This document shows, piece by piece, positions 1-42,778 of a stretch of DNA of 42,778 nucleotides. The notes under the pieces were generated by a model. The model did not search any database, was not told where the DNA came from, and saw only the letters and a list, made by a program, of their open reading frames with translations. Source of the stretch: a virus; the IMG/VR virus record IMGVR_UViG_3300018083_000017, positions 1-42,778 of that record. The stretch is one strand, 5' to 3'. A program made the translations under genes and the position numbers. The first letter of the stretch is position 1. Every line of letters begins with the position of its first letter.

Positions 1-123
1 GCAGGTAGAGCTTCGGTTCTACGCGGGCCTGGGCAAGCAGCGGCGAGAGATCGAGCGCAAGCCGGGGAACATCGTTGACCTGTGGAACAAGGCGAACAGC
101 CGGTTCAGCGTGTTCGAGCTCAC
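1..123. repeat. Terminal direct repeat, left copy
   Basis: These 123 bases are identical to 42656-42778. They lie inside the portal coding sequence, and the reading frame passes through the join without a break. The simplest reading is a circular or circularly permuted genome whose assembly ends overlap, rather than a biological terminal repeat. Confidence 0.97.
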
Positions 124-2035
124 GGAGCAGATCCAGAGCAGCCTCGACCTGAACGGCAATGCGTTCGTGCTCATCGAGCAGGCCGGCGGGTTCGTGACGG
201 GGTTCGCGACGATGCCGCCGCAGCAGACGACGGTGAAGGTGAACAAGATGGGGCACGTGATTGGCTACCTGGTGGACACGGGTGACAGCCAGCCGCACTT
301 CATCGAGCCAGAGTCGGTGGTGCACATCAAGTATTTCAACCCGCGATGGGGCATCCGAGGCATGAGTCCGCTGGTGGCTGGCGCTGAGGCATGGCAGACG
401 GTTGCGCACGCGACGGCGTACACGAAGAACCTGTTCGCAAGGTCGGGCGAGGGCACGAGCTACTTCGAGACGGATGGCGGCGTGTCGGATAGCCAGCTCG
501 ACCGCATCGAGAAGAAGCTGGCGCTGCGGCAGTCGAACCCGATGTACAAGAACCGTCCGGTCGTGCTGCCGAAGGGCATGAAGCGAGTGAACGCGACGAT
601 GAGCGCCACGGAGCTCAAGGCTGTCGAGACGAAGCTGGACTCGAAGCTGGAGATCTTGGAAGTGTTCGGCGTGCCGCCGTGGAAGCTGGGCATCAAGGTG
701 GGCGGCGGGCTCATCGGCGGCGGCGCTGGCGCTGAGGTGGACGAGCGCATGTGGGTGACGGACTGCCTGATGCCGCGCGCGAAGCGCATCGAGCTGGCGC
801 TGAACGAGTTCCTGCTGGAGCCTCTGTTCAGCGACAAGGGCGTTCCGGTGACGTGCGAGTTCGACTTCAGTCGGCACCCGGCGATCCAGGCCGCGTTCCT
901 CGCCAGGGCGAAGGGCGTGGTGGAGATCGTGAACAAGGTGGTGACGACGAACGAGGGGCGCGAGTTCCTTGGGCTCGAGAAGCTGGAGGGCGAGGAGTTC
1001 GACACCATCACGGCCCCGGTGCCGTTCGGCGCAGATCCCGGAGCATCCGACGGCCAGGACCCGAACGACGGGGCGGACCCGAAGGCGAAGGACAAGCAGA
1101 AGCCGAAGGACAAGGAAGCCGACAAGGAGAAGAAGGCCGCACGCCTGGAAGCGGAGATTCGCGTCGAGCGACGCCGGCACGACAAGTCGCTGCGACGGTA
1201 CGAGCGCCGGACCGAGAAGGTGGTCCGTGCGCAGATCGAGCGCCAGGAGAGGGTGGTCCTGTCTTCAGTGGGCGGCAGGGGGCTGAGGGCGGTTGACCCC
1301 CTCTCTCTGGCCGATGTTCTGGCCGAGCTGACGGACCAGGAGCGCGAGGAGTGGGAAGCGCTGCTCTGGTCAATCATCGAGGACCGCGGTGAGGAAGCGA
1401 TGGCGCTGCTGGGCGCTGAGGCTGACTTCAGGCTGAACGAGGCCGCCTGGTCGAGCTTCGTGCGCCGGCAGGTAGACAGGGCGCTCCGCGCCAGTGAGAC
1501 GACCGCCAGGTTGCTTCGAGAGGGCATCGCTGGCGTGTTGGCAGAGGGCGGAGCGCTCGATGCGGTGACGAGCAAGGTGCGCGAGGTGTTCGAGGACCGG
1601 CGGGCGAACGCGGTGACCATCGCCAGGACGGAGACGCATCCGGCCTACAACGCGGCGACGCTGGAGGCGGCCGACCAGTCAGGCGTGGTCGAGGGCAAGA
1701 TGTGGGTCGCGGTCCACGACGGCGTGGCGCGGACCGAGCATCTGGCGGCCGAGGCGCAGGGGACGATCCCGCTGCAGGAGATGTTCGTCGTGGGCGGGGA
1801 GGCGCTGATGTATCCGGGCGACCCGTCTGGCAGTGCGGAGAACGTCATCAACTGCCGGTGCGGCATCCGGTACGCGCTGATTACGGACAGGGGCGCGAAG
1901 GCTGTGAACGAGGAGCAGGTGCTTCGGCTGGTTGCGGAGCGCGCCAGGAAGCGGGGGGTTGGAGAGTGGATGCTCGGAAAGAGGTTGAGTGCCCGAAGTG
2001 TGGGCGACCGGTCTACTTCGAGGCCGGCGAACTGA
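1..2035 (+). CDS. Portal protein fused to MuF-like head morphogenesis domain (C-terminal part)
   Basis: This is the larger part of a 763-residue protein that starts at 42399 and continues here through the circular join, in frame. Portals form the dodecameric vertex through which DNA is packaged. The N-terminal two thirds read as an HK97-type portal (for example VLPKGMKRVNATMSATELK and the VFGVPPWKLG segment). A Lys/Asp/Glu-rich linker at about residues 430-480 leads to a MuF-like domain (PF04233 type): RTETHPAYNA near residue 629 and the closing NVINCRCGIRYAL near 704. MuF proteins are minor capsid proteins, so the fusion puts a portal-associated internal head protein on the portal chain. It follows the large terminase and overlaps a Com-like gene at its 3' end. 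Confidence 0.9.
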   Translation, partial: QVELRFYAGLGKQRREIERKPGNIVDLWNKANSRFSVFELTEQIQSSLDLNGNAFVLIEQAGGFVTGFATMPPQQTTVKVNKMGHVIGYLVDTGDSQPHFIEPESVVHIKYFNPRWGIRGMSPLVAGAEAWQTVAHATAYTKNLFARSGEGTSYFETDGGVSDSQLDRIEKKLALRQSNPMYKNRPVVLPKGMKRVNATMSATELKAVETKLDSKLEILEVFGVPPWKLGIKVGGGLIGGGAGAEVDERMWVTDCLMPRAKRIELALNEFLLEPLFSDKGVPVTCEFDFSRHPAIQAAFLARAKGVVEIVNKVVTTNEGREFLGLEKLEGEEFDTITAPVPFGADPGASDGQDPNDGADPKAKDKQKPKDKEADKEKKAARLEAEIRVERRRHDKSLRRYERRTEKVVRAQIERQERVVLSSVGGRGLRAVDPLSLADVLAELTDQEREEWEALLWSIIEDRGEEAMALLGAEADFRLNEAAWSSFVRRQVDRALRASETTARLLREGIAGVLAEGGALDAVTSKVREVFEDRRANAVTIARTETHPAYNAATLEAADQSGVVEGKMWVAVHDGVARTEHLAAEAQGTIPLQEMFVVGGEALMYPGDPSGSAENVINCRCGIRYALITDRGAKAVNEEQVLRLVAERARKRGVGEWMLGKRLSARSVGDRSTSRPAN

Positions 2036-2106
2036 AGAAGACGTGTGACTGCGGCGAGCCGGTGTCGGTCGCGAAGCGGTCCGAGTCTGTGGAGCTGACG
2101 CGATGA
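1966..2106 (+). CDS. Com-like small zinc-finger protein
   Basis: This is a 46-residue protein starting at GTG 1966 with a G-rich ribosome site just upstream. It overlaps the portal-MuF end by 70 bases in another frame, and its stop overlaps the next start (ATGA). It carries CPKC and CDC, a zinc-ribbon arrangement like the Com family of phage Mu, where Com activates translation of mom. Com-type genes sit beside head genes in several phages. A Mom-like domain is encoded at 32589, so a Com-Mom partnership is conceivable, but the two genes are far apart. The family call rests on cysteine spacing and position only. Confidence 0.6.
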   Translation: MDARKEVECPKCGRPVYFEAGELKKTCDCGEPVSVAKRSESVELTR

Positions 2107-2972
2107 CAGAGCGCATGAGGGATTTGCTGGAGCGGGCGTTGCGCGAGCCGTCGATCCGGCGCTCCGCATCGGTCGAGCTGTTGGATGAGCCGGTACTCAC
2201 CGACGCGCCAGAAGCCGTGCAGGATAGCGTACGTGCCGCCAGGGCCTCGATGATGACTGAGGTGAACAGGCACTCCCTGACTAAGTTCAACGACGGGGAC
2301 GTGCACGTGCGGCGCGTGCGTGCGGCTAACGACGTGATCGACAGCTATGAGTCACGGTTCACCATCAGGGGGTTGCGCGAGCTGGGCAAGGTGGCTATCG
2401 GCGCACCGATGGCTCGCGGGCACCGGATGGACGGGGACGTGTACGCCAGGGTGTTCGACTCGAACGTGCAGCTGCCTGCGGCCGGACCGAGTAAGGTGCG
2501 TGAGCTGCGCGACCTGGCCGGGGCGAGCTGGATGTGGGAGCGGTTCTACTGGCCGAAGGACTTGCCGGACGCGGAGAACATCCGGGCGCGCATCGACGGT
2601 GGGCTGTGGAAGGAAGTGAGCGTGCATTTCCGTGCGGACGAGCTGCCGTGCGGGATCTGCGACAAGGACGTGCGGGAGTGCGACCACGAGCCGGGCCGGA
2701 TGTACGATGGACGGAAGGCGTTCTTCGAGATGCAGGCGGTCCGCAAGATGCTGGAGACGAGCTTCGTGGTGCGCGGGGCTCAGCTGGAGACGGCTGTGAC
2801 TGGTGATCCGGGCAGCCGCTCGGCATCGCTGGCGTTCGAGACGGCGCTCATGGAGGTGAAGACCGACGCGAGTGCGCGTGAGTGGTGGCGGAAGGGGCTG
2901 CGCCAGGACGGCGAGAAGCGGTCAGTCGGTGCGTTGTTCGCGGTGGGGTCCACTCGCCGAGCCAGCGCGTAG
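2103..2972 (+). CDS. Putative capsid maturation (prohead) protease
   Basis: This 289-residue protein lies between portal and major capsid protein, the usual place of the HK97-type maturation protease. The middle holds a GHRMDGDVYARVFD-like stretch that resembles the conserved His segment of prohead proteases. KEVSVHF (about residue 170) may correspond to the catalytic Ser segment. Directly after comes CGIC...CDHEPGRMYDG, a Cys/His cluster seen in a subset of phage head proteases. The His/Ser assignment is by eye and uncertain. If it is not a protease it could be a scaffold, although the capsid protein has its own N-terminal scaffold-like extension. Confidence 0.55.
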   Translation: MTERMRDLLERALREPSIRRSASVELLDEPVLTDAPEAVQDSVRAARASMMTEVNRHSLTKFNDGDVHVRRVRAANDVIDSYESRFTIRGLRELGKVAIGAPMARGHRMDGDVYARVFDSNVQLPAAGPSKVRELRDLAGASWMWERFYWPKDLPDAENIRARIDGGLWKEVSVHFRADELPCGICDKDVRECDHEPGRMYDGRKAFFEMQAVRKMLETSFVVRGAQLETAVTGDPGSRSASLAFETALMEVKTDASAREWWRKGLRQDGEKRSVGALFAVGSTRRASA

Positions 2973-2996
2973 GGGCGTAAGCCCGAGGAGCCGAAC

Positions 2997-4748
2997 ATGA
3001 AGCGAAACAAGCGGTTGTACTTCGCCGAGGTCCACCGGCTGATGGGCGCTGGGCTCGTGCGAGAGGGTCCCGACGGCAAGCAGAAGAAGGTCGTCGGCGG
3101 GGGCGAGGATGTGGCGCTGCTGGACGACATGCCGGAGCCGGCGAAGGCCGAGCCTCTGACTGTTGTGCAGATCGTCGAGCCCGAGCACGCGGTCGAACAG
3201 CTGGAGAACGTGCGCAGCTGGGCGATTCAGTTCCAGAAGGCCGGGGACCTGAACGGCGAGCGCATGGAGAAGCTGGTCGCTGGCGTGAAGCGCGCCGAGG
3301 ACCTGCTGAAGTCGCAGGCGAAGCAGATCCGCGTGCTGGAGCAGAGCATCGCGGACTCGAGCGGCAGCCTGAGCCTGCGCAGTGCGGCCGAGCAGTTCCT
3401 GCCCATCGACGAGGCGCCGAAGGGCCTGGACCGGATGCACTTCAACCTGACGGTGATGCGGCCCGACGAGATCGGGTACCGCGCGCTGATGGAGAGCAAC
3501 GGCCTGTCCGGCATCACGCCGCAGGCGCGTGCGTTCGCCGAGCACCAGGTCGTGAACCCGGTGTGGATGGCGAAGCTGTACGAGTGGCAGTACCTGAACG
3601 ACCAGATGCTGCTGAAGTACACGCTGCTGGAGAAGGGCGGCTTCTTCGACGGCGTGGACGGCGGACGTCGGGCGCGGTTCCAGCACATGCGCGAGTGGAA
3701 GACGTACGCTCGGCTGACGCGGGAAATCATGCGTGCTGCCGCCGACTCGGCGACGGCCGGTGAGGGTCTGGAGTGGATCCCGACCGTGTTCTCCGCGCAG
3801 CTGCACATGCTGGTGCAGACGGAGCTGAAGGTGTCGTCGATGTTCCAGTGGCCGACGATGCCGAGCGCGACCTGGAAGGATCCGGTCGAGGGTGCGGACG
3901 CCATCGCGTACTTCATCGGCGAGGCGCTGACGGACCCCGAAGTGACGAACAAGATCCCGGACAGCGTGCCTGGGACCGCGCAGCTGACGCTGACGGCGAA
4001 GAAGATCGCCGCCCGAGTCGTGCTGTCGCGCGAGTTCGACGAGGACAGCATCGTGCCAGCCGTGCCGGAAATCTTCCGCAAGGTGGCGAAGGCGCTGGCT
4101 CGTGGCCGCGAGAAGGCGCTGATCGACGGACAGGCGTCGGGCGCAATCGACACGGGTGCTGCGGTGCCCGCGACGGACGTTCGCCAGCTGTGGGACGGGA
4201 TGCGCAAGATCGCGACGGTGGCCGGCACGAAGGTGGATATCAGCACGCTGTCGGCTGCTGAGCTCCTGGCCATGAAGGGCTCGATGAAGGGCACCGGCAA
4301 GGAAGACCACTTCGGCTACCAGCAGGACGACGGTGTGTGGTTCCCGAGCTACAGCTGCTACATCCGGCTGATGGCGCTGAAGGAGCCGACGACGAACACG
4401 CCGCTGTTCATGAGCCGCGAGAAGTTCGGCGACAAGAGCATCATGGAGACGGGCGTGCTGGGGTTCATCCTCGGTTCGCCGGTCGTCATCACGCCGTTCA
4501 TGCGTGAGGACCTGAACGCGACGGGCATCTGGGACAACGTGACGACCACGAAGACCGGGCTGCTGTATGCGAACCGCCCGGCGTTCAAGGGCGGCTCGCG
4601 TCGTGTCATGACGGTCCGCCGGTACGACGAGCTGAAGGCCGAGACGGACCAGATCACGGTCATCGGCACGGAGCGTCTGGACTGGAAGCCGGTGTTCGGC
4701 AACTCGGCGAAGGCCGTGTCGTACGGCTACAACGTCGCCTCGTACTAG
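2997..4748 (+). CDS. Major capsid protein, HK97 fold, with N-terminal scaffold-like region
   Basis: This 583-residue protein begins at ATG 2997 after a GAGGAG ribosome site. Residues 1-120 are charged and predicted coiled coil (EQLENVRSWAIQFQ, KSQAKQIRVLEQS), as in HK97-like delta/scaffold domains. About 180 onwards reads as capsid core: MAKLYEWQYLNDQML, ARVVLSREFDEDS, KALARGREKALIDG, then the A-domain/P-domain end VVITPFMREDLNATG and ANRPAFKGG. The length agrees with a precursor in which the upstream protease candidate removes the N-terminal region. A G+C-rich hairpin follows the stop. Confidence 0.85.
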   Translation: MKRNKRLYFAEVHRLMGAGLVREGPDGKQKKVVGGGEDVALLDDMPEPAKAEPLTVVQIVEPEHAVEQLENVRSWAIQFQKAGDLNGERMEKLVAGVKRAEDLLKSQAKQIRVLEQSIADSSGSLSLRSAAEQFLPIDEAPKGLDRMHFNLTVMRPDEIGYRALMESNGLSGITPQARAFAEHQVVNPVWMAKLYEWQYLNDQMLLKYTLLEKGGFFDGVDGGRRARFQHMREWKTYARLTREIMRAAADSATAGEGLEWIPTVFSAQLHMLVQTELKVSSMFQWPTMPSATWKDPVEGADAIAYFIGEALTDPEVTNKIPDSVPGTAQLTLTAKKIAARVVLSREFDEDSIVPAVPEIFRKVAKALARGREKALIDGQASGAIDTGAAVPATDVRQLWDGMRKIATVAGTKVDISTLSAAELLAMKGSMKGTGKEDHFGYQQDDGVWFPSYSCYIRLMALKEPTTNTPLFMSREKFGDKSIMETGVLGFILGSPVVITPFMREDLNATGIWDNVTTTKTGLLYANRPAFKGGSRRVMTVRRYDELKAETDQITVIGTERLDWKPVFGNSAKAVSYGYNVASY

Positions 4749-4765
4749 GCGCTGACGCATCTGTG

Positions 4766-4791
4766 GGGGCCGCGCCTGCACGGGCGGCCCC
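4766..4791 (+). terminator. Hairpin after major capsid gene
   Basis: An 8-bp perfect stem, GGGGCCGC (4766-4773) with GCGGCCCC (4784-4791), surrounds a 10-base loop 18 bases after the capsid stop. No T-run follows, so it may be a partial terminator or an mRNA 3' stabiliser that keeps capsid message abundant. Confidence 0.35.
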
Positions 4792-4814
4792 TGTCGGATG
4801 AGAGGGAGCACGGC

Positions 4815-5105
4815 ATGGCTGAGTTGCAGCGGAAGCACTGGGTGAAGTTCTCGCAGCCGTATCAGGGGACTGAGCCGGACACGGGCGAGCCGATTCGCGT
4901 CGAGGAAGGCGAGACGGTGGAGCTGAGCGAGGCGAAGATCGCGCAGCTGGACAACGACTTCCCTGGGCTGGTGTCGAAGTCGAAGGAGCCGGCCGGTCCG
5001 AAGCCGAAGGCGACTGTGACGCCGGACGTGGTGGGCCAGGAGTCCGCGGTTGCGGCGGAGCCTGATGCCGAGGCCGAGCCCGAGAAGCCCGGAAAGAAGA
5101 AGTAG
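4815..5105 (+). CDS. Small acidic/lysine-rich protein between capsid and connector
   Basis: This 96-residue protein has a GAGGGAG ribosome site. The N-terminal half is folded-looking (KHWVKFSQPY, then VEEGETVELSEAKIAQL); the second half is low complexity, rich in Pro, Ala, Glu and Lys and ending KPGKKK. Small proteins at this position are commonly head-completion or decoration accessories. No recognised family; function unknown. Confidence 0.75.
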   Translation: MAELQRKHWVKFSQPYQGTEPDTGEPIRVEEGETVELSEAKIAQLDNDFPGLVSKSKEPAGPKPKATVTPDVVGQESAVAAEPDAEAEPEKPGKKK

Positions 5106-5954
5106 ATGAGCACGCAGCCGCTGTCGCCGTTCAGCCTGACGGACTGGAACAGGGCGAAGTCGTACCTGCAGGTGCCTGGCACTGCGCAGGACGACTTCAT
5201 CAAGCAGTGCGTGAATCAGGCGACTTCCAAGCTGGAGGAGCTGGCGGCGATGCGGTTGCGCGAGCGCTCGTTCAGGGCGCCGTACGTGGTGGCCGGGTGT
5301 GCAATCACGAGCGCAGACGAGACGGTGACGGGACCAGGGGCACTGCTGGGGTTCACGACGGGCACGATTCTGCCGCGAGTGGGCGACGTGTTGACTGGTG
5401 CTTCGATTCAGACGAGTCCGCAGGCGGTGGTGGCGTCGATCACGGACAACACGCACCTGGAGATGAGCGAGAAGGCGCTGGGGAACGCGAACCCGGTGAC
5501 GCTGACGTTCGGCATCGGGATGCTGAAGGCGTCGGGGACTGGCACCTCGACGATTGTGGTGCCGATCAGGCCAGTGACGGCTCTCTACAGCGCGCGGTAC
5601 AAGGACGCGCTGGGGAACTATCTGGCCATCGACGTGACGGGGGCCATCCTCGGCGACGACGGCTCGATTGTGCTGCGGAACGAGTGGTGGCCGGCGGGGC
5701 GGCAGAACGTGGAGATCGAGTGCGTGGCTGGCTGGCCGTTCGACGGCGGGCCGACGCTGCAGTATCAGCACCAGTGGCAGAGGCTCGAGTCGTACTGCCT
5801 GGAGCTGACGCGGCTGTACTTCGAGAAGTACAAGACGGGCGTGGGGCAGCAGGACTGGGAGAGCCCCGGCGGGTTCCGCATCAGCGGCAAAGAGCTGGTG
5901 ATCCCGGAGCACATCAAGAGCGGGATGCTGGAGTTCGCGGAGCTGTGGCCATGA
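5106..5954 (+). CDS. Head-tail connector (HK97 gp6-like adaptor)
   Basis: This 282-residue protein starts directly after the previous stop. Residues 1-60 and the last 60 are helical and match the small all-helical adaptor family that docks under the portal: a DDFIKQCVNQATSKLEEL start and an LESYCLELTRLYFEKYKTG end. Between them lies a beta-rich insertion (about 60-200, with Gly/Thr/Val repeats), which makes it roughly twice the usual length. It overlaps the next start by four bases. The role is inferred from gene order and the helical ends. Confidence 0.65.
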   Translation: MSTQPLSPFSLTDWNRAKSYLQVPGTAQDDFIKQCVNQATSKLEELAAMRLRERSFRAPYVVAGCAITSADETVTGPGALLGFTTGTILPRVGDVLTGASIQTSPQAVVASITDNTHLEMSEKALGNANPVTLTFGIGMLKASGTGTSTIVVPIRPVTALYSARYKDALGNYLAIDVTGAILGDDGSIVLRNEWWPAGRQNVEIECVAGWPFDGGPTLQYQHQWQRLESYCLELTRLYFEKYKTGVGQQDWESPGGFRISGKELVIPEHIKSGMLEFAELWP

Positions 5955-6571
5955 TTCGAATCAGCGTGAACGGAGCGACGGCGAGGGCGAACCTTCAGCG
6001 GAAGGGCGGGAAGATCACGGCCGGAATGACTCATCACGTGCGCCTGGCCGTGGCCATCGTGCGCCGGGAGTGGTACGAGCTCCTGAGCGGAGTGCCTGGG
6101 TCGCACCCGTTCTGGGGCCGCACGGGCTCGAAGCCGCCGAAGCTGGGCGTGAGGTCGAGCGGGACGCGCGACCGCCTGGGCAATGGCAGGGTGTTCGGTG
6201 TGGGGAACCTGGTCATCGGCACAGTGGGGCACCCGGACCAGCACGTGGCGGACATGGAGAAGGGCGGCGAGCGGGTGTTCAGCGGCGTGATGGGACGAAT
6301 CCCGACGGCGCTGATGCAGACGCCGGCAGGCGTGGACAGGAACGCGGGGCGGTCGATCCGCGGGGCGATTCCGGGGTCGTTCGTGTTCAAGTCGAAGCGG
6401 GGGGCGCTATGGGTCGCACGGCGCGCAGGGACTCGCCTGGAGCTGCTGTACATGCTGGTGCGGCGCGTGAAGATTCCGCAGTACGCGACGGCGAAGCACG
6501 CGCGCGAGGAGGCAACGCCGCAGATCTTCAGCGGACTGAGCCTGATGGTGAGGCAGGCACTGAATGCCTGA
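5951..6571 (+). CDS. Head-closure/neck or tail-completion protein (HK97 gp10-like)
   Basis: This 206-residue protein starts at ATG 5951 inside the end of the adaptor gene. The basic, beta-rich sequence opening MIRISVNGATARANLQRKG and the central GNLVIGTVGHPDQHVADMEKGG stretch resemble the gp10-like minor tail/neck family that follows adaptors in HK97-like gene order. It overlaps the tail-terminator candidate by eight bases. The exact role is inferred from position. Confidence 0.55.
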   Translation: MIRISVNGATARANLQRKGGKITAGMTHHVRLAVAIVRREWYELLSGVPGSHPFWGRTGSKPPKLGVRSSGTRDRLGNGRVFGVGNLVIGTVGHPDQHVADMEKGGERVFSGVMGRIPTALMQTPAGVDRNAGRSIRGAIPGSFVFKSKRGALWVARRAGTRLELLYMLVRRVKIPQYATAKHAREEATPQIFSGLSLMVRQALNA

Positions 6572-7040
6572 TTGCAAGAGCTGGCTGGCGCTTGAGGGCA
6601 TTCGCGCGGGGCTGACGGCCCGCCTGGCGCCTGGCACGTACTCGGGGCGGACGTTCTCGGTGTCGTATGGTCCGGTGCAGAACGTAGTGCTGGGTGACCT
6701 GCCGGCGGTCATCATCGTTTCGGTGGCGAGTGACCTTACGGGCGGACCAGCCACGCGGCACGCTCGCAAGATGCGGGTGCTGCTGCATGTGATTGCCGAA
6801 GCAACAGCCAGCCAGGGGGTGTTGCGGGCTCTGCTCAACTCCGTAGCAGACGTGGAGAAGGCGCTCGCCGCCGACGAGCAGTTGGTTACGATTGCAGACG
6901 AGGACGGGCAGCGAGTAACGAACGGTGTAATCGAGTTCATCAGCGAGGCGCTGAATCCCGAGCTGACGGAGTTCTTCCAGAAGGCCACGGCGACGATCGA
7001 GGTGATGGTCCCGCTGTGGTGGAGTCACGCAAGGGTCTAG
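6564..7040 (+). CDS. Putative tail terminator protein
   Basis: This is a 158-residue protein directly before the tail-tube gene. It shows the usual pattern of tail terminators: an N-terminal helix, a short beta segment (VVLGDLPAVIIVS) and a C-terminal strand (ATIEVMVPLWW). Tail terminators form the ring that ends tail polymerisation and joins the head. Family membership is inferred from order and size. Confidence 0.5.
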   Translation: MPDCKSWLALEGIRAGLTARLAPGTYSGRTFSVSYGPVQNVVLGDLPAVIIVSVASDLTGGPATRHARKMRVLLHVIAEATASQGVLRALLNSVADVEKALAADEQLVTIADEDGQRVTNGVIEFISEALNPELTEFFQKATATIEVMVPLWWSHARV

Positions 7041-7049
7041 GAGGCGGTC

Positions 7050-8063
7050 ATGGCGTTGCAGCCCGGCCAAGGTCACTTGGCATACGTGCAGATCGCGAAG
7101 GAGTCGGTCGTCGGGACGCCTCCTGCAGCTGCGCAGTACAAGATGGAAGTCATGCAGTCGGACCCCGAGCAGGTCGTGATGGTGCTGGAAGACCCGAGTC
7201 TGTACGGGTCGCCGAGCCGTCGCGGTATCTACAACGGCCCGCAGTGGGCCATCGCGCGCCTGACGCAGAGGTTCAACTACGACGGGTTCGGCGCCATCCT
7301 GCGCGCTGCGCTCAGCGACTCTCAGGTGACTGGGCCGGACGCGAACGGCCTGTACACGCACGTGTTCAAGGAGAAGTCGACGCTCGACACGTACACGATT
7401 GACTTCAGCATCGGTGACGTGCCGTCAGGCAAGGTGCTGCAGATGAGTGCCTGCAGGAACACGGGCATCAAGTTCGCAATCAAGGCGAGCGAGAGCGGCG
7501 GCGACGGCTTCATGACGGTCGAGACGGAGTGGATCGGCATCATGGCCGACCCCGGCGCTGTGGGCACGACGCCGATGACGGTTGGCGTGGTTCCGTCTGT
7601 GTTCCCGGTGCTGTTCCACCACTTCGACAACGCGGGCTCGACGACGGGTACTGGGGACACGCCGCCGACGTACAACTTCCTCGGGTTCGAGCTGGAGATC
7701 AGCCAGCCGCACAAGCCGCGCGTGCGAATGGGGACGCTCACGACGGACACTCCGCTGCGTAGCGAGTTCATGGACCAGAAGTGGCGGTACACGTTCGAGT
7801 GGTCCGCTACGGCGGGCATCGACCGCATGATGGGCGGTGTGCCTGGCAGCATCTTCGCCAAGTTCATCGACACGACGCCGGTGGTGGCGAGCTTCAGGAG
7901 CATCCTGTTCAAGGCCGGCAATCAAATCATCCAGAAGCACAAGAACCCGGTGGCCGGCTACGGAGTGATCGAGCAGGAGGTCGAGTACTATTGCGCCCGA
8001 TCGAGCGTCGATGCGTCGGTGCTGGTGATCACGCTGATGAACTTGGAGTCGGGAGCCTACTAG
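7050..8063 (+). CDS. Major tail (tube) protein
   Basis: This 337-residue protein has a GGAGG ribosome site. It is rich in Gly, Thr and beta segments (HLAYVQIAKESVVGTPP at the start; YTFEWSATAGIDRMMGG later) and lies between the terminator candidate and the tail-assembly chaperones, as siphovirus tube proteins do. It polymerises as hexameric rings around the tape measure. At 337 residues it is longer than minimal tube proteins, so an added surface domain is likely. Confidence 0.75.
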   Translation: MALQPGQGHLAYVQIAKESVVGTPPAAAQYKMEVMQSDPEQVVMVLEDPSLYGSPSRRGIYNGPQWAIARLTQRFNYDGFGAILRAALSDSQVTGPDANGLYTHVFKEKSTLDTYTIDFSIGDVPSGKVLQMSACRNTGIKFAIKASESGGDGFMTVETEWIGIMADPGAVGTTPMTVGVVPSVFPVLFHHFDNAGSTTGTGDTPPTYNFLGFELEISQPHKPRVRMGTLTTDTPLRSEFMDQKWRYTFEWSATAGIDRMMGGVPGSIFAKFIDTTPVVASFRSILFKAGNQIIQKHKNPVAGYGVIEQEVEYYCARSSVDASVLVITLMNLESGAY

Positions 8064-8073
8064 GGAGGGTTCA

Positions 8074-8523
8074 GTGGCCAGGGAAAAGAAAGCAGTGGTG
8101 TCGGCGGCGAGCGACTTCGTTCCGGTGGCGAGTGGTGGACTGCTGGAGCTGCCGTTCAGCAAGAAGAAGGATGGAACGTCGAACTGGGTGCGGCTGAAGC
8201 GCCTGGAGCCGGCGGAGGCGCTGCTGCTGCTGGAGGGAATCCCGGCGCTCGCAGCGTCCGAGGAGAAGGAGAGCAACGCGTCGGTGTTCTGGAAGGAGCG
8301 CGTCCCTGGGCTCGTGAAGGCCGGAGTGGTCGAGCCGGAGTTCACGTTCGAGCAGGGCGGTGAGCCTGGCAAGGTGAGCTGGAGCGGGCTGTCGTTCGGG
8401 GACCAGGTGGCGATCGTGAACCGCCTGCTGCACCTGAACGGGATGCTTGCCGAAGTGCCTGCCGCGCTCGGGAGGTTCCTTCCTGACGAAGAAGAAGGGC
8501 GGGCAGACGGCGAAGGTGCTTGA
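8074..8523 (+). CDS. Tail assembly chaperone, short form (gpG-like)
   Basis: This 149-residue protein starts at GTG 8074 after GGAGGG. It is immediately upstream of the tape measure, the place of the lambda gpG/gpGT pair. It contains VRLKRLEPAEALLLLEGIPAL and ends in an acidic tail. A second open frame overlaps its last 86 bases and continues to 8719, so a programmed shift would make a longer form. Chaperones of this kind coat the tape measure during tail assembly and are absent from virions. Confidence 0.75.
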   Translation: MAREKKAVVSAASDFVPVASGGLLELPFSKKKDGTSNWVRLKRLEPAEALLLLEGIPALAASEEKESNASVFWKERVPGLVKAGVVEPEFTFEQGGEPGKVSWSGLSFGDQVAIVNRLLHLNGMLAEVPAALGRFLPDEEEGRADGEGA

Positions 8524-8719
8524 CGGTGTGTGCCGCCGGTACGGGGTGCGGCCGTCTGAAGTGCTGAAGGGCAGCCTGGCAGACCTGATGCTGGACGCGA
8601 CCGTGATGCAGGCGGCGCAGAAGTACATCGGGCTCGAGGTCCAGCGGGCGCTGAACAAGTGCAAGTCGGCGGAGCAGGCGACGGCGACGCTCATGGAGTT
8701 CGAGGTGATGAATGGCTGA
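8438..8719 (+). CDS. Tail assembly chaperone, frameshift extension (gpT-like frame)
   Basis: This frame opens after a TGA at 8435-8437 and runs to TGA 8717-8719, overlapping the tape-measure start. It is +1 (equivalently -2) relative to the upstream chaperone frame, so the common -1 slip does not join them. No good ribosome site with ATG is seen early in it; TTG 8447 is a poor start. A fusion would be about 214 residues, a normal gpGT length. In-frame GGG codons at 8440, 8470 and 8497 lie in the overlap and are possible slip positions. The frame is probably real; the mechanism is not established. Confidence 0.65.
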   Translation, partial: TGCLPKCLPRSGGSFLTKKKGGQTAKVLDGVCRRYGVRPSEVLKGSLADLMLDATVMQAAQKYIGLEVQRALNKCKSAEQATATLMEFEVMNG

Positions 8720-10934
8720 GGAGAGAATCAAAGTCGTCGTCGAGGGCGAGAACCGGTCTGCCGGCGCCCTGCGGAACGCGACGCTCCAGATTGGCCAGCT
8801 GGAGAAGGCCGTGCAGGCCATGGGCGGGTCGAGCAACGTGGCGATCGGCCGCGTGCAGGCGCTGGCCGGTGCGTTCAGCGGCATGACGCTCGGAACGGCG
8901 GCGCTGCTGGGTGTCGCTGGCGGGCTGCTGGCAATCGGAGCAGCGGCAACGAAGTCGGCGTTCGACCTCGCGAACCAGACCGAGGAGTTGGACCGGCTGA
9001 GCTCAAGGACGCAGATCGCGGTGCCACGCCTGGCCGCGTACAAGCAGATCCTGGAGGAGGGCGGCGGCTCGGCGGCGGGACTCGACGTGGCGCTGACGTT
9101 CCTGAACCGCTCCATTGCGACGCAGGACCCGTTGCTGGCGAAGCTGGGCATCACGACGAAGGACACGAAGGAGGCGTTCGAGCAGCTGGCGGGCGTGCTC
9201 TCGAAGTCGTCGGACACGGCGAAGGTGACGGAGGTCGTGTTCCAGCTGCTCGGGCGTGGTGGGGTCGAGCTCGTGCCGCACCTGAAGGACATTGCCGAGA
9301 ACGCCGCGCTGATGGAAGCGTCGCTGGCGAAGGTGTCTGGCGGCATGAACACGCAGGCGCTGCCGGCGCTGCGTCGTCTCGACCAGGCGACCGACGAGGC
9401 AGGTCGAAACTGGAAGGGGTTCATGACCTCGCTTGGCGGGTCGGCTGCTGGGCCGATCGCGTCGGCGATTCAGGGGATGAACGACTTTTGGGCGGCGGTG
9501 AGTGGTCGAGGAGTCGGCGGCGGCGGCAAGGCGATGGACGAGGAGATTCGCCGGCTGCACCGGATGATGGACCAGGCGAACGAGCGAGCGAACCAGCTGA
9601 GGACGCGCGGCTCGGTGCCGGCTGGCGACCGGCAGCTGGAGGTCGCTGAAGCAGAGGTGCGAGCGTGGACGACAAAGCTGGCGGAGCTCACGAAGCTGCG
9701 GTCGGCGGCGACGAGTGACGCGGAGCGGCTGCGCGAGATCCACGGCGACATTGCGCCGGACAGCCTGGGCGGCGTGGACCTGACGAAGCAGGACAAGGAC
9801 AAGAAGACCGGCCCGACGGAGCGCGAGAAGCGGCTGGAGAAAATCATCCAGCTGACCGGGCGGGCGAAGACCGAAGCGATGGCTGCGCTGGCTGCGCTGG
9901 AGGCCATGGACAAGGCGAAGGCGAAGCGCGAGCTGGAGGGCGAGCTGGAGGAGGCTGGGTTTCTGCTGGACCCGGACCGCGCGCTCCAGGTCAAGGCCGA
10001 CCTACTTGAGATTGGTAATGGGTGGCAGGAGACGGCCCGGCTCGTAGACGAGGCGATGAAGGCGACGGACGCTGTGGTGACGAACAGCACGCAGGGGTGG
10101 CTGGGGTCGATTCGCGGCGCGCTGAACGAGAGCCTGGCGGCACTCGTGTCGTTCCGCTCGGTGGTCGAGACGCTGCTGACGGGCGTGGACCGCGGTATCA
10201 AGGCGATGGTGATGGGGTTCACGACGAGCGCGCAGACGCTGAAGGGCGCGTGGTCCACCATCATGCAGTCGATCCGCGACCAGGCGTTGCAGGTGATCGC
10301 GGAAATCATCTCGGCGATGGTGCAGTCGGGGATCCTGAAGCTGATTGGGTTCTTCCTGCAGGTGCCGACCGGATTCAACATGGGGCCTGGCGTGCCGGTC
10401 GGGCCTGGCGGCGTTGCGGCCCTGGCGCCGGTTATGCCGGAGTTCGCAGCGCAGGCGCCGCCGGTGCCGATGGACCAGTTCAACACGGCAGTGGCAGAAA
10501 TGGGCGCGGCGGTGGGCTCGATTCCGGGGCAGCTGGCGGCAGCACAGCCCGAGCCCGCGCCGGCCGCTCCGGTGACTCCGATGCCGATGGAGCAGTTCAA
10601 CGTGGCGGTGGCGGAGATCGGGGCTGCGATTTCGTCGGTGCCTGGCCAGCTGGCTGCCGCGATGCCGGTGCCGACGTTCGAGATGCCGCAGCAGCCGGAC
10701 ACGATGGGGCCGACCGTGCGAGAGCTGTCGAACGTGATGAAGGCGAGCCGGGAGACGTTCGAGCCGGTGAGGTCGGAGTCGAAAAGCGCGCAGATCCCGA
10801 CCGGACCAGCCATCGGGACGATGAACGTGAACGCGCTGGAGTTCGCGACCGTGTACGACTCGATGAATGGCGTGGGCGGAGCGATGCGGAGGGCCGACTT
10901 CCGCACGACGGAGGTTGCGGCCGCGCATAGCTAA
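8712..10934 (+). CDS. Tape measure protein
   Basis: This 740-residue protein overlaps the chaperone frame. It opens with alpha-helical repeats (RSAGALRNATLQIGQLEKAV), has hydrophobic stretches near residues 50-80 (GTAALLGVAGGLLAIGAAAT) and 530-560, a charged coiled-coil centre, and a Pro/Ala-rich repeat pair at about 580-660 in which a MDQFNTAVAEMGAAVGS-like unit recurs as MEQFNVAVAEIGAAISS. At about 1.5 angstrom per residue the tail would be near 110 nm. It ends TAATG, sharing a base with the next start. Confidence 0.9.
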   Translation: MAEERIKVVVEGENRSAGALRNATLQIGQLEKAVQAMGGSSNVAIGRVQALAGAFSGMTLGTAALLGVAGGLLAIGAAATKSAFDLANQTEELDRLSSRTQIAVPRLAAYKQILEEGGGSAAGLDVALTFLNRSIATQDPLLAKLGITTKDTKEAFEQLAGVLSKSSDTAKVTEVVFQLLGRGGVELVPHLKDIAENAALMEASLAKVSGGMNTQALPALRRLDQATDEAGRNWKGFMTSLGGSAAGPIASAIQGMNDFWAAVSGRGVGGGGKAMDEEIRRLHRMMDQANERANQLRTRGSVPAGDRQLEVAEAEVRAWTTKLAELTKLRSAATSDAERLREIHGDIAPDSLGGVDLTKQDKDKKTGPTEREKRLEKIIQLTGRAKTEAMAALAALEAMDKAKAKRELEGELEEAGFLLDPDRALQVKADLLEIGNGWQETARLVDEAMKATDAVVTNSTQGWLGSIRGALNESLAALVSFRSVVETLLTGVDRGIKAMVMGFTTSAQTLKGAWSTIMQSIRDQALQVIAEIISAMVQSGILKLIGFFLQVPTGFNMGPGVPVGPGGVAALAPVMPEFAAQAPPVPMDQFNTAVAEMGAAVGSIPGQLAAAQPEPAPAAPVTPMPMEQFNVAVAEIGAAISSVPGQLAAAMPVPTFEMPQQPDTMGPTVRELSNVMKASRETFEPVRSESKSAQIPTGPAIGTMNVNALEFATVYDSMNGVGGAMRRADFRTTEVAAAHS

Positions 10935-11734
10935 TGGCGACCGGGCGCAGGGTGATGGCGGCGAACGAGCAGGGGCTGGCGCTGCTAAATGGCGGCGGCG
11001 GTGGTGCTCCGGCGATGCTGCAGGTAGCGCCGTATCTGATGGTCAATGCGTTCACCTCGGACCGGCGGGCAGTGTGGCTTGCGGCGCTGGGTACAAGCGG
11101 GGCATTCCAGTTCGACGGCGACAAGGTGAACAGCAACAACACGCGCCTGTGGTTCATGCACAACCTGCAGCTCCACAACGCAGTGACGGGCGCGGTGACG
11201 GTGAAGCTCCAGTCGGCGACGACATACCCGGCCGGGCCATGGACGCAGCGGGGCTCGACGGTGACGATCCCGAGGAACACGAGCAGCCCGCGCCGCGACT
11301 TCGGCGAGTCGTTCACGAGCATCACGGACCGCTACTGGCGGCTGCTGTTCGAGTGGACGGCGGGGCAGAACCCGGTCGTGTCGCTGGGGCGGTGGCGTGT
11401 GGGCGTCGAGGATCCGATTCTCGCCAGGTCGGTCGGCGAGGCGATTCACTTGGAGCAGAACGACCTGACGGTGAAGACGCTGGACGGGCAGCCGGTGAAG
11501 CACCTGCGCGGCGGATACGTGGGTGGCGGCACGTGGTCGGTGGAGTCGGCGACCGACGCAGAGCTGGCGGCGTTCTACTCGATGCTCGACCAGACGCGGA
11601 CGGTGAGCGTGCTGGACGTGACGACGCGCTCCTACGAGGTGTGGCTCGGGAAGCTGAGCGTGAAGACGCTGTTCATGGGCGACGACGTGACGGGCCACTG
11701 GGACATTGACCTCGATTACGAGGTCCTGCCGTGA
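10934..11734 (+). CDS. Distal tail / minor tail protein
   Basis: This 266-residue protein follows the tape measure directly and precedes the large hub protein, the slot of distal tail proteins that cap the tube. It is beta-rich (NVWL-type strands, WRLLFEWTAGQNPVVSLGRW, YEVWLGKLSVKTL). No enzyme motif is seen. Translation is likely coupled through TAATG upstream and GTGA downstream. Confidence 0.6.
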   Translation: MATGRRVMAANEQGLALLNGGGGGAPAMLQVAPYLMVNAFTSDRRAVWLAALGTSGAFQFDGDKVNSNNTRLWFMHNLQLHNAVTGAVTVKLQSATTYPAGPWTQRGSTVTIPRNTSSPRRDFGESFTSITDRYWRLLFEWTAGQNPVVSLGRWRVGVEDPILARSVGEAIHLEQNDLTVKTLDGQPVKHLRGGYVGGGTWSVESATDAELAAFYSMLDQTRTVSVLDVTTRSYEVWLGKLSVKTLFMGDDVTGHWDIDLDYEVLP

Positions 11735-14700
11735 CGTGGAACGCGACCCTGCTGGCCCGGTACCAGCTGAACAACCCGCAGCTCGTGCTGCTGGTGAAGG
11801 TCGAGCTGACGGACCCGAGCACCCTGACGCTGATGCTGGCGGACACGGGGTACGGCGACAACAACGGGTACTGGGAAGCGGCAATCTCGAACGCCGGGCG
11901 AATCTCGGAGCCGGGCGAGTTTCTGGACCCAGGCCCGCAGATCGCTTCGTGGTCGTTCTCGGTCCCGATGGAGTGGTTCCCGGTGGCAGGGTCGGGGCAG
12001 GACCTGCGGACGATGCTGCAGCTGTACGAGTTCCAGGAGGCGAAGGTCACGGCGTACATCGGCGACCGGCTCTCGGACTTCAGCCTGGCGCAGCAGGTGT
12101 TCGTTGGCTACATCAACCGGCTGGAGATGGACCGGGAGGAGGTGACGTTCCACCTGCTGGCGGACAGGTTCTGGAACACGATGCTGCCGCTGAGCGAGGT
12201 GACGAGCGTGAACTACCCCGGCCACCCGGAGAAGTCGCGCGGGGTGGTGCTGCCGATCCTGATTGGCGAGGGCGTGGCCATCAACATGCGCGACCCGTGG
12301 CCGGGGCCGTGGAATAGCGTGCTGGACCAGTGGAAGGCAGGCGGCGGGCGGCCGACGGCGATGGGCGTGCTGGTGGACTCGGGCGTGGCTGGCGCGAAGG
12401 CGAAGGTGGTGGTGGCGGGCCATCGCACGGCGCTGCCGGTGAGTGACGCGAGCCAGGGGGCGTTCATCGGCATGGAGCTGCTGCCGGGGATCCTGAGCAT
12501 CCTCGAAGACGCGCCGGTTGGCGGGTCGGGCATCACGAGCATCAACACGTCCACGGAGGCAGGGTTCACGCTGGACGACGAGAAGCTGATTGCGTACACG
12601 GCGGTGCTGCCGATCGACGTGCGCATCACGGGGACGAACCCGACGACGGCGACGAACCCGCGGAACGCGCTGGACCCGAAGAACGAGGTGGACTTCGCGA
12701 AGCTGGACACGGCTGGAGCGCCGAAGCAGCTGACGCTGGTGTTGCCGAGCATGGCCGGCCTGGGCACGATTCTCGAGGTCAAGGCGTTCGTGGCGTACAA
12801 GGGGCCGGGCACGAACACGGGGAACATGCGCGTGAGGCCGCTGGACCCGGCGAGCGGGGCGTTCGGCACGACCATCAACATGACGGCGAGCACGCTGGGC
12901 GTGGCGACGGTGCTGAGTGGCGCCTGGGACGCGGCCTGGTGGACGCAGCAGTGGGACTTCGGCGGCAACGGGGCGCACGCGGCCATCGACCTGAGCATCG
13001 ACATGACTGGCGGCGGGGCGGCCGGGGTCATCGAAATCTACTGGGCGTGCCTGGTGGTGAAGCACCGGGTCGCGCTGAGCCTTGTGACGGCCGCGAGCCC
13101 GGCGCGAAGCGAGTTGCGTGGGTGGACGCCGCCTCGCGGGTACCGGAACCCGAGGGGCTGGGACAACAAGCCGAAGGCCATCAACGTGCGGGTCCCGGAG
13201 CTGCCGGCGACGTATCAGCTGCTGGCGAGCGTCTACGGGGCGTTCAGGGGGCTGACAGACACGGCCGGCGGTGCGTACACGGGCGTGAATGGGGCGATGG
13301 TGGAGCGAATGCCCGACGTGATCCGCGCGCTGATGATCGAGGTGGCCGGCGTGAGCGGGGCGGACTTCGAGACTGGCAGCTTCATGTTCGGGTCGTTCGT
13401 GGACGCGCGATTCCTGCTGCGGTTCTTCCAGCCGGACGCGCCGAACGTGGCATTCCAGCTGACGACGCGGACGACGATGTTGGACCTTATCAGCGAGTTG
13501 TGCCGGCAGCTTGGCGCGTGCATGTACTTCGACGTGGAAGACTCGAAGTGGCGCATCTTCAGGTGGGCAGACGGCGACGAGATCTCGTACGCGACGGCGG
13601 TGCGGCCGGAGTGGCTGCATATGTTCGAGTGCGAGAAGTCGTCGGACGTGGAGCTGGCGCAGGGGTGCGTGGTGCGCTGGTACAAGGACGAGCTCCAGGG
13701 CCGCAACGCGATGGAGACGCACGTGCGGTCGGACGGGTCGGGTCGTGGGTACAACCACGCGGAGTTCAGGGACGAGCGGTTCCTGGTGGACACGACGAAC
13801 CGGCACTTCGATTACGTCGAGAACGCGGTGAACAAGACCGTGACGCTGGCGACGGGGCAGAAGACGCCGATGCAGGTGGCGGACCAGCTGGCGACGGACA
13901 TTTGGGCTGCCAGGGCGAACGGCACGTGGTCCACGTGGTTCGGGTACGGGACGCAGATCGTGGCCGGGCAGAACGACGTGTTCCGAATCAGGTCCGGCGG
14001 AATCGACTACGACTGCACGCTGCAGGAGGGCGACTGGTCGCCGCACCAGCTGGCGGAGCAGGTGAAGGCGGCGATTGACGCTGCGGCAATCCCGAGCCGG
14101 GTGTTCACGTGCATCTACAACGACTCGACGAACGAGTACGAGGTCAAGGCGACCGGCGGAACGTGGGATATCACGGTGCAGAACCTGCAGACGAGCGCCT
14201 GGCCGACGCTGGGCTTCGGGGACAACCAGGCGGCGATCCCGGCGGGCAACATCGCGGTGACTGGCCGGAAGGTGTACCAGCGGAAGATCTGGTGGATGAC
14301 GGACAACTGGACGATGACGCCGAAGTTCGGGTCCGGCGCGAACGCCGCGACGACCGCCGGCCCGCTGCTCGGGTGGGAGGCGAAGGACCGCTCGAACACG
14401 GCGTTCGATATCGGCATCTGGCAGGTGGGCGACCTGGAAATCACGTGCGCGGCGCTGCAGACGAAGTGGCGGCGGAAGCGCATTGTTGACGTGGACTTGT
14501 GGGCCGTGCGGTCCGAGCAGCTGGCGGTGGAGGCGCGGCGGCGTACCATGCAGACCCGGACGCGCCCGCGGCTGATCGTGCGCTTCAGCTCGATGCAGGT
14601 GCCTGACCTGAAGAAGGGGATGGTGTTCAAGTTCTCGGACGCGATGGATGCGGTGTTCCCGGTTCCGCAGCTGAACCGGGTATCGTGGGCCGAGCTGCGG

Positions 14701-14772
14701 TTCAGGGTGGTGGAGCGTTCACGGGCGGTGGTTGGGGCCAGAGAGACGACGTTCACGGTCGTCGAATCGTAG
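11731..14772 (+). CDS. Large tail tip / baseplate hub protein
   Basis: This 1,013-residue protein starts at GTG 11731, overlapping the previous stop. Beta-strand and Gly/Thr-rich stretches run throughout. Residues about 1-170 (LLVKVELTDPSTLTLMLADT, QVFVGYINRLEMD) resemble the first domain of phage tail-hub proteins, and the C-terminal part (VRFSSMQVPDLKKGMVFKFSD) is also hub-like. It is the last clear virion gene. It probably forms the tail tip that contacts the host, but receptor-binding cannot be assigned to a segment. Confidence 0.65.
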   Translation: MTWNATLLARYQLNNPQLVLLVKVELTDPSTLTLMLADTGYGDNNGYWEAAISNAGRISEPGEFLDPGPQIASWSFSVPMEWFPVAGSGQDLRTMLQLYEFQEAKVTAYIGDRLSDFSLAQQVFVGYINRLEMDREEVTFHLLADRFWNTMLPLSEVTSVNYPGHPEKSRGVVLPILIGEGVAINMRDPWPGPWNSVLDQWKAGGGRPTAMGVLVDSGVAGAKAKVVVAGHRTALPVSDASQGAFIGMELLPGILSILEDAPVGGSGITSINTSTEAGFTLDDEKLIAYTAVLPIDVRITGTNPTTATNPRNALDPKNEVDFAKLDTAGAPKQLTLVLPSMAGLGTILEVKAFVAYKGPGTNTGNMRVRPLDPASGAFGTTINMTASTLGVATVLSGAWDAAWWTQQWDFGGNGAHAAIDLSIDMTGGGAAGVIEIYWACLVVKHRVALSLVTAASPARSELRGWTPPRGYRNPRGWDNKPKAINVRVPELPATYQLLASVYGAFRGLTDTAGGAYTGVNGAMVERMPDVIRALMIEVAGVSGADFETGSFMFGSFVDARFLLRFFQPDAPNVAFQLTTRTTMLDLISELCRQLGACMYFDVEDSKWRIFRWADGDEISYATAVRPEWLHMFECEKSSDVELAQGCVVRWYKDELQGRNAMETHVRSDGSGRGYNHAEFRDERFLVDTTNRHFDYVENAVNKTVTLATGQKTPMQVADQLATDIWAARANGTWSTWFGYGTQIVAGQNDVFRIRSGGIDYDCTLQEGDWSPHQLAEQVKAAIDAAAIPSRVFTCIYNDSTNEYEVKATGGTWDITVQNLQTSAWPTLGFGDNQAAIPAGNIAVTGRKVYQRKIWWMTDNWTMTPKFGSGANAATTAGPLLGWEAKDRSNTAFDIGIWQVGDLEITCAALQTKWRRKRIVDVDLWAVRSEQLAVEARRRTMQTRTRPRLIVRFSSMQVPDLKKGMVFKFSDAMDAVFPVPQLNRVSWAELRFRVVERSRAVVGARETTFTVVES

Positions 14773-14780
14773 GGGGAAGC

Positions 14781-15611
14781 ATGAAGCGGCTGGCGATGGC
14801 GGTGGCGGCCCTGCTCGTGGCGGGCCTGGCGTGGGGTCAGACCGGCGGAGACGGGAAGCCGATCGAGACGAACAACAGCACGAGGACGGGCGGTGCCGAC
14901 AAGAGCACGAACCCGCCGACACAGCGGACGCAGACGATGACGCCGACCGGCGGGGCGCACGTGTTCGAGCAGCAGCCGGACCGCAAATGGGTGCTGCTGC
15001 GGGCCGGGTGGCTGACGACGATCCTGTGCGACAAGTGCGGCTGCCCGCAGACTCGAGACATGGACTCGACGGCGTTCGAGGACACGCGCGGCTACACGCG
15101 GCTGAAGCTGCGAATCAAGGCGCAGCTGGCGACGATGACGATGTGCGGCGCGTACCAGGCCAGCTACACGACGACGGACAGCATCTACGCGCACACGTTC
15201 GCGGTGCAGATGCGCTCGGCGACGAACGGGGCCATCTTCGACACGACGAACACGGCGGTGCGGTCGGAATGGACGCGCAGTGCGCCAGGCGCTTCGCTGA
15301 CCGACACGGCTGGGACGCTGAACCTGAACTACGAGATGCGCCTGGCGCTGGACAACTTCGCGGGGTCTGGCGAGTTCGTGTGGGTGTGGCCGAACCTGGC
15401 CGGCGCGGTCGTTGCGACTGGTGAGGGCACGCGCCGGCAGAACTGGATGCGCGACGTGGAGCTGGTCGGTCGCGACGGCGTGCAGTGGACGGCGGACTTC
15501 ACGCAGCTGAGGATGCGGGCGCTGCAGTGCCTTCAGGACCAGGACGCGCCAGCGGCGATGCCCATTGGCAAGCCGGTGTTCATCACTGTGGACCTGTACG
15601 GCTCCCGCTAG
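14781..15611 (+). CDS. Exported protein of unknown function, after tail hub
   Basis: This 276-residue protein starts at ATG 14781 after AGGGGGAAGC. The first 19 residues are a textbook signal peptide (MKRLAMAVAALLVAGLAWG, probable cleavage before QT). A Thr/Asn-rich low-complexity segment (about 20-58) follows, then a cysteine cluster at 83, 86 and 88 (CDKCGC), then a beta-rich domain. A signal peptide is unusual for a virion protein, so it may act in the envelope or outside the cell. It is followed within nine bases by another gene with a signal peptide. No family recognised. Confidence 0.8.
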   Translation: MKRLAMAVAALLVAGLAWGQTGGDGKPIETNNSTRTGGADKSTNPPTQRTQTMTPTGGAHVFEQQPDRKWVLLRAGWLTTILCDKCGCPQTRDMDSTAFEDTRGYTRLKLRIKAQLATMTMCGAYQASYTTTDSIYAHTFAVQMRSATNGAIFDTTNTAVRSEWTRSAPGASLTDTAGTLNLNYEMRLALDNFAGSGEFVWVWPNLAGAVVATGEGTRRQNWMRDVELVGRDGVQWTADFTQLRMRALQCLQDQDAPAAMPIGKPVFITVDLYGSR

Positions 15612-15619
15612 GAGGACCG

Positions 15620-17614
15620 ATGCGCTGGTTGGTGGCAGTGCTGTTGGCGTGCCTGGCGTTCTCGGATGCGAGCGCGCAGGTGAAGTGCAAGCTGGTGGTG
15701 ATCCCGCCGGCTACGAACCTCTCGAAGGAGACGTTCGAGCGGAACAAGGGTTACCTGATTGGCGCGATGAAGCAGCTCGGGTGGACCGTGAGCGAGGTGG
15801 GCGTCCACACGGTGAAGACGGAGTGGATCCGGGAGTCGCTGTATCCGGTGGGTCCGAACTCGACGAACACTGAGAGGTCGGGGGTCGAGCAATACGACGT
15901 GACGTGGGTGTACGGGTGGCGCGTCGGCAATCCGATTACTCCGATATGGGGCTCGGGCGGCGCGAACGTGGACTCGCTGACGCTGATCGGCCGGTGGCCG
16001 CTGCGGCCGGTGGTGTTCCACAGCACGAACGGCCTGACCTCGGTGAGCATGTTCACGTCGATCGCGGCGTGCTCGACCGGCATCACGACGAACTACGCGG
16101 GTGGCTGGCCGGCGAACCAGCAGCCGGAGCTGATGACGGCGTTCATTCCGGGGACGGATATTGAGTTCTACACGAGCGGGACGGCCATCAGCCAGAAGCT
16201 GGACTACGCGAACAACACGGCGGTGCACGGAGCTGGCGCAGGGCGTACGGGGTACCTGCGGAACCTGATTGCCCAGCACTGGAACGGGCTGTCGGGGAAC
16301 GTGTACAACAACTGCGGCGACTGCGACGGCCCGGTGGCGACGACGAACATCGAGACGCCGGACAGCACGATCGCGTGGGAGCGCGGGCGGTCGAGCATCG
16401 AGCCGGCTCCGATTGCGTTCCTGATGAACGCGATGAACAACAGCCAGTCGGACGTGCGAATGAACCACGCGATTGCGGCGCACATCGACTCGGTGATCCG
16501 CGTGCGTTGGGGCGACAAGGGGCTGCCGGTGGGCTGGGAGCCCGCGAAGATGGCGCTGGTCATCGACCGAATCGGGTTCGCGAGCGGGAACCTGGGGAGC
16601 GGCAACGCCTGGGAGGGCCAGGGCATCACGTGCTACCCGGCTGACTGCGAGACGACGACGTTCAAGGCGGCGTTCATCGACAGCCTGGGCGGGCTTGCGT
16701 CGAAGCGCGGGGCGAAGCTGAGCCTGTTCGCGAGCGATTCGGTGCCGACGTTCTACCCGAACGTGGCGAATTGGATTGACGCCATGCCGAGCGGGACGTG
16801 GAAGATCGCTCCGCAGGCGTTCGGCGGCGTGTACACGTCGGCTGGCTCGCAGGCAGGGAACGCGACGACGATGCCGCAGGATATCTTCGGGCACACGCGG
16901 TCGAACCGAACGTGGTGGACCGGGCCGGGCGAGCCGCCGTACACGTGCGCGCCGAACGACACGAGCATCTACTGCCAGCTGGCTCGAGACTACGGGGCGT
17001 TCGAGAGCAGGTGGCGCGGGAAGGTGATGGGCGCGCTGGACCCGGTGGAGTCGGACCACCTGCCGCAGGGCTATACGCGGTCGAACATGGTGCACCCGGA
17101 CACGCTGGTGAAGACGCTGGCGGCGGTTGGCATCAGGGTCGTCATCGTGAACCCGGAGCCGCGCAGCTCGCAGCCGGCGGCGACGTTCGTGGTGTCGGCG
17201 GGCAACGTGCTCCAGGTCGAGGACCTGAACAAGCTGGGGTTCGGGCCGGACGACGGTCGGACGTATACGACGGTCAAGCCGAACGGTGACTTCGTGGGCC
17301 AGGTGAGACTGGCAGCGCTCCGCGGACCGCAGTACGAGGTGCTTGCAGCGAGGGCGTTCGTTCACATCCACGAGCAGGAGTTCGCGCAGGGGCAGTACAT
17401 GGCGCAGTGGTACATGCAGAACCTGCCGACGTACTACCACGTGTTCGGGACGAAGCTCTCGGTGCTGCAGATCCCGGCAGGCCACTTCCAGAACTCGACC
17501 GGGCTGCAGCAGGGCGGGTGGTGGATCTCGAAGCACGCTATCAACGAGGTCGCGATGGTGAACAGGTTCGCTGGTCGAGAGATGCTGAAGATCGTCTTCG
17601 CGGACGAGCTCTGA
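15620..17614 (+). CDS. Large exported protein, possible carbohydrate-active barrel
   Basis: This 664-residue protein starts at ATG 15620 after AGGAGGACCG. MRWLVAVLLACLAFSDASA is a clear signal peptide. The rest is rich in Asn, Gly, Trp and Thr. Segments such as MALVIDRIGFASG, LASKRGAKLSLFASDS and LVKTLAAVGIRVVIVN recall the alternating strands and helices of deacetylase or glycosidase barrels, but no catalytic motif can be fixed. It may be an exported polysaccharide-active enzyme or an envelope protein made late in infection. It sits between the tail and lysis genes. Confidence 0.8.
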   Translation: MRWLVAVLLACLAFSDASAQVKCKLVVIPPATNLSKETFERNKGYLIGAMKQLGWTVSEVGVHTVKTEWIRESLYPVGPNSTNTERSGVEQYDVTWVYGWRVGNPITPIWGSGGANVDSLTLIGRWPLRPVVFHSTNGLTSVSMFTSIAACSTGITTNYAGGWPANQQPELMTAFIPGTDIEFYTSGTAISQKLDYANNTAVHGAGAGRTGYLRNLIAQHWNGLSGNVYNNCGDCDGPVATTNIETPDSTIAWERGRSSIEPAPIAFLMNAMNNSQSDVRMNHAIAAHIDSVIRVRWGDKGLPVGWEPAKMALVIDRIGFASGNLGSGNAWEGQGITCYPADCETTTFKAAFIDSLGGLASKRGAKLSLFASDSVPTFYPNVANWIDAMPSGTWKIAPQAFGGVYTSAGSQAGNATTMPQDIFGHTRSNRTWWTGPGEPPYTCAPNDTSIYCQLARDYGAFESRWRGKVMGALDPVESDHLPQGYTRSNMVHPDTLVKTLAAVGIRVVIVNPEPRSSQPAATFVVSAGNVLQVEDLNKLGFGPDDGRTYTTVKPNGDFVGQVRLAALRGPQYEVLAARAFVHIHEQEFAQGQYMAQWYMQNLPTYYHVFGTKLSVLQIPAGHFQNSTGLQQGGWWISKHAINEVAMVNRFAGREMLKIVFADEL

Positions 17615-17615
17615 G

Positions 17616-18125
17616 GTGGCGCCCGAGGACTTGCTGACGCCGCACTTCACGCTGCGCGAGCTGCTGCCGCGCGGCCACAAGGGCGAAGTGCCGGCGGAGA
17701 TACTGGCCGCACTGCTGGACCTGACGGAGCAGATCCTGGAGCCCGCCAGGGCGCTACTCGGCTCGCCGATGCGGGTGACGAGCGGGTGGCGGCCGGCGGA
17801 CTACAACGAGAAGGTCGGCGGCGAGAAGCTGGGCGACCATCCGGCAGGCAGGGCGGCCGACGTGCAGGGCATAGGCTCGGGCGGAGTGAGCTGGGAGTTG
17901 AAAACGATACAGCTGTTTCACGCGATCCGCGTGGGGCTCGAAGGCGAGTACGGCCAGCTGATACTGGAGGACCACAGGAAGGCGTTGTCGAACCCCGGCA
18001 AGCTGTGGGTTCATGTGGCTCGCCCGAGCAAGAAGCATCCGGGCTTCGGTGGTGACCTGAACATGGTGTTGTTGTCGCCGGCACCGAAGGTGTATCGGCC
18101 GTTCGACCCGGAGGACCTTGCGTGA
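17616..18125 (+). CDS. Endolysin, peptidase M15-type
   Basis: This 169-residue protein starts at GTG 17616, one base after the previous stop. It has the M15A pattern: SGWRPADYN at 56-64, zinc ligands His75 and Asp82 in GDHPAGRAAD, and His133 in LWVHVA. Such enzymes cut the peptide stems of peptidoglycan at the end of infection. There is no signal peptide, so release through a holin is expected, and two membrane proteins follow. Its stop overlaps the next start. Confidence 0.88.
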   Translation: MAPEDLLTPHFTLRELLPRGHKGEVPAEILAALLDLTEQILEPARALLGSPMRVTSGWRPADYNEKVGGEKLGDHPAGRAADVQGIGSGGVSWELKTIQLFHAIRVGLEGEYGQLILEDHRKALSNPGKLWVHVARPSKKHPGFGGDLNMVLLSPAPKVYRPFDPEDLA

Positions 18126-18448
18126 CAGACATGGTGATGAGGCTGATTCTGCCCGCCATCGTCGGGGCGTGCGTTCTGCTGCTGTTGCAGATCGTCGGCG
18201 CGGCGGTGGGCTGGGGGAAGGCGCAGGCGTTCGCGAAGGGAATGTTCGACCGGCTGGAGCGAGTCGAGCGGCACCTGGGCATCGAGGACGGGAAGGCGGC
18301 GTTCATTCGCGTCGGAGAGTGTCCGCTGGTGACAGCGGCTGTGGCTGCTGACCTGAAGGAGTTCAGCGACAGGATTCAGCAGGTTGAGCGAGAGGTGCAC
18401 GAGATACGGAAGACGCAGCTCATGCGTGGCGCGTCGAACGGGGGGTAG
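18122..18448 (+). CDS. Membrane protein with coiled coil, holin or spanin candidate
   Basis: This 108-residue protein starts at GTG 18122 inside the end of the endolysin. One hydrophobic helix (about 8-30, LILPAIVGACVLLLLQIVGA) is followed by charged coiled-coil segments (FDRLERVERHLG, FSDRIQQVEREVHEIRK). Single-helix plus coiled-coil proteins in lysis cassettes include i-spanins and some holins. With no Rz1-like lipoprotein nested nearby the choice stays open. Confidence 0.6.
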   Translation: MTDMVMRLILPAIVGACVLLLLQIVGAAVGWGKAQAFAKGMFDRLERVERHLGIEDGKAAFIRVGECPLVTAAVAADLKEFSDRIQQVEREVHEIRKTQLMRGASNGG

Positions 18449-18450
18449 CG

Positions 18451-19134
18451 ATGGAAGCAGATAGCTTGCGAATCGTGGAGCAGCTGGGCCAGCTGGTTCC
18501 GTGGCTGAACGCCGACGTGAAGGGGTACCTGGCGCACGTGCTGCTGGGCATCCCGATAGTGGTTGCGATCCTGGGACTCGAGTTCACGAGCTCGCTCATC
18601 TCGCGGCTCAGTCCGGCCATCGCTGCGGTGACGGCCAGGGTCGGCGCGTGGAGCTTCATCCTGAACCCGCTGATTGCGGCGCTGCTCGGGTACCTGCTGG
18701 GGAACTCGACGCTGGGGCTGGTGGCCGGCGGCGTGTGGTCCTCGGGGAACGCGGCGGTGAAGCGGTTCACGGGCAAGTCGGTGCAGACGGTGCTGGACGA
18801 GCTGCAGGTGCGTGGGGCGGCGGCGATCCTGCTGTGCTGCCTGGGCCTGCTGATGGCGTCGCCGTCGGGCGCGGCGGTGAGTCCCCCGAGCGTCGCGTAT
18901 GCGGCCGTGCAGCAGGGCGGCCAGAGCTACGCGTCGCAGCTGCTGAGCCCGAAGAACTTCTCGCTGGCTGTCGGCGGCCTGTACTGCTGGGAGCAGGAGA
19001 AGGTGTGCATCGCGGTGCAGCCGGGCTGGAGGCTGCCGTTGCGGCGGCTGACGCTGCGCGCTCGCCTCGCATGGCGCTACGACGACTGGAGCCGTCCGAC
19101 GCAGCGAGAGGTCGGTGCCTGGCTGACCTTCTAG
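18451..19134 (+). CDS. Multi-helix membrane protein with beta-like C terminus, holin candidate
   Basis: This 227-residue protein is the last gene before the main terminator. Hydrophobic helices are at about 27-50 (VLLGIPIVVAILGLEF), 67-93 (FILNPLIAALLGYLLG) and 119-140 (RGAAAILLCCLGLLMA). The final 60 residues alternate hydrophobic and polar positions (SLAVGGLYCW, LTLRARLAWRYDD, VGAWLTF) and end in Phe, like an outer-membrane beta signal. The gene probably acts in lysis, as a holin or an envelope-spanning protein; the latter is speculation. Confidence 0.6.
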   Translation: MEADSLRIVEQLGQLVPWLNADVKGYLAHVLLGIPIVVAILGLEFTSSLISRLSPAIAAVTARVGAWSFILNPLIAALLGYLLGNSTLGLVAGGVWSSGNAAVKRFTGKSVQTVLDELQVRGAAAILLCCLGLLMASPSGAAVSPPSVAYAAVQQGGQSYASQLLSPKNFSLAVGGLYCWEQEKVCIAVQPGWRLPLRRLTLRARLAWRYDDWSRPTQREVGAWLTF

Positions 19135-19149
19135 CGACGGGACGGTTCG

Positions 19150-19180
19150 CGGGCGCTCCAGAGCAGCGGAGCGCCCGTTT
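19150..19180 (+). terminator. Rho-independent terminator of the late operon
   Basis: A 10-bp perfect stem, CGGGCGCTCC (19150-19159) with GGAGCGCCCG (19168-19177), has an 8-base loop and is followed by TTTCTGCT. It lies 15 bases after the last late gene and ahead of the control region, so it separates late from early transcription. Confidence 0.85.
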
Positions 19181-19540
19181 CTGCTGCTGAGAGCCAAATG
19201 TCAACTCGCGGCGGCCGTTTCGGACTGGAAATGCGGCACGACTCTTGTACGAACGAGGGGTAGCCTGCGACGCTTCCCCACGCATGTTCCAGAACGGCCG
19301 CAGCGCGCCGCAGAGCCACGTAGAGCCCGTCCTGGCTCCGGCCCATGTGAACACCCATGCGGCGGCGAAAGGCCACCAGCGTCGATCCTGGTGATGGATG
19401 CACCATCCTCCGGTACGTGAGATCCGAAGTGGATGCCTAACCTCCCATCCACGGTCCTAGCGCCACCTGCCAGACGAGCGTAGATCGGCGTACGTCGATT
19501 TTGCTCCGCGCGCGGAGGAGCTGCGACGAAAACGGCCGGA

Positions 19541-19556
19541 GAGAACCATGCCAGAG
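19541..19556. repeat. 16-base direct repeat, copy 1
   Basis: GAGAACCATGCCAGAG, preceded by CCGGA. The second copy is at 19621, exactly 80 bases downstream. Confidence 0.9.
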
Positions 19557-19620
19557 CGAGGCGAAATAAAAACATTTCGACCCTGCTGATGCGACCACGC
19601 GGCACGATTCTTCCTCCGGG

Positions 19621-19636
19621 GAGAACCATGCCAGAG
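19621..19636. repeat. 16-base direct repeat, copy 2
   Basis: Identical to 19541-19556 and preceded by CCGGG. The two copies flank an A+T-richer patch. Confidence 0.9.
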
Positions 19637-19677
19637 GCGCGCACTTTGACGGCGAGCGCAAATGTCAATCCGTCGCC

Positions 19678-19721
19678 GTGCTAACATATTCACTTGCACG
19701 GAGAGCGCATTCTGGTAGGTT
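19678..19721 (+). promoter_or_regulatory. Early promoter P1 with operator-like 19-mer
   Basis: GTGCTAACATATTCACTTG (19678-19696) overlaps a -35 box TTGCAC (19694-19699). Sixteen bases later is TAGGTT (19716-19721) as -10. The downstream GTAGCAACGAAGC matches the untranslated leaders at 21885 and 24088. It should drive the first early gene at 19770. Confidence 0.75.
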
Positions 19722-19769
19722 TGGATTGTAGCAACGAAGCGAACCCCAACACCGAAAGGAGGTGAGCAA

Positions 19770-20039
19770 ATGAAAGGAATGCGCGCTCCCAAGCCACGAA
19801 CCGAACCAGTCGACGTGACGAAGGGCGAAGCGCTTCAGGTTCTGCTCTCGATGGCCGAGGACGGAGCGATGAAGAACCGGGGATGGATCGAAGCCATGGT
19901 CCTCCCGGAATGCCCCCGGCTCTCACGGGCCTACTTCTCGGAGGCCGGCCAGGACGCGAAGTTCCGATGGCTCCTGATCCGGCACTTCGTCCGGCTCGAG
20001 CTTCGGCAAAGAGCACTCATCGCGACACGGCAACAATGA
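19770..20039 (+). CDS. Hypothetical early protein
   Basis: This 89-residue protein starts at ATG 19770 with a near-perfect GAAAGGAGGTGAG ribosome site, the strongest in the window, and lies 48 bases after promoter P1. It is mixed alpha-helical and basic overall (WIEAMVLPECPRLSRAYFSE, HFVRLELRQRALI). No family recognised. High expression straight after infection is likely, as for host-takeover proteins, but that is inference from position and signals. Confidence 0.75.
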   Translation: MKGMRAPKPRTEPVDVTKGEALQVLLSMAEDGAMKNRGWIEAMVLPECPRLSRAYFSEAGQDAKFRWLLIRHFVRLELRQRALIATRQQ

Positions 20040-20045
20040 CCCACG

Positions 20046-20067
20046 GGGGCGGGCTCCGGCCCGCCCC
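20046..20067 (+). other. Strong intercistronic hairpin
   Basis: GGGGCGGGC (20046-20054) pairs perfectly with GCCCGCCCC (20059-20067) around a TCCG tetraloop. No T-run follows; the next ribosome site (AAGGAGG) begins three bases later. It is more likely a message stabiliser or attenuator than a terminator. Confidence 0.6.
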
Positions 20068-20083
20068 GCAAGGAGGCAGAGGG

Positions 20084-20278
20084 ATGCGAATCTTCAGCTT
20101 CAAGCCGATGGAGACGCCGCGGGCGCTGAAGCGAGTGCCGCCGGGCGCGCATGGACGGAAGACGCGCGAGTTCGAGAAGGGTCTGGTGTTCGGGACGCTG
20201 GGCGAGCCGACGGTGGCGGAGGTGCCGGCGCTGTACCACGAGAGCAGGACTGGCCGGTGGGCCGAGCGCGGTGAGTGA
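20084..20278 (+). CDS. Hypothetical small basic protein
   Basis: This 64-residue protein starts at ATG 20084 behind AAGGAGG. It is basic in its first half (FKPMETPRALKRVPPGAHGRKTREF) and then more ordinary, ending HESRTGRWAERGE. It overlaps the next start by one base (TGATG), so the two are translationally coupled. No family recognised. Confidence 0.6.
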   Translation: MRIFSFKPMETPRALKRVPPGAHGRKTREFEKGLVFGTLGEPTVAEVPALYHESRTGRWAERGE

Positions 20279-20538
20279 TGGCGACCCACGAGAACGTGCG
20301 TCCAGACGACAACAGCATCATGGAGTTCGTCGGCGACTGGTGCGTGGCGAAGGTCGGCAACAAGTACCGGGTGTACGAGGACGGCAGCGAGTACACGGCG
20401 GTGAGCGGAATGACGGTGGTGAAGGGGAAGATGGTGCGCCGCTGGGACCCGGACGCTGGCGACCAGGAGGGCAAGCCGGCCGCGTTCGACACGGTGGAGG
20501 AGGCGGTCGCGTACATCAAGAGGTGGCTGGAGGTCTGA
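20278..20538 (+). CDS. Hypothetical small protein
   Basis: This 86-residue protein starts at ATG 20278. It reads as a compact beta-plus-helix domain: CVAKVGNKYRVYEDGSEYTAVSGMTVV strands, then FDTVEEAVAYIKRWLEV as a C-terminal helix. That pattern resembles small DNA- or nucleotide-binding folds but no family can be named. It is the last gene of the P1 operon; promoter P2 begins five bases after its stop. Confidence 0.7.
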   Translation: MATHENVRPDDNSIMEFVGDWCVAKVGNKYRVYEDGSEYTAVSGMTVVKGKMVRRWDPDAGDQEGKPAAFDTVEEAVAYIKRWLEV

Positions 20539-20542
20539 GCGC

Positions 20543-20586
20543 GTGCTAACATATTCACTTGACACGCGGCGGTAACGGGTTAGGAT
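20543..20586 (+). promoter_or_regulatory. Early promoter P2 with operator-like 19-mer
   Basis: GTGCTAACATATTCACTTG (20543-20561) overlaps a perfect TTGACA (20559-20564). TAGGAT (20581-20586) follows after 16 bases. It is the best match to a sigma70 promoter in the set. Confidence 0.8.
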
Positions 20587-20631
20587 GAATGTGAGGTCAA
20601 TGGTGACCTCACCAACGCAGGAGACGACGGG

Positions 20632-21372
20632 ATGACCAGAGACGAAGCCATTCGCAAAGCGGCAGCGCTCCTAAGACTCGCGGAGCGAGGCGGCACGGTC
20701 GGTGAAGCCGGTGCAGCAGCTGCCAGGGCGCAGGCCCTGATGGAGAAGTTCGAGCTCACGAAGGCCGCGATCGGTGGAGCGGAGCAGGCAGCCGAGGGCG
20801 AGGAGGAGATCGACAACTTCGCTGCGAAGCCCGAGGGCTGGATGGACACGATGAAGTGGGTGGAGGTCTGGAAGTCGTCGCTGGCCGGCAGCATCGCGCG
20901 AGCGAACGACTGCTTCATCTACAACGGGCGCAGGGGCGTGGGACGGAGCATCGAAATCGTCTGCCGCCCGAGCCAGGTCGAGCTGGTGCGCGTGATGTAC
21001 GACTACCTGAAGGTCGAGATCGAGCGCCTGTGCAACGCGCACGGCCGCGGGATGGGCGCCGTCTGGAAGCGCGAGTTCCGGGAGGGCGCTGCCCGCGAGG
21101 TCGGCGTGATTCTCAAGGAGCTCCGCAAGAAGACGGCGGTCGCGGTGCTGGAGGAGTTCGCGGGCAACTCGATGGCGCTCGTGCGGGTGAACGCGGCTCT
21201 GGTGAAGATGGACGGCGGTCGCGCGTCGGAGCTGGTCGCACGCGGGTCGGTGCGGCTGGTGAGTGGCGGAACGAGGTCGGTGCAGCACAACGGAAGCGCG
21301 AGGGCGGCGGGCGCGGCGGCAGCGCGGTCGATCGACTACTCGAAGACGGGTTCGAAGCGGATCGGCAACTGA
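20632..21372 (+). CDS. DUF2786-family protein
   Basis: This 246-residue protein lies 46 bases after promoter P2. Residues 5-45 (IRKAAALLRLAERGGTVGE, then AAAARAQALMEKFEL) match the DUF2786 pattern, an N-terminal helical domain common in phage and actinobacterial proteins of unknown role. The central part (SSLAGSIARANDCFIYN, VCRPSQVELVRVMYDYLKVEIERL) is the second domain usually found with it. The C terminus is basic and Ala/Ser-rich. The biochemical function is not known for the family. Confidence 0.75.
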   Translation: MTRDEAIRKAAALLRLAERGGTVGEAGAAAARAQALMEKFELTKAAIGGAEQAAEGEEEIDNFAAKPEGWMDTMKWVEVWKSSLAGSIARANDCFIYNGRRGVGRSIEIVCRPSQVELVRVMYDYLKVEIERLCNAHGRGMGAVWKREFREGAAREVGVILKELRKKTAVAVLEEFAGNSMALVRVNAALVKMDGGRASELVARGSVRLVSGGTRSVQHNGSARAAGAAAARSIDYSKTGSKRIGN

Positions 21373-21381
21373 ACGAGTGGG

Positions 21382-21406
21382 GGCGCCGGAGCAGCCAGCC
21401 GGCGCC
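21382..21406 (+). terminator. Intergenic hairpin, possible weak terminator
   Basis: GGCGCCGG (21382-21389) pairs with CCGGCGCC (21399-21406) around a 9-base loop, followed by TTCGCC. It lies ten bases after the DUF2786 gene stop. No real T-run, so termination would be partial. Confidence 0.4.
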
Positions 21407-21427
21407 TTCGCCGTACCGGAGGGTTCG

Positions 21428-21823
21428 ATGAGCCAGCAAAGAGGAGTGCCCAGCTTGGCCTGGGCACTGAAGGAGGCGGAGAGGCTGGGCGCGACGGTCG
21501 AGATGAGCGCGGGCGAGGCGGTTGTGCGCGGGCTCGGGAAGACGACGAAGGTGAACGTGCGGAAGAAGGACTGCCCGAAGCACCTGCTGATGCTGCTGCG
21601 GCGCGAGCAGCTGAAGCGCGGCATCGCGAAGTTCGAGGAGGAGCTGCTGGCGGCGGCGCACAAGGAGCCGCCGAACGAGCCGGAGGGCCGGTGCTGGCGA
21701 TGCTCCGCGCCGCACGAGGGGCAGCGCGCGATAGACGTGTTCACGGTCGCGCAGCTGAGGGCGGCCACCGAGTACTGCGGTGAGTGCGGGTGGCCTGCGT
21801 TCGACGAGGACGCCAAAAGTTAA
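21428..21823 (+). CDS. Small protein with two cysteine pairs
   Basis: This 131-residue protein starts at ATG 21428 after GGAGGGTTCG. Residues 1-60 form an alpha/beta unit (LAWALKEAERLGATVEMSAGE, then VVRGLGKTTKVNVRKKD) like a YcfA/HicA-sized RNA-binding fold, but this is weak. The C-terminal part carries CWRC and CGEC about 40 residues apart, a probable zinc site. Several neighbouring small genes carry similar cysteine pairs. Function unknown. Confidence 0.7.
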   Translation: MSQQRGVPSLAWALKEAERLGATVEMSAGEAVVRGLGKTTKVNVRKKDCPKHLLMLLRREQLKRGIAKFEEELLAAAHKEPPNEPEGRCWRCSAPHEGQRAIDVFTVAQLRAATEYCGECGWPAFDEDAKS

Positions 21824-21832
21824 CTCTGCGTC

Positions 21833-21877
21833 GTGCTAACATATTCACTGGACTCGTGAGTGCCTGTGACCGATAAT
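21833..21877 (+). promoter_or_regulatory. Early promoter P3 with operator-like 19-mer
   Basis: GTGCTAACATATTCACTGG (21833-21851) overlaps TGGACT (21849-21854, a weak -35). GATAAT (21872-21877) follows after 17 bases. The leader ATGTAGCAAGAAGGCCAC resembles those of P1 and P4. Confidence 0.7.
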
Positions 21878-21926
21878 GTTTATGTAGCAAGAAGGCCACA
21901 GACCACCACCAAACGAGGAGAGTGAG

Positions 21927-22154
21927 ATGCAAAGAGACGCGCGAATCGGCGAGCTGGTGCGGGAAGGCCAGACCGTTCTCTACATCGTGTGGCAGGGCGA
22001 CGTGATCGAGGGGACGGAGGCCGACCTGACGGCGGACCTGAAGGCGCTCGACAAGTACGTGGCCGAGGAGGAGGAAGGGATGCACGCAGCGATCGCGAAG
22101 GCAGAAGTGGTCAACGAGCGGGCGCTTGAGAGCCCGAGGGGGAACTGGTCATGA
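21927..22154 (+). CDS. Hypothetical small acidic protein
   Basis: This 75-residue protein starts at ATG 21927 behind GAGGAGAGTGAG, first gene after promoter P3. The N-terminal half is beta-like (LVREGQTVLYIVWQGDVIEG); the second half is an acidic helix (KALDKYVAEEEEGMHAAIAK). It overlaps the next start by four bases. No family recognised. Confidence 0.7.
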   Translation: MQRDARIGELVREGQTVLYIVWQGDVIEGTEADLTADLKALDKYVAEEEEGMHAAIAKAEVVNERALESPRGNWS

Positions 22155-22546
22155 GGAAGACGCAAAGACTGAGTGCGACGCAGGTGGCGGTGCTGCGGGA
22201 GCGGCTGCGGCTGCTGTTCGCTGACCTTCGCAAGGAAGGAGCGTTCGCCAGGATGAACTGGAAGTGCTGCCAGACGTGCGGCAACGCGGCGGTGCCGACG
22301 GAGCACCGCGGGATGGTGGCATTCTTCCACGCGCAGGACGCTGACCGCCTGAGCGACGGCGGGACGATGGTGACGCACGGGTGGGCATACGCGCCCGACG
22401 AGATGCCGTCCGAGGAGAAGGACGCGCGGGCCGCGAAGGAGATGGTGAAGCGGGCCGGCAAGTTCGGGCTGAGGGCGGAGTGGGACGGGTCGGACGGCAC
22501 GCGGGTGTGGCTCCAGATGGACGAGACGCCGGAGGTGGACGGGTGA
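22151..22546 (+). CDS. DUF6891-like protein
   Basis: This 131-residue protein has a helical N terminus, then CCQTCG at about 40-45, then GMVAFFHAQDADRLSDGG and the end segment GLRAEWDGSDGTRVWLQM. The Cys pair followed by an FFHxQD...SDGG block is the pattern of a small uncharacterised family (DUF6891 type) found in bacteria and phages. The role is unknown. It is coupled to its neighbours by ATGA and GTGA overlaps. Confidence 0.6.
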   Translation: MRKTQRLSATQVAVLRERLRLLFADLRKEGAFARMNWKCCQTCGNAAVPTEHRGMVAFFHAQDADRLSDGGTMVTHGWAYAPDEMPSEEKDARAAKEMVKRAGKFGLRAEWDGSDGTRVWLQMDETPEVDG

Positions 22547-22755
22547 AGCGGCCGACGTGGCTCCTCGACGAGTATCTGGGCGCGGACGGGCTGAAGCGGA
22601 CGCCGGCCGAGCACGCTCGCTACCTGCGCCAGTGTGCGGCCAGGTGGCGGGCGAATCCGGGGACGACGCTGTACGGCATCAGCGGCGAGATGGTGGCCGA
22701 GCTGGCGGAGCGGAAGGCGGAGCGCATCGAGCAGTTCGCGGGAGGTGGCCGGTGA
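22543..22755 (+). CDS. Hypothetical small protein
   Basis: This 70-residue protein starts at GTG 22543, overlapping the previous stop. It is helical and basic (KRTPAEHARYLRQCAARWRANPG, MVAELAERKAERIEQF). No family recognised. The GTGA overlap and codon use agree with a real gene in this operon. Confidence 0.6.
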   Translation: MKRPTWLLDEYLGADGLKRTPAEHARYLRQCAARWRANPGTTLYGISGEMVAELAERKAERIEQFAGGGR

Positions 22756-23294
22756 TCGTGGTCGAGCTGGCGACGCTGAAGGCGCTCATCGAGCTGTGCG
22801 GTGAGCTGAACGACGCGCTGGAGGACGCGAGCGATTACGGCAAGCTGGTGGACTCGGAGGGCGACGCGGAGGAGATGGCGCGCAAGCAGGCGTGGGACGA
22901 GGCCGGGAACAAGTACCACCACGTGCGGGCGCTGAAGCTGGCGCGCGAGGCGCTGGAGGCGGCGGACGAGCTGGCCGAGTGCGGGCTCGAGGCGTACGAC
23001 GCGTACGAGATCGGCAAGTGCCACGAGTTCGAGGCGACGGGCGCGCCTGACGGCATCGAGTCGTACTTCGAGCGGTGCGACGAGCCGGGGTGCGAGGGCC
23101 AGGAGGACCGCGAGGACCACAAGGCGCTGCGGACGGTGTTCACGGTGTACGGGCACATGCCGGGCCGCGGGGTCGAGGCCATCAGCGACCACGAGACGAT
23201 GAGCATGGCGACCGAGCAGCTGAGCCGGATGGTTGGGCGGCGCGTCGTGGCGGAGCCGAGAGCCACAGCGCTGATTTACCGGATGCCCGAGTAA
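22752..23294 (+). CDS. Hypothetical acidic protein
   Basis: This 180-residue protein starts at GTG 22752, overlapping the previous stop. It is very acidic and helical in the first two thirds (LEDASDYGKLVDSEGDAEEMARKQ is typical in composition), with Cys residues in the segment ERCDEPGCEGQEDRED that may bind metal. A highly acidic, DNA-mimic-like composition is seen, but a mimic function is only a thought. No family recognised. Confidence 0.65.
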   Translation: MIVVELATLKALIELCGELNDALEDASDYGKLVDSEGDAEEMARKQAWDEAGNKYHHVRALKLAREALEAADELAECGLEAYDAYEIGKCHEFEATGAPDGIESYFERCDEPGCEGQEDREDHKALRTVFTVYGHMPGRGVEAISDHETMSMATEQLSRMVGRRVVAEPRATALIYRMPE

Positions 23295-23327
23295 CGGAGT
23301 TACGGATACACCACCGAGGTACGAACC

Positions 23328-23365
23328 GGCGCGTCCGGGCGAGTGCGAAGCTCACCGGGCGCGCC
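23328..23365 (+). other. Hairpin upstream of the RadC-like gene
   Basis: GGCGCG (23328-23333) pairs with CGCGCC (23360-23365) around an interior that can form a smaller GAG/CTC stem. It lies in the 89-base leader before 23384, with no T-run. Confidence 0.35.
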
Positions 23366-23383
23366 AGAGAGGACTCACACGGG

Positions 23384-24016
23384 ATGGAAGTCAGGGAAGC
23401 AGCGACGCCGCAGGACTGGGAGACGGTGAGCACGAAGCAGCTGCTGGACGTGGCGTGCCACGGGGTCGGGCTGACGGCAGCCGCGCAGAAGCGGATCGAG
23501 CAGAGGATGCCGGAGCTGGCCGCGATGGGCGCGAAGGAGATGGAGCGGAAGCTGCGGCTGACGCGCAGGGCGTCGGATCGGCTGTTCGCGGCGGTGCAGC
23601 TGGGCGCCAGGGCCGCTGCCAGGGCGACGGCGAAGGCGGGACGGGTGGCGGTGCGCGGGCCGGAGGACGTGCTGCCGCTGGTGCGGGACCTCGTGCACTC
23701 GAAGCGCGAGCACTTCGTGGTGCTGTTGCTGAATGCCAGGCACGAGTTCGAGCGGCGGGAGACGGTGAGCATCGGCAGCCTGAACGCGAGCATCGTGCAC
23801 CCGCGCGAGGTGTTCGTGCCGGCGATCCTCCACAGCGCGGCGTCGCTGGTCATCGTGCACAACCATCCGAGCGGCGACCCGGAGCCGTCCGAGGAGGACC
23901 TGAGCATCACGAAGCGACTGGTCGAGGTCGGCGAGCTGTGCGGCATCGGGATTCTGGACCACGTGATTGTCGCGAAGCGTGGGACGGTGAGCTTCAGGGC
24001 GCGGCAGCTGCTGTAG
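23384..24016 (+). CDS. RadC/JAB-domain protein
   Basis: This 210-residue protein starts at ATG 23384. Residues 15-60 form a helical lead, and about 90-210 the RadC JAB domain. The JAMM zinc motif is intact: His159 and His161 in HNHPSGDPEPSEED with Asp172, and HFVVLLLNARHE before it. RadC-type proteins are frequent in phages and mobile elements; the fold is that of metal-dependent isopeptidases, but the substrate is unknown and a DNA-repair role is unproved. Last gene of the P3 operon, 21 bases before promoter P4. Confidence 0.88.
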   Translation: MEVREAATPQDWETVSTKQLLDVACHGVGLTAAAQKRIEQRMPELAAMGAKEMERKLRLTRRASDRLFAAVQLGARAAARATAKAGRVAVRGPEDVLPLVRDLVHSKREHFVVLLLNARHEFERRETVSIGSLNASIVHPREVFVPAILHSAASLVIVHNHPSGDPEPSEEDLSITKRLVEVGELCGIGILDHVIVAKRGTVSFRARQLL

Positions 24017-24037
24017 GAAAATGTCAAACCTGCGCCC

Positions 24038-24081
24038 GTGTTAGCATATTCACTTGCTACGCGGGCGCATTCTGCTAGGAT
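24038..24081 (+). promoter_or_regulatory. Early promoter P4 with operator-like 19-mer
   Basis: GTGTTAGCATATTCACTTG (24038-24056) overlaps TTGCTA (24054-24059). TAGGAT (24076-24081) follows after 16 bases. AAAATGTCAAA lies 11 bases upstream of the 19-mer, as it does before P1. Confidence 0.8.
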
Positions 24082-24129
24082 GGATGTGTAGCAAGAAGCC
24101 CACATTCCACCCGAACAAAGGAGAAGCAG

Positions 24130-24381
24130 ATGGCCATGACTCCCGCAGAAAGAGCCCTGCTCGTGTCGGCGCTGTTCGAGCACTCGAAGGAGTGGTTGAA
24201 GGCGGTGGCGACGGGCCGGCAGGTGGACGCGGTGATGTTGCAGTTCGAGATGGAGATCGCGCTCCGCATCGTGCGCGAGCAGCACGGTCAGGAGGAGGCC
24301 GGGTTCGTGATGGCCGAGCTCCAGGCCAAGGTGGACGAGTTCAAGGCCCGGCTGCGCGCGGGCGATGGCGGTGTCCTGTGA
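24130..24381 (+). CDS. Hypothetical small helical protein
   Basis: This 83-residue protein starts at ATG 24130 (ATG 24136 is possible) behind AAAGGAGAAGC, first gene after promoter P4. It is almost wholly alpha-helical (SALFEHSKEWLKAVATGRQ, ELQAKVDEFKARLRA). No family recognised. Its stop overlaps the next GTG. Confidence 0.7.
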   Translation: MAMTPAERALLVSALFEHSKEWLKAVATGRQVDAVMLQFEMEIALRIVREQHGQEEAGFVMAELQAKVDEFKARLRAGDGGVL

Positions 24382-24572
24382 GGCCGGGGGTGCAGTTGAC
24401 CCCCGCCTCCGCCCGGCTGTGCGCCGTGTGCGGGAAGCAGAAGACGTCCGAGGGCACGTACGCGTACACGCTGCCGCTGCGGTGGCTGGTCGAGGCCGGG
24501 TTCGCGCTGAAGGTCCAGACGGCCTACGCGCACGCGAAGTGCCTGCGCCAGGCAGCGCGGGGCGAGAAGTGA
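24378..24572 (+). CDS. Small Cys-pair protein
   Basis: This 64-residue protein starts at GTG 24378. CAVCGKQK near residue 15 and a later AKCLRQ Cys suggest a small metal site. The rest is an ordinary alpha/beta mix. An in-frame TTG at 24054 would extend it, but that extension lies across promoter P4 and the upstream gene and is not protein-like. Confidence 0.6.
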   Translation: MRPGVQLTPASARLCAVCGKQKTSEGTYAYTLPLRWLVEAGFALKVQTAYAHAKCLRQAARGEK

Positions 24573-24826
24573 GGCCGCCGTTCGTGGTCGGGTGCCGGGT
24601 GCGCGTGACGGAGCTGTATCAGCCGGAGACGCTGCCGGACGCGCTGCGCGCCAGGGAGTTCACGGAGGGCACGGTGGTCGAGTGGGCGAACGAGGTTGAG
24701 CAGTCGAACGAGGAGGACAGGATGTGCCGCGTGCGCTTCGATGACGGCGGCTGCGAGTGGCTGATGGCGTGCGAGTTGACGCAGGTGAAGACGGAAATCC
24801 GAGTCAGCTACGAAGGGAGGGGATAG
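24569..24826 (+). CDS. Hypothetical small beta-rich protein
   Basis: This 85-residue protein starts at GTG 24569 in the end of the previous gene. Its beta pattern (GCRVRVTELYQ, EGTVVEWANEVE, CRVRFDDGGCEWLMACEL) suggests a small SH3- or KOW-like barrel. No family recognised. The stop TAG shares its last base with the next GTG. Confidence 0.6.
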   Translation: MRPPFVVGCRVRVTELYQPETLPDALRAREFTEGTVVEWANEVEQSNEEDRMCRVRFDDGGCEWLMACELTQVKTEIRVSYEGRG

Positions 24827-25176
24827 TGGGATCGGTGACGTACGACAAGGGCATGGAGCTGATCTGCAGGGACGACGCGGACGTGGAGGCCGTGCGTAAG
24901 GTGATGGCCGCGTACGAGCTGGACGCGCCGTGCGAGCTAGCTGTTCAGGTGAAGCCGAACGGGACGCGCTGGCTGAGCTGGGCGGAGTTCGACGGCGACC
25001 ACTGGACGCAGGGCAGCGAGGTGGCTATCGCGCTGGCGCCGTTGCTGATGGACGGGTCGACGTGGGAGATGGAGTGCGAGGGGGACGTCTGGCGCTTCAT
25101 CTGGCTCGGGGGCAGGGCGTACGAACAGTCGGTTCGAGAGGTGCTGTGGTCGAACCCTGTTGCTCTGCGACCGTGA
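24826..25176 (+). CDS. Hypothetical protein
   Basis: This 116-residue protein starts at GTG 24826 (GAAGGGAGGGG ribosome site). It looks like a single alpha/beta domain with Trp-rich strands (RWLSWAEFDGDHWTQG, STWEMECEGDVWRFIWLGG). No family recognised. It is the last gene of the P4 operon. Confidence 0.6.
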   Translation: MGSVTYDKGMELICRDDADVEAVRKVMAAYELDAPCELAVQVKPNGTRWLSWAEFDGDHWTQGSEVAIALAPLLMDGSTWEMECEGDVWRFIWLGGRAYEQSVREVLWSNPVALRP

Positions 25177-25343
25177 CGAAATCAGCAGAGATAGTTGGGG
25201 CGTCCGGGGCTACTCGGCTCGCCAGTGGTAGTAGGTAGTAGTAGTAGAACCCCTAGCCCCAACTAAAAGCGCAGTCTATTTCCATTCCCGCGGGGCGACA
25301 ACCCCCCGCAAATGTCAAATCTCAAAGAGGAGGGTCGGGAGTC
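25177..25343 (+). other. Non-coding region with competing hairpins and GTA repeat
   Basis: GTTGGGGC (25194-25201) can pair with GCCCCAAC (25256-25263), while GGGGCTA (25206-25212) can pair with TAGCCCC (25254-25260); the two are mutually exclusive. Between them is a GTAGTAGGTAGTAGTAGTAG run. A third stem, GCGGGG/CCCCGC (25290-25295 with 25304-25309), comes just before CAAATGTCAA (25309) and the GAGGAGG ribosome site of the next gene. No promoter is obvious. It could be an attenuator or a terminator. Confidence 0.5.
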
Positions 25344-25829
25344 ATGGGCATGGACGTGTTCGGCAAGAAGGCTGAGGGCGAGAAGGGGCACTACTTCAGG
25401 AACAACGTGTGGTGGTGGCGCCCGCTGTGGGACTACACGTGCGAGGTGGCCGGCGTGTACATCGGGCCGGCGGTGGCGGACGGCGGCCACAGCAACAGCG
25501 GCGACGGGCTGGACGGTCCGACCTCGCGGAAGGTGGCGAAGCTGCTGCGGGCCGAGCTCGAGTCCGGGCGCACGAAGGCGTACGCGGAGAAGTACGCGGC
25601 CGAGCTGGCGCAGATCCCGCAGCAGGAGTGTGAGCTGTGCGGCGGGACGGGGACGCGCTCGAAGCCGGTGCCGGGGGACCCAGGCTGGAAGCCGAAGCCG
25701 GGCGAGTGCAACGGCTGCGACGGCAAGGGAAAGAAGGACGCGATCGAGACGTGGTACCCGTTCAGCGTCGAGAACGTGACGGAGTGGGTCGAGTTTCTGG
25801 AGCACTGCGACGGGTTCGAGATCTACTGA
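25344..25829 (+). CDS. Hypothetical protein with DnaJ-like zinc repeats
   Basis: This 161-residue protein starts at ATG 25344 (MGMDVFGKK, an opening shared by many phage proteins of this kind). CELCGGTGTR and CNGCDGKGKK, about 30 residues apart, are two CxxCxGxG repeats as in the DnaJ zinc finger. The N-terminal part has Trp-rich NNVWWWRPLWDYTC. The C terminus is acidic (VTEWVEFLEHCDGFEIY). Phages often carry a protein of this layout and its function is unknown. Confidence 0.75.
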   Translation: MGMDVFGKKAEGEKGHYFRNNVWWWRPLWDYTCEVAGVYIGPAVADGGHSNSGDGLDGPTSRKVAKLLRAELESGRTKAYAEKYAAELAQIPQQECELCGGTGTRSKPVPGDPGWKPKPGECNGCDGKGKKDAIETWYPFSVENVTEWVEFLEHCDGFEIY

Positions 25830-25831
25830 CA

Positions 25832-25876
25832 GTGTTAGCTTATTCGCTTGCCAGGGAGCGGGCGGTGGGCTAGGAT
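25832..25876 (+). promoter_or_regulatory. Promoter P5 with operator-like 19-mer and leaderless start
   Basis: GTGTTAGCTTATTCGCTTG (25832-25850) overlaps TTGCCA (25848-25853). TAGGAT (25871-25876) follows after 17 bases. The -10 box is itself inside a second element copy, GCTAGGATATTCACATG (25869-25885), whose last three bases are the start codon of the next gene. Confidence 0.75.
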
Positions 25877-25882
25877 ATTCAC

Positions 25883-26098
25883 ATGAGGTTGCTGGTCTGT
25901 AACGTTCGATGCAGGAAGTCGCAGGCTCCGGCGAGCAGGTGTAGGTGCCGGGCCTGCGGCGGTGACAACCACGGCCGACTGGCCGGTGTCCGGCAGCTGG
26001 TGCTGCCACTGGGAGGTGAGACGAGTGAAGTTTCTGACGCCGCTCGCGCGACGGAGGGTGCGAGCCACAAAGAAGACGCTGAACGACCTGGCGGCTGA
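25883..26098 (+). CDS. Small cysteine-rich protein, probably leaderless message
   Basis: This 71-residue protein starts at ATG 25883, only six bases after a TAGGAT -10 box, so transcription should begin at or next to the start codon. Residues 5-34 hold CNVRC and CRCRACGG with NHG just after; the CxCxxCGGxNHG pattern occurs in small phage proteins of unknown role and suggests zinc binding. It overlaps the HTH gene by 74 bases in another frame, which suggests coupled control. Confidence 0.6.
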   Translation: MRLLVCNVRCRKSQAPASRCRCRACGGDNHGRLAGVRQLVLPLGGETSEVSDAARATEGASHKEDAERPGG

Positions 26099-26327
26099 GA
26101 TGAAGATCAGCGCCGGGAACCTGAGTCAGATCGAGCAGGGGAAGGCGCCGCTGGGCGCCACGCTGAAGCTGCGGCTGGCGACGCGGTACAAGTGCTCCGA
26201 GCTGGAGGTCGAGTTCGACTATCTGCGCGGGCGCGTGGAGACGCTGGCCGACGAGGTTGAGAAGTCGAAGGCCAGGCTGAGAGAGCTGAAGTCGGACAGG
26301 AAGGTGAAGCGAGCGGGGGCGGCCTGA
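26025..26327 (+). CDS. Cro/XRE-type helix-turn-helix regulator
   Basis: This 100-residue protein starts at GTG 26025 with a strong GGGAGGTGAG ribosome site. Residues 17-60 read as an XRE-type HTH (KTLNDLAAEMKISAGNLSQIE, with GNLSQIEQGK as the recognition helix). Residues 64-92 form a coiled coil (LRGRVETLADEVEKSKARL), suitable for dimer formation. It is the only clear transcription factor in the window and lies just downstream of P5, so it is the best candidate to bind the repeated 19-mer elements. No protease/cleavage domain is present, so it is Cro-like rather than LexA/CI-like. Confidence 0.85.
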   Translation: MKFLTPLARRRVRATKKTLNDLAAEMKISAGNLSQIEQGKAPLGATLKLRLATRYKCSELEVEFDYLRGRVETLADEVEKSKARLRELKSDRKVKRAGAA

Positions 26328-26340
26328 GCGGCGCCCCCTC
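26315..26340 (+). terminator. Hairpin overlapping the HTH gene stop
   Basis: GGGGGCG (26315-26321) pairs with CGCCCCC (26332-26338) and is followed by TCTTG. The stem includes the end of the HTH gene. Weak T-run; possible terminator or attenuator. Confidence 0.45.
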
Positions 26341-26373
26341 TTGACGCCCGGTAGATCCGGGCACACGTTTCAG

Positions 26374-27135
26374 ATGCGGCCTGAGCCGCAGAAAGGCTGG
26401 TGCTGGGTGAATGGTCTGATGGTCCACGCAGGAGGCTGGGACGCAACGCTGGACGACCTTCGTTCCGCAGTGGTCCCGGAGCCTACGAAGACGCATGTGC
26501 CCGTGCCGTACCCGCGCTTCGTCGAGGAAGTGAAGTTCAGCCTGCAGCGGTTCGGGCTGACGGCGGTTGCGGAGCAGTTCGCGCTCGGCCGCGAGGGGCA
26601 GCAGATGTTCGGCGTGCTGCAGGTGAAGAACGGAACGGCGGCGGACGACTGGGGCATGTCGCTGGGCCTGCGGTCGAGCTACGACAAGTCGCTGGCGCTC
26701 TCTATGGTCGCGGGGAGCAAGGTGTTCGTGTGCGACAACCTCGCGTTCTCGGGCGAGGTGCACAGCAGCCGCAAGCACACGTCGAACGTGCTGCGCGACC
26801 TGCCTGGGATGGTGTACGACATGCTGGAGCGCACGGCGTCGTACAAGGGCGAGCTGGAGCGTGAGATCGCCGCCTTCAAGCTGGTCGAGGTGAGCGTGCA
26901 GGACTCCGACCACCTGATGGTCGAGGCGGTGCGCAAGGACGTGATCCCGGCGTCGGACCTGCCGCGACTGATGCACGAGTGGGACGAGCCGAAGCACGAC
27001 GAGTTCAAGCCGCGCACGGCGTGGAGCCTGTTCAACGCGTTCACGGAGGTGGCGAAGCGCCGGTCGCCTGGAGCGCAGATCGACGCGACGCTGCGACTGA
27101 GCAAGATGTTCCGCGAGGAGTTCGTCACCAACTGA
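26374..27135 (+). CDS. DUF932-like protein
   Basis: This protein is 253 residues if it starts at ATG 26374; ATG 26419 would also serve, and neither has a good ribosome site. GLRSSYDKSLALSMVAGSKV with FVCDNLAFSGEV is the core pattern of the DUF932 family, widespread in phages and plasmids near recombination or replication genes. The C-terminal part (TAWSLFNAFTEVAKRRSP) also fits. The molecular function of the family is not known; it may bind DNA. A terminator-like hairpin follows. Confidence 0.75.
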   Translation: MRPEPQKGWCWVNGLMVHAGGWDATLDDLRSAVVPEPTKTHVPVPYPRFVEEVKFSLQRFGLTAVAEQFALGREGQQMFGVLQVKNGTAADDWGMSLGLRSSYDKSLALSMVAGSKVFVCDNLAFSGEVHSSRKHTSNVLRDLPGMVYDMLERTASYKGELEREIAAFKLVEVSVQDSDHLMVEAVRKDVIPASDLPRLMHEWDEPKHDEFKPRTAWSLFNAFTEVAKRRSPGAQIDATLRLSKMFREEFVTN

Positions 27136-27153
27136 GCCCAACGGACGGGCGCG

Positions 27154-27178
27154 GGGCACAAGGATGTGCCCATTTCTT
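27154..27178 (+). terminator. Probable terminator or attenuator before recombination genes
   Basis: GGGCACA (27154-27160) pairs with TGTGCCC (27165-27171) around AGGA, followed by ATTTCTT. The next ribosome site GGAGG begins at 27181. The tight placement suggests partial termination that sets the level of the following genes. Confidence 0.55.
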
Positions 27179-27189
27179 CAGGAGGAAGC

Positions 27190-28224
27190 GTGGGTGAACT
27201 GGTGAAGGTCGAAGACATGCCCGAGTGGGCACGTCACGCGATGCAGGCGTACCTCGGCAAGGACGTGAACCTGCTGCTGCCGGCAGTGCCGGTGAACGCT
27301 GAGCTGGGCTTCGCGCACAAGCCGATGGTGTCGCTGGTACGGGTGTCCGCAGACCCGCGAGACGGCGATTGCTACAAGGTCGGCTCGCGGAAGAACGGCA
27401 GCGAGTGGGAAGACCTGTTCGCGCTGGCGAAGCCCGCACTGGACCGAGTGGCCAGCGCAGCGGGCATCAACTTCGTCACGATGCGCGTGGACGACCGTTC
27501 GAGCCGTGACCGCTGCGAGGTGGAGTGCCGCGCGGCGATGAAGAACGAGTCGGGCGCGTGGGTGGTGAAGACGTACCGCAAGGAGCTGGACATGCGGGAC
27601 GTGGAGGACGCTCGGCGCCAGGAGCGCGCGAAGGCGAACGAGCGAGCCGGGAAGGACAAGAAGACGCCCGAGCAGCTGGAGGACGAGCTGCGGAACGAGA
27701 TGGCGCAGTACCGCAAGCACCTCGCGGCACGCACTGAGACGGGCGCGATTCTGCGAGCGGTGCGCGGGCAGCTGGGGATCCGCTCGCAGTGGACGAAGGG
27801 CGAGCTGGCGAAGCCGTTCGTGGTGATGCGCGTGGACTACGCGCCTGACGCGAGCGACCCGGTGGCGCGGCGGTTCCTGATGGAGCAGGGCGCTCGCGCA
27901 AGCGAGGCGCTGTTCGGCCAGATGGGACGCGCCAGGGAAATCGTCGGCGCGGAGGTCGTGCACGAGGCCGGGCGGGTGACGGTCGAGGCTGACGACTTGC
28001 CGGTGGGCGAGGAGCCGGTGGAGGAGGCGACGCCGGCCCGCATGATGGTGCTGGCAGAGAACGCGAGCGAGACGGACCGGCAGGAGTACATCAGGCGCGG
28101 CGTGGAGCTGCTGGGCATCGAGCCGGGCGAGTACATCAAGCTGGTCGAGGCGTGCGGGTACGACATGAAGAAGATCGCGGGCGAGATCGAGCGCCGTGCG
28201 AACGAGAACGGAGGTCAGGGATGA
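27190..28224 (+). CDS. Putative single-strand annealing (RecT-like) protein
   Basis: This 344-residue protein starts at GTG 27190 behind CAGGAGGAAGC. Segments EDLFALAKPALDRVASAAGI and RTETGAILRAVRGQLGIRS with GELAKPFVVMR resemble phage recombination proteins that lie beside exonuclease genes. A Glu/Lys-rich helical region lies between. The last 60 residues (MMVLAENASETDRQEYIRR onward) look like a separate helical tail. It overlaps the SbcD-SbcC fusion by four bases, so an annealing partner for that nuclease fits the context. Family membership is not proved by motif alone. Confidence 0.45.
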   Translation: MGELVKVEDMPEWARHAMQAYLGKDVNLLLPAVPVNAELGFAHKPMVSLVRVSADPRDGDCYKVGSRKNGSEWEDLFALAKPALDRVASAAGINFVTMRVDDRSSRDRCEVECRAAMKNESGAWVVKTYRKELDMRDVEDARRQERAKANERAGKDKKTPEQLEDELRNEMAQYRKHLAARTETGAILRAVRGQLGIRSQWTKGELAKPFVVMRVDYAPDASDPVARRFLMEQGARASEALFGQMGRAREIVGAEVVHEAGRVTVEADDLPVGEEPVEEATPARMMVLAENASETDRQEYIRRGVELLGIEPGEYIKLVEACGYDMKKIAGEIERRANENGGQG

Positions 28225-31200
28225 AGGTTCTCCAGTTCGGAGATCTGCACCACGACGGTGCGACGCACGAGAACACGAGTCGTGCGATGAACGAGATTCT
28301 GCTGCTGGCGGAGCAGGTGAAGCCCGACGTGATTGTGAACACGGGCGACCTGGTGATGCGGCGGGGCCACGTGAGCCCCGAGCTGGGGCGGGAGCTGCGG
28401 CAGTTCCACGCGATTCTCGCGAGGCACGCGCACGTCATCGTGGTGGCGGGCAATCACGACTTGCCGGCGCTGAACGGAGACACGGGCGCCGTCGAGGGCC
28501 TGCTCGGGGTGTCCAGCGGCGAGGAGAACATGACGCTGGTCGAGTACCCGGAGGTCGTCGTCGCGGCGGGCCAGGAGTTCGTGTGCGTGCCTTACCCGCC
28601 GCGCAGCGTGGACAAGGCAGGGAAGCCGCTGTCGAGTGAGGTGGCGTCAGCCCTGCTGCTGGACGTGGTGCGCGACCTCTGCGCCAGGGCGCCAGGAGCG
28701 CCGCTGGTGTTTCACGGAACGATTCGCGGCTCGATGCCAGGCTCCGAGGCGGGGATGGGGTTCGACGTGGGACTCCAGCTCGACGAGTCACAGATCCCGG
28801 AGACAGTGCCGTGCGTGATGGCCGGGCACATCCACAAGCCGCAGACGATTGGGCGCGCGGTGTATCCGGGCTCGACGACGGCGCTGAGCTTCGGTGAGGA
28901 GCAGCACGCGCACGGTGCGACGGTGTGGGTGAGCGGACCGGCTGGCTGGGTGCCGACGTTCGCCGAGCTCGAGCCCGCGGTGCGGTACCTGACCATCGAC
29001 CTGCGGGCAGACGAGGACCAGATGGCGAAGCTCGACCGGGTGCTGGAGCAGAACCAGTCGCGGAACGAGCGGACGATCGTGCGAGTGCTGTATCGAGCCC
29101 GGCGTGGAGTGAGCGCGGGAGCGACGGGGCAGGCCATCCGAGGCCACTGCCGGTCGGCCGGCGTGAAGGAGTGCCGTCTGGTGCCCGAGCTGGTGGCGGA
29201 CGAGCGCACGACGGCGGTGAGGAAGTTCGACGACGTGCGCGGGTCGCTCGCTGCGTGGGCGAAGGAGCAGGGGTTGAAGCCCGAGGTGCAGCGCGGGATG
29301 GCGGCGCTCGAAGTAGGAGCGTCAGCGGAGCTGGCCGGCCGGTTCGTCGAGCAGATGGGGCGAGGGAGCTACCGGCTGACCGGGGCGAAGTGGCACGACT
29401 TCCGCAGCCTGGGAAGCGGACTGTGGGAGGACGCCCAGCTCGGGCGGCTGGTGTGCATCCAGGGCGAGAACGCGAGCGGGAAGTCGAACCTGGCCGAGGT
29501 CGAGGCGTTCGCGCTGTGGGGCCGGAGCCCTCGCGGCCGCGTTTCGCTGGCGGACGTGCCTAGGCGCGGGACGAGCGGGTGCTCGGTCGAGGTGGCCATC
29601 GAGCACGGCGGCGAGAAGTGGTCGGTGATCCGCACGGTGAAGGTGACGGCGACCGGGACCGGGACAGGGGCGGTGAGCCTGTTCAGGTGGGCCGATGGCG
29701 GGTGGGCGGACCGCGGGGGCCAGTCGGCAGACACGCAGGCGGCAATCGAGGCGATGGTCGGGTCGTGGGAGATGTATCTGGCGACCAGGTTCGCGAGCCA
29801 GGGCGACGTGGACCGGCTGCTGAGCATGAAGCCGGCGGAGCTGAAGGACGTGCTGCAGGAGGCGGCGGCGCTCGACCAGTACGCCGATCGCGAGGCGTGG
29901 GCGGCGAAGCTGGAGCCGGGCGTCAAGGAGCTGCTGGCGAAGGCGCAGGGCAGGCTGGACGCTGCCAGGGAGCGGTGCGGGCTGGCGCGGGAGAAGCTAG
30001 AGACGGCGCGCGAGATGTTGGTGACCGCCCAGCGGCAGCAGGACGAGAGCCACGAAGCTGCCAAGCGGGCAGAGGGTGAGCTGGGGAACGCGCGCACGAG
30101 GGCGGCGAACGCCGAGGCACGCCTGGAACAGACGAAGGCAGAGGCGAAGCGGCTGGACGACCTGCGCCGGCAGCTGAGGGCGGCACAGAGCGAGGACCAG
30201 GCCGCGGCGCTGGAGGCCGGGAAGCTGTTGGTCGAGCTGACCGAGTTCCGGCGCGACCTGCAGCTGATGACGATGAGCGAGGCGCCGGAGCAGCAGGACG
30301 TGGCGGCAGCCGAGGCGGCGCGGGACGCGGTTCAGGCGGACCTGCAGGCGTTCCACGAGGCGAAGTCGGCGGCCCGGATCGCGCTGCACGCCAAGTGGGA
30401 CGAGCGGCTGAAGGCGTCCGACGAGAAGCTGTCGATGGCGCGGCAGGACCAGCTGGACGCGGAGAGGGCGCTGGCGAGGGAGCTGGGGGCCTACGAAGCC
30501 GCGGTGCGGGCGCTGGAGCGCCGCAGGGACGAGCTGACGAAGACGGCGGCGATGGCGAAGGCGGTCCTGTTCGGGGAGGGTTGCGAGCCATGCCCGCTCG
30601 CGCGCTCCGCCTTGGACGCGAGCAGGGCGCTGGGCGAGCTGTCTGAGCCTGACGCCGGACCGCGCGATCGGGCACTGACGGCGAAGAAGGATGCGGCCGT
30701 GGTGGTGGAGATGTTCCACGTGGAACATGAGCGGCTGAAAGAGCAGAAGTCGCTGGAGCTGCACGCGCTGGACGAGCTGGGACTCGTGGAACGTGACGAG
30801 TTGCAGACGAGGGTCCGGGTGCTGGATGAGCGGGTGAAGTGGGTGCGAGAGGCCGAGTCGAAGCGGCTGTCGCACGCTGGCCGGCTGGAGCGCGCCAGGG
30901 CGGAAATCGCGAAGACGCAAGCGGTTCTGGACGCGGCGAACGAGCGGTGCGAGCGGGCGCGGGCCAGGCTCCGAGATTTCGGAGGCATCGACGAGGGCGA
31001 GGTGGACCTGCGGGGGCCGACGAACACGCTGGCGTACGAGCGGGGCCTGGTGGCTGAGCTCGAGTCCGAGCTGAAGCGGATGGCGCAGCGGGAGAGGGAC
31101 GCGATTGAGGATGCGGCCACGGTGCGAGCGGCGGTGACCCGGCTGGAGGCTGAGGCGAAGCCGCCGGTGGATGAGCACCGGGCGGTCGAGGTGGTGTCGC

Positions 31201-31721
31201 TGGAGCTGGAGAGCGTGCAGGAGTACCGGCGGGCGATGGGCCGGGACGGGATCCCGTTCCTCAAGGTGGTGGAGTCGATCGGCGCACTGGAGAGCTGGGC
31301 GAACGAGTTCCTGGGCCTGGGCGACATGCGGCTGACGATCGAGGGCAGCCGGGAGACGCAGAAGGGCGAGAAGCGAGACGAGGTGGTGGCGCGGTACACG
31401 AACCGATTCGGCGGGCACGAGCTGTCGGCGGCGTCCGGGTTCGAGCGGGTGGCGCTGGGGTACGCGCTCCGGGCGGCGATGGCTCGGCTGCACGCGGAGA
31501 ACCGGGGCATCCGGGTGGGTCACTGGGTGGCGGACGAGGGCTGGGGCAGCTTCGACGAGGCGAACCTGAGCCTGGGCCAGCAGATGCTGGAGCGCCTGGG
31601 GGCGGCATTCGACCGCGTATTCTTCATCAGCCACGTGGCCGCGATCCGGGAGGTTGCTGAGACGGTGATGACGGTGGAGGTGGACACGGAGAACGGCTCG
31701 CGGGTGAGCATCACCAGTTGA
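28221..31721 (+). CDS. Single-chain SbcD-SbcC (Mre11-Rad50) nuclease/ATPase fusion
   Basis: This 1,166-residue protein starts at ATG 28221 (GGAGGTCAGGG). Residues 1-about 330 are a calcineurin-like SbcD/Mre11 nuclease: Asp8 and His10 (GDLHHD), Asp43 (NTGDL), GNHD at 77-80, His165 (FHGT) and GHIH at 202-205. Residues from about 385 are SbcC/Rad50: Walker A GENASGKS at 415-422, Q-loop area ATRFASQGDVDRLLS, long coiled coils broken by the zinc-hook pair CEPC at 788-791, signature LSAASGFERVALG from 1068, and Walker B ending in Asp1105-Glu1106. In bacteria these are normally two genes. The complex cuts DNA ends and hairpins. Coiled coils are short for the family. All key residues seem intact, so it is probably active. 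Confidence 0.9.
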   Translation: MKVLQFGDLHHDGATHENTSRAMNEILLLAEQVKPDVIVNTGDLVMRRGHVSPELGRELRQFHAILARHAHVIVVAGNHDLPALNGDTGAVEGLLGVSSGEENMTLVEYPEVVVAAGQEFVCVPYPPRSVDKAGKPLSSEVASALLLDVVRDLCARAPGAPLVFHGTIRGSMPGSEAGMGFDVGLQLDESQIPETVPCVMAGHIHKPQTIGRAVYPGSTTALSFGEEQHAHGATVWVSGPAGWVPTFAELEPAVRYLTIDLRADEDQMAKLDRVLEQNQSRNERTIVRVLYRARRGVSAGATGQAIRGHCRSAGVKECRLVPELVADERTTAVRKFDDVRGSLAAWAKEQGLKPEVQRGMAALEVGASAELAGRFVEQMGRGSYRLTGAKWHDFRSLGSGLWEDAQLGRLVCIQGENASGKSNLAEVEAFALWGRSPRGRVSLADVPRRGTSGCSVEVAIEHGGEKWSVIRTVKVTATGTGTGAVSLFRWADGGWADRGGQSADTQAAIEAMVGSWEMYLATRFASQGDVDRLLSMKPAELKDVLQEAAALDQYADREAWAAKLEPGVKELLAKAQGRLDAARERCGLAREKLETAREMLVTAQRQQDESHEAAKRAEGELGNARTRAANAEARLEQTKAEAKRLDDLRRQLRAAQSEDQAAALEAGKLLVELTEFRRDLQLMTMSEAPEQQDVAAAEAARDAVQADLQAFHEAKSAARIALHAKWDERLKASDEKLSMARQDQLDAERALARELGAYEAAVRALERRRDELTKTAAMAKAVLFGEGCEPCPLARSALDASRALGELSEPDAGPRDRALTAKKDAAVVVEMFHVEHERLKEQKSLELHALDELGLVERDELQTRVRVLDERVKWVREAESKRLSHAGRLERARAEIAKTQAVLDAANERCERARARLRDFGGIDEGEVDLRGPTNTLAYERGLVAELESELKRMAQRERDAIEDAATVRAAVTRLEAEAKPPVDEHRAVEVVSLELESVQEYRRAMGRDGIPFLKVVESIGALESWANEFLGLGDMRLTIEGSRETQKGEKRDEVVARYTNRFGGHELSAASGFERVALGYALRAAMARLHAENRGIRVGHWVADEGWGSFDEANLSLGQQMLERLGAAFDRVFFISHVAAIREVAETVMTVEVDTENGSRVSITS

Positions 31722-31752
31722 CCACGGAAGGTGGGTGTGCTAACATATGCAC
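31718..31752 (+). promoter_or_regulatory. Promoter P6, element copy used as -10 box, leaderless start
   Basis: TTGACC (31718-31723) is followed after 17 bases by TAACAT (31741-31746), which lies inside the element GTGCTAACATATGCAC (31737-31752). The ATG of the next gene begins at 31753, six bases after the -10 box. This copy has GTGC and GCAC ends, the best inverted repeat of the set. Confidence 0.65.
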
Positions 31753-32154
31753 ATGGCGAAGACCGTATGGACCGCGAGCTACGCAAAGGCGCTGAAGATG
31801 CCGAGGACGATCGTGCTCATCGCGACGAGTCGGTCGGTGCCGGAGTGGTTCTCGACGACTGGGGTGCCGTATCGGCACATGATGGAGCTGGCGCCGACGA
31901 AGGAGGTGCTGGCGAAGTCGAAGGCGGACCCGGAGTACGACTGGAAGACGGCGTACCGGCGGCAGCTGAGCGAGACGAACCTGAAGTGGTGGTATGACGC
32001 CTTGCCGGCAGAGTGCGCGATGCTATGCTGGGAGAAGGAGTGGGAGCAGTGCCACCGGAAGCTGCTGTTCGAGGCGTTCCACGCAGTGTTCGGCGTGGCG
32101 GGCGGAGAGTGGGGCGGTGGCAATCCGATTCACGAGCAGCTGTCGATGTTCTGA
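31753..32154 (+). CDS. DUF488-like protein
   Basis: This 133-residue protein starts at ATG 31753 (an earlier in-frame ATG at 31747 lies within the -10 region). Segments MPRTIVLIATSRSVP, ELAPTKEVLAKSK, then AMLCWEKEWEQCHRKLL match the DUF488 pattern, which ends in a Cys...CHR motif. The family has unknown function and occurs in bacteria and mobile elements. Expression probably comes from P6 as a leaderless message, which is unusual. Confidence 0.7.
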   Translation: MAKTVWTASYAKALKMPRTIVLIATSRSVPEWFSTTGVPYRHMMELAPTKEVLAKSKADPEYDWKTAYRRQLSETNLKWWYDALPAECAMLCWEKEWEQCHRKLLFEAFHAVFGVAGGEWGGGNPIHEQLSMF

Positions 32155-32164
32155 GGGGGACAGC

Positions 32165-32458
32165 ATGGCTATCACGGTCACGAAGCTGACGCCGAACGGG
32201 CTGGAGACGGCGGTGTTCAACGTCGTCAGCACGGCGGACGCGGATCTGAACACCGGGTTCATCGAGCACGGGTTGAAGACGCAGCCGAGCATCTTCATCC
32301 TGACGCCGCTGCAGGTGAACGCAGTGACGGCGGGCTGGTACATCGACGCTGTGGACGACACGAGCTTCCGATGCGTGAAAAAGACGACGGCGGCAAGCGG
32401 CGTTGCCGGCGCGCAGCTCCAGGTCACGCTGACGAGGCCGGTGACAGCGAACGCATAG
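32165..32458 (+). CDS. Hypothetical small beta-rich protein
   Basis: This 97-residue protein starts at ATG 32165 after GAGGGGGACAGC. It is beta-rich (TVTKLTPNGLETAVFNVVS, FIEHGLKTQPSIFILTPLQ, AGAQLQVTLTRPV) and resembles small phage structural proteins in composition, although it lies outside the virion region. The tRNA begins at the base after its stop. No family recognised. Confidence 0.65.
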   Translation: MAITVTKLTPNGLETAVFNVVSTADADLNTGFIEHGLKTQPSIFILTPLQVNAVTAGWYIDAVDDTSFRCVKKTTAASGVAGAQLQVTLTRPVTANA

Positions 32459-32533
32459 GCGGACCGGGCAAGAAGGTCGGTGCGCTCGGTTATCCCACCG
32501 AGAGAGCCGGTTCGAATCCGGCGGTCCGCTCCA
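32459..32533 (+). tRNA. tRNA, glycine-type, with 8-base anticodon loop
   Basis: Cloverleaf elements: acceptor GCGGACC (32459-32465) with GGTCCGC (32523-32529), T arm GCCGG-TTCGAAT-CCGGC (32506-32522), D stem GCA/TGC, and encoded CCA (32531-32533). The anticodon stem CTCGG (32485-32489) with CCGAG (32498-32502) leaves an 8-base loop, TTATCCCA, instead of seven. G1-C72, C2-G71, U73 and the CC in the loop fit known bacterial glycine identity elements. The anticodon cannot be fixed: UCC, CCC or a four-base UCCC/AUCC reading are all possible. U8 is replaced by G. It could be a frameshifting tRNA or a degenerate one. Confidence 0.8.
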
Positions 32534-32536
32534 GAT

Positions 32537-32577
32537 GGGACCGGCCGAGCTGCCAGCGGCCGGTCCCGGAGTCTTTC
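32537..32577 (+). terminator. Hairpin after tRNA, probable terminator/processing signal
   Basis: GGGACCGGCC (32537-32546) pairs perfectly with GGCCGGTCCC (32558-32567) around an 11-base loop, followed by GGAGTCTTTC. It begins four bases after the tRNA CCA end. It may end the tRNA transcript. Confidence 0.55.
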
Positions 32578-32588
32578 AGGGAGGGGAG

Positions 32589-33971
32589 ATGTTCCAAGGC
32601 GTCGTGTGTGGCAGCGCCAGGGAAATGATCGCGCGGTACGTGAAGGACCACGGGCCGTTCGCGGGGGCGCACGTGCTGTGCTCGGGCAACCTGAGCATCG
32701 AGACGACGCTCCGCATGAACGGCCACACGGGCAGGCTGACCGGCAGCGACGTGAGCACGTACACGTGCGCGCTGGGGACCGCGATAGCCGGCGGTGATCT
32801 GCCGATGAAGATGAATCGCGAGTCGGACTGGTGGCGCGAGTGGATGGAGCCGTTCGACGACTGGATGGCCGCAGACCAGGATTCGCGCGCGGCGGCGGTG
32901 GCGCTGCTGCTGGACCTGATGCCGATGGTGAGCGAGAAGAACCAGTACGAGCGCCGGATGCTGCAGGGCTACATCAGCCGCCTGGGCAAGATGCTGGCGA
33001 CGACGCTGACGCGCGTGCGGAAGAAGAAGGACGAGGTTCGCCTGGAGGAGTTCCACGCGCGCGATGCGTGGGAGCGCGCGGCCGAGCTGCCGGACGGTGA
33101 TCTGGTGCTGACGTTCCCGCCGACGTACGAGCTTGGCTACGAGAAGCTGTACAAGCGGCTCGACAGTCTCGTGGCGTGGGAGCGGCCCGGCTACAAGGAG
33201 CTGACGAGCGGAGCGGAGTTCGCGCAGCGGATCGTGTCGGCTCACGCCGGGCCGTGGATTATCGGAGCTGAGGAGCGGAAGGACGAGCAGGAGGCCATCG
33301 TGGGCAAGCCGATCGGCCAGGCTACGCGCGGCGGGCAGAAGAACGTGTACCTGTATTCGAGCCTGGAGCTCGAGCCTCTGGTGGTGAGGCGGCAGGTGCC
33401 GGTGGAGCCGGTGGCGTGGCCGTTCCTGAAGGACGACGACGAGCTGAGCGCCGACTCGAAGCTGGAGGTGCACGAGATCGGCTCGAACGCTGCGAACTAC
33501 ATCCGGCAGCTGTTCGTGTCCGTCGAGGTGGGCCAGGCCGCAGCTCAGTGGGCGCACGCGGTGACGGTGGACGGCAAGATTTGCGGCGTGCTGATGTGGC
33601 AGGCGTGGCGGCTGTTCCCGGTGATGGTGGACAAGCAGGACCGGACGGCGGACACGATGTACATGATGGCGGACCTGTGCGTGCCTTCCGATCGCTACCC
33701 GCGGCTGTCGAAGTTGGTGCTGCTCGCGAGCCTGGCGCACGAGACGAAGGAGTGGCTGCGGAAGAAGGCGATTCAGCGCGTAGATCTCGTGCTCACGACG
33801 GCGTTCAGCAAGCACCCGGTGAGCATGAAGTACCGGGGCGTTTACGACCTGCTGAAGCGCGAGCGGGAGAACGGTGTGTGGAAGCTGAACTACATCGGGA
33901 GGACAGGCGAGTGGACGCTCCAGCAGGCGATGCGGGCGTGGCACGAGAGACACTGCTCGAAGACGCTCTGA
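32589..33971 (+). CDS. DNA-modification protein: methyltransferase-like plus Mom/GNAT-like domains
   Basis: This 460-residue protein starts at ATG 32589 behind GAGGGGAG. Residues 31-38 (CSGNLSIE) look like an S-adenosylmethionine site, followed by SDVS at 53-56; TFPPTYELGYEKLYKRLD (175-192) is like the catalytic PPY loop. The layout agrees with phage proteins named putative antirestriction adenine methyltransferases. About 310-440 (VEVGQAAAQWAHAVTVDGKI, MYMMADLCVPSDRYPRLSKL) resembles the GNAT-like Mom family, which modifies adenine in phage Mu. It should protect phage DNA from host restriction. A ParB-like gene follows and overlaps it. Confidence 0.6.
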   Translation: MFQGVVCGSAREMIARYVKDHGPFAGAHVLCSGNLSIETTLRMNGHTGRLTGSDVSTYTCALGTAIAGGDLPMKMNRESDWWREWMEPFDDWMAADQDSRAAAVALLLDLMPMVSEKNQYERRMLQGYISRLGKMLATTLTRVRKKKDEVRLEEFHARDAWERAAELPDGDLVLTFPPTYELGYEKLYKRLDSLVAWERPGYKELTSGAEFAQRIVSAHAGPWIIGAEERKDEQEAIVGKPIGQATRGGQKNVYLYSSLELEPLVVRRQVPVEPVAWPFLKDDDELSADSKLEVHEIGSNAANYIRQLFVSVEVGQAAAQWAHAVTVDGKICGVLMWQAWRLFPVMVDKQDRTADTMYMMADLCVPSDRYPRLSKLVLLASLAHETKEWLRKKAIQRVDLVLTTAFSKHPVSMKYRGVYDLLKRERENGVWKLNYIGRTGEWTLQQAMRAWHERHCSKTL

Positions 33972-34237
33972 AGCAGGTGTCCGCCGAGATGTACGGCGGG
34001 GCGGTGGAGCTGCGCGCCGTGGACCCGAAGCGGCTGGTGTACCTGAAACGGAACGCCAGGTACTTCACGAAGGCGACGTTCGACCAGCTCGTGGCGAACG
34101 TCGAGGCGGACCGGCGGCTGAGCTCGGTGCCGTACTGCCTGGAGCAGTCGGACGGCGCGCTGCTGGTGGTGAGCGGCAACCACCGCGTGAAGGCGGCGGT
34201 GAAGGCCGGCCTGGGGCGCATCCTCGTGTTCGTCTAG
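33938..34237 (+). CDS. ParB-like N-terminal domain, cut short by in-frame TAG
   Basis: This 99-residue frame starts at GTG 33938 (ATG 33989 is possible). VELRAVDPKRLVYLKRNARY and SGNHRVKAAVKAGLGRIL are the ParB N-terminal (sulfiredoxin-like) domain, with the HR of the nucleotide-binding motif. It ends at TAG 34235-34237, but the same frame stays open beyond with no shift and continues into 34271-34714, whose start (LSHNALVGQDD) is what usually follows in one ParB-like chain. Either a nonsense mutation, stop-codon readthrough, or a split gene. Its partner role with the DNA-modification gene upstream is inference. Confidence 0.65.
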   Translation: MARETLLEDALKQVSAEMYGGAVELRAVDPKRLVYLKRNARYFTKATFDQLVANVEADRRLSSVPYCLEQSDGALLVVSGNHRVKAAVKAGLGRILVFV

Positions 34238-34270
34238 AAATGGAACGGCGAGGAGGAGCGGAAGGTAGCG

Positions 34271-34714
34271 GTGCAGCTGTCGCACAACGCACTGGTGGGC
34301 CAGGACGACAAGCAGATGCTGGCGGAGCTGTGGGCGAGCCTGAAGTCGCTGAACGCGAAGCTGTACGCGGGGCTCGACTCGAAGCTGATTGAGGAGCTGG
34401 AGAAGATCCGGTTCAACGGGTTCGGGCCAGACCCGCTGCCGATGGAGTCGATGACGCTGTGGTTCCTGCCGGAGGAGGTGACGCGCATCGAGCAGCTGCT
34501 CGGCCAGGCACTGACGGTCGCGCAGTCGAAGCACATGATGCTGGCGCCGCTGGAGAGCTACGAGAAGCTGTGGGGCGCGATCGTGCGCGTGAAGCGCCTG
34601 AGCGGAATCAAGAACACGGCGGTCGCGTTCATGGTGCTCATCGAGTGGCTGGAGCGAGCCAGCCAGGCGGTCGAGGCTGAAGAAGCGGCAGCGACCGGGA
34701 CCGAGGTCGAATGA
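34271..34714 (+). CDS. Downstream part of ParB-like protein
   Basis: This 147-residue frame starts at GTG 34271 with GGAAGG ten bases upstream, so it can be translated by itself. It is in the same frame as the ParB-like segment and separated from it by one TAG and 11 sense codons (KWNGEEERKVA). It opens LSHNALVGQDDKQMLAEL and is helical to the end. With the stop read through, the whole chain from 33938 would be 258 residues. It ends overlapping the next start (ATGA). Confidence 0.65.
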   Translation: MQLSHNALVGQDDKQMLAELWASLKSLNAKLYAGLDSKLIEELEKIRFNGFGPDPLPMESMTLWFLPEEVTRIEQLLGQALTVAQSKHMMLAPLESYEKLWGAIVRVKRLSGIKNTAVAFMVLIEWLERASQAVEAEEAAATGTEVE

Positions 34715-35016
34715 AGGAAGCGCTGAGCGGCGACGACGTGGCGAAGATGCTGGGGTCAGCCGCGCTGGTGGTGGTGGCGGACGACATATCGGCGCTGAAG
34801 GCGATGGTGAGCTGGCCGCTGGTGTTCCACCTGAACGGCCTGACGAGGATGCGGCGGTGGGCCGAGGTGAGCGGGCTGCCGAAGGCGGAGCTCAAGCGAG
34901 TGGAGCCGATCCTGATGGGGCACGGCATCTGCCGCCTGGACGGGTCGGTGGACGAGCTGGGCATCGCGGTCGCGCAGGGGAAGATCGCGAAAGAGGCCGG
35001 AGTGACGAAGCGATAG
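34711..35016 (+). CDS. Hypothetical small protein, winged-helix-like
   Basis: This 101-residue protein overlaps the previous stop. Helices with a short beta hairpin (LTRMRRWAEVSGLPKAELKR, MGHGICRLDGSVDELGI) resemble a small winged-helix DNA-binding domain, which is a fold guess only. No family recognised. Confidence 0.6.
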   Translation: MKEALSGDDVAKMLGSAALVVVADDISALKAMVSWPLVFHLNGLTRMRRWAEVSGLPKAELKRVEPILMGHGICRLDGSVDELGIAVAQGKIAKEAGVTKR

Positions 35017-35025
35017 GGAGGGAGC

Positions 35026-35298
35026 ATGGGCAACAGGGAGCGGGCGGCGGCACTGCTGGAGAACGGCCGCACGATGACTGGCCGGGTGTCGGACTTCGTG
35101 AGCGTTCCCCGGTCGGGGTTCATCTCGAGCCTGGAGTCAGAGCTGGAGCAAGCAGAGCTGCGCGGGTACGTGAAGGGCGCCACGGAGGCGCGGGCAACGA
35201 TGGAGTCGAAGCTGGATGCGGCAGTTGCTACCCTGAAGGAGGCGCTGGTGGTGCAGGCCGGTAGCCTCCACAAAGCGAGAGAGGCGAGTCATGGGTGA
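35026..35298 (+). CDS. Hypothetical small protein
   Basis: This 90-residue protein starts at ATG 35026 after AGGGAGGGAGC. It is helical with a likely coiled coil (SSLESELEQAELRGYVKG, ATMESKLDAAVATLKEAL). Its end overlaps the next start. No family recognised. Confidence 0.6.
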   Translation: MGNRERAAALLENGRTMTGRVSDFVSVPRSGFISSLESELEQAELRGYVKGATEARATMESKLDAAVATLKEALVVQAGSLHKAREASHG

Positions 35299-35389
35299 GT
35301 GGGTTCCGTGGGGGTGGGTGTACCCGTCGAACGACGAGCTGAAGTACTGGTGTGGCTGCATCGACCTGTTGTGGTGGATTCGGAGGTGA
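35291..35389 (+). CDS. Very small Trp-rich peptide
   Basis: This 32-residue peptide starts at ATG 35291 inside the end of the previous gene, with GAGAGAGGCG upstream. Six of 32 residues are Trp and it has CGC. It ends two bases before the lipoprotein start. Coding is supported by tight overlap on both sides only. Confidence 0.4.
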   Translation: MGEWVPWGWVYPSNDELKYWCGCIDLLWWIRR

Positions 35390-35391
35390 CG

Positions 35392-36585
35392 ATGCGCGGT
35401 CGCAATCGTGGCTGGGAGTGGCTGATGGGCGTGGCCGTGATGTTGCTGGTCGCGGTGCTCATGTCGAGCTGCACGGAGGTGACGGCCGCGAACGCCAGGG
35501 ACGGCGGCTACCCGCGAGTCGGCGCGTATGTAGGCGTGAGGTCCGGCGGCGCCCCGCTCGTGAAGGCGGACGGGACCATCGACTCGGCGGTGTGCAGGCA
35601 GTTCGCCAGGTTCCCGCAGGTGGCGCTGGACATGAACGCGCTGCTGATCTCGCCGAACATCGTGCCGACGCTGGTGAGCTACCGGCCGGAGATCGAGGTC
35701 GCGGGCTACCACCTGACGACGCATTGGCACCTGCCGGCCACGTTCCCGGTGCAGTCGGGGGACAAGTCATTCGACGCGTACTGGCACAAGACGCTGCAGG
35801 CGACGAACGGATTCATCGCGGGGGCGCCAATGGGCTACGAGGTGGATTGGGCGCAGGCTGACGTGAGCCAGGAGCTGACGGAGCTGCTGGTGTGGGGGTT
35901 GCAGCGGCTCCGAGTGAAGGCGTATTTCGGCGACTACTTCAGTCCGATGGTCGCCTGGGCAGGCGTCGGCAACGAGTGGAACGACGAGGTGCGCGTGCGG
36001 AACATGACGCAGACGGTGCGCGCGATCCGCAAGGGGACGATTCCAGGGTTCCGGGCATACGGAAACGGGACCGGCGCGGACAGGTGCGGGATGGACGGCA
36101 CGCTGGTCGAGGGGTTCCCGAACGCGCTGGCGACGGGCTCGTTCGCGAACGCGCTGCGGCAGAAGGACGGCGACTGGTTGAAGTCGGAGGGGACGCTGGC
36201 CGACAAGCGCGCGATGAGGTTCGCGCTGGGGACCGCGTGCCTGACTGGTGCGACGCTCACGTACGGCGCGCAAGAGGTCGCGCCAGGGGGGCAGCCATGG
36301 CCCGGAACGTGGTGGTTCGAGGAGTGGAGCGTAGGGCCAGGCGGAAAGGCCGACCCGACGGGAACCTACGTCGGCTGGCTAGGCGAGCCGCTTGGCGCGT
36401 GGGTGAAGCTCGCGAGCGGGCTGTACGTGAGGTACTTCGAGCACGGCCTGGTGCTGGTGAACCCGACGATGAGCTTGATTCCGTTGCAGATCACGGCGCC
36501 CCGCTGGATGCGGATTGGTTCTTCGACGCCTGAGACGATGGTGAGCATTCCCGCGCAGGATGCGCTGTTCCTGTGGAACGACTGA
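35392..36585 (+). CDS. Exported lipoprotein with glycosidase-like (GHL15-type) fold
   Basis: This 397-residue protein starts at ATG 35392 behind CGGAGGTG. The N terminus is a lipoprotein signal (basic MRGRNRGW, a hydrophobic core, then MSSC with Cys27). The rest reads like a TIM-barrel hypothetical glycosidase: VGAYVGVRSGG, YFGDYFSPMVAW, RFALGTACLTGATLTYGA, and the end YVRYFEHGLVLVNPT, as in the GHL15 family. It would sit on the host inner or outer membrane facing the periplasm or surface, and may alter the surface or block other phages. Catalytic residues not identified. Confidence 0.65.
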   Translation: MRGRNRGWEWLMGVAVMLLVAVLMSSCTEVTAANARDGGYPRVGAYVGVRSGGAPLVKADGTIDSAVCRQFARFPQVALDMNALLISPNIVPTLVSYRPEIEVAGYHLTTHWHLPATFPVQSGDKSFDAYWHKTLQATNGFIAGAPMGYEVDWAQADVSQELTELLVWGLQRLRVKAYFGDYFSPMVAWAGVGNEWNDEVRVRNMTQTVRAIRKGTIPGFRAYGNGTGADRCGMDGTLVEGFPNALATGSFANALRQKDGDWLKSEGTLADKRAMRFALGTACLTGATLTYGAQEVAPGGQPWPGTWWFEEWSVGPGGKADPTGTYVGWLGEPLGAWVKLASGLYVRYFEHGLVLVNPTMSLIPLQITAPRWMRIGSSTPETMVSIPAQDALFLWND

Positions 36586-36908
36586 TGCGAGTCGCGGCGC
36601 TGTGGTTCGGGGCCGTGCTGTGCGTCGCCTGGGTGGCCTGGCTCGCATCGCTGGGGTGCCAGCCGAGGAAGGTGATGGTGCCGGTCGCGACTGAGCCGAC
36701 GTGGGGCTGGACGGCTCCGTTCGACGAGGAGGCCGGGGACACGACGGAGTTCTGGCTGTGGCCGTCGGACAGCATAGGCATCTGGCGCGGCGGCAAGCTG
36801 ATGGTGGTGTACTGGGAGCGTGGGTGTCACGAGTCGCCGGACAACACGTGGGACTCGTGCAAGGTGTACGTGCCTGGCATGAAGGCGCGTATCGTTGAGG
36901 AACCGTGA
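36585..36908 (+). CDS. Small membrane-anchored protein
   Basis: This 107-residue protein starts at ATG 36585, sharing a base with the lipoprotein stop (TGATG). Residues 3-22 are hydrophobic (VAALWFGAVLCVAWVAWLAS) and Cys25 follows, a lipoprotein-like but not canonical site. The soluble part has two more Cys (GCHESPD, SCKVYVP) likely to form a disulfide in the periplasm. It is coupled with the lipoprotein gene and is probably its partner. Confidence 0.6.
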   Translation: MRVAALWFGAVLCVAWVAWLASLGCQPRKVMVPVATEPTWGWTAPFDEEAGDTTEFWLWPSDSIGIWRGGKLMVVYWERGCHESPDNTWDSCKVYVPGMKARIVEEP

Positions 36909-37031
36909 TCGCAACCGTGGTAAGATGATGGCATGAAACGACTTCGGGGCCGCGACAGGGTGGCTGCGGGACCGCGGGGGTTCCGGGGGTCACATGAGCG
37001 GCCCCGTTGTACCAGCTCAAGGGAGGGGCAG
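36909..37031 (+). other. Intergenic region with long hairpin
   Basis: TGGTAAGAT (36918-36926) resembles an extended -10 box, without a good -35. CGGGGCCGC (36945-36953) pairs perfectly with GCGGCCCCG (36998-37006) around a 44-base G-rich loop. The next ribosome site (GGGAGGGG) follows. A structured leader RNA is possible. Confidence 0.4.
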
Positions 37032-37220
37032 ATGGCTGAGGAAATGAAGTGCGGGAAGCCGGTGGTGGCGAGGGTGTTCTGGCCTGGCCGGGAGCCGATC
37101 CTGATGTGCGCGGAGCACGCCAGGGCAGCGTCATCGGTGGGAACGGCGATGGGCTGCTACATCCATTCGGAGCCGGCGGTTACGGGCAAGTGCGAGAGCT
37201 ACGTGCAGGTGAAGGGGTGA
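37032..37220 (+). CDS. Small Cys-rich protein
   Basis: This 62-residue protein starts at ATG 37032 after GGGAGGGGCAG. Four Cys (KCGKP, LMCAEHA, GCYIH, KCESY) and His residues suggest a zinc ribbon. Its stop overlaps the next GTG. No family recognised. Confidence 0.6.
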   Translation: MAEEMKCGKPVVARVFWPGREPILMCAEHARAASSVGTAMGCYIHSEPAVTGKCESYVQVKG

Positions 37221-37414
37221 GGGCGAGGCTGACGTACCTCGCGATGCTGGCCGCCGCGATCGGGCTCGTGTGGGTGCAGATGCACTCCGAGCTGGAGCGC
37301 CAGAGGCGGTTCGACTCCGCACTGCAGGCGATGCTGCTGGTGGAGATGGGCCGCCTGGGCGAGGTGAAGTGCCCGCAGCAGCCGTGCTCCCCATGCCACG
37401 CGGGGGCACGATGA
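37217..37414 (+). CDS. Small single-helix membrane protein
   Basis: This 65-residue protein starts at GTG 37217. A hydrophobic helix (LTYLAMLAAAIGLVWVQM) is followed by a charged helix and a Cys tail (KCPQQPCSPCHAG). The topology is like small phage inner-membrane or spanin-like proteins, but it is away from the lysis genes. Function unknown. Confidence 0.55.
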   Translation: MRARLTYLAMLAAAIGLVWVQMHSELERQRRFDSALQAMLLVEMGRLGEVKCPQQPCSPCHAGAR

Positions 37415-37593
37415 GCCACGTGCTGTGCTGGTTCGGGCTGCACAAGTGGTGGCCATGGCTGAACTTGGAGCTGCTGAAGAACACGCGGCTGATGCCGACG
37501 TGGTTCGTGTGCCGGAAGATCTGCCTGCGGTGCGGCGAGGAGGCCACGGACTACGATGCGGCCAGGATGTGGGAGAGGGGGTGGCGACCTTGA
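37411..37593 (+). CDS. Small Trp/Cys protein
   Basis: This 60-residue protein starts at ATG 37411. It opens SHVLCWFGLHKWWPW and later has VCRKICLRCGEEA, a likely metal-binding CxxxCxxC. Similar short proteins occur in phages and bacteria. Its stop overlaps the next start. Confidence 0.6.
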   Translation: MSHVLCWFGLHKWWPWLNLELLKNTRLMPTWFVCRKICLRCGEEATDYDAARMWERGWRP

Positions 37594-38102
37594 GCGACCG
37601 TCTGGCGACACGGGTGGCCGTGAGGCCCAGGGCGCTACCGAGGCAGTCAAGCGTCCGCGGCCCAAACGGCCGCCTGACGTGCCGCGGGTGCGGATCAGAG
37701 CTCACGGGCCGCCGGCAGGCGTGGTGCACGAACGAGTGCCGGGACCAGGGCTACATGGCCCTGAGCCAGTTTGCCCGGCGCAAGGTGTGGGAGCGCGACA
37801 AGGGCGTGTGTGCCGGGTGTGGGTGCGACACCGGGCTGATGGAGCGGATCGCTCGCCGCCTGCGGCATCCGCTGGAGGACAAGGACGGGTTCCTGCTGCT
37901 GCTGACAGCCTGGGGGCTGAAGCCGTACCCGTGGGGTTGGGTAGTGCCGAATCTGTGGGAGGCTGACCACGTGGTGCCGCTGGTCGAGGGGGGCGGGCAT
38001 GGGCTCGAGAACTACCGGACGCTCTGCGTCCCGTGCCACCGGGCTGAGACGAAGGCGCTGGCTGGACGTAGAGCGCAGCGACGAAAGGAGGTAGCAGGGT
38101 GA
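37590..38102 (+). CDS. HNH endonuclease
   Basis: This 170-residue protein starts at TTG 37590, overlapping the previous stop (a later GTG could also serve). An N-terminal zinc cluster CRGCG...CTNEC, then CAGCGC, then the HNH core: EADHVVPLVEGGGHGLENYR with LCVPCHRAE. The large gap between the Cys pair and the core is usual for this subgroup. HNH enzymes cut DNA and are often free-standing in phage genomes or help packaging. This one is next to replication genes. Confidence 0.8.
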   Translation: MSDRLATRVAVRPRALPRQSSVRGPNGRLTCRGCGSELTGRRQAWCTNECRDQGYMALSQFARRKVWERDKGVCAGCGCDTGLMERIARRLRHPLEDKDGFLLLLTAWGLKPYPWGWVVPNLWEADHVVPLVEGGGHGLENYRTLCVPCHRAETKALAGRRAQRRKEVAG

Positions 38103-38548
38103 GCAGGCGCATCGAGCTGAAGGTGCTGCCGGTGAACCTGCCGGCGAGTGGGCCAGTTCCGTCGGTGCTGGTAGGAGGGCCAGCAGACGGGCATCAGTGC
38201 ATGTTGGCGCTGACGGAGCTGGACGTGATTCTCCGGGCGAAGGCAGGGCCGCCGCTGGCGTATCGGTGGATGGGGCTGGCGCTCGCGCCCCGCGGGTACG
38301 AGGTGAAGCAGGTGGACAAGCTGGAGTACGGGCGGTTCATGTTCCAGTGGCCCATCGAGCTGCGGCGGGTGTACTTCTACGACGGTGAGTGCGGACGCCG
38401 CATTCTGGAGATGGAGCAGACGAGCCAGGGCGTGGAGGAGTTCTCGGCCTGGGTTCGGGCAACGCGTGAGGAGAGCTGGCTGGGAGGCCGGCTGGCAGGG
38501 GTCCCGGACCTGTGGGATCCGAGCGTGAGGATAACCACGGAGGGTTGA
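38099..38548 (+). CDS. Hypothetical protein
   Basis: This 149-residue protein starts at GTG 38099 behind AAAGGAGGTAGCAGG. Residues 22-110 hold VLVGGPADGHQCML, an opening common in small phage proteins of unknown role, then strands (YRWMGLALAPRGYEVKQVD) and YFYDGECGRRI. The last 40 residues are helical. Its stop overlaps the next ATG. Confidence 0.65.
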   Translation: MSRRIELKVLPVNLPASGPVPSVLVGGPADGHQCMLALTELDVILRAKAGPPLAYRWMGLALAPRGYEVKQVDKLEYGRFMFQWPIELRRVYFYDGECGRRILEMEQTSQGVEEFSAWVRATREESWLGGRLAGVPDLWDPSVRITTEG

Positions 38549-39300
38549 TGAGTTCGAAGCTGAGCTGGATGAGGGCGTTCTGGCTGACCTTGCACGGTGA
38601 TCCGCGGGTCCAGACGCTGAGTGATGGGGTGTTCCGGTGCTTCGCGCGGGTGGTAGCTGCGACATGGCAGACCGAGAGCCCCGGAGTGCTGAGCGAGAAG
38701 CTGGCCCGCGCCTGGGCATTCGGGGGCGTGGAGGTCAGCGACCAGAGGTGGGCCGAGACGAAGGCTGAGCTCGAGTTCTGCTTCCTCATCGAGTCGCCGG
38801 ACCTGTGGGTGCATCGCAGATCCGCTGATGAGTACGACAGGCTCCAGGACCAGCGGGAGCGTCTGCGGGCGCACTACTTGAGGCGCAAGACGCTGAAGGA
38901 CGGCACGCTGAAGCCCGACTCGCAGAGACGAATCAAGGCGCAACAAACGAGTGAATCGAACGGGACTGTTGAAACGCTATTCTCGGAGCTGGCTGCTGAC
39001 CGCCGTGAGGCAGGAGTAGGCGGGTGCACGCGACTGGAGTGGGAGGAGGGCTTCGAGAACTGGTTCTGGCCGGCGTATCCGCGCAAGGTGGCGAAGACCG
39101 AGGCCCGTCGCGAGTGGATGAAAATACGTCCCTGGACGCAGGAGCTGTTCAGTAAAATCATGGCCGGACTCGACCGCGACGCACCGCTGATGAGGCGGAA
39201 GGTGGAGATGGGCGAGTCGGAGTTCGTGCCGCATGGTCGTAAGTGGCTGCACAACCGCAGGTGGGAGGACGAGAATGCCGAAGCTGGAGCGTCCAACTGA
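38548..39300 (+). CDS. Replisome organizer / helicase-loader-like protein
   Basis: This 250-residue protein starts at ATG 38548. The N-terminal 130 residues look like a winged-helix domain (DPRVQTLSDGVFRCFARVV, ELEFCFLIESPDLWVHR). After a polar linker, FENWFWPAYPRKVAKTEARR with FSKIMAGLDR is the C-terminal block typical of phage replisome organizers. These bind the phage origin and load host helicase. No phage helicase or polymerase is seen, so host replication proteins are probably recruited. Confidence 0.6.
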   Translation: MSSKLSWMRAFWLTLHGDPRVQTLSDGVFRCFARVVAATWQTESPGVLSEKLARAWAFGGVEVSDQRWAETKAELEFCFLIESPDLWVHRRSADEYDRLQDQRERLRAHYLRRKTLKDGTLKPDSQRRIKAQQTSESNGTVETLFSELAADRREAGVGGCTRLEWEEGFENWFWPAYPRKVAKTEARREWMKIRPWTQELFSKIMAGLDRDAPLMRRKVEMGESEFVPHGRKWLHNRRWEDENAEAGASN

Positions 39301-39742
39301 GAGCCGTCGCAAGGACCGCGACCACGTGGGCTTCAATGCGTGGGGCGGGACGTTTCGGGCCGGGCTGCCGGTGACGAACGTGGTGACGAGGTTCGTGAAG
39401 CGCCTGTCGATCGACGCCTGGGCAAAGAAGCTGGCGCCGAGTGAGGTGCTGGAGGTCGTGAGGGTGCAGCCGGAGCACCTGCAGGTGGCGATGAACCTGC
39501 CGTTCATGGAGCGCTGGTGGGCAGACAAGGTGAGGTTCGACGACTGGCAGGGGTTGCAGGTGTCGAGCCCGGCGCAGGCCACGGTGAAGTGGTACGGCAG
39601 CGGTCAGTGCATGTGGGTGAAGGACGACCTGGGCTGGAAGGAGCTGTGTGCGGTCGAAGCGCGTCTGAGGCAGCAGCCGGCGGAGCGCCCGATGGACCCG
39701 GCCGGTGAGGTGTATCTTCGACGAGTGTTGGAGCTGGAGTGA
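39275..39742 (+). CDS. Hypothetical protein
   Basis: This 155-residue protein starts at ATG 39275, overlapping the replication gene by 26 bases. It is mixed alpha/beta (ERPTESRRKDRDHVGFNAWG, SIDAWAKKLAPSEVLEVVRV, KWYGSGQCMWVKDDLGW). No family recognised. It is the last gene before the region leading to csrA. Confidence 0.6.
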   Translation: MPKLERPTESRRKDRDHVGFNAWGGTFRAGLPVTNVVTRFVKRLSIDAWAKKLAPSEVLEVVRVQPEHLQVAMNLPFMERWWADKVRFDDWQGLQVSSPAQATVKWYGSGQCMWVKDDLGWKELCAVEARLRQQPAERPMDPAGEVYLRRVLELE

Positions 39743-39747
39743 CAAGC

Positions 39748-39818
39748 GCCCGCCCAGTGAGTGCGACCATGAGCCCGGACACGTGTCGTCGCGCGCCGGC
39801 TGCCGGGACTGGGCGGGC
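39748..39818 (+). terminator. Long inverted repeat after replication genes
   Basis: GCCCGCCCAGT (39748-39758) is perfectly complementary to ACTGGGCGGGC (39808-39818), 49 bases apart, followed by CTTGCT. It comes five bases after the stop at 39742. It may end early transcription; the long loop and lack of a T-run make this uncertain. Confidence 0.4.
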
Positions 39819-39830
39819 CTTGCTGTACCG

Positions 39831-39849
39831 AAGCGAATATGTTGGAGTG
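39831..39849 (-). promoter_or_regulatory. Inverted copy of the 19-mer element upstream of csrA
   Basis: AAGCGAATATGTTGGAG on the + strand is the reverse of the early-promoter element: its complement CTCCAACATATTCGCTT shares the AACATATTC core and the CGCTT end seen in P5. It lies about 90 bases before csrA and the terminase operon. No genes run on the minus strand, so it is more likely an operator than a promoter. Confidence 0.5.
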
Positions 39850-39907
39850 GAGCTGCGGCACGAAAAACTCGATGGCGTAGGTGAGCGTACGTCGCATCCG
39901 ACGACCT

Positions 39908-39931
39908 CCCCTATCCAATCACCCTAAGGGG
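39908..39931 (+). promoter_or_regulatory. Possible ribosome-site hairpin of csrA
   Basis: CCCCT (39908-39912) can pair with AGGGG (39927-39931), which is the csrA ribosome site. This could limit csrA translation; GGA-type CsrA sites are not clear here, so self-control by CsrA is only a possibility. Confidence 0.35.
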
Positions 39932-39938
39932 TAGAGCG

Positions 39939-40121
39939 ATGCTGGTGCTGACAAGGAAGTTGGGAGAAGTCGTCGTGGTCAGGGACGAGTCCGGCGTTGT
40001 GGCTGGGACGATGAAGGTGCTGGAGACTCGCCATGGACAGGTGAAACTGGGCTTCGAGTTCGACCGCAGCTACAAGCTGCTGCGGCTGGAGATCGACAGC
40101 ACGGACGCCTGCGACAGCTGA
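39939..40121 (+). CDS. csrA: CsrA-family RNA-binding regulator
   Basis: This 60-residue protein begins MLVLTRKLGEVVVV, the hallmark of CsrA/RsmA, with Leu4 and Arg6 of the RNA-binding face. HGQVKLGFEF corresponds to the VRLGI strand. The following APxxVxVHREE block is replaced by DRSYKLLRLEI; Arg at the position of Arg44 is kept but the rest diverges. CsrA dimers bind GGA loops in messages and change translation. Here it heads the late gene order, overlapping the HNH gene (TGATG). It may redirect host metabolism or control phage messages. Confidence 0.85.
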   Translation: MLVLTRKLGEVVVVRDESGVVAGTMKVLETRHGQVKLGFEFDRSYKLLRLEIDSTDACDS

Positions 40122-40627
40122 TGCTGAGACGCACGCCGCTGGTCCGTAAGACGGCGCTGAGGAACAAGACGCCGGTCAGGCGCGTGGCGCTACGACGGGG
40201 CGGGCTGAGCAAGGACGAGCGCCTGGAGCTGAACGACATGGCGCGCACCGTGGTGATGGTGAAGTTCGGTGCCGTGCTCATGCCGCACGCGACAGGCAAG
40301 GGGGCTGGATGGTACGGCCGCTGCCTGCATTGCCGCCTGGAGCGACCGCTGCAGTGGGCGCACATCTTCCCGCAGGGGACGTGCCCGCACATGCGCTGGG
40401 ACACGGGCAACGCGGTGGCGCTGTGCTGGCGGTGTCACGACGGCTGGTGGCACTCGGTCGCAGATCTCGACGCACTGAAGGAGTGGGTGGTCGGCGTGAT
40501 TGGTGACCGCGAGTGGCAGAGGTTGAAGTTCCGCTCGCAGGTGAAGGGCCAGAAGCAGGACTGGGAGCTGGTGCGCCTGGGACTGAGGCTCGAGCTGAAG
40601 GCGATGGGTGTCGAATGGGGAAGCTGA
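40121..40627 (+). CDS. HNH/NinG-like nuclease near terminase
   Basis: This 168-residue protein starts at ATG 40121. A basic N terminus (RRTPLVRKTALRNKTPVRR) is like NinG/recombination nucleases. Then CLHCRLERPLQWAHI and ALCWRCHDGWWH supply two Cys pairs and the His residues of an HNH fold. HNH enzymes next to terminase assist packaging cleavage in several phages; NinG acts in recombination. Both are possible here. Confidence 0.7.
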   Translation: MLRRTPLVRKTALRNKTPVRRVALRRGGLSKDERLELNDMARTVVMVKFGAVLMPHATGKGAGWYGRCLHCRLERPLQWAHIFPQGTCPHMRWDTGNAVALCWRCHDGWWHSVADLDALKEWVVGVIGDREWQRLKFRSQVKGQKQDWELVRLGLRLELKAMGVEWGS

Positions 40628-40938
40628 AGCATCAGGGCGAGGACAAGCACCCGGAGATCCGCAAGCGTGAGGAGCGGCAGAAGAAGGCCGACGCGCTGCT
40701 GGACCTGGCGATCGACTACTGGGAGTCGCTGCTGGCCGGGAAGTACCGCGACGCGACGCACAGTGACCGCATCCGGGCGACGGAGAATCTGGCGAATCGG
40801 TTCGGGCTCCCGATCCGCACGGACGTGGGGCTGCCCATTCGGCTGAAGGTGAAGACGGTCGAGATGCGTGGGTTCATGGAGAACGGCGTACTGGTGACGC
40901 CCGAGGTGCCGACAGAGGATGAGCCAGCAGACGGGTGA
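40615..40938 (+). CDS. Small terminase subunit candidate
   Basis: This 107-residue protein starts at ATG 40615 and overlaps both neighbours. The N-terminal half is charged helices (EIRKREERQKKADALLDLAI), followed by DRIRATENLANRFGLPIRTD. The position directly before the large terminase, the size, and the helical basic N terminus fit a small terminase, but a helix-turn-helix cannot be confirmed by eye. Confidence 0.5.
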   Translation: MGKLKHQGEDKHPEIRKREERQKKADALLDLAIDYWESLLAGKYRDATHSDRIRATENLANRFGLPIRTDVGLPIRLKVKTVEMRGFMENGVLVTPEVPTEDEPADG

Positions 40939-42415
40939 GGCGTACGAGCCGCAGAGCTATTCGCAGTGGCGGGCGCTGGTGTCTCCGGCGCCCGTAGTCG
41001 TGTGGAGTAGCGCCTACGGCAAGGGCAAGACGCGCGGGATCTGCGAAGCAGCGGACCTCGACTGCCGGGCGAGTGAGCGCAACCTCGTGGTGCTGTTCAG
41101 GAAGACGCTCGCCAGCATGTGGAGCACCACGCTGAAGGTGCTGCTGGAGGAGGTGCTGGACCCGGAGCTGGTGGCCTGGGGCTGGAAGCCGCACTCCGAC
41201 GGCGGGGCCGTGATGAAGTACCCGAACGGCTCGGAGCTGCTGTGCGTGGGCGTGGACAACCCCGGCCGGCTGAGGTCCGCAGCGATCGGGTCGGCGTACG
41301 GGGACCAGGCTGAGGAGCTGACGGAGGAGGAGGTCGAAGCCGTCGGTGGCCGAATCCGCCTGGGCCGGGCCTGGAGGCGCCGCCTGGTGCTGGTGATGAA
41401 CCCGGACGCGCAGACGCACTGGGTGTTCAGGAAGTACCGGCCGACGCGGAACAAGGTGATCCGGGCGAAGACGGAGCTGGTGCTGCCGAACGGGCGCATT
41501 CTCCCGGCGGGGCGCATCACAGCCGAGGTGCTGGTGAGCGGGCTGACGGACAACCTGCACAACCTGCCCGAGGACTACGTGGCGCGCCTGATGGACAAGA
41601 AGGGCGTGTACCGGCGTCGGTACTGGGAAGGGCGCTGGGAGTCCATGGAGGGCGCGGTCTACGGGCAGTGGAACCCTGACAGCGGGGTGATCCGCAGGCC
41701 AGGGCCGGATATGTGGCCTGGGGGCTTCCCGCCGCACGACTGGCCGAGGCGGGTGGGCATCGACTTCGGGTACGTGGATCCGTTCGTCTGCCAGTGGTGG
41801 GTGAAGACGCCGCGGGATATGGAGTTCACGAGCACGGTGGGCAAACGCCTGCTGGCGAAGGCTGGCACGTGGGTGCAGTACCGCGAGGTGTACACGAGCC
41901 AGACGACGATCCCGACGCTGATGCCGATGCTGAAGCAGCTGGAGGCCGACGAGTGGGCCGTGGTCGGTCGCTACGCGCGAGCTGGGCTGGAGGGCAAGGC
42001 ACTGAAGCGGCACGAGGAGGACTGGCCCGAGCTGCCCGTCGCTATGCGCTGGGCGGACCACAATCGCCAGGAAAGAGAGCTGATGGCAGAGGCTGGGTGG
42101 TTCACAGAGGCGGCGTACAAGGACATTGCGCCGGGAGTGCAGTGCCTGCATAACAAGTTGTCGGTTGACGAGGGTCAGGTTCCGGGTATTCTGTTGCTCG
42201 AAGATGCGCTGGTCGAGCCTGACGAGCGCCTGCGCGAGAACGGCCACCCGCTCTGTACCGCTGACGAGGTTCCCTTGCAGCGGTGGCCGCCGACGAAAGA
42301 GGAAAGGCCGGCCAAGGAGGAGCCGATCGACGCTCTGAACCACGGGTGCGACGCCATGCGGTACTGCATCGCGTCGGACGAGAAGGCGGGAGCGATGGAT
42401 GTCAGGTTCCTCTGA
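40919..42415 (+). CDS. Terminase large subunit
   Basis: This 498-residue protein starts at ATG 40919. The Walker A segment is SSAYGKGKT (residues 30-38), and Walker B is YGDQAEEL (127-134, with Gln in place of a common Glu). The nuclease domain begins VGIDFGYVDPF with Asp282 and Asp287, and another acidic residue lies in NHGCDAMRY near 478. This is the ATPase-nuclease motor that cuts and packages DNA into the head through the portal encoded next. It overlaps the portal start by 17 bases. Confidence 0.92.
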   Translation: MSQQTGEAYEPQSYSQWRALVSPAPVVVWSSAYGKGKTRGICEAADLDCRASERNLVVLFRKTLASMWSTTLKVLLEEVLDPELVAWGWKPHSDGGAVMKYPNGSELLCVGVDNPGRLRSAAIGSAYGDQAEELTEEEVEAVGGRIRLGRAWRRRLVLVMNPDAQTHWVFRKYRPTRNKVIRAKTELVLPNGRILPAGRITAEVLVSGLTDNLHNLPEDYVARLMDKKGVYRRRYWEGRWESMEGAVYGQWNPDSGVIRRPGPDMWPGGFPPHDWPRRVGIDFGYVDPFVCQWWVKTPRDMEFTSTVGKRLLAKAGTWVQYREVYTSQTTIPTLMPMLKQLEADEWAVVGRYARAGLEGKALKRHEEDWPELPVAMRWADHNRQERELMAEAGWFTEAAYKDIAPGVQCLHNKLSVDEGQVPGILLLEDALVEPDERLRENGHPLCTADEVPLQRWPPTKEERPAKEEPIDALNHGCDAMRYCIASDEKAGAMDVRFL

Positions 42416-42778
42416 GTCGATGATGCTCCGGCTGATGCGCCGCCTGGGGCTCGTGCAGACGAAGATCGTGCGAATGCCGCAGGAGGGCGATGGCGGCGGC
42501 GACGGCGGCGGCGACGGTGGTGGGACTGGCGGATTCGGCGGGACGGTGTTCTGGACGCCGAACGGACCCGTGTTCGGGTCGGAGCTGCAGACCGCAGCGT
42601 ACGAGAACGTGGCGACGGTGTACGCATGCGTGAGCAAGATTGCCTGGTCGATCGCGCAGGTAGAGCTTCGGTTCTACGCGGGCCTGGGCAAGCAGCGGCG
42701 AGAGATCGAGCGCAAGCCGGGGAACATCGTTGACCTGTGGAACAAGGCGAACAGCCGGTTCAGCGTGTTCGAGCTCAC
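42399..42778 (+). CDS. Portal-MuF fusion, N-terminal part
   Basis: The gene starts at ATG 42399 (GGAG six bases upstream; ATG 42420 is a second choice) and runs off the end, continuing at the repeated start of the window, in frame, to 2035. It opens MSGSSESMMLRLMRRLG, has a Gly/Asp-rich linker of GDGG repeats, then the usual portal opening TVYACVSKIAWSIAQVELRF. Positions 42656-42778 duplicate 1-123. Confidence 0.9.
   Translation, partial: MSGSSESMMLRLMRRLGLVQTKIVRMPQEGDGGGDGGGDGGGTGGFGGTVFWTPNGPVFGSELQTAAYENVATVYACVSKIAWSIAQVELRFYAGLGKQRREIERKPGNIVDLWNKANSRFSVFEL
42656..42778. repeat. Terminal direct repeat, right copy
   Basis: Identical to 1-123. It shows that the window wraps a circular sequence, and one copy should be removed to count the genome once. 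Confidence 0.97.

What the first reader, a model, noticed from the sequence alone, without database searches (positions are those of the whole stretch)
28221..31721. Single polypeptide joining SbcD (Mre11) nuclease and SbcC (Rad50) ATPase
One uninterrupted frame of 1,166 residues holds all phosphoesterase motifs (Asp8/His10, Asp43, GNHD 77-80, His165, GHIH 202-205) and then Walker A (415-422), a CEPC zinc hook (788-791), an ABC signature (1068-) and Walker B (1105-1106). Cellular and T4-type systems use two chains (SbcD/SbcC, gp47/gp46). A covalent 1:1 nuclease-ATPase with a zinc hook would fix the stoichiometry and may be a compact natural Mre11-Rad50.
Basis: partly seen in the sequence, partly recalled or inferred. 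Interest (0 to 1): 0.78.

Follow-up and report, generated by a model that had tools for sequence, protein, structure and literature searches.

The report
Phage Mre11–Rad50 (SbcD–SbcC) fusion protein
A small bacterial virus makes, as one protein, the DNA-end-cutting nuclease and the ATP-driven clamp that cells usually make as two partners (Mre11 and Rad50), right behind a likely DNA-annealing protein; such fusions have been known since 2011, so this is a good new member of a known kind, not a new kind.

Summary
Window 28221-31721 (+) is one open frame of 1,166 codons. Profile searches and Foldseek on an AlphaFold model place both halves. Three phage contigs (36-38% identical) carry the same intact fusion, so it is not an assembly error. 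The window ends in an exact 123-bp direct repeat, so it is probably a complete 42.7-kb phage genome.

The novelty claim does not hold. SbcD/SbcC fusions were described in 2011 (PMC3175470) in Mimivirus, a Bacillus phage, plasmids, bacteria and eukaryotes. I also found them in Microcystis phage Mel-JY01 and a human-gut phage fragment.

New here: the gene just upstream (ATGA overlap) is in the same place in all four phages, and its model best matches Rad52/ERF/RecT annealing proteins. The genome has no recognisable RecA, RecT, ERF or YqaJ. Best reading (about 0.6): a two-part recombination module in which the fused enzyme processes DNA ends and the Rad52-like protein anneals the strands. In three relatives the hook cysteines are spaced CX4C, not CX2C. 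Biochemistry is inferred.

The parts
28221..31721 (+). SbcD-SbcC (Mre11-Rad50) fusion gene, 1,166 aa
28221..28964 (+). Mre11/SbcD phosphoesterase core (aa 1-~248) with D8, H10, D43, GNHD 77-80, H165, GHIH 202-205
   Evidence: Pfam Metallophos 4.7e-11; Foldseek to Mre11 structures
28983..29354 (+). Capping-like domain (aa ~255-323) and helical region (aa ~336-378) in the place of the Mre11 helix-loop-helix that binds the Rad50 coiled-coil base; joins the ATPase without a long linker
   Evidence: AlphaFold secondary structure, (pLDDT below 50 for aa 323-382, so the second part is inferred)
29364..29873 (+). N-terminal ATPase lobe (aa ~382-551): Walker A 415-422, Q527
29874..30554 (+). Ascending coiled-coil arm (aa 552-778)
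   Evidence: helices in the model
30582..30593 (+). Zinc-hook motif CEPC (aa 788-791)
   Evidence: helix break at 779-791
30594..31235 (+). Descending coiled-coil arm (aa 792-1005)
   Evidence: helices in the model
31236..31718 (+). C-terminal ATPase lobe (aa ~1006-1166): signature SASGFER, Walker B D1105 E1106, H-loop H1138
27166..28224 (+). Upstream partner gene (352 aa, phrog_13782), ATGA overlap with the fusion; predicted Rad52/ERF/RecT-like single-strand annealing protein
   Evidence: conserved upstream in L003, L004, L005; model and Foldseek to RAD52 and viral annealing proteins
26341..27135 (+). DUF932 protein, next gene upstream; same order in L005 only

Best explanation
The gene encodes a phage Mre11-Rad50 (SbcD-SbcC) enzyme as a single chain. 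Two copies would pair through the nuclease dimer and the ATP-bound heads, with coiled-coil arms of about 220 residues (about 33 nm at 0.15 nm per residue) meeting at the hook cysteines. ATP cycling would admit DNA ends, hairpins or blocked ends to the metal-dependent nuclease and leave single-stranded tails. The upstream Rad52-like protein would then anneal those tails. Together they would form a two-part recombination module, like lambda Exo/Beta or RecE/RecT in logic, serving recombination-dependent replication, concatemer formation or break repair of this roughly 43-kb phage. Shown: the fusion, both folds, the motifs, the conserved linkage to the upstream gene. Inferred: dimer form, nuclease products, annealing activity, role in the phage cycle.
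For: Intact frame and motifs. Both halves matched by sequence profiles (six-sequence profile: Rad50 1.2e-39, Mre11 9.1e-27, E. coli SbcC 4.5e-26) and by fold. Metal-binding and ATPase residues invariant in four fusions. Intact fusion in L003, L004, L005. Upstream gene conserved in position in all four; RAD52 chains fill ranks 1-10 of its PDB fold search and viral Rad52/ERF/RecT proteins recur in BFVD. No RecA, RecT, ERF or YqaJ family found in the record, which has a 123-bp exact terminal repeat and so is probably complete. Streptococcal phages have sbcC beside the annealing gene sak4 (PMC8093625).
Against: The match of the upstream gene to RAD52 is weak in PDB (E 0.03, about 92 aligned columns, TM 0.13) and modest in BFVD (E 5.8e-4); its model has mean pLDDT 70.8 from four sequences. 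The fusion model has pTM 0.35 and low confidence in the ATPase heads, so relative domain placement is not known. No biochemical data. Small unscreened ORFs could hide another exonuclease or recombinase.
Confidence: 0.6

Rival explanations
1. The fused enzyme is real but acts without the upstream protein, as a T4 gp46/47-like resection or genome-end processing enzyme, or by clearing hairpins or degrading host DNA.
For: SbcD/SbcC pairs are common in phages and serve recombination-dependent replication in T4 (PMC3175470). The fusion also occurs without a recognised annealing neighbour in Microcystis phage Mel-JY01.
Against: Position-conserved annealing-like gene in all four relatives; no RecA family in the record.
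Confidence: 0.25
2. The phage uses the enzyme mainly against the host or other mobile elements (host DNA attack, SMC-like exclusion), not in its own recombination.
For: Weak PADLOC matches of the ATPase part to mad3 (5e-9) and LmuB (1.5e-5).
Against: Full Mre11/Rad50 motif set; PHROG SbcC and SbcD matches far stronger; linkage to an annealing-like gene.
Confidence: 0.08
3. The frame is an assembly or sequencing artefact that joins two genes.
For: A near case exists: Listeria phage LMTA-57 has one fused frame of 3,030 nt where its close relative VAfA18 has two genes spanning 3,031 nt, as one indel would give.
Against: Three relatives at 36-38% identity have the same fusion without stops; third-position GC is even across the join.
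Confidence: 0.02

Closest known systems
Mre11/Rad50 (SbcD/SbcC) fusion proteins of Yoshida et al. 2011 (Mimivirus R555, Bacillus phage 0305phi8-36, Clostridium kluyveri plasmid, Deferribacter megaplasmid)
   Same: Nuclease N-terminal, ATPase C-terminal, one chain, found on mobile elements (PMC3175470)
   Different: Here both P-loop segments and all catalytic residues are present (per the paper, the Bacillus phage lacks one NTPase segment and R555 has changed metal residues); small phage; linked to a Rad52-like gene. No direct sequence comparison with these proteins was made here
Microcystis phage Mel-JY01 WWT39521.1 (1,066 aa) and gut phage fragment MT837445
   Same: Same fused order with ATPase and phosphoesterase motifs
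   Different: 18% identity to Mel-JY01, a 190-kb phage; annotated only as 'AAA domain containing protein', or not at all
T4-type gp47/gp46 and other phage SbcD/SbcC pairs (Moorella phage MTATph1, Brochothrix phage A9)
   Same: Same PHROG families phrog_100 and phrog_77
   Different: Two chains
Lambda Exo/Beta and RecE/RecT modules
   Same: Proposed logic: end-processing enzyme next to an annealing protein
   Different: Unrelated nuclease; the shared role is inferred here

Membership tests
Mre11/SbcD nuclease | Phosphoesterase motifs DxH, GD, GNHD, H, GHxH | tested here: met
   All present and invariant in four fusions; Metallophos 4.7e-11; Foldseek to Mre11. NCBIfam SbcD scores are below their curated cut-offs, so it is a divergent phage-type member
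Mre11/SbcD nuclease | Capping domain and C-terminal helix-loop-helix | tested here: inconclusive
   Capping-like secondary structure at 255-323; helices at 336-378 with pLDDT below 50
Rad50/SbcC ATPase | Walker A, Q-loop, signature, Walker B, H-loop in two lobes separated by a coiled coil | tested here: met
   the signature is SASGFER, not the usual LSGGE
Rad50/SbcC ATPase | CXXC zinc hook at the coiled-coil apex | tested here: met
   CEPC 788-791 in the helix break; relatives have CX4C. Zinc binding not testable
Mre11/Rad50 fusion proteins | Both domains in one uninterrupted chain, nuclease first | tested here: met
   and relatives
Mre11/Rad50 fusion proteins | ATP- and metal-dependent nuclease activity | not testable with these tools
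   Needs biochemistry
Rad52-superfamily annealing protein (upstream gene) | Rad52/RecT/ERF core fold | tested here: inconclusive
   RAD52 chains rank 1-10 in PDB at E 0.03-0.11, viral Rad52 homologue 5.8e-4; no Pfam RecT or ERF match

The most novel reading that the evidence does not exclude
A compact two-gene phage recombination system in which a single-chain Mre11-Rad50 replaces the lambda-type exonuclease and works with a new, very divergent family of Rad52-like annealing proteins, with a hook that tolerates CX4C spacing in sister phages.
Probability: 0.4. Interest if true: 0.5.

Novelty: new member of a known kind. Interest (0 to 1): 0.36.

Why it matters
A fixed 1:1 Mre11-Rad50 of about 130 kDa with all catalytic motifs would simplify structural and single-molecule work on how the nuclease and ATPase communicate. 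The linkage to a Rad52-like gene suggests a self-contained recombination pair, perhaps usable for recombineering in high-GC bacteria. The CX4C hooks in relatives test how strict the zinc-hook geometry is.

Tried and rejected
Assembly artefact: rejected, because three divergent relatives share the intact fusion. Separate expression of the ATPase from an internal start: ATG379 at the boundary has no ribosome site, upstream GTG/TTG/ATG codons with partial sites (321, 352, 360) are not conserved in relatives, and L003 has no ATG/GTG/TTG in that region. Close cellular source: the genome-contig scan (one scan, two short peptide patterns, so close relatives only) gave only distant matches; two Gemmatimonadota loci are split SbcD/SbcC and the third is a 290-aa phosphoesterase frame. 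Listeria LMTA-57 as a clean second fusion: doubtful, one-nucleotide difference from split VAfA18. Bradyrhizobium plasmid hit spanning both halves: two neighbouring in-frame genes of the canonical type, not a fusion. Metagenome scan: not available. DUF932 as an annealing protein: the literature search gave nothing useful.

Full report
Observation. Window 28221-31721 (+) translates to 1,166 residues without a stop. The start has a GGAGG site and shares ATGA with the stop of the gene before it. Third-position GC is 0.82-0.98 in every 60-codon block, the join included. The window is a whole virus record of 42,778 bp whose first and last 123 bases are identical, so it is probably a complete genome; the terminase lies at one end and the portal at the other.

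Identity of the halves. Pfam finds Metallophos at 1-207 (4.7e-11) and, below its cut-off, AAA_23 at 410-652. PHROGs finds the SbcD-like family at 1-355 and the SbcC-like family at 374-1163. PDB sequence searches find Thermotoga Mre11 and archaeal and Thermotoga Rad50; a six-sequence profile reaches Rad50 at 1.2e-39, Mre11 at 9.1e-27 and E. coli SbcC at 4.5e-26. An AlphaFold model from four sequences (mean pLDDT 60.7, pTM 0.35) is best for the nuclease part, weak for the ATPase heads, and breaks the coiled coil at 779-791, where CEPC lies. Foldseek returns Mre11 structures with TM-score (by target length) of about 0.6-0.7, and Mre11-Rad50-Nbs1 and SMC chains.

Relatives. Three IMG/VR contigs of 39.7-42.9 kb carry full-length fusions at 36-38% identity over the alignment. 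They form one clade with the window (100/100). In that tree fused and split proteins need at least two changes, but branches are long and the Listeria case may be a one-base indel. Other fusions are in Microcystis phage Mel-JY01 and in a gut phage fragment whose 5' end is missing. The PHROG SbcC profile also has positions before the usual SbcC start that match the SbcD end of a fused protein, which suggests that fused members are already in that library. No cellular genome in the scan held a close relative; that scan used two short patterns only.

Hook. The window has CX2C. L003, L004 and L005 have C-X4-C at the same place, after a conserved FGE. The literature treats CXXC as highly conserved (PMC9569753). 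Whether CX4C binds zinc is unknown.

Context. The gene before the fusion (27166-28224) is found upstream of the fusion in all three relatives (in L003 about 330 bp intervene), and a scan of viral contigs for it returned exactly those three. It has no Pfam family. Its model (mean pLDDT 70.8) gives RAD52 chains at ranks 1-10 in PDB, with weak E-values (0.03-0.11), and Rad52, ERF and RecT proteins of phages in BFVD (best 5.8e-4). The consistency of the names, more than any single score, supports an annealing protein. No RecA, YqaJ, ERF or RecT family is found in the record. Hence the proposed pair: a fused end-processing enzyme plus an annealing protein. A published parallel in arrangement is sak4 beside sbcC in streptococcal phages (PMC8093625).

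Known or new. Yoshida and colleagues described Mre11/Rad50 fusions in 2011: thirteen sequences including Mimivirus, one phage and plasmids. [quoted passage not shown] The present protein fits that description. It is a new member of that kind, with a better-preserved set of motifs than the published Bacillus phage case, in a small phage and with an informative neighbour.

Limits. No reads, biochemistry or multimer prediction were available. The 2011 sequences were not compared directly. The annealing role of the neighbour is a structural lead, not a proof.

Noticed in passing
L003 8001-11459, L004 4450-8229, L005 7992-11168: Hook cysteines spaced C-X4-C after a conserved FGE instead of the usual C-X2-C; the window has C-X2-C.
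   Followed up: partly
window 1-123 and 42656-42778: Exact 123-bp direct terminal repeat, so the record is probably a complete circular or circularly permuted phage genome.
   Followed up: yes
window 32459-32533: ARAGORN calls a tRNA with an undefined four-base anticodon (atcc); Rfam gives no match at the gathering score, so it may be false.
   Followed up: partly
window 32535-33971: One protein joins a phage DNA adenine methylase-like domain (PF22555) and a phage GNAT-like domain (PF22559).
   Followed up: no
window 23075-24016: RadC-like JAB domain at the C-terminal end of a 313-aa frame; possible DNA repair protein.
   Followed up: no
L010 2501-5530 and L016 3001-6031: Listeria phage LMTA-57 has sbcD and sbcC fused, its close relative VAfA18 has them split, with lengths differing by one nucleotide: a very recent fusion or a sequencing error.
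   Followed up: partly
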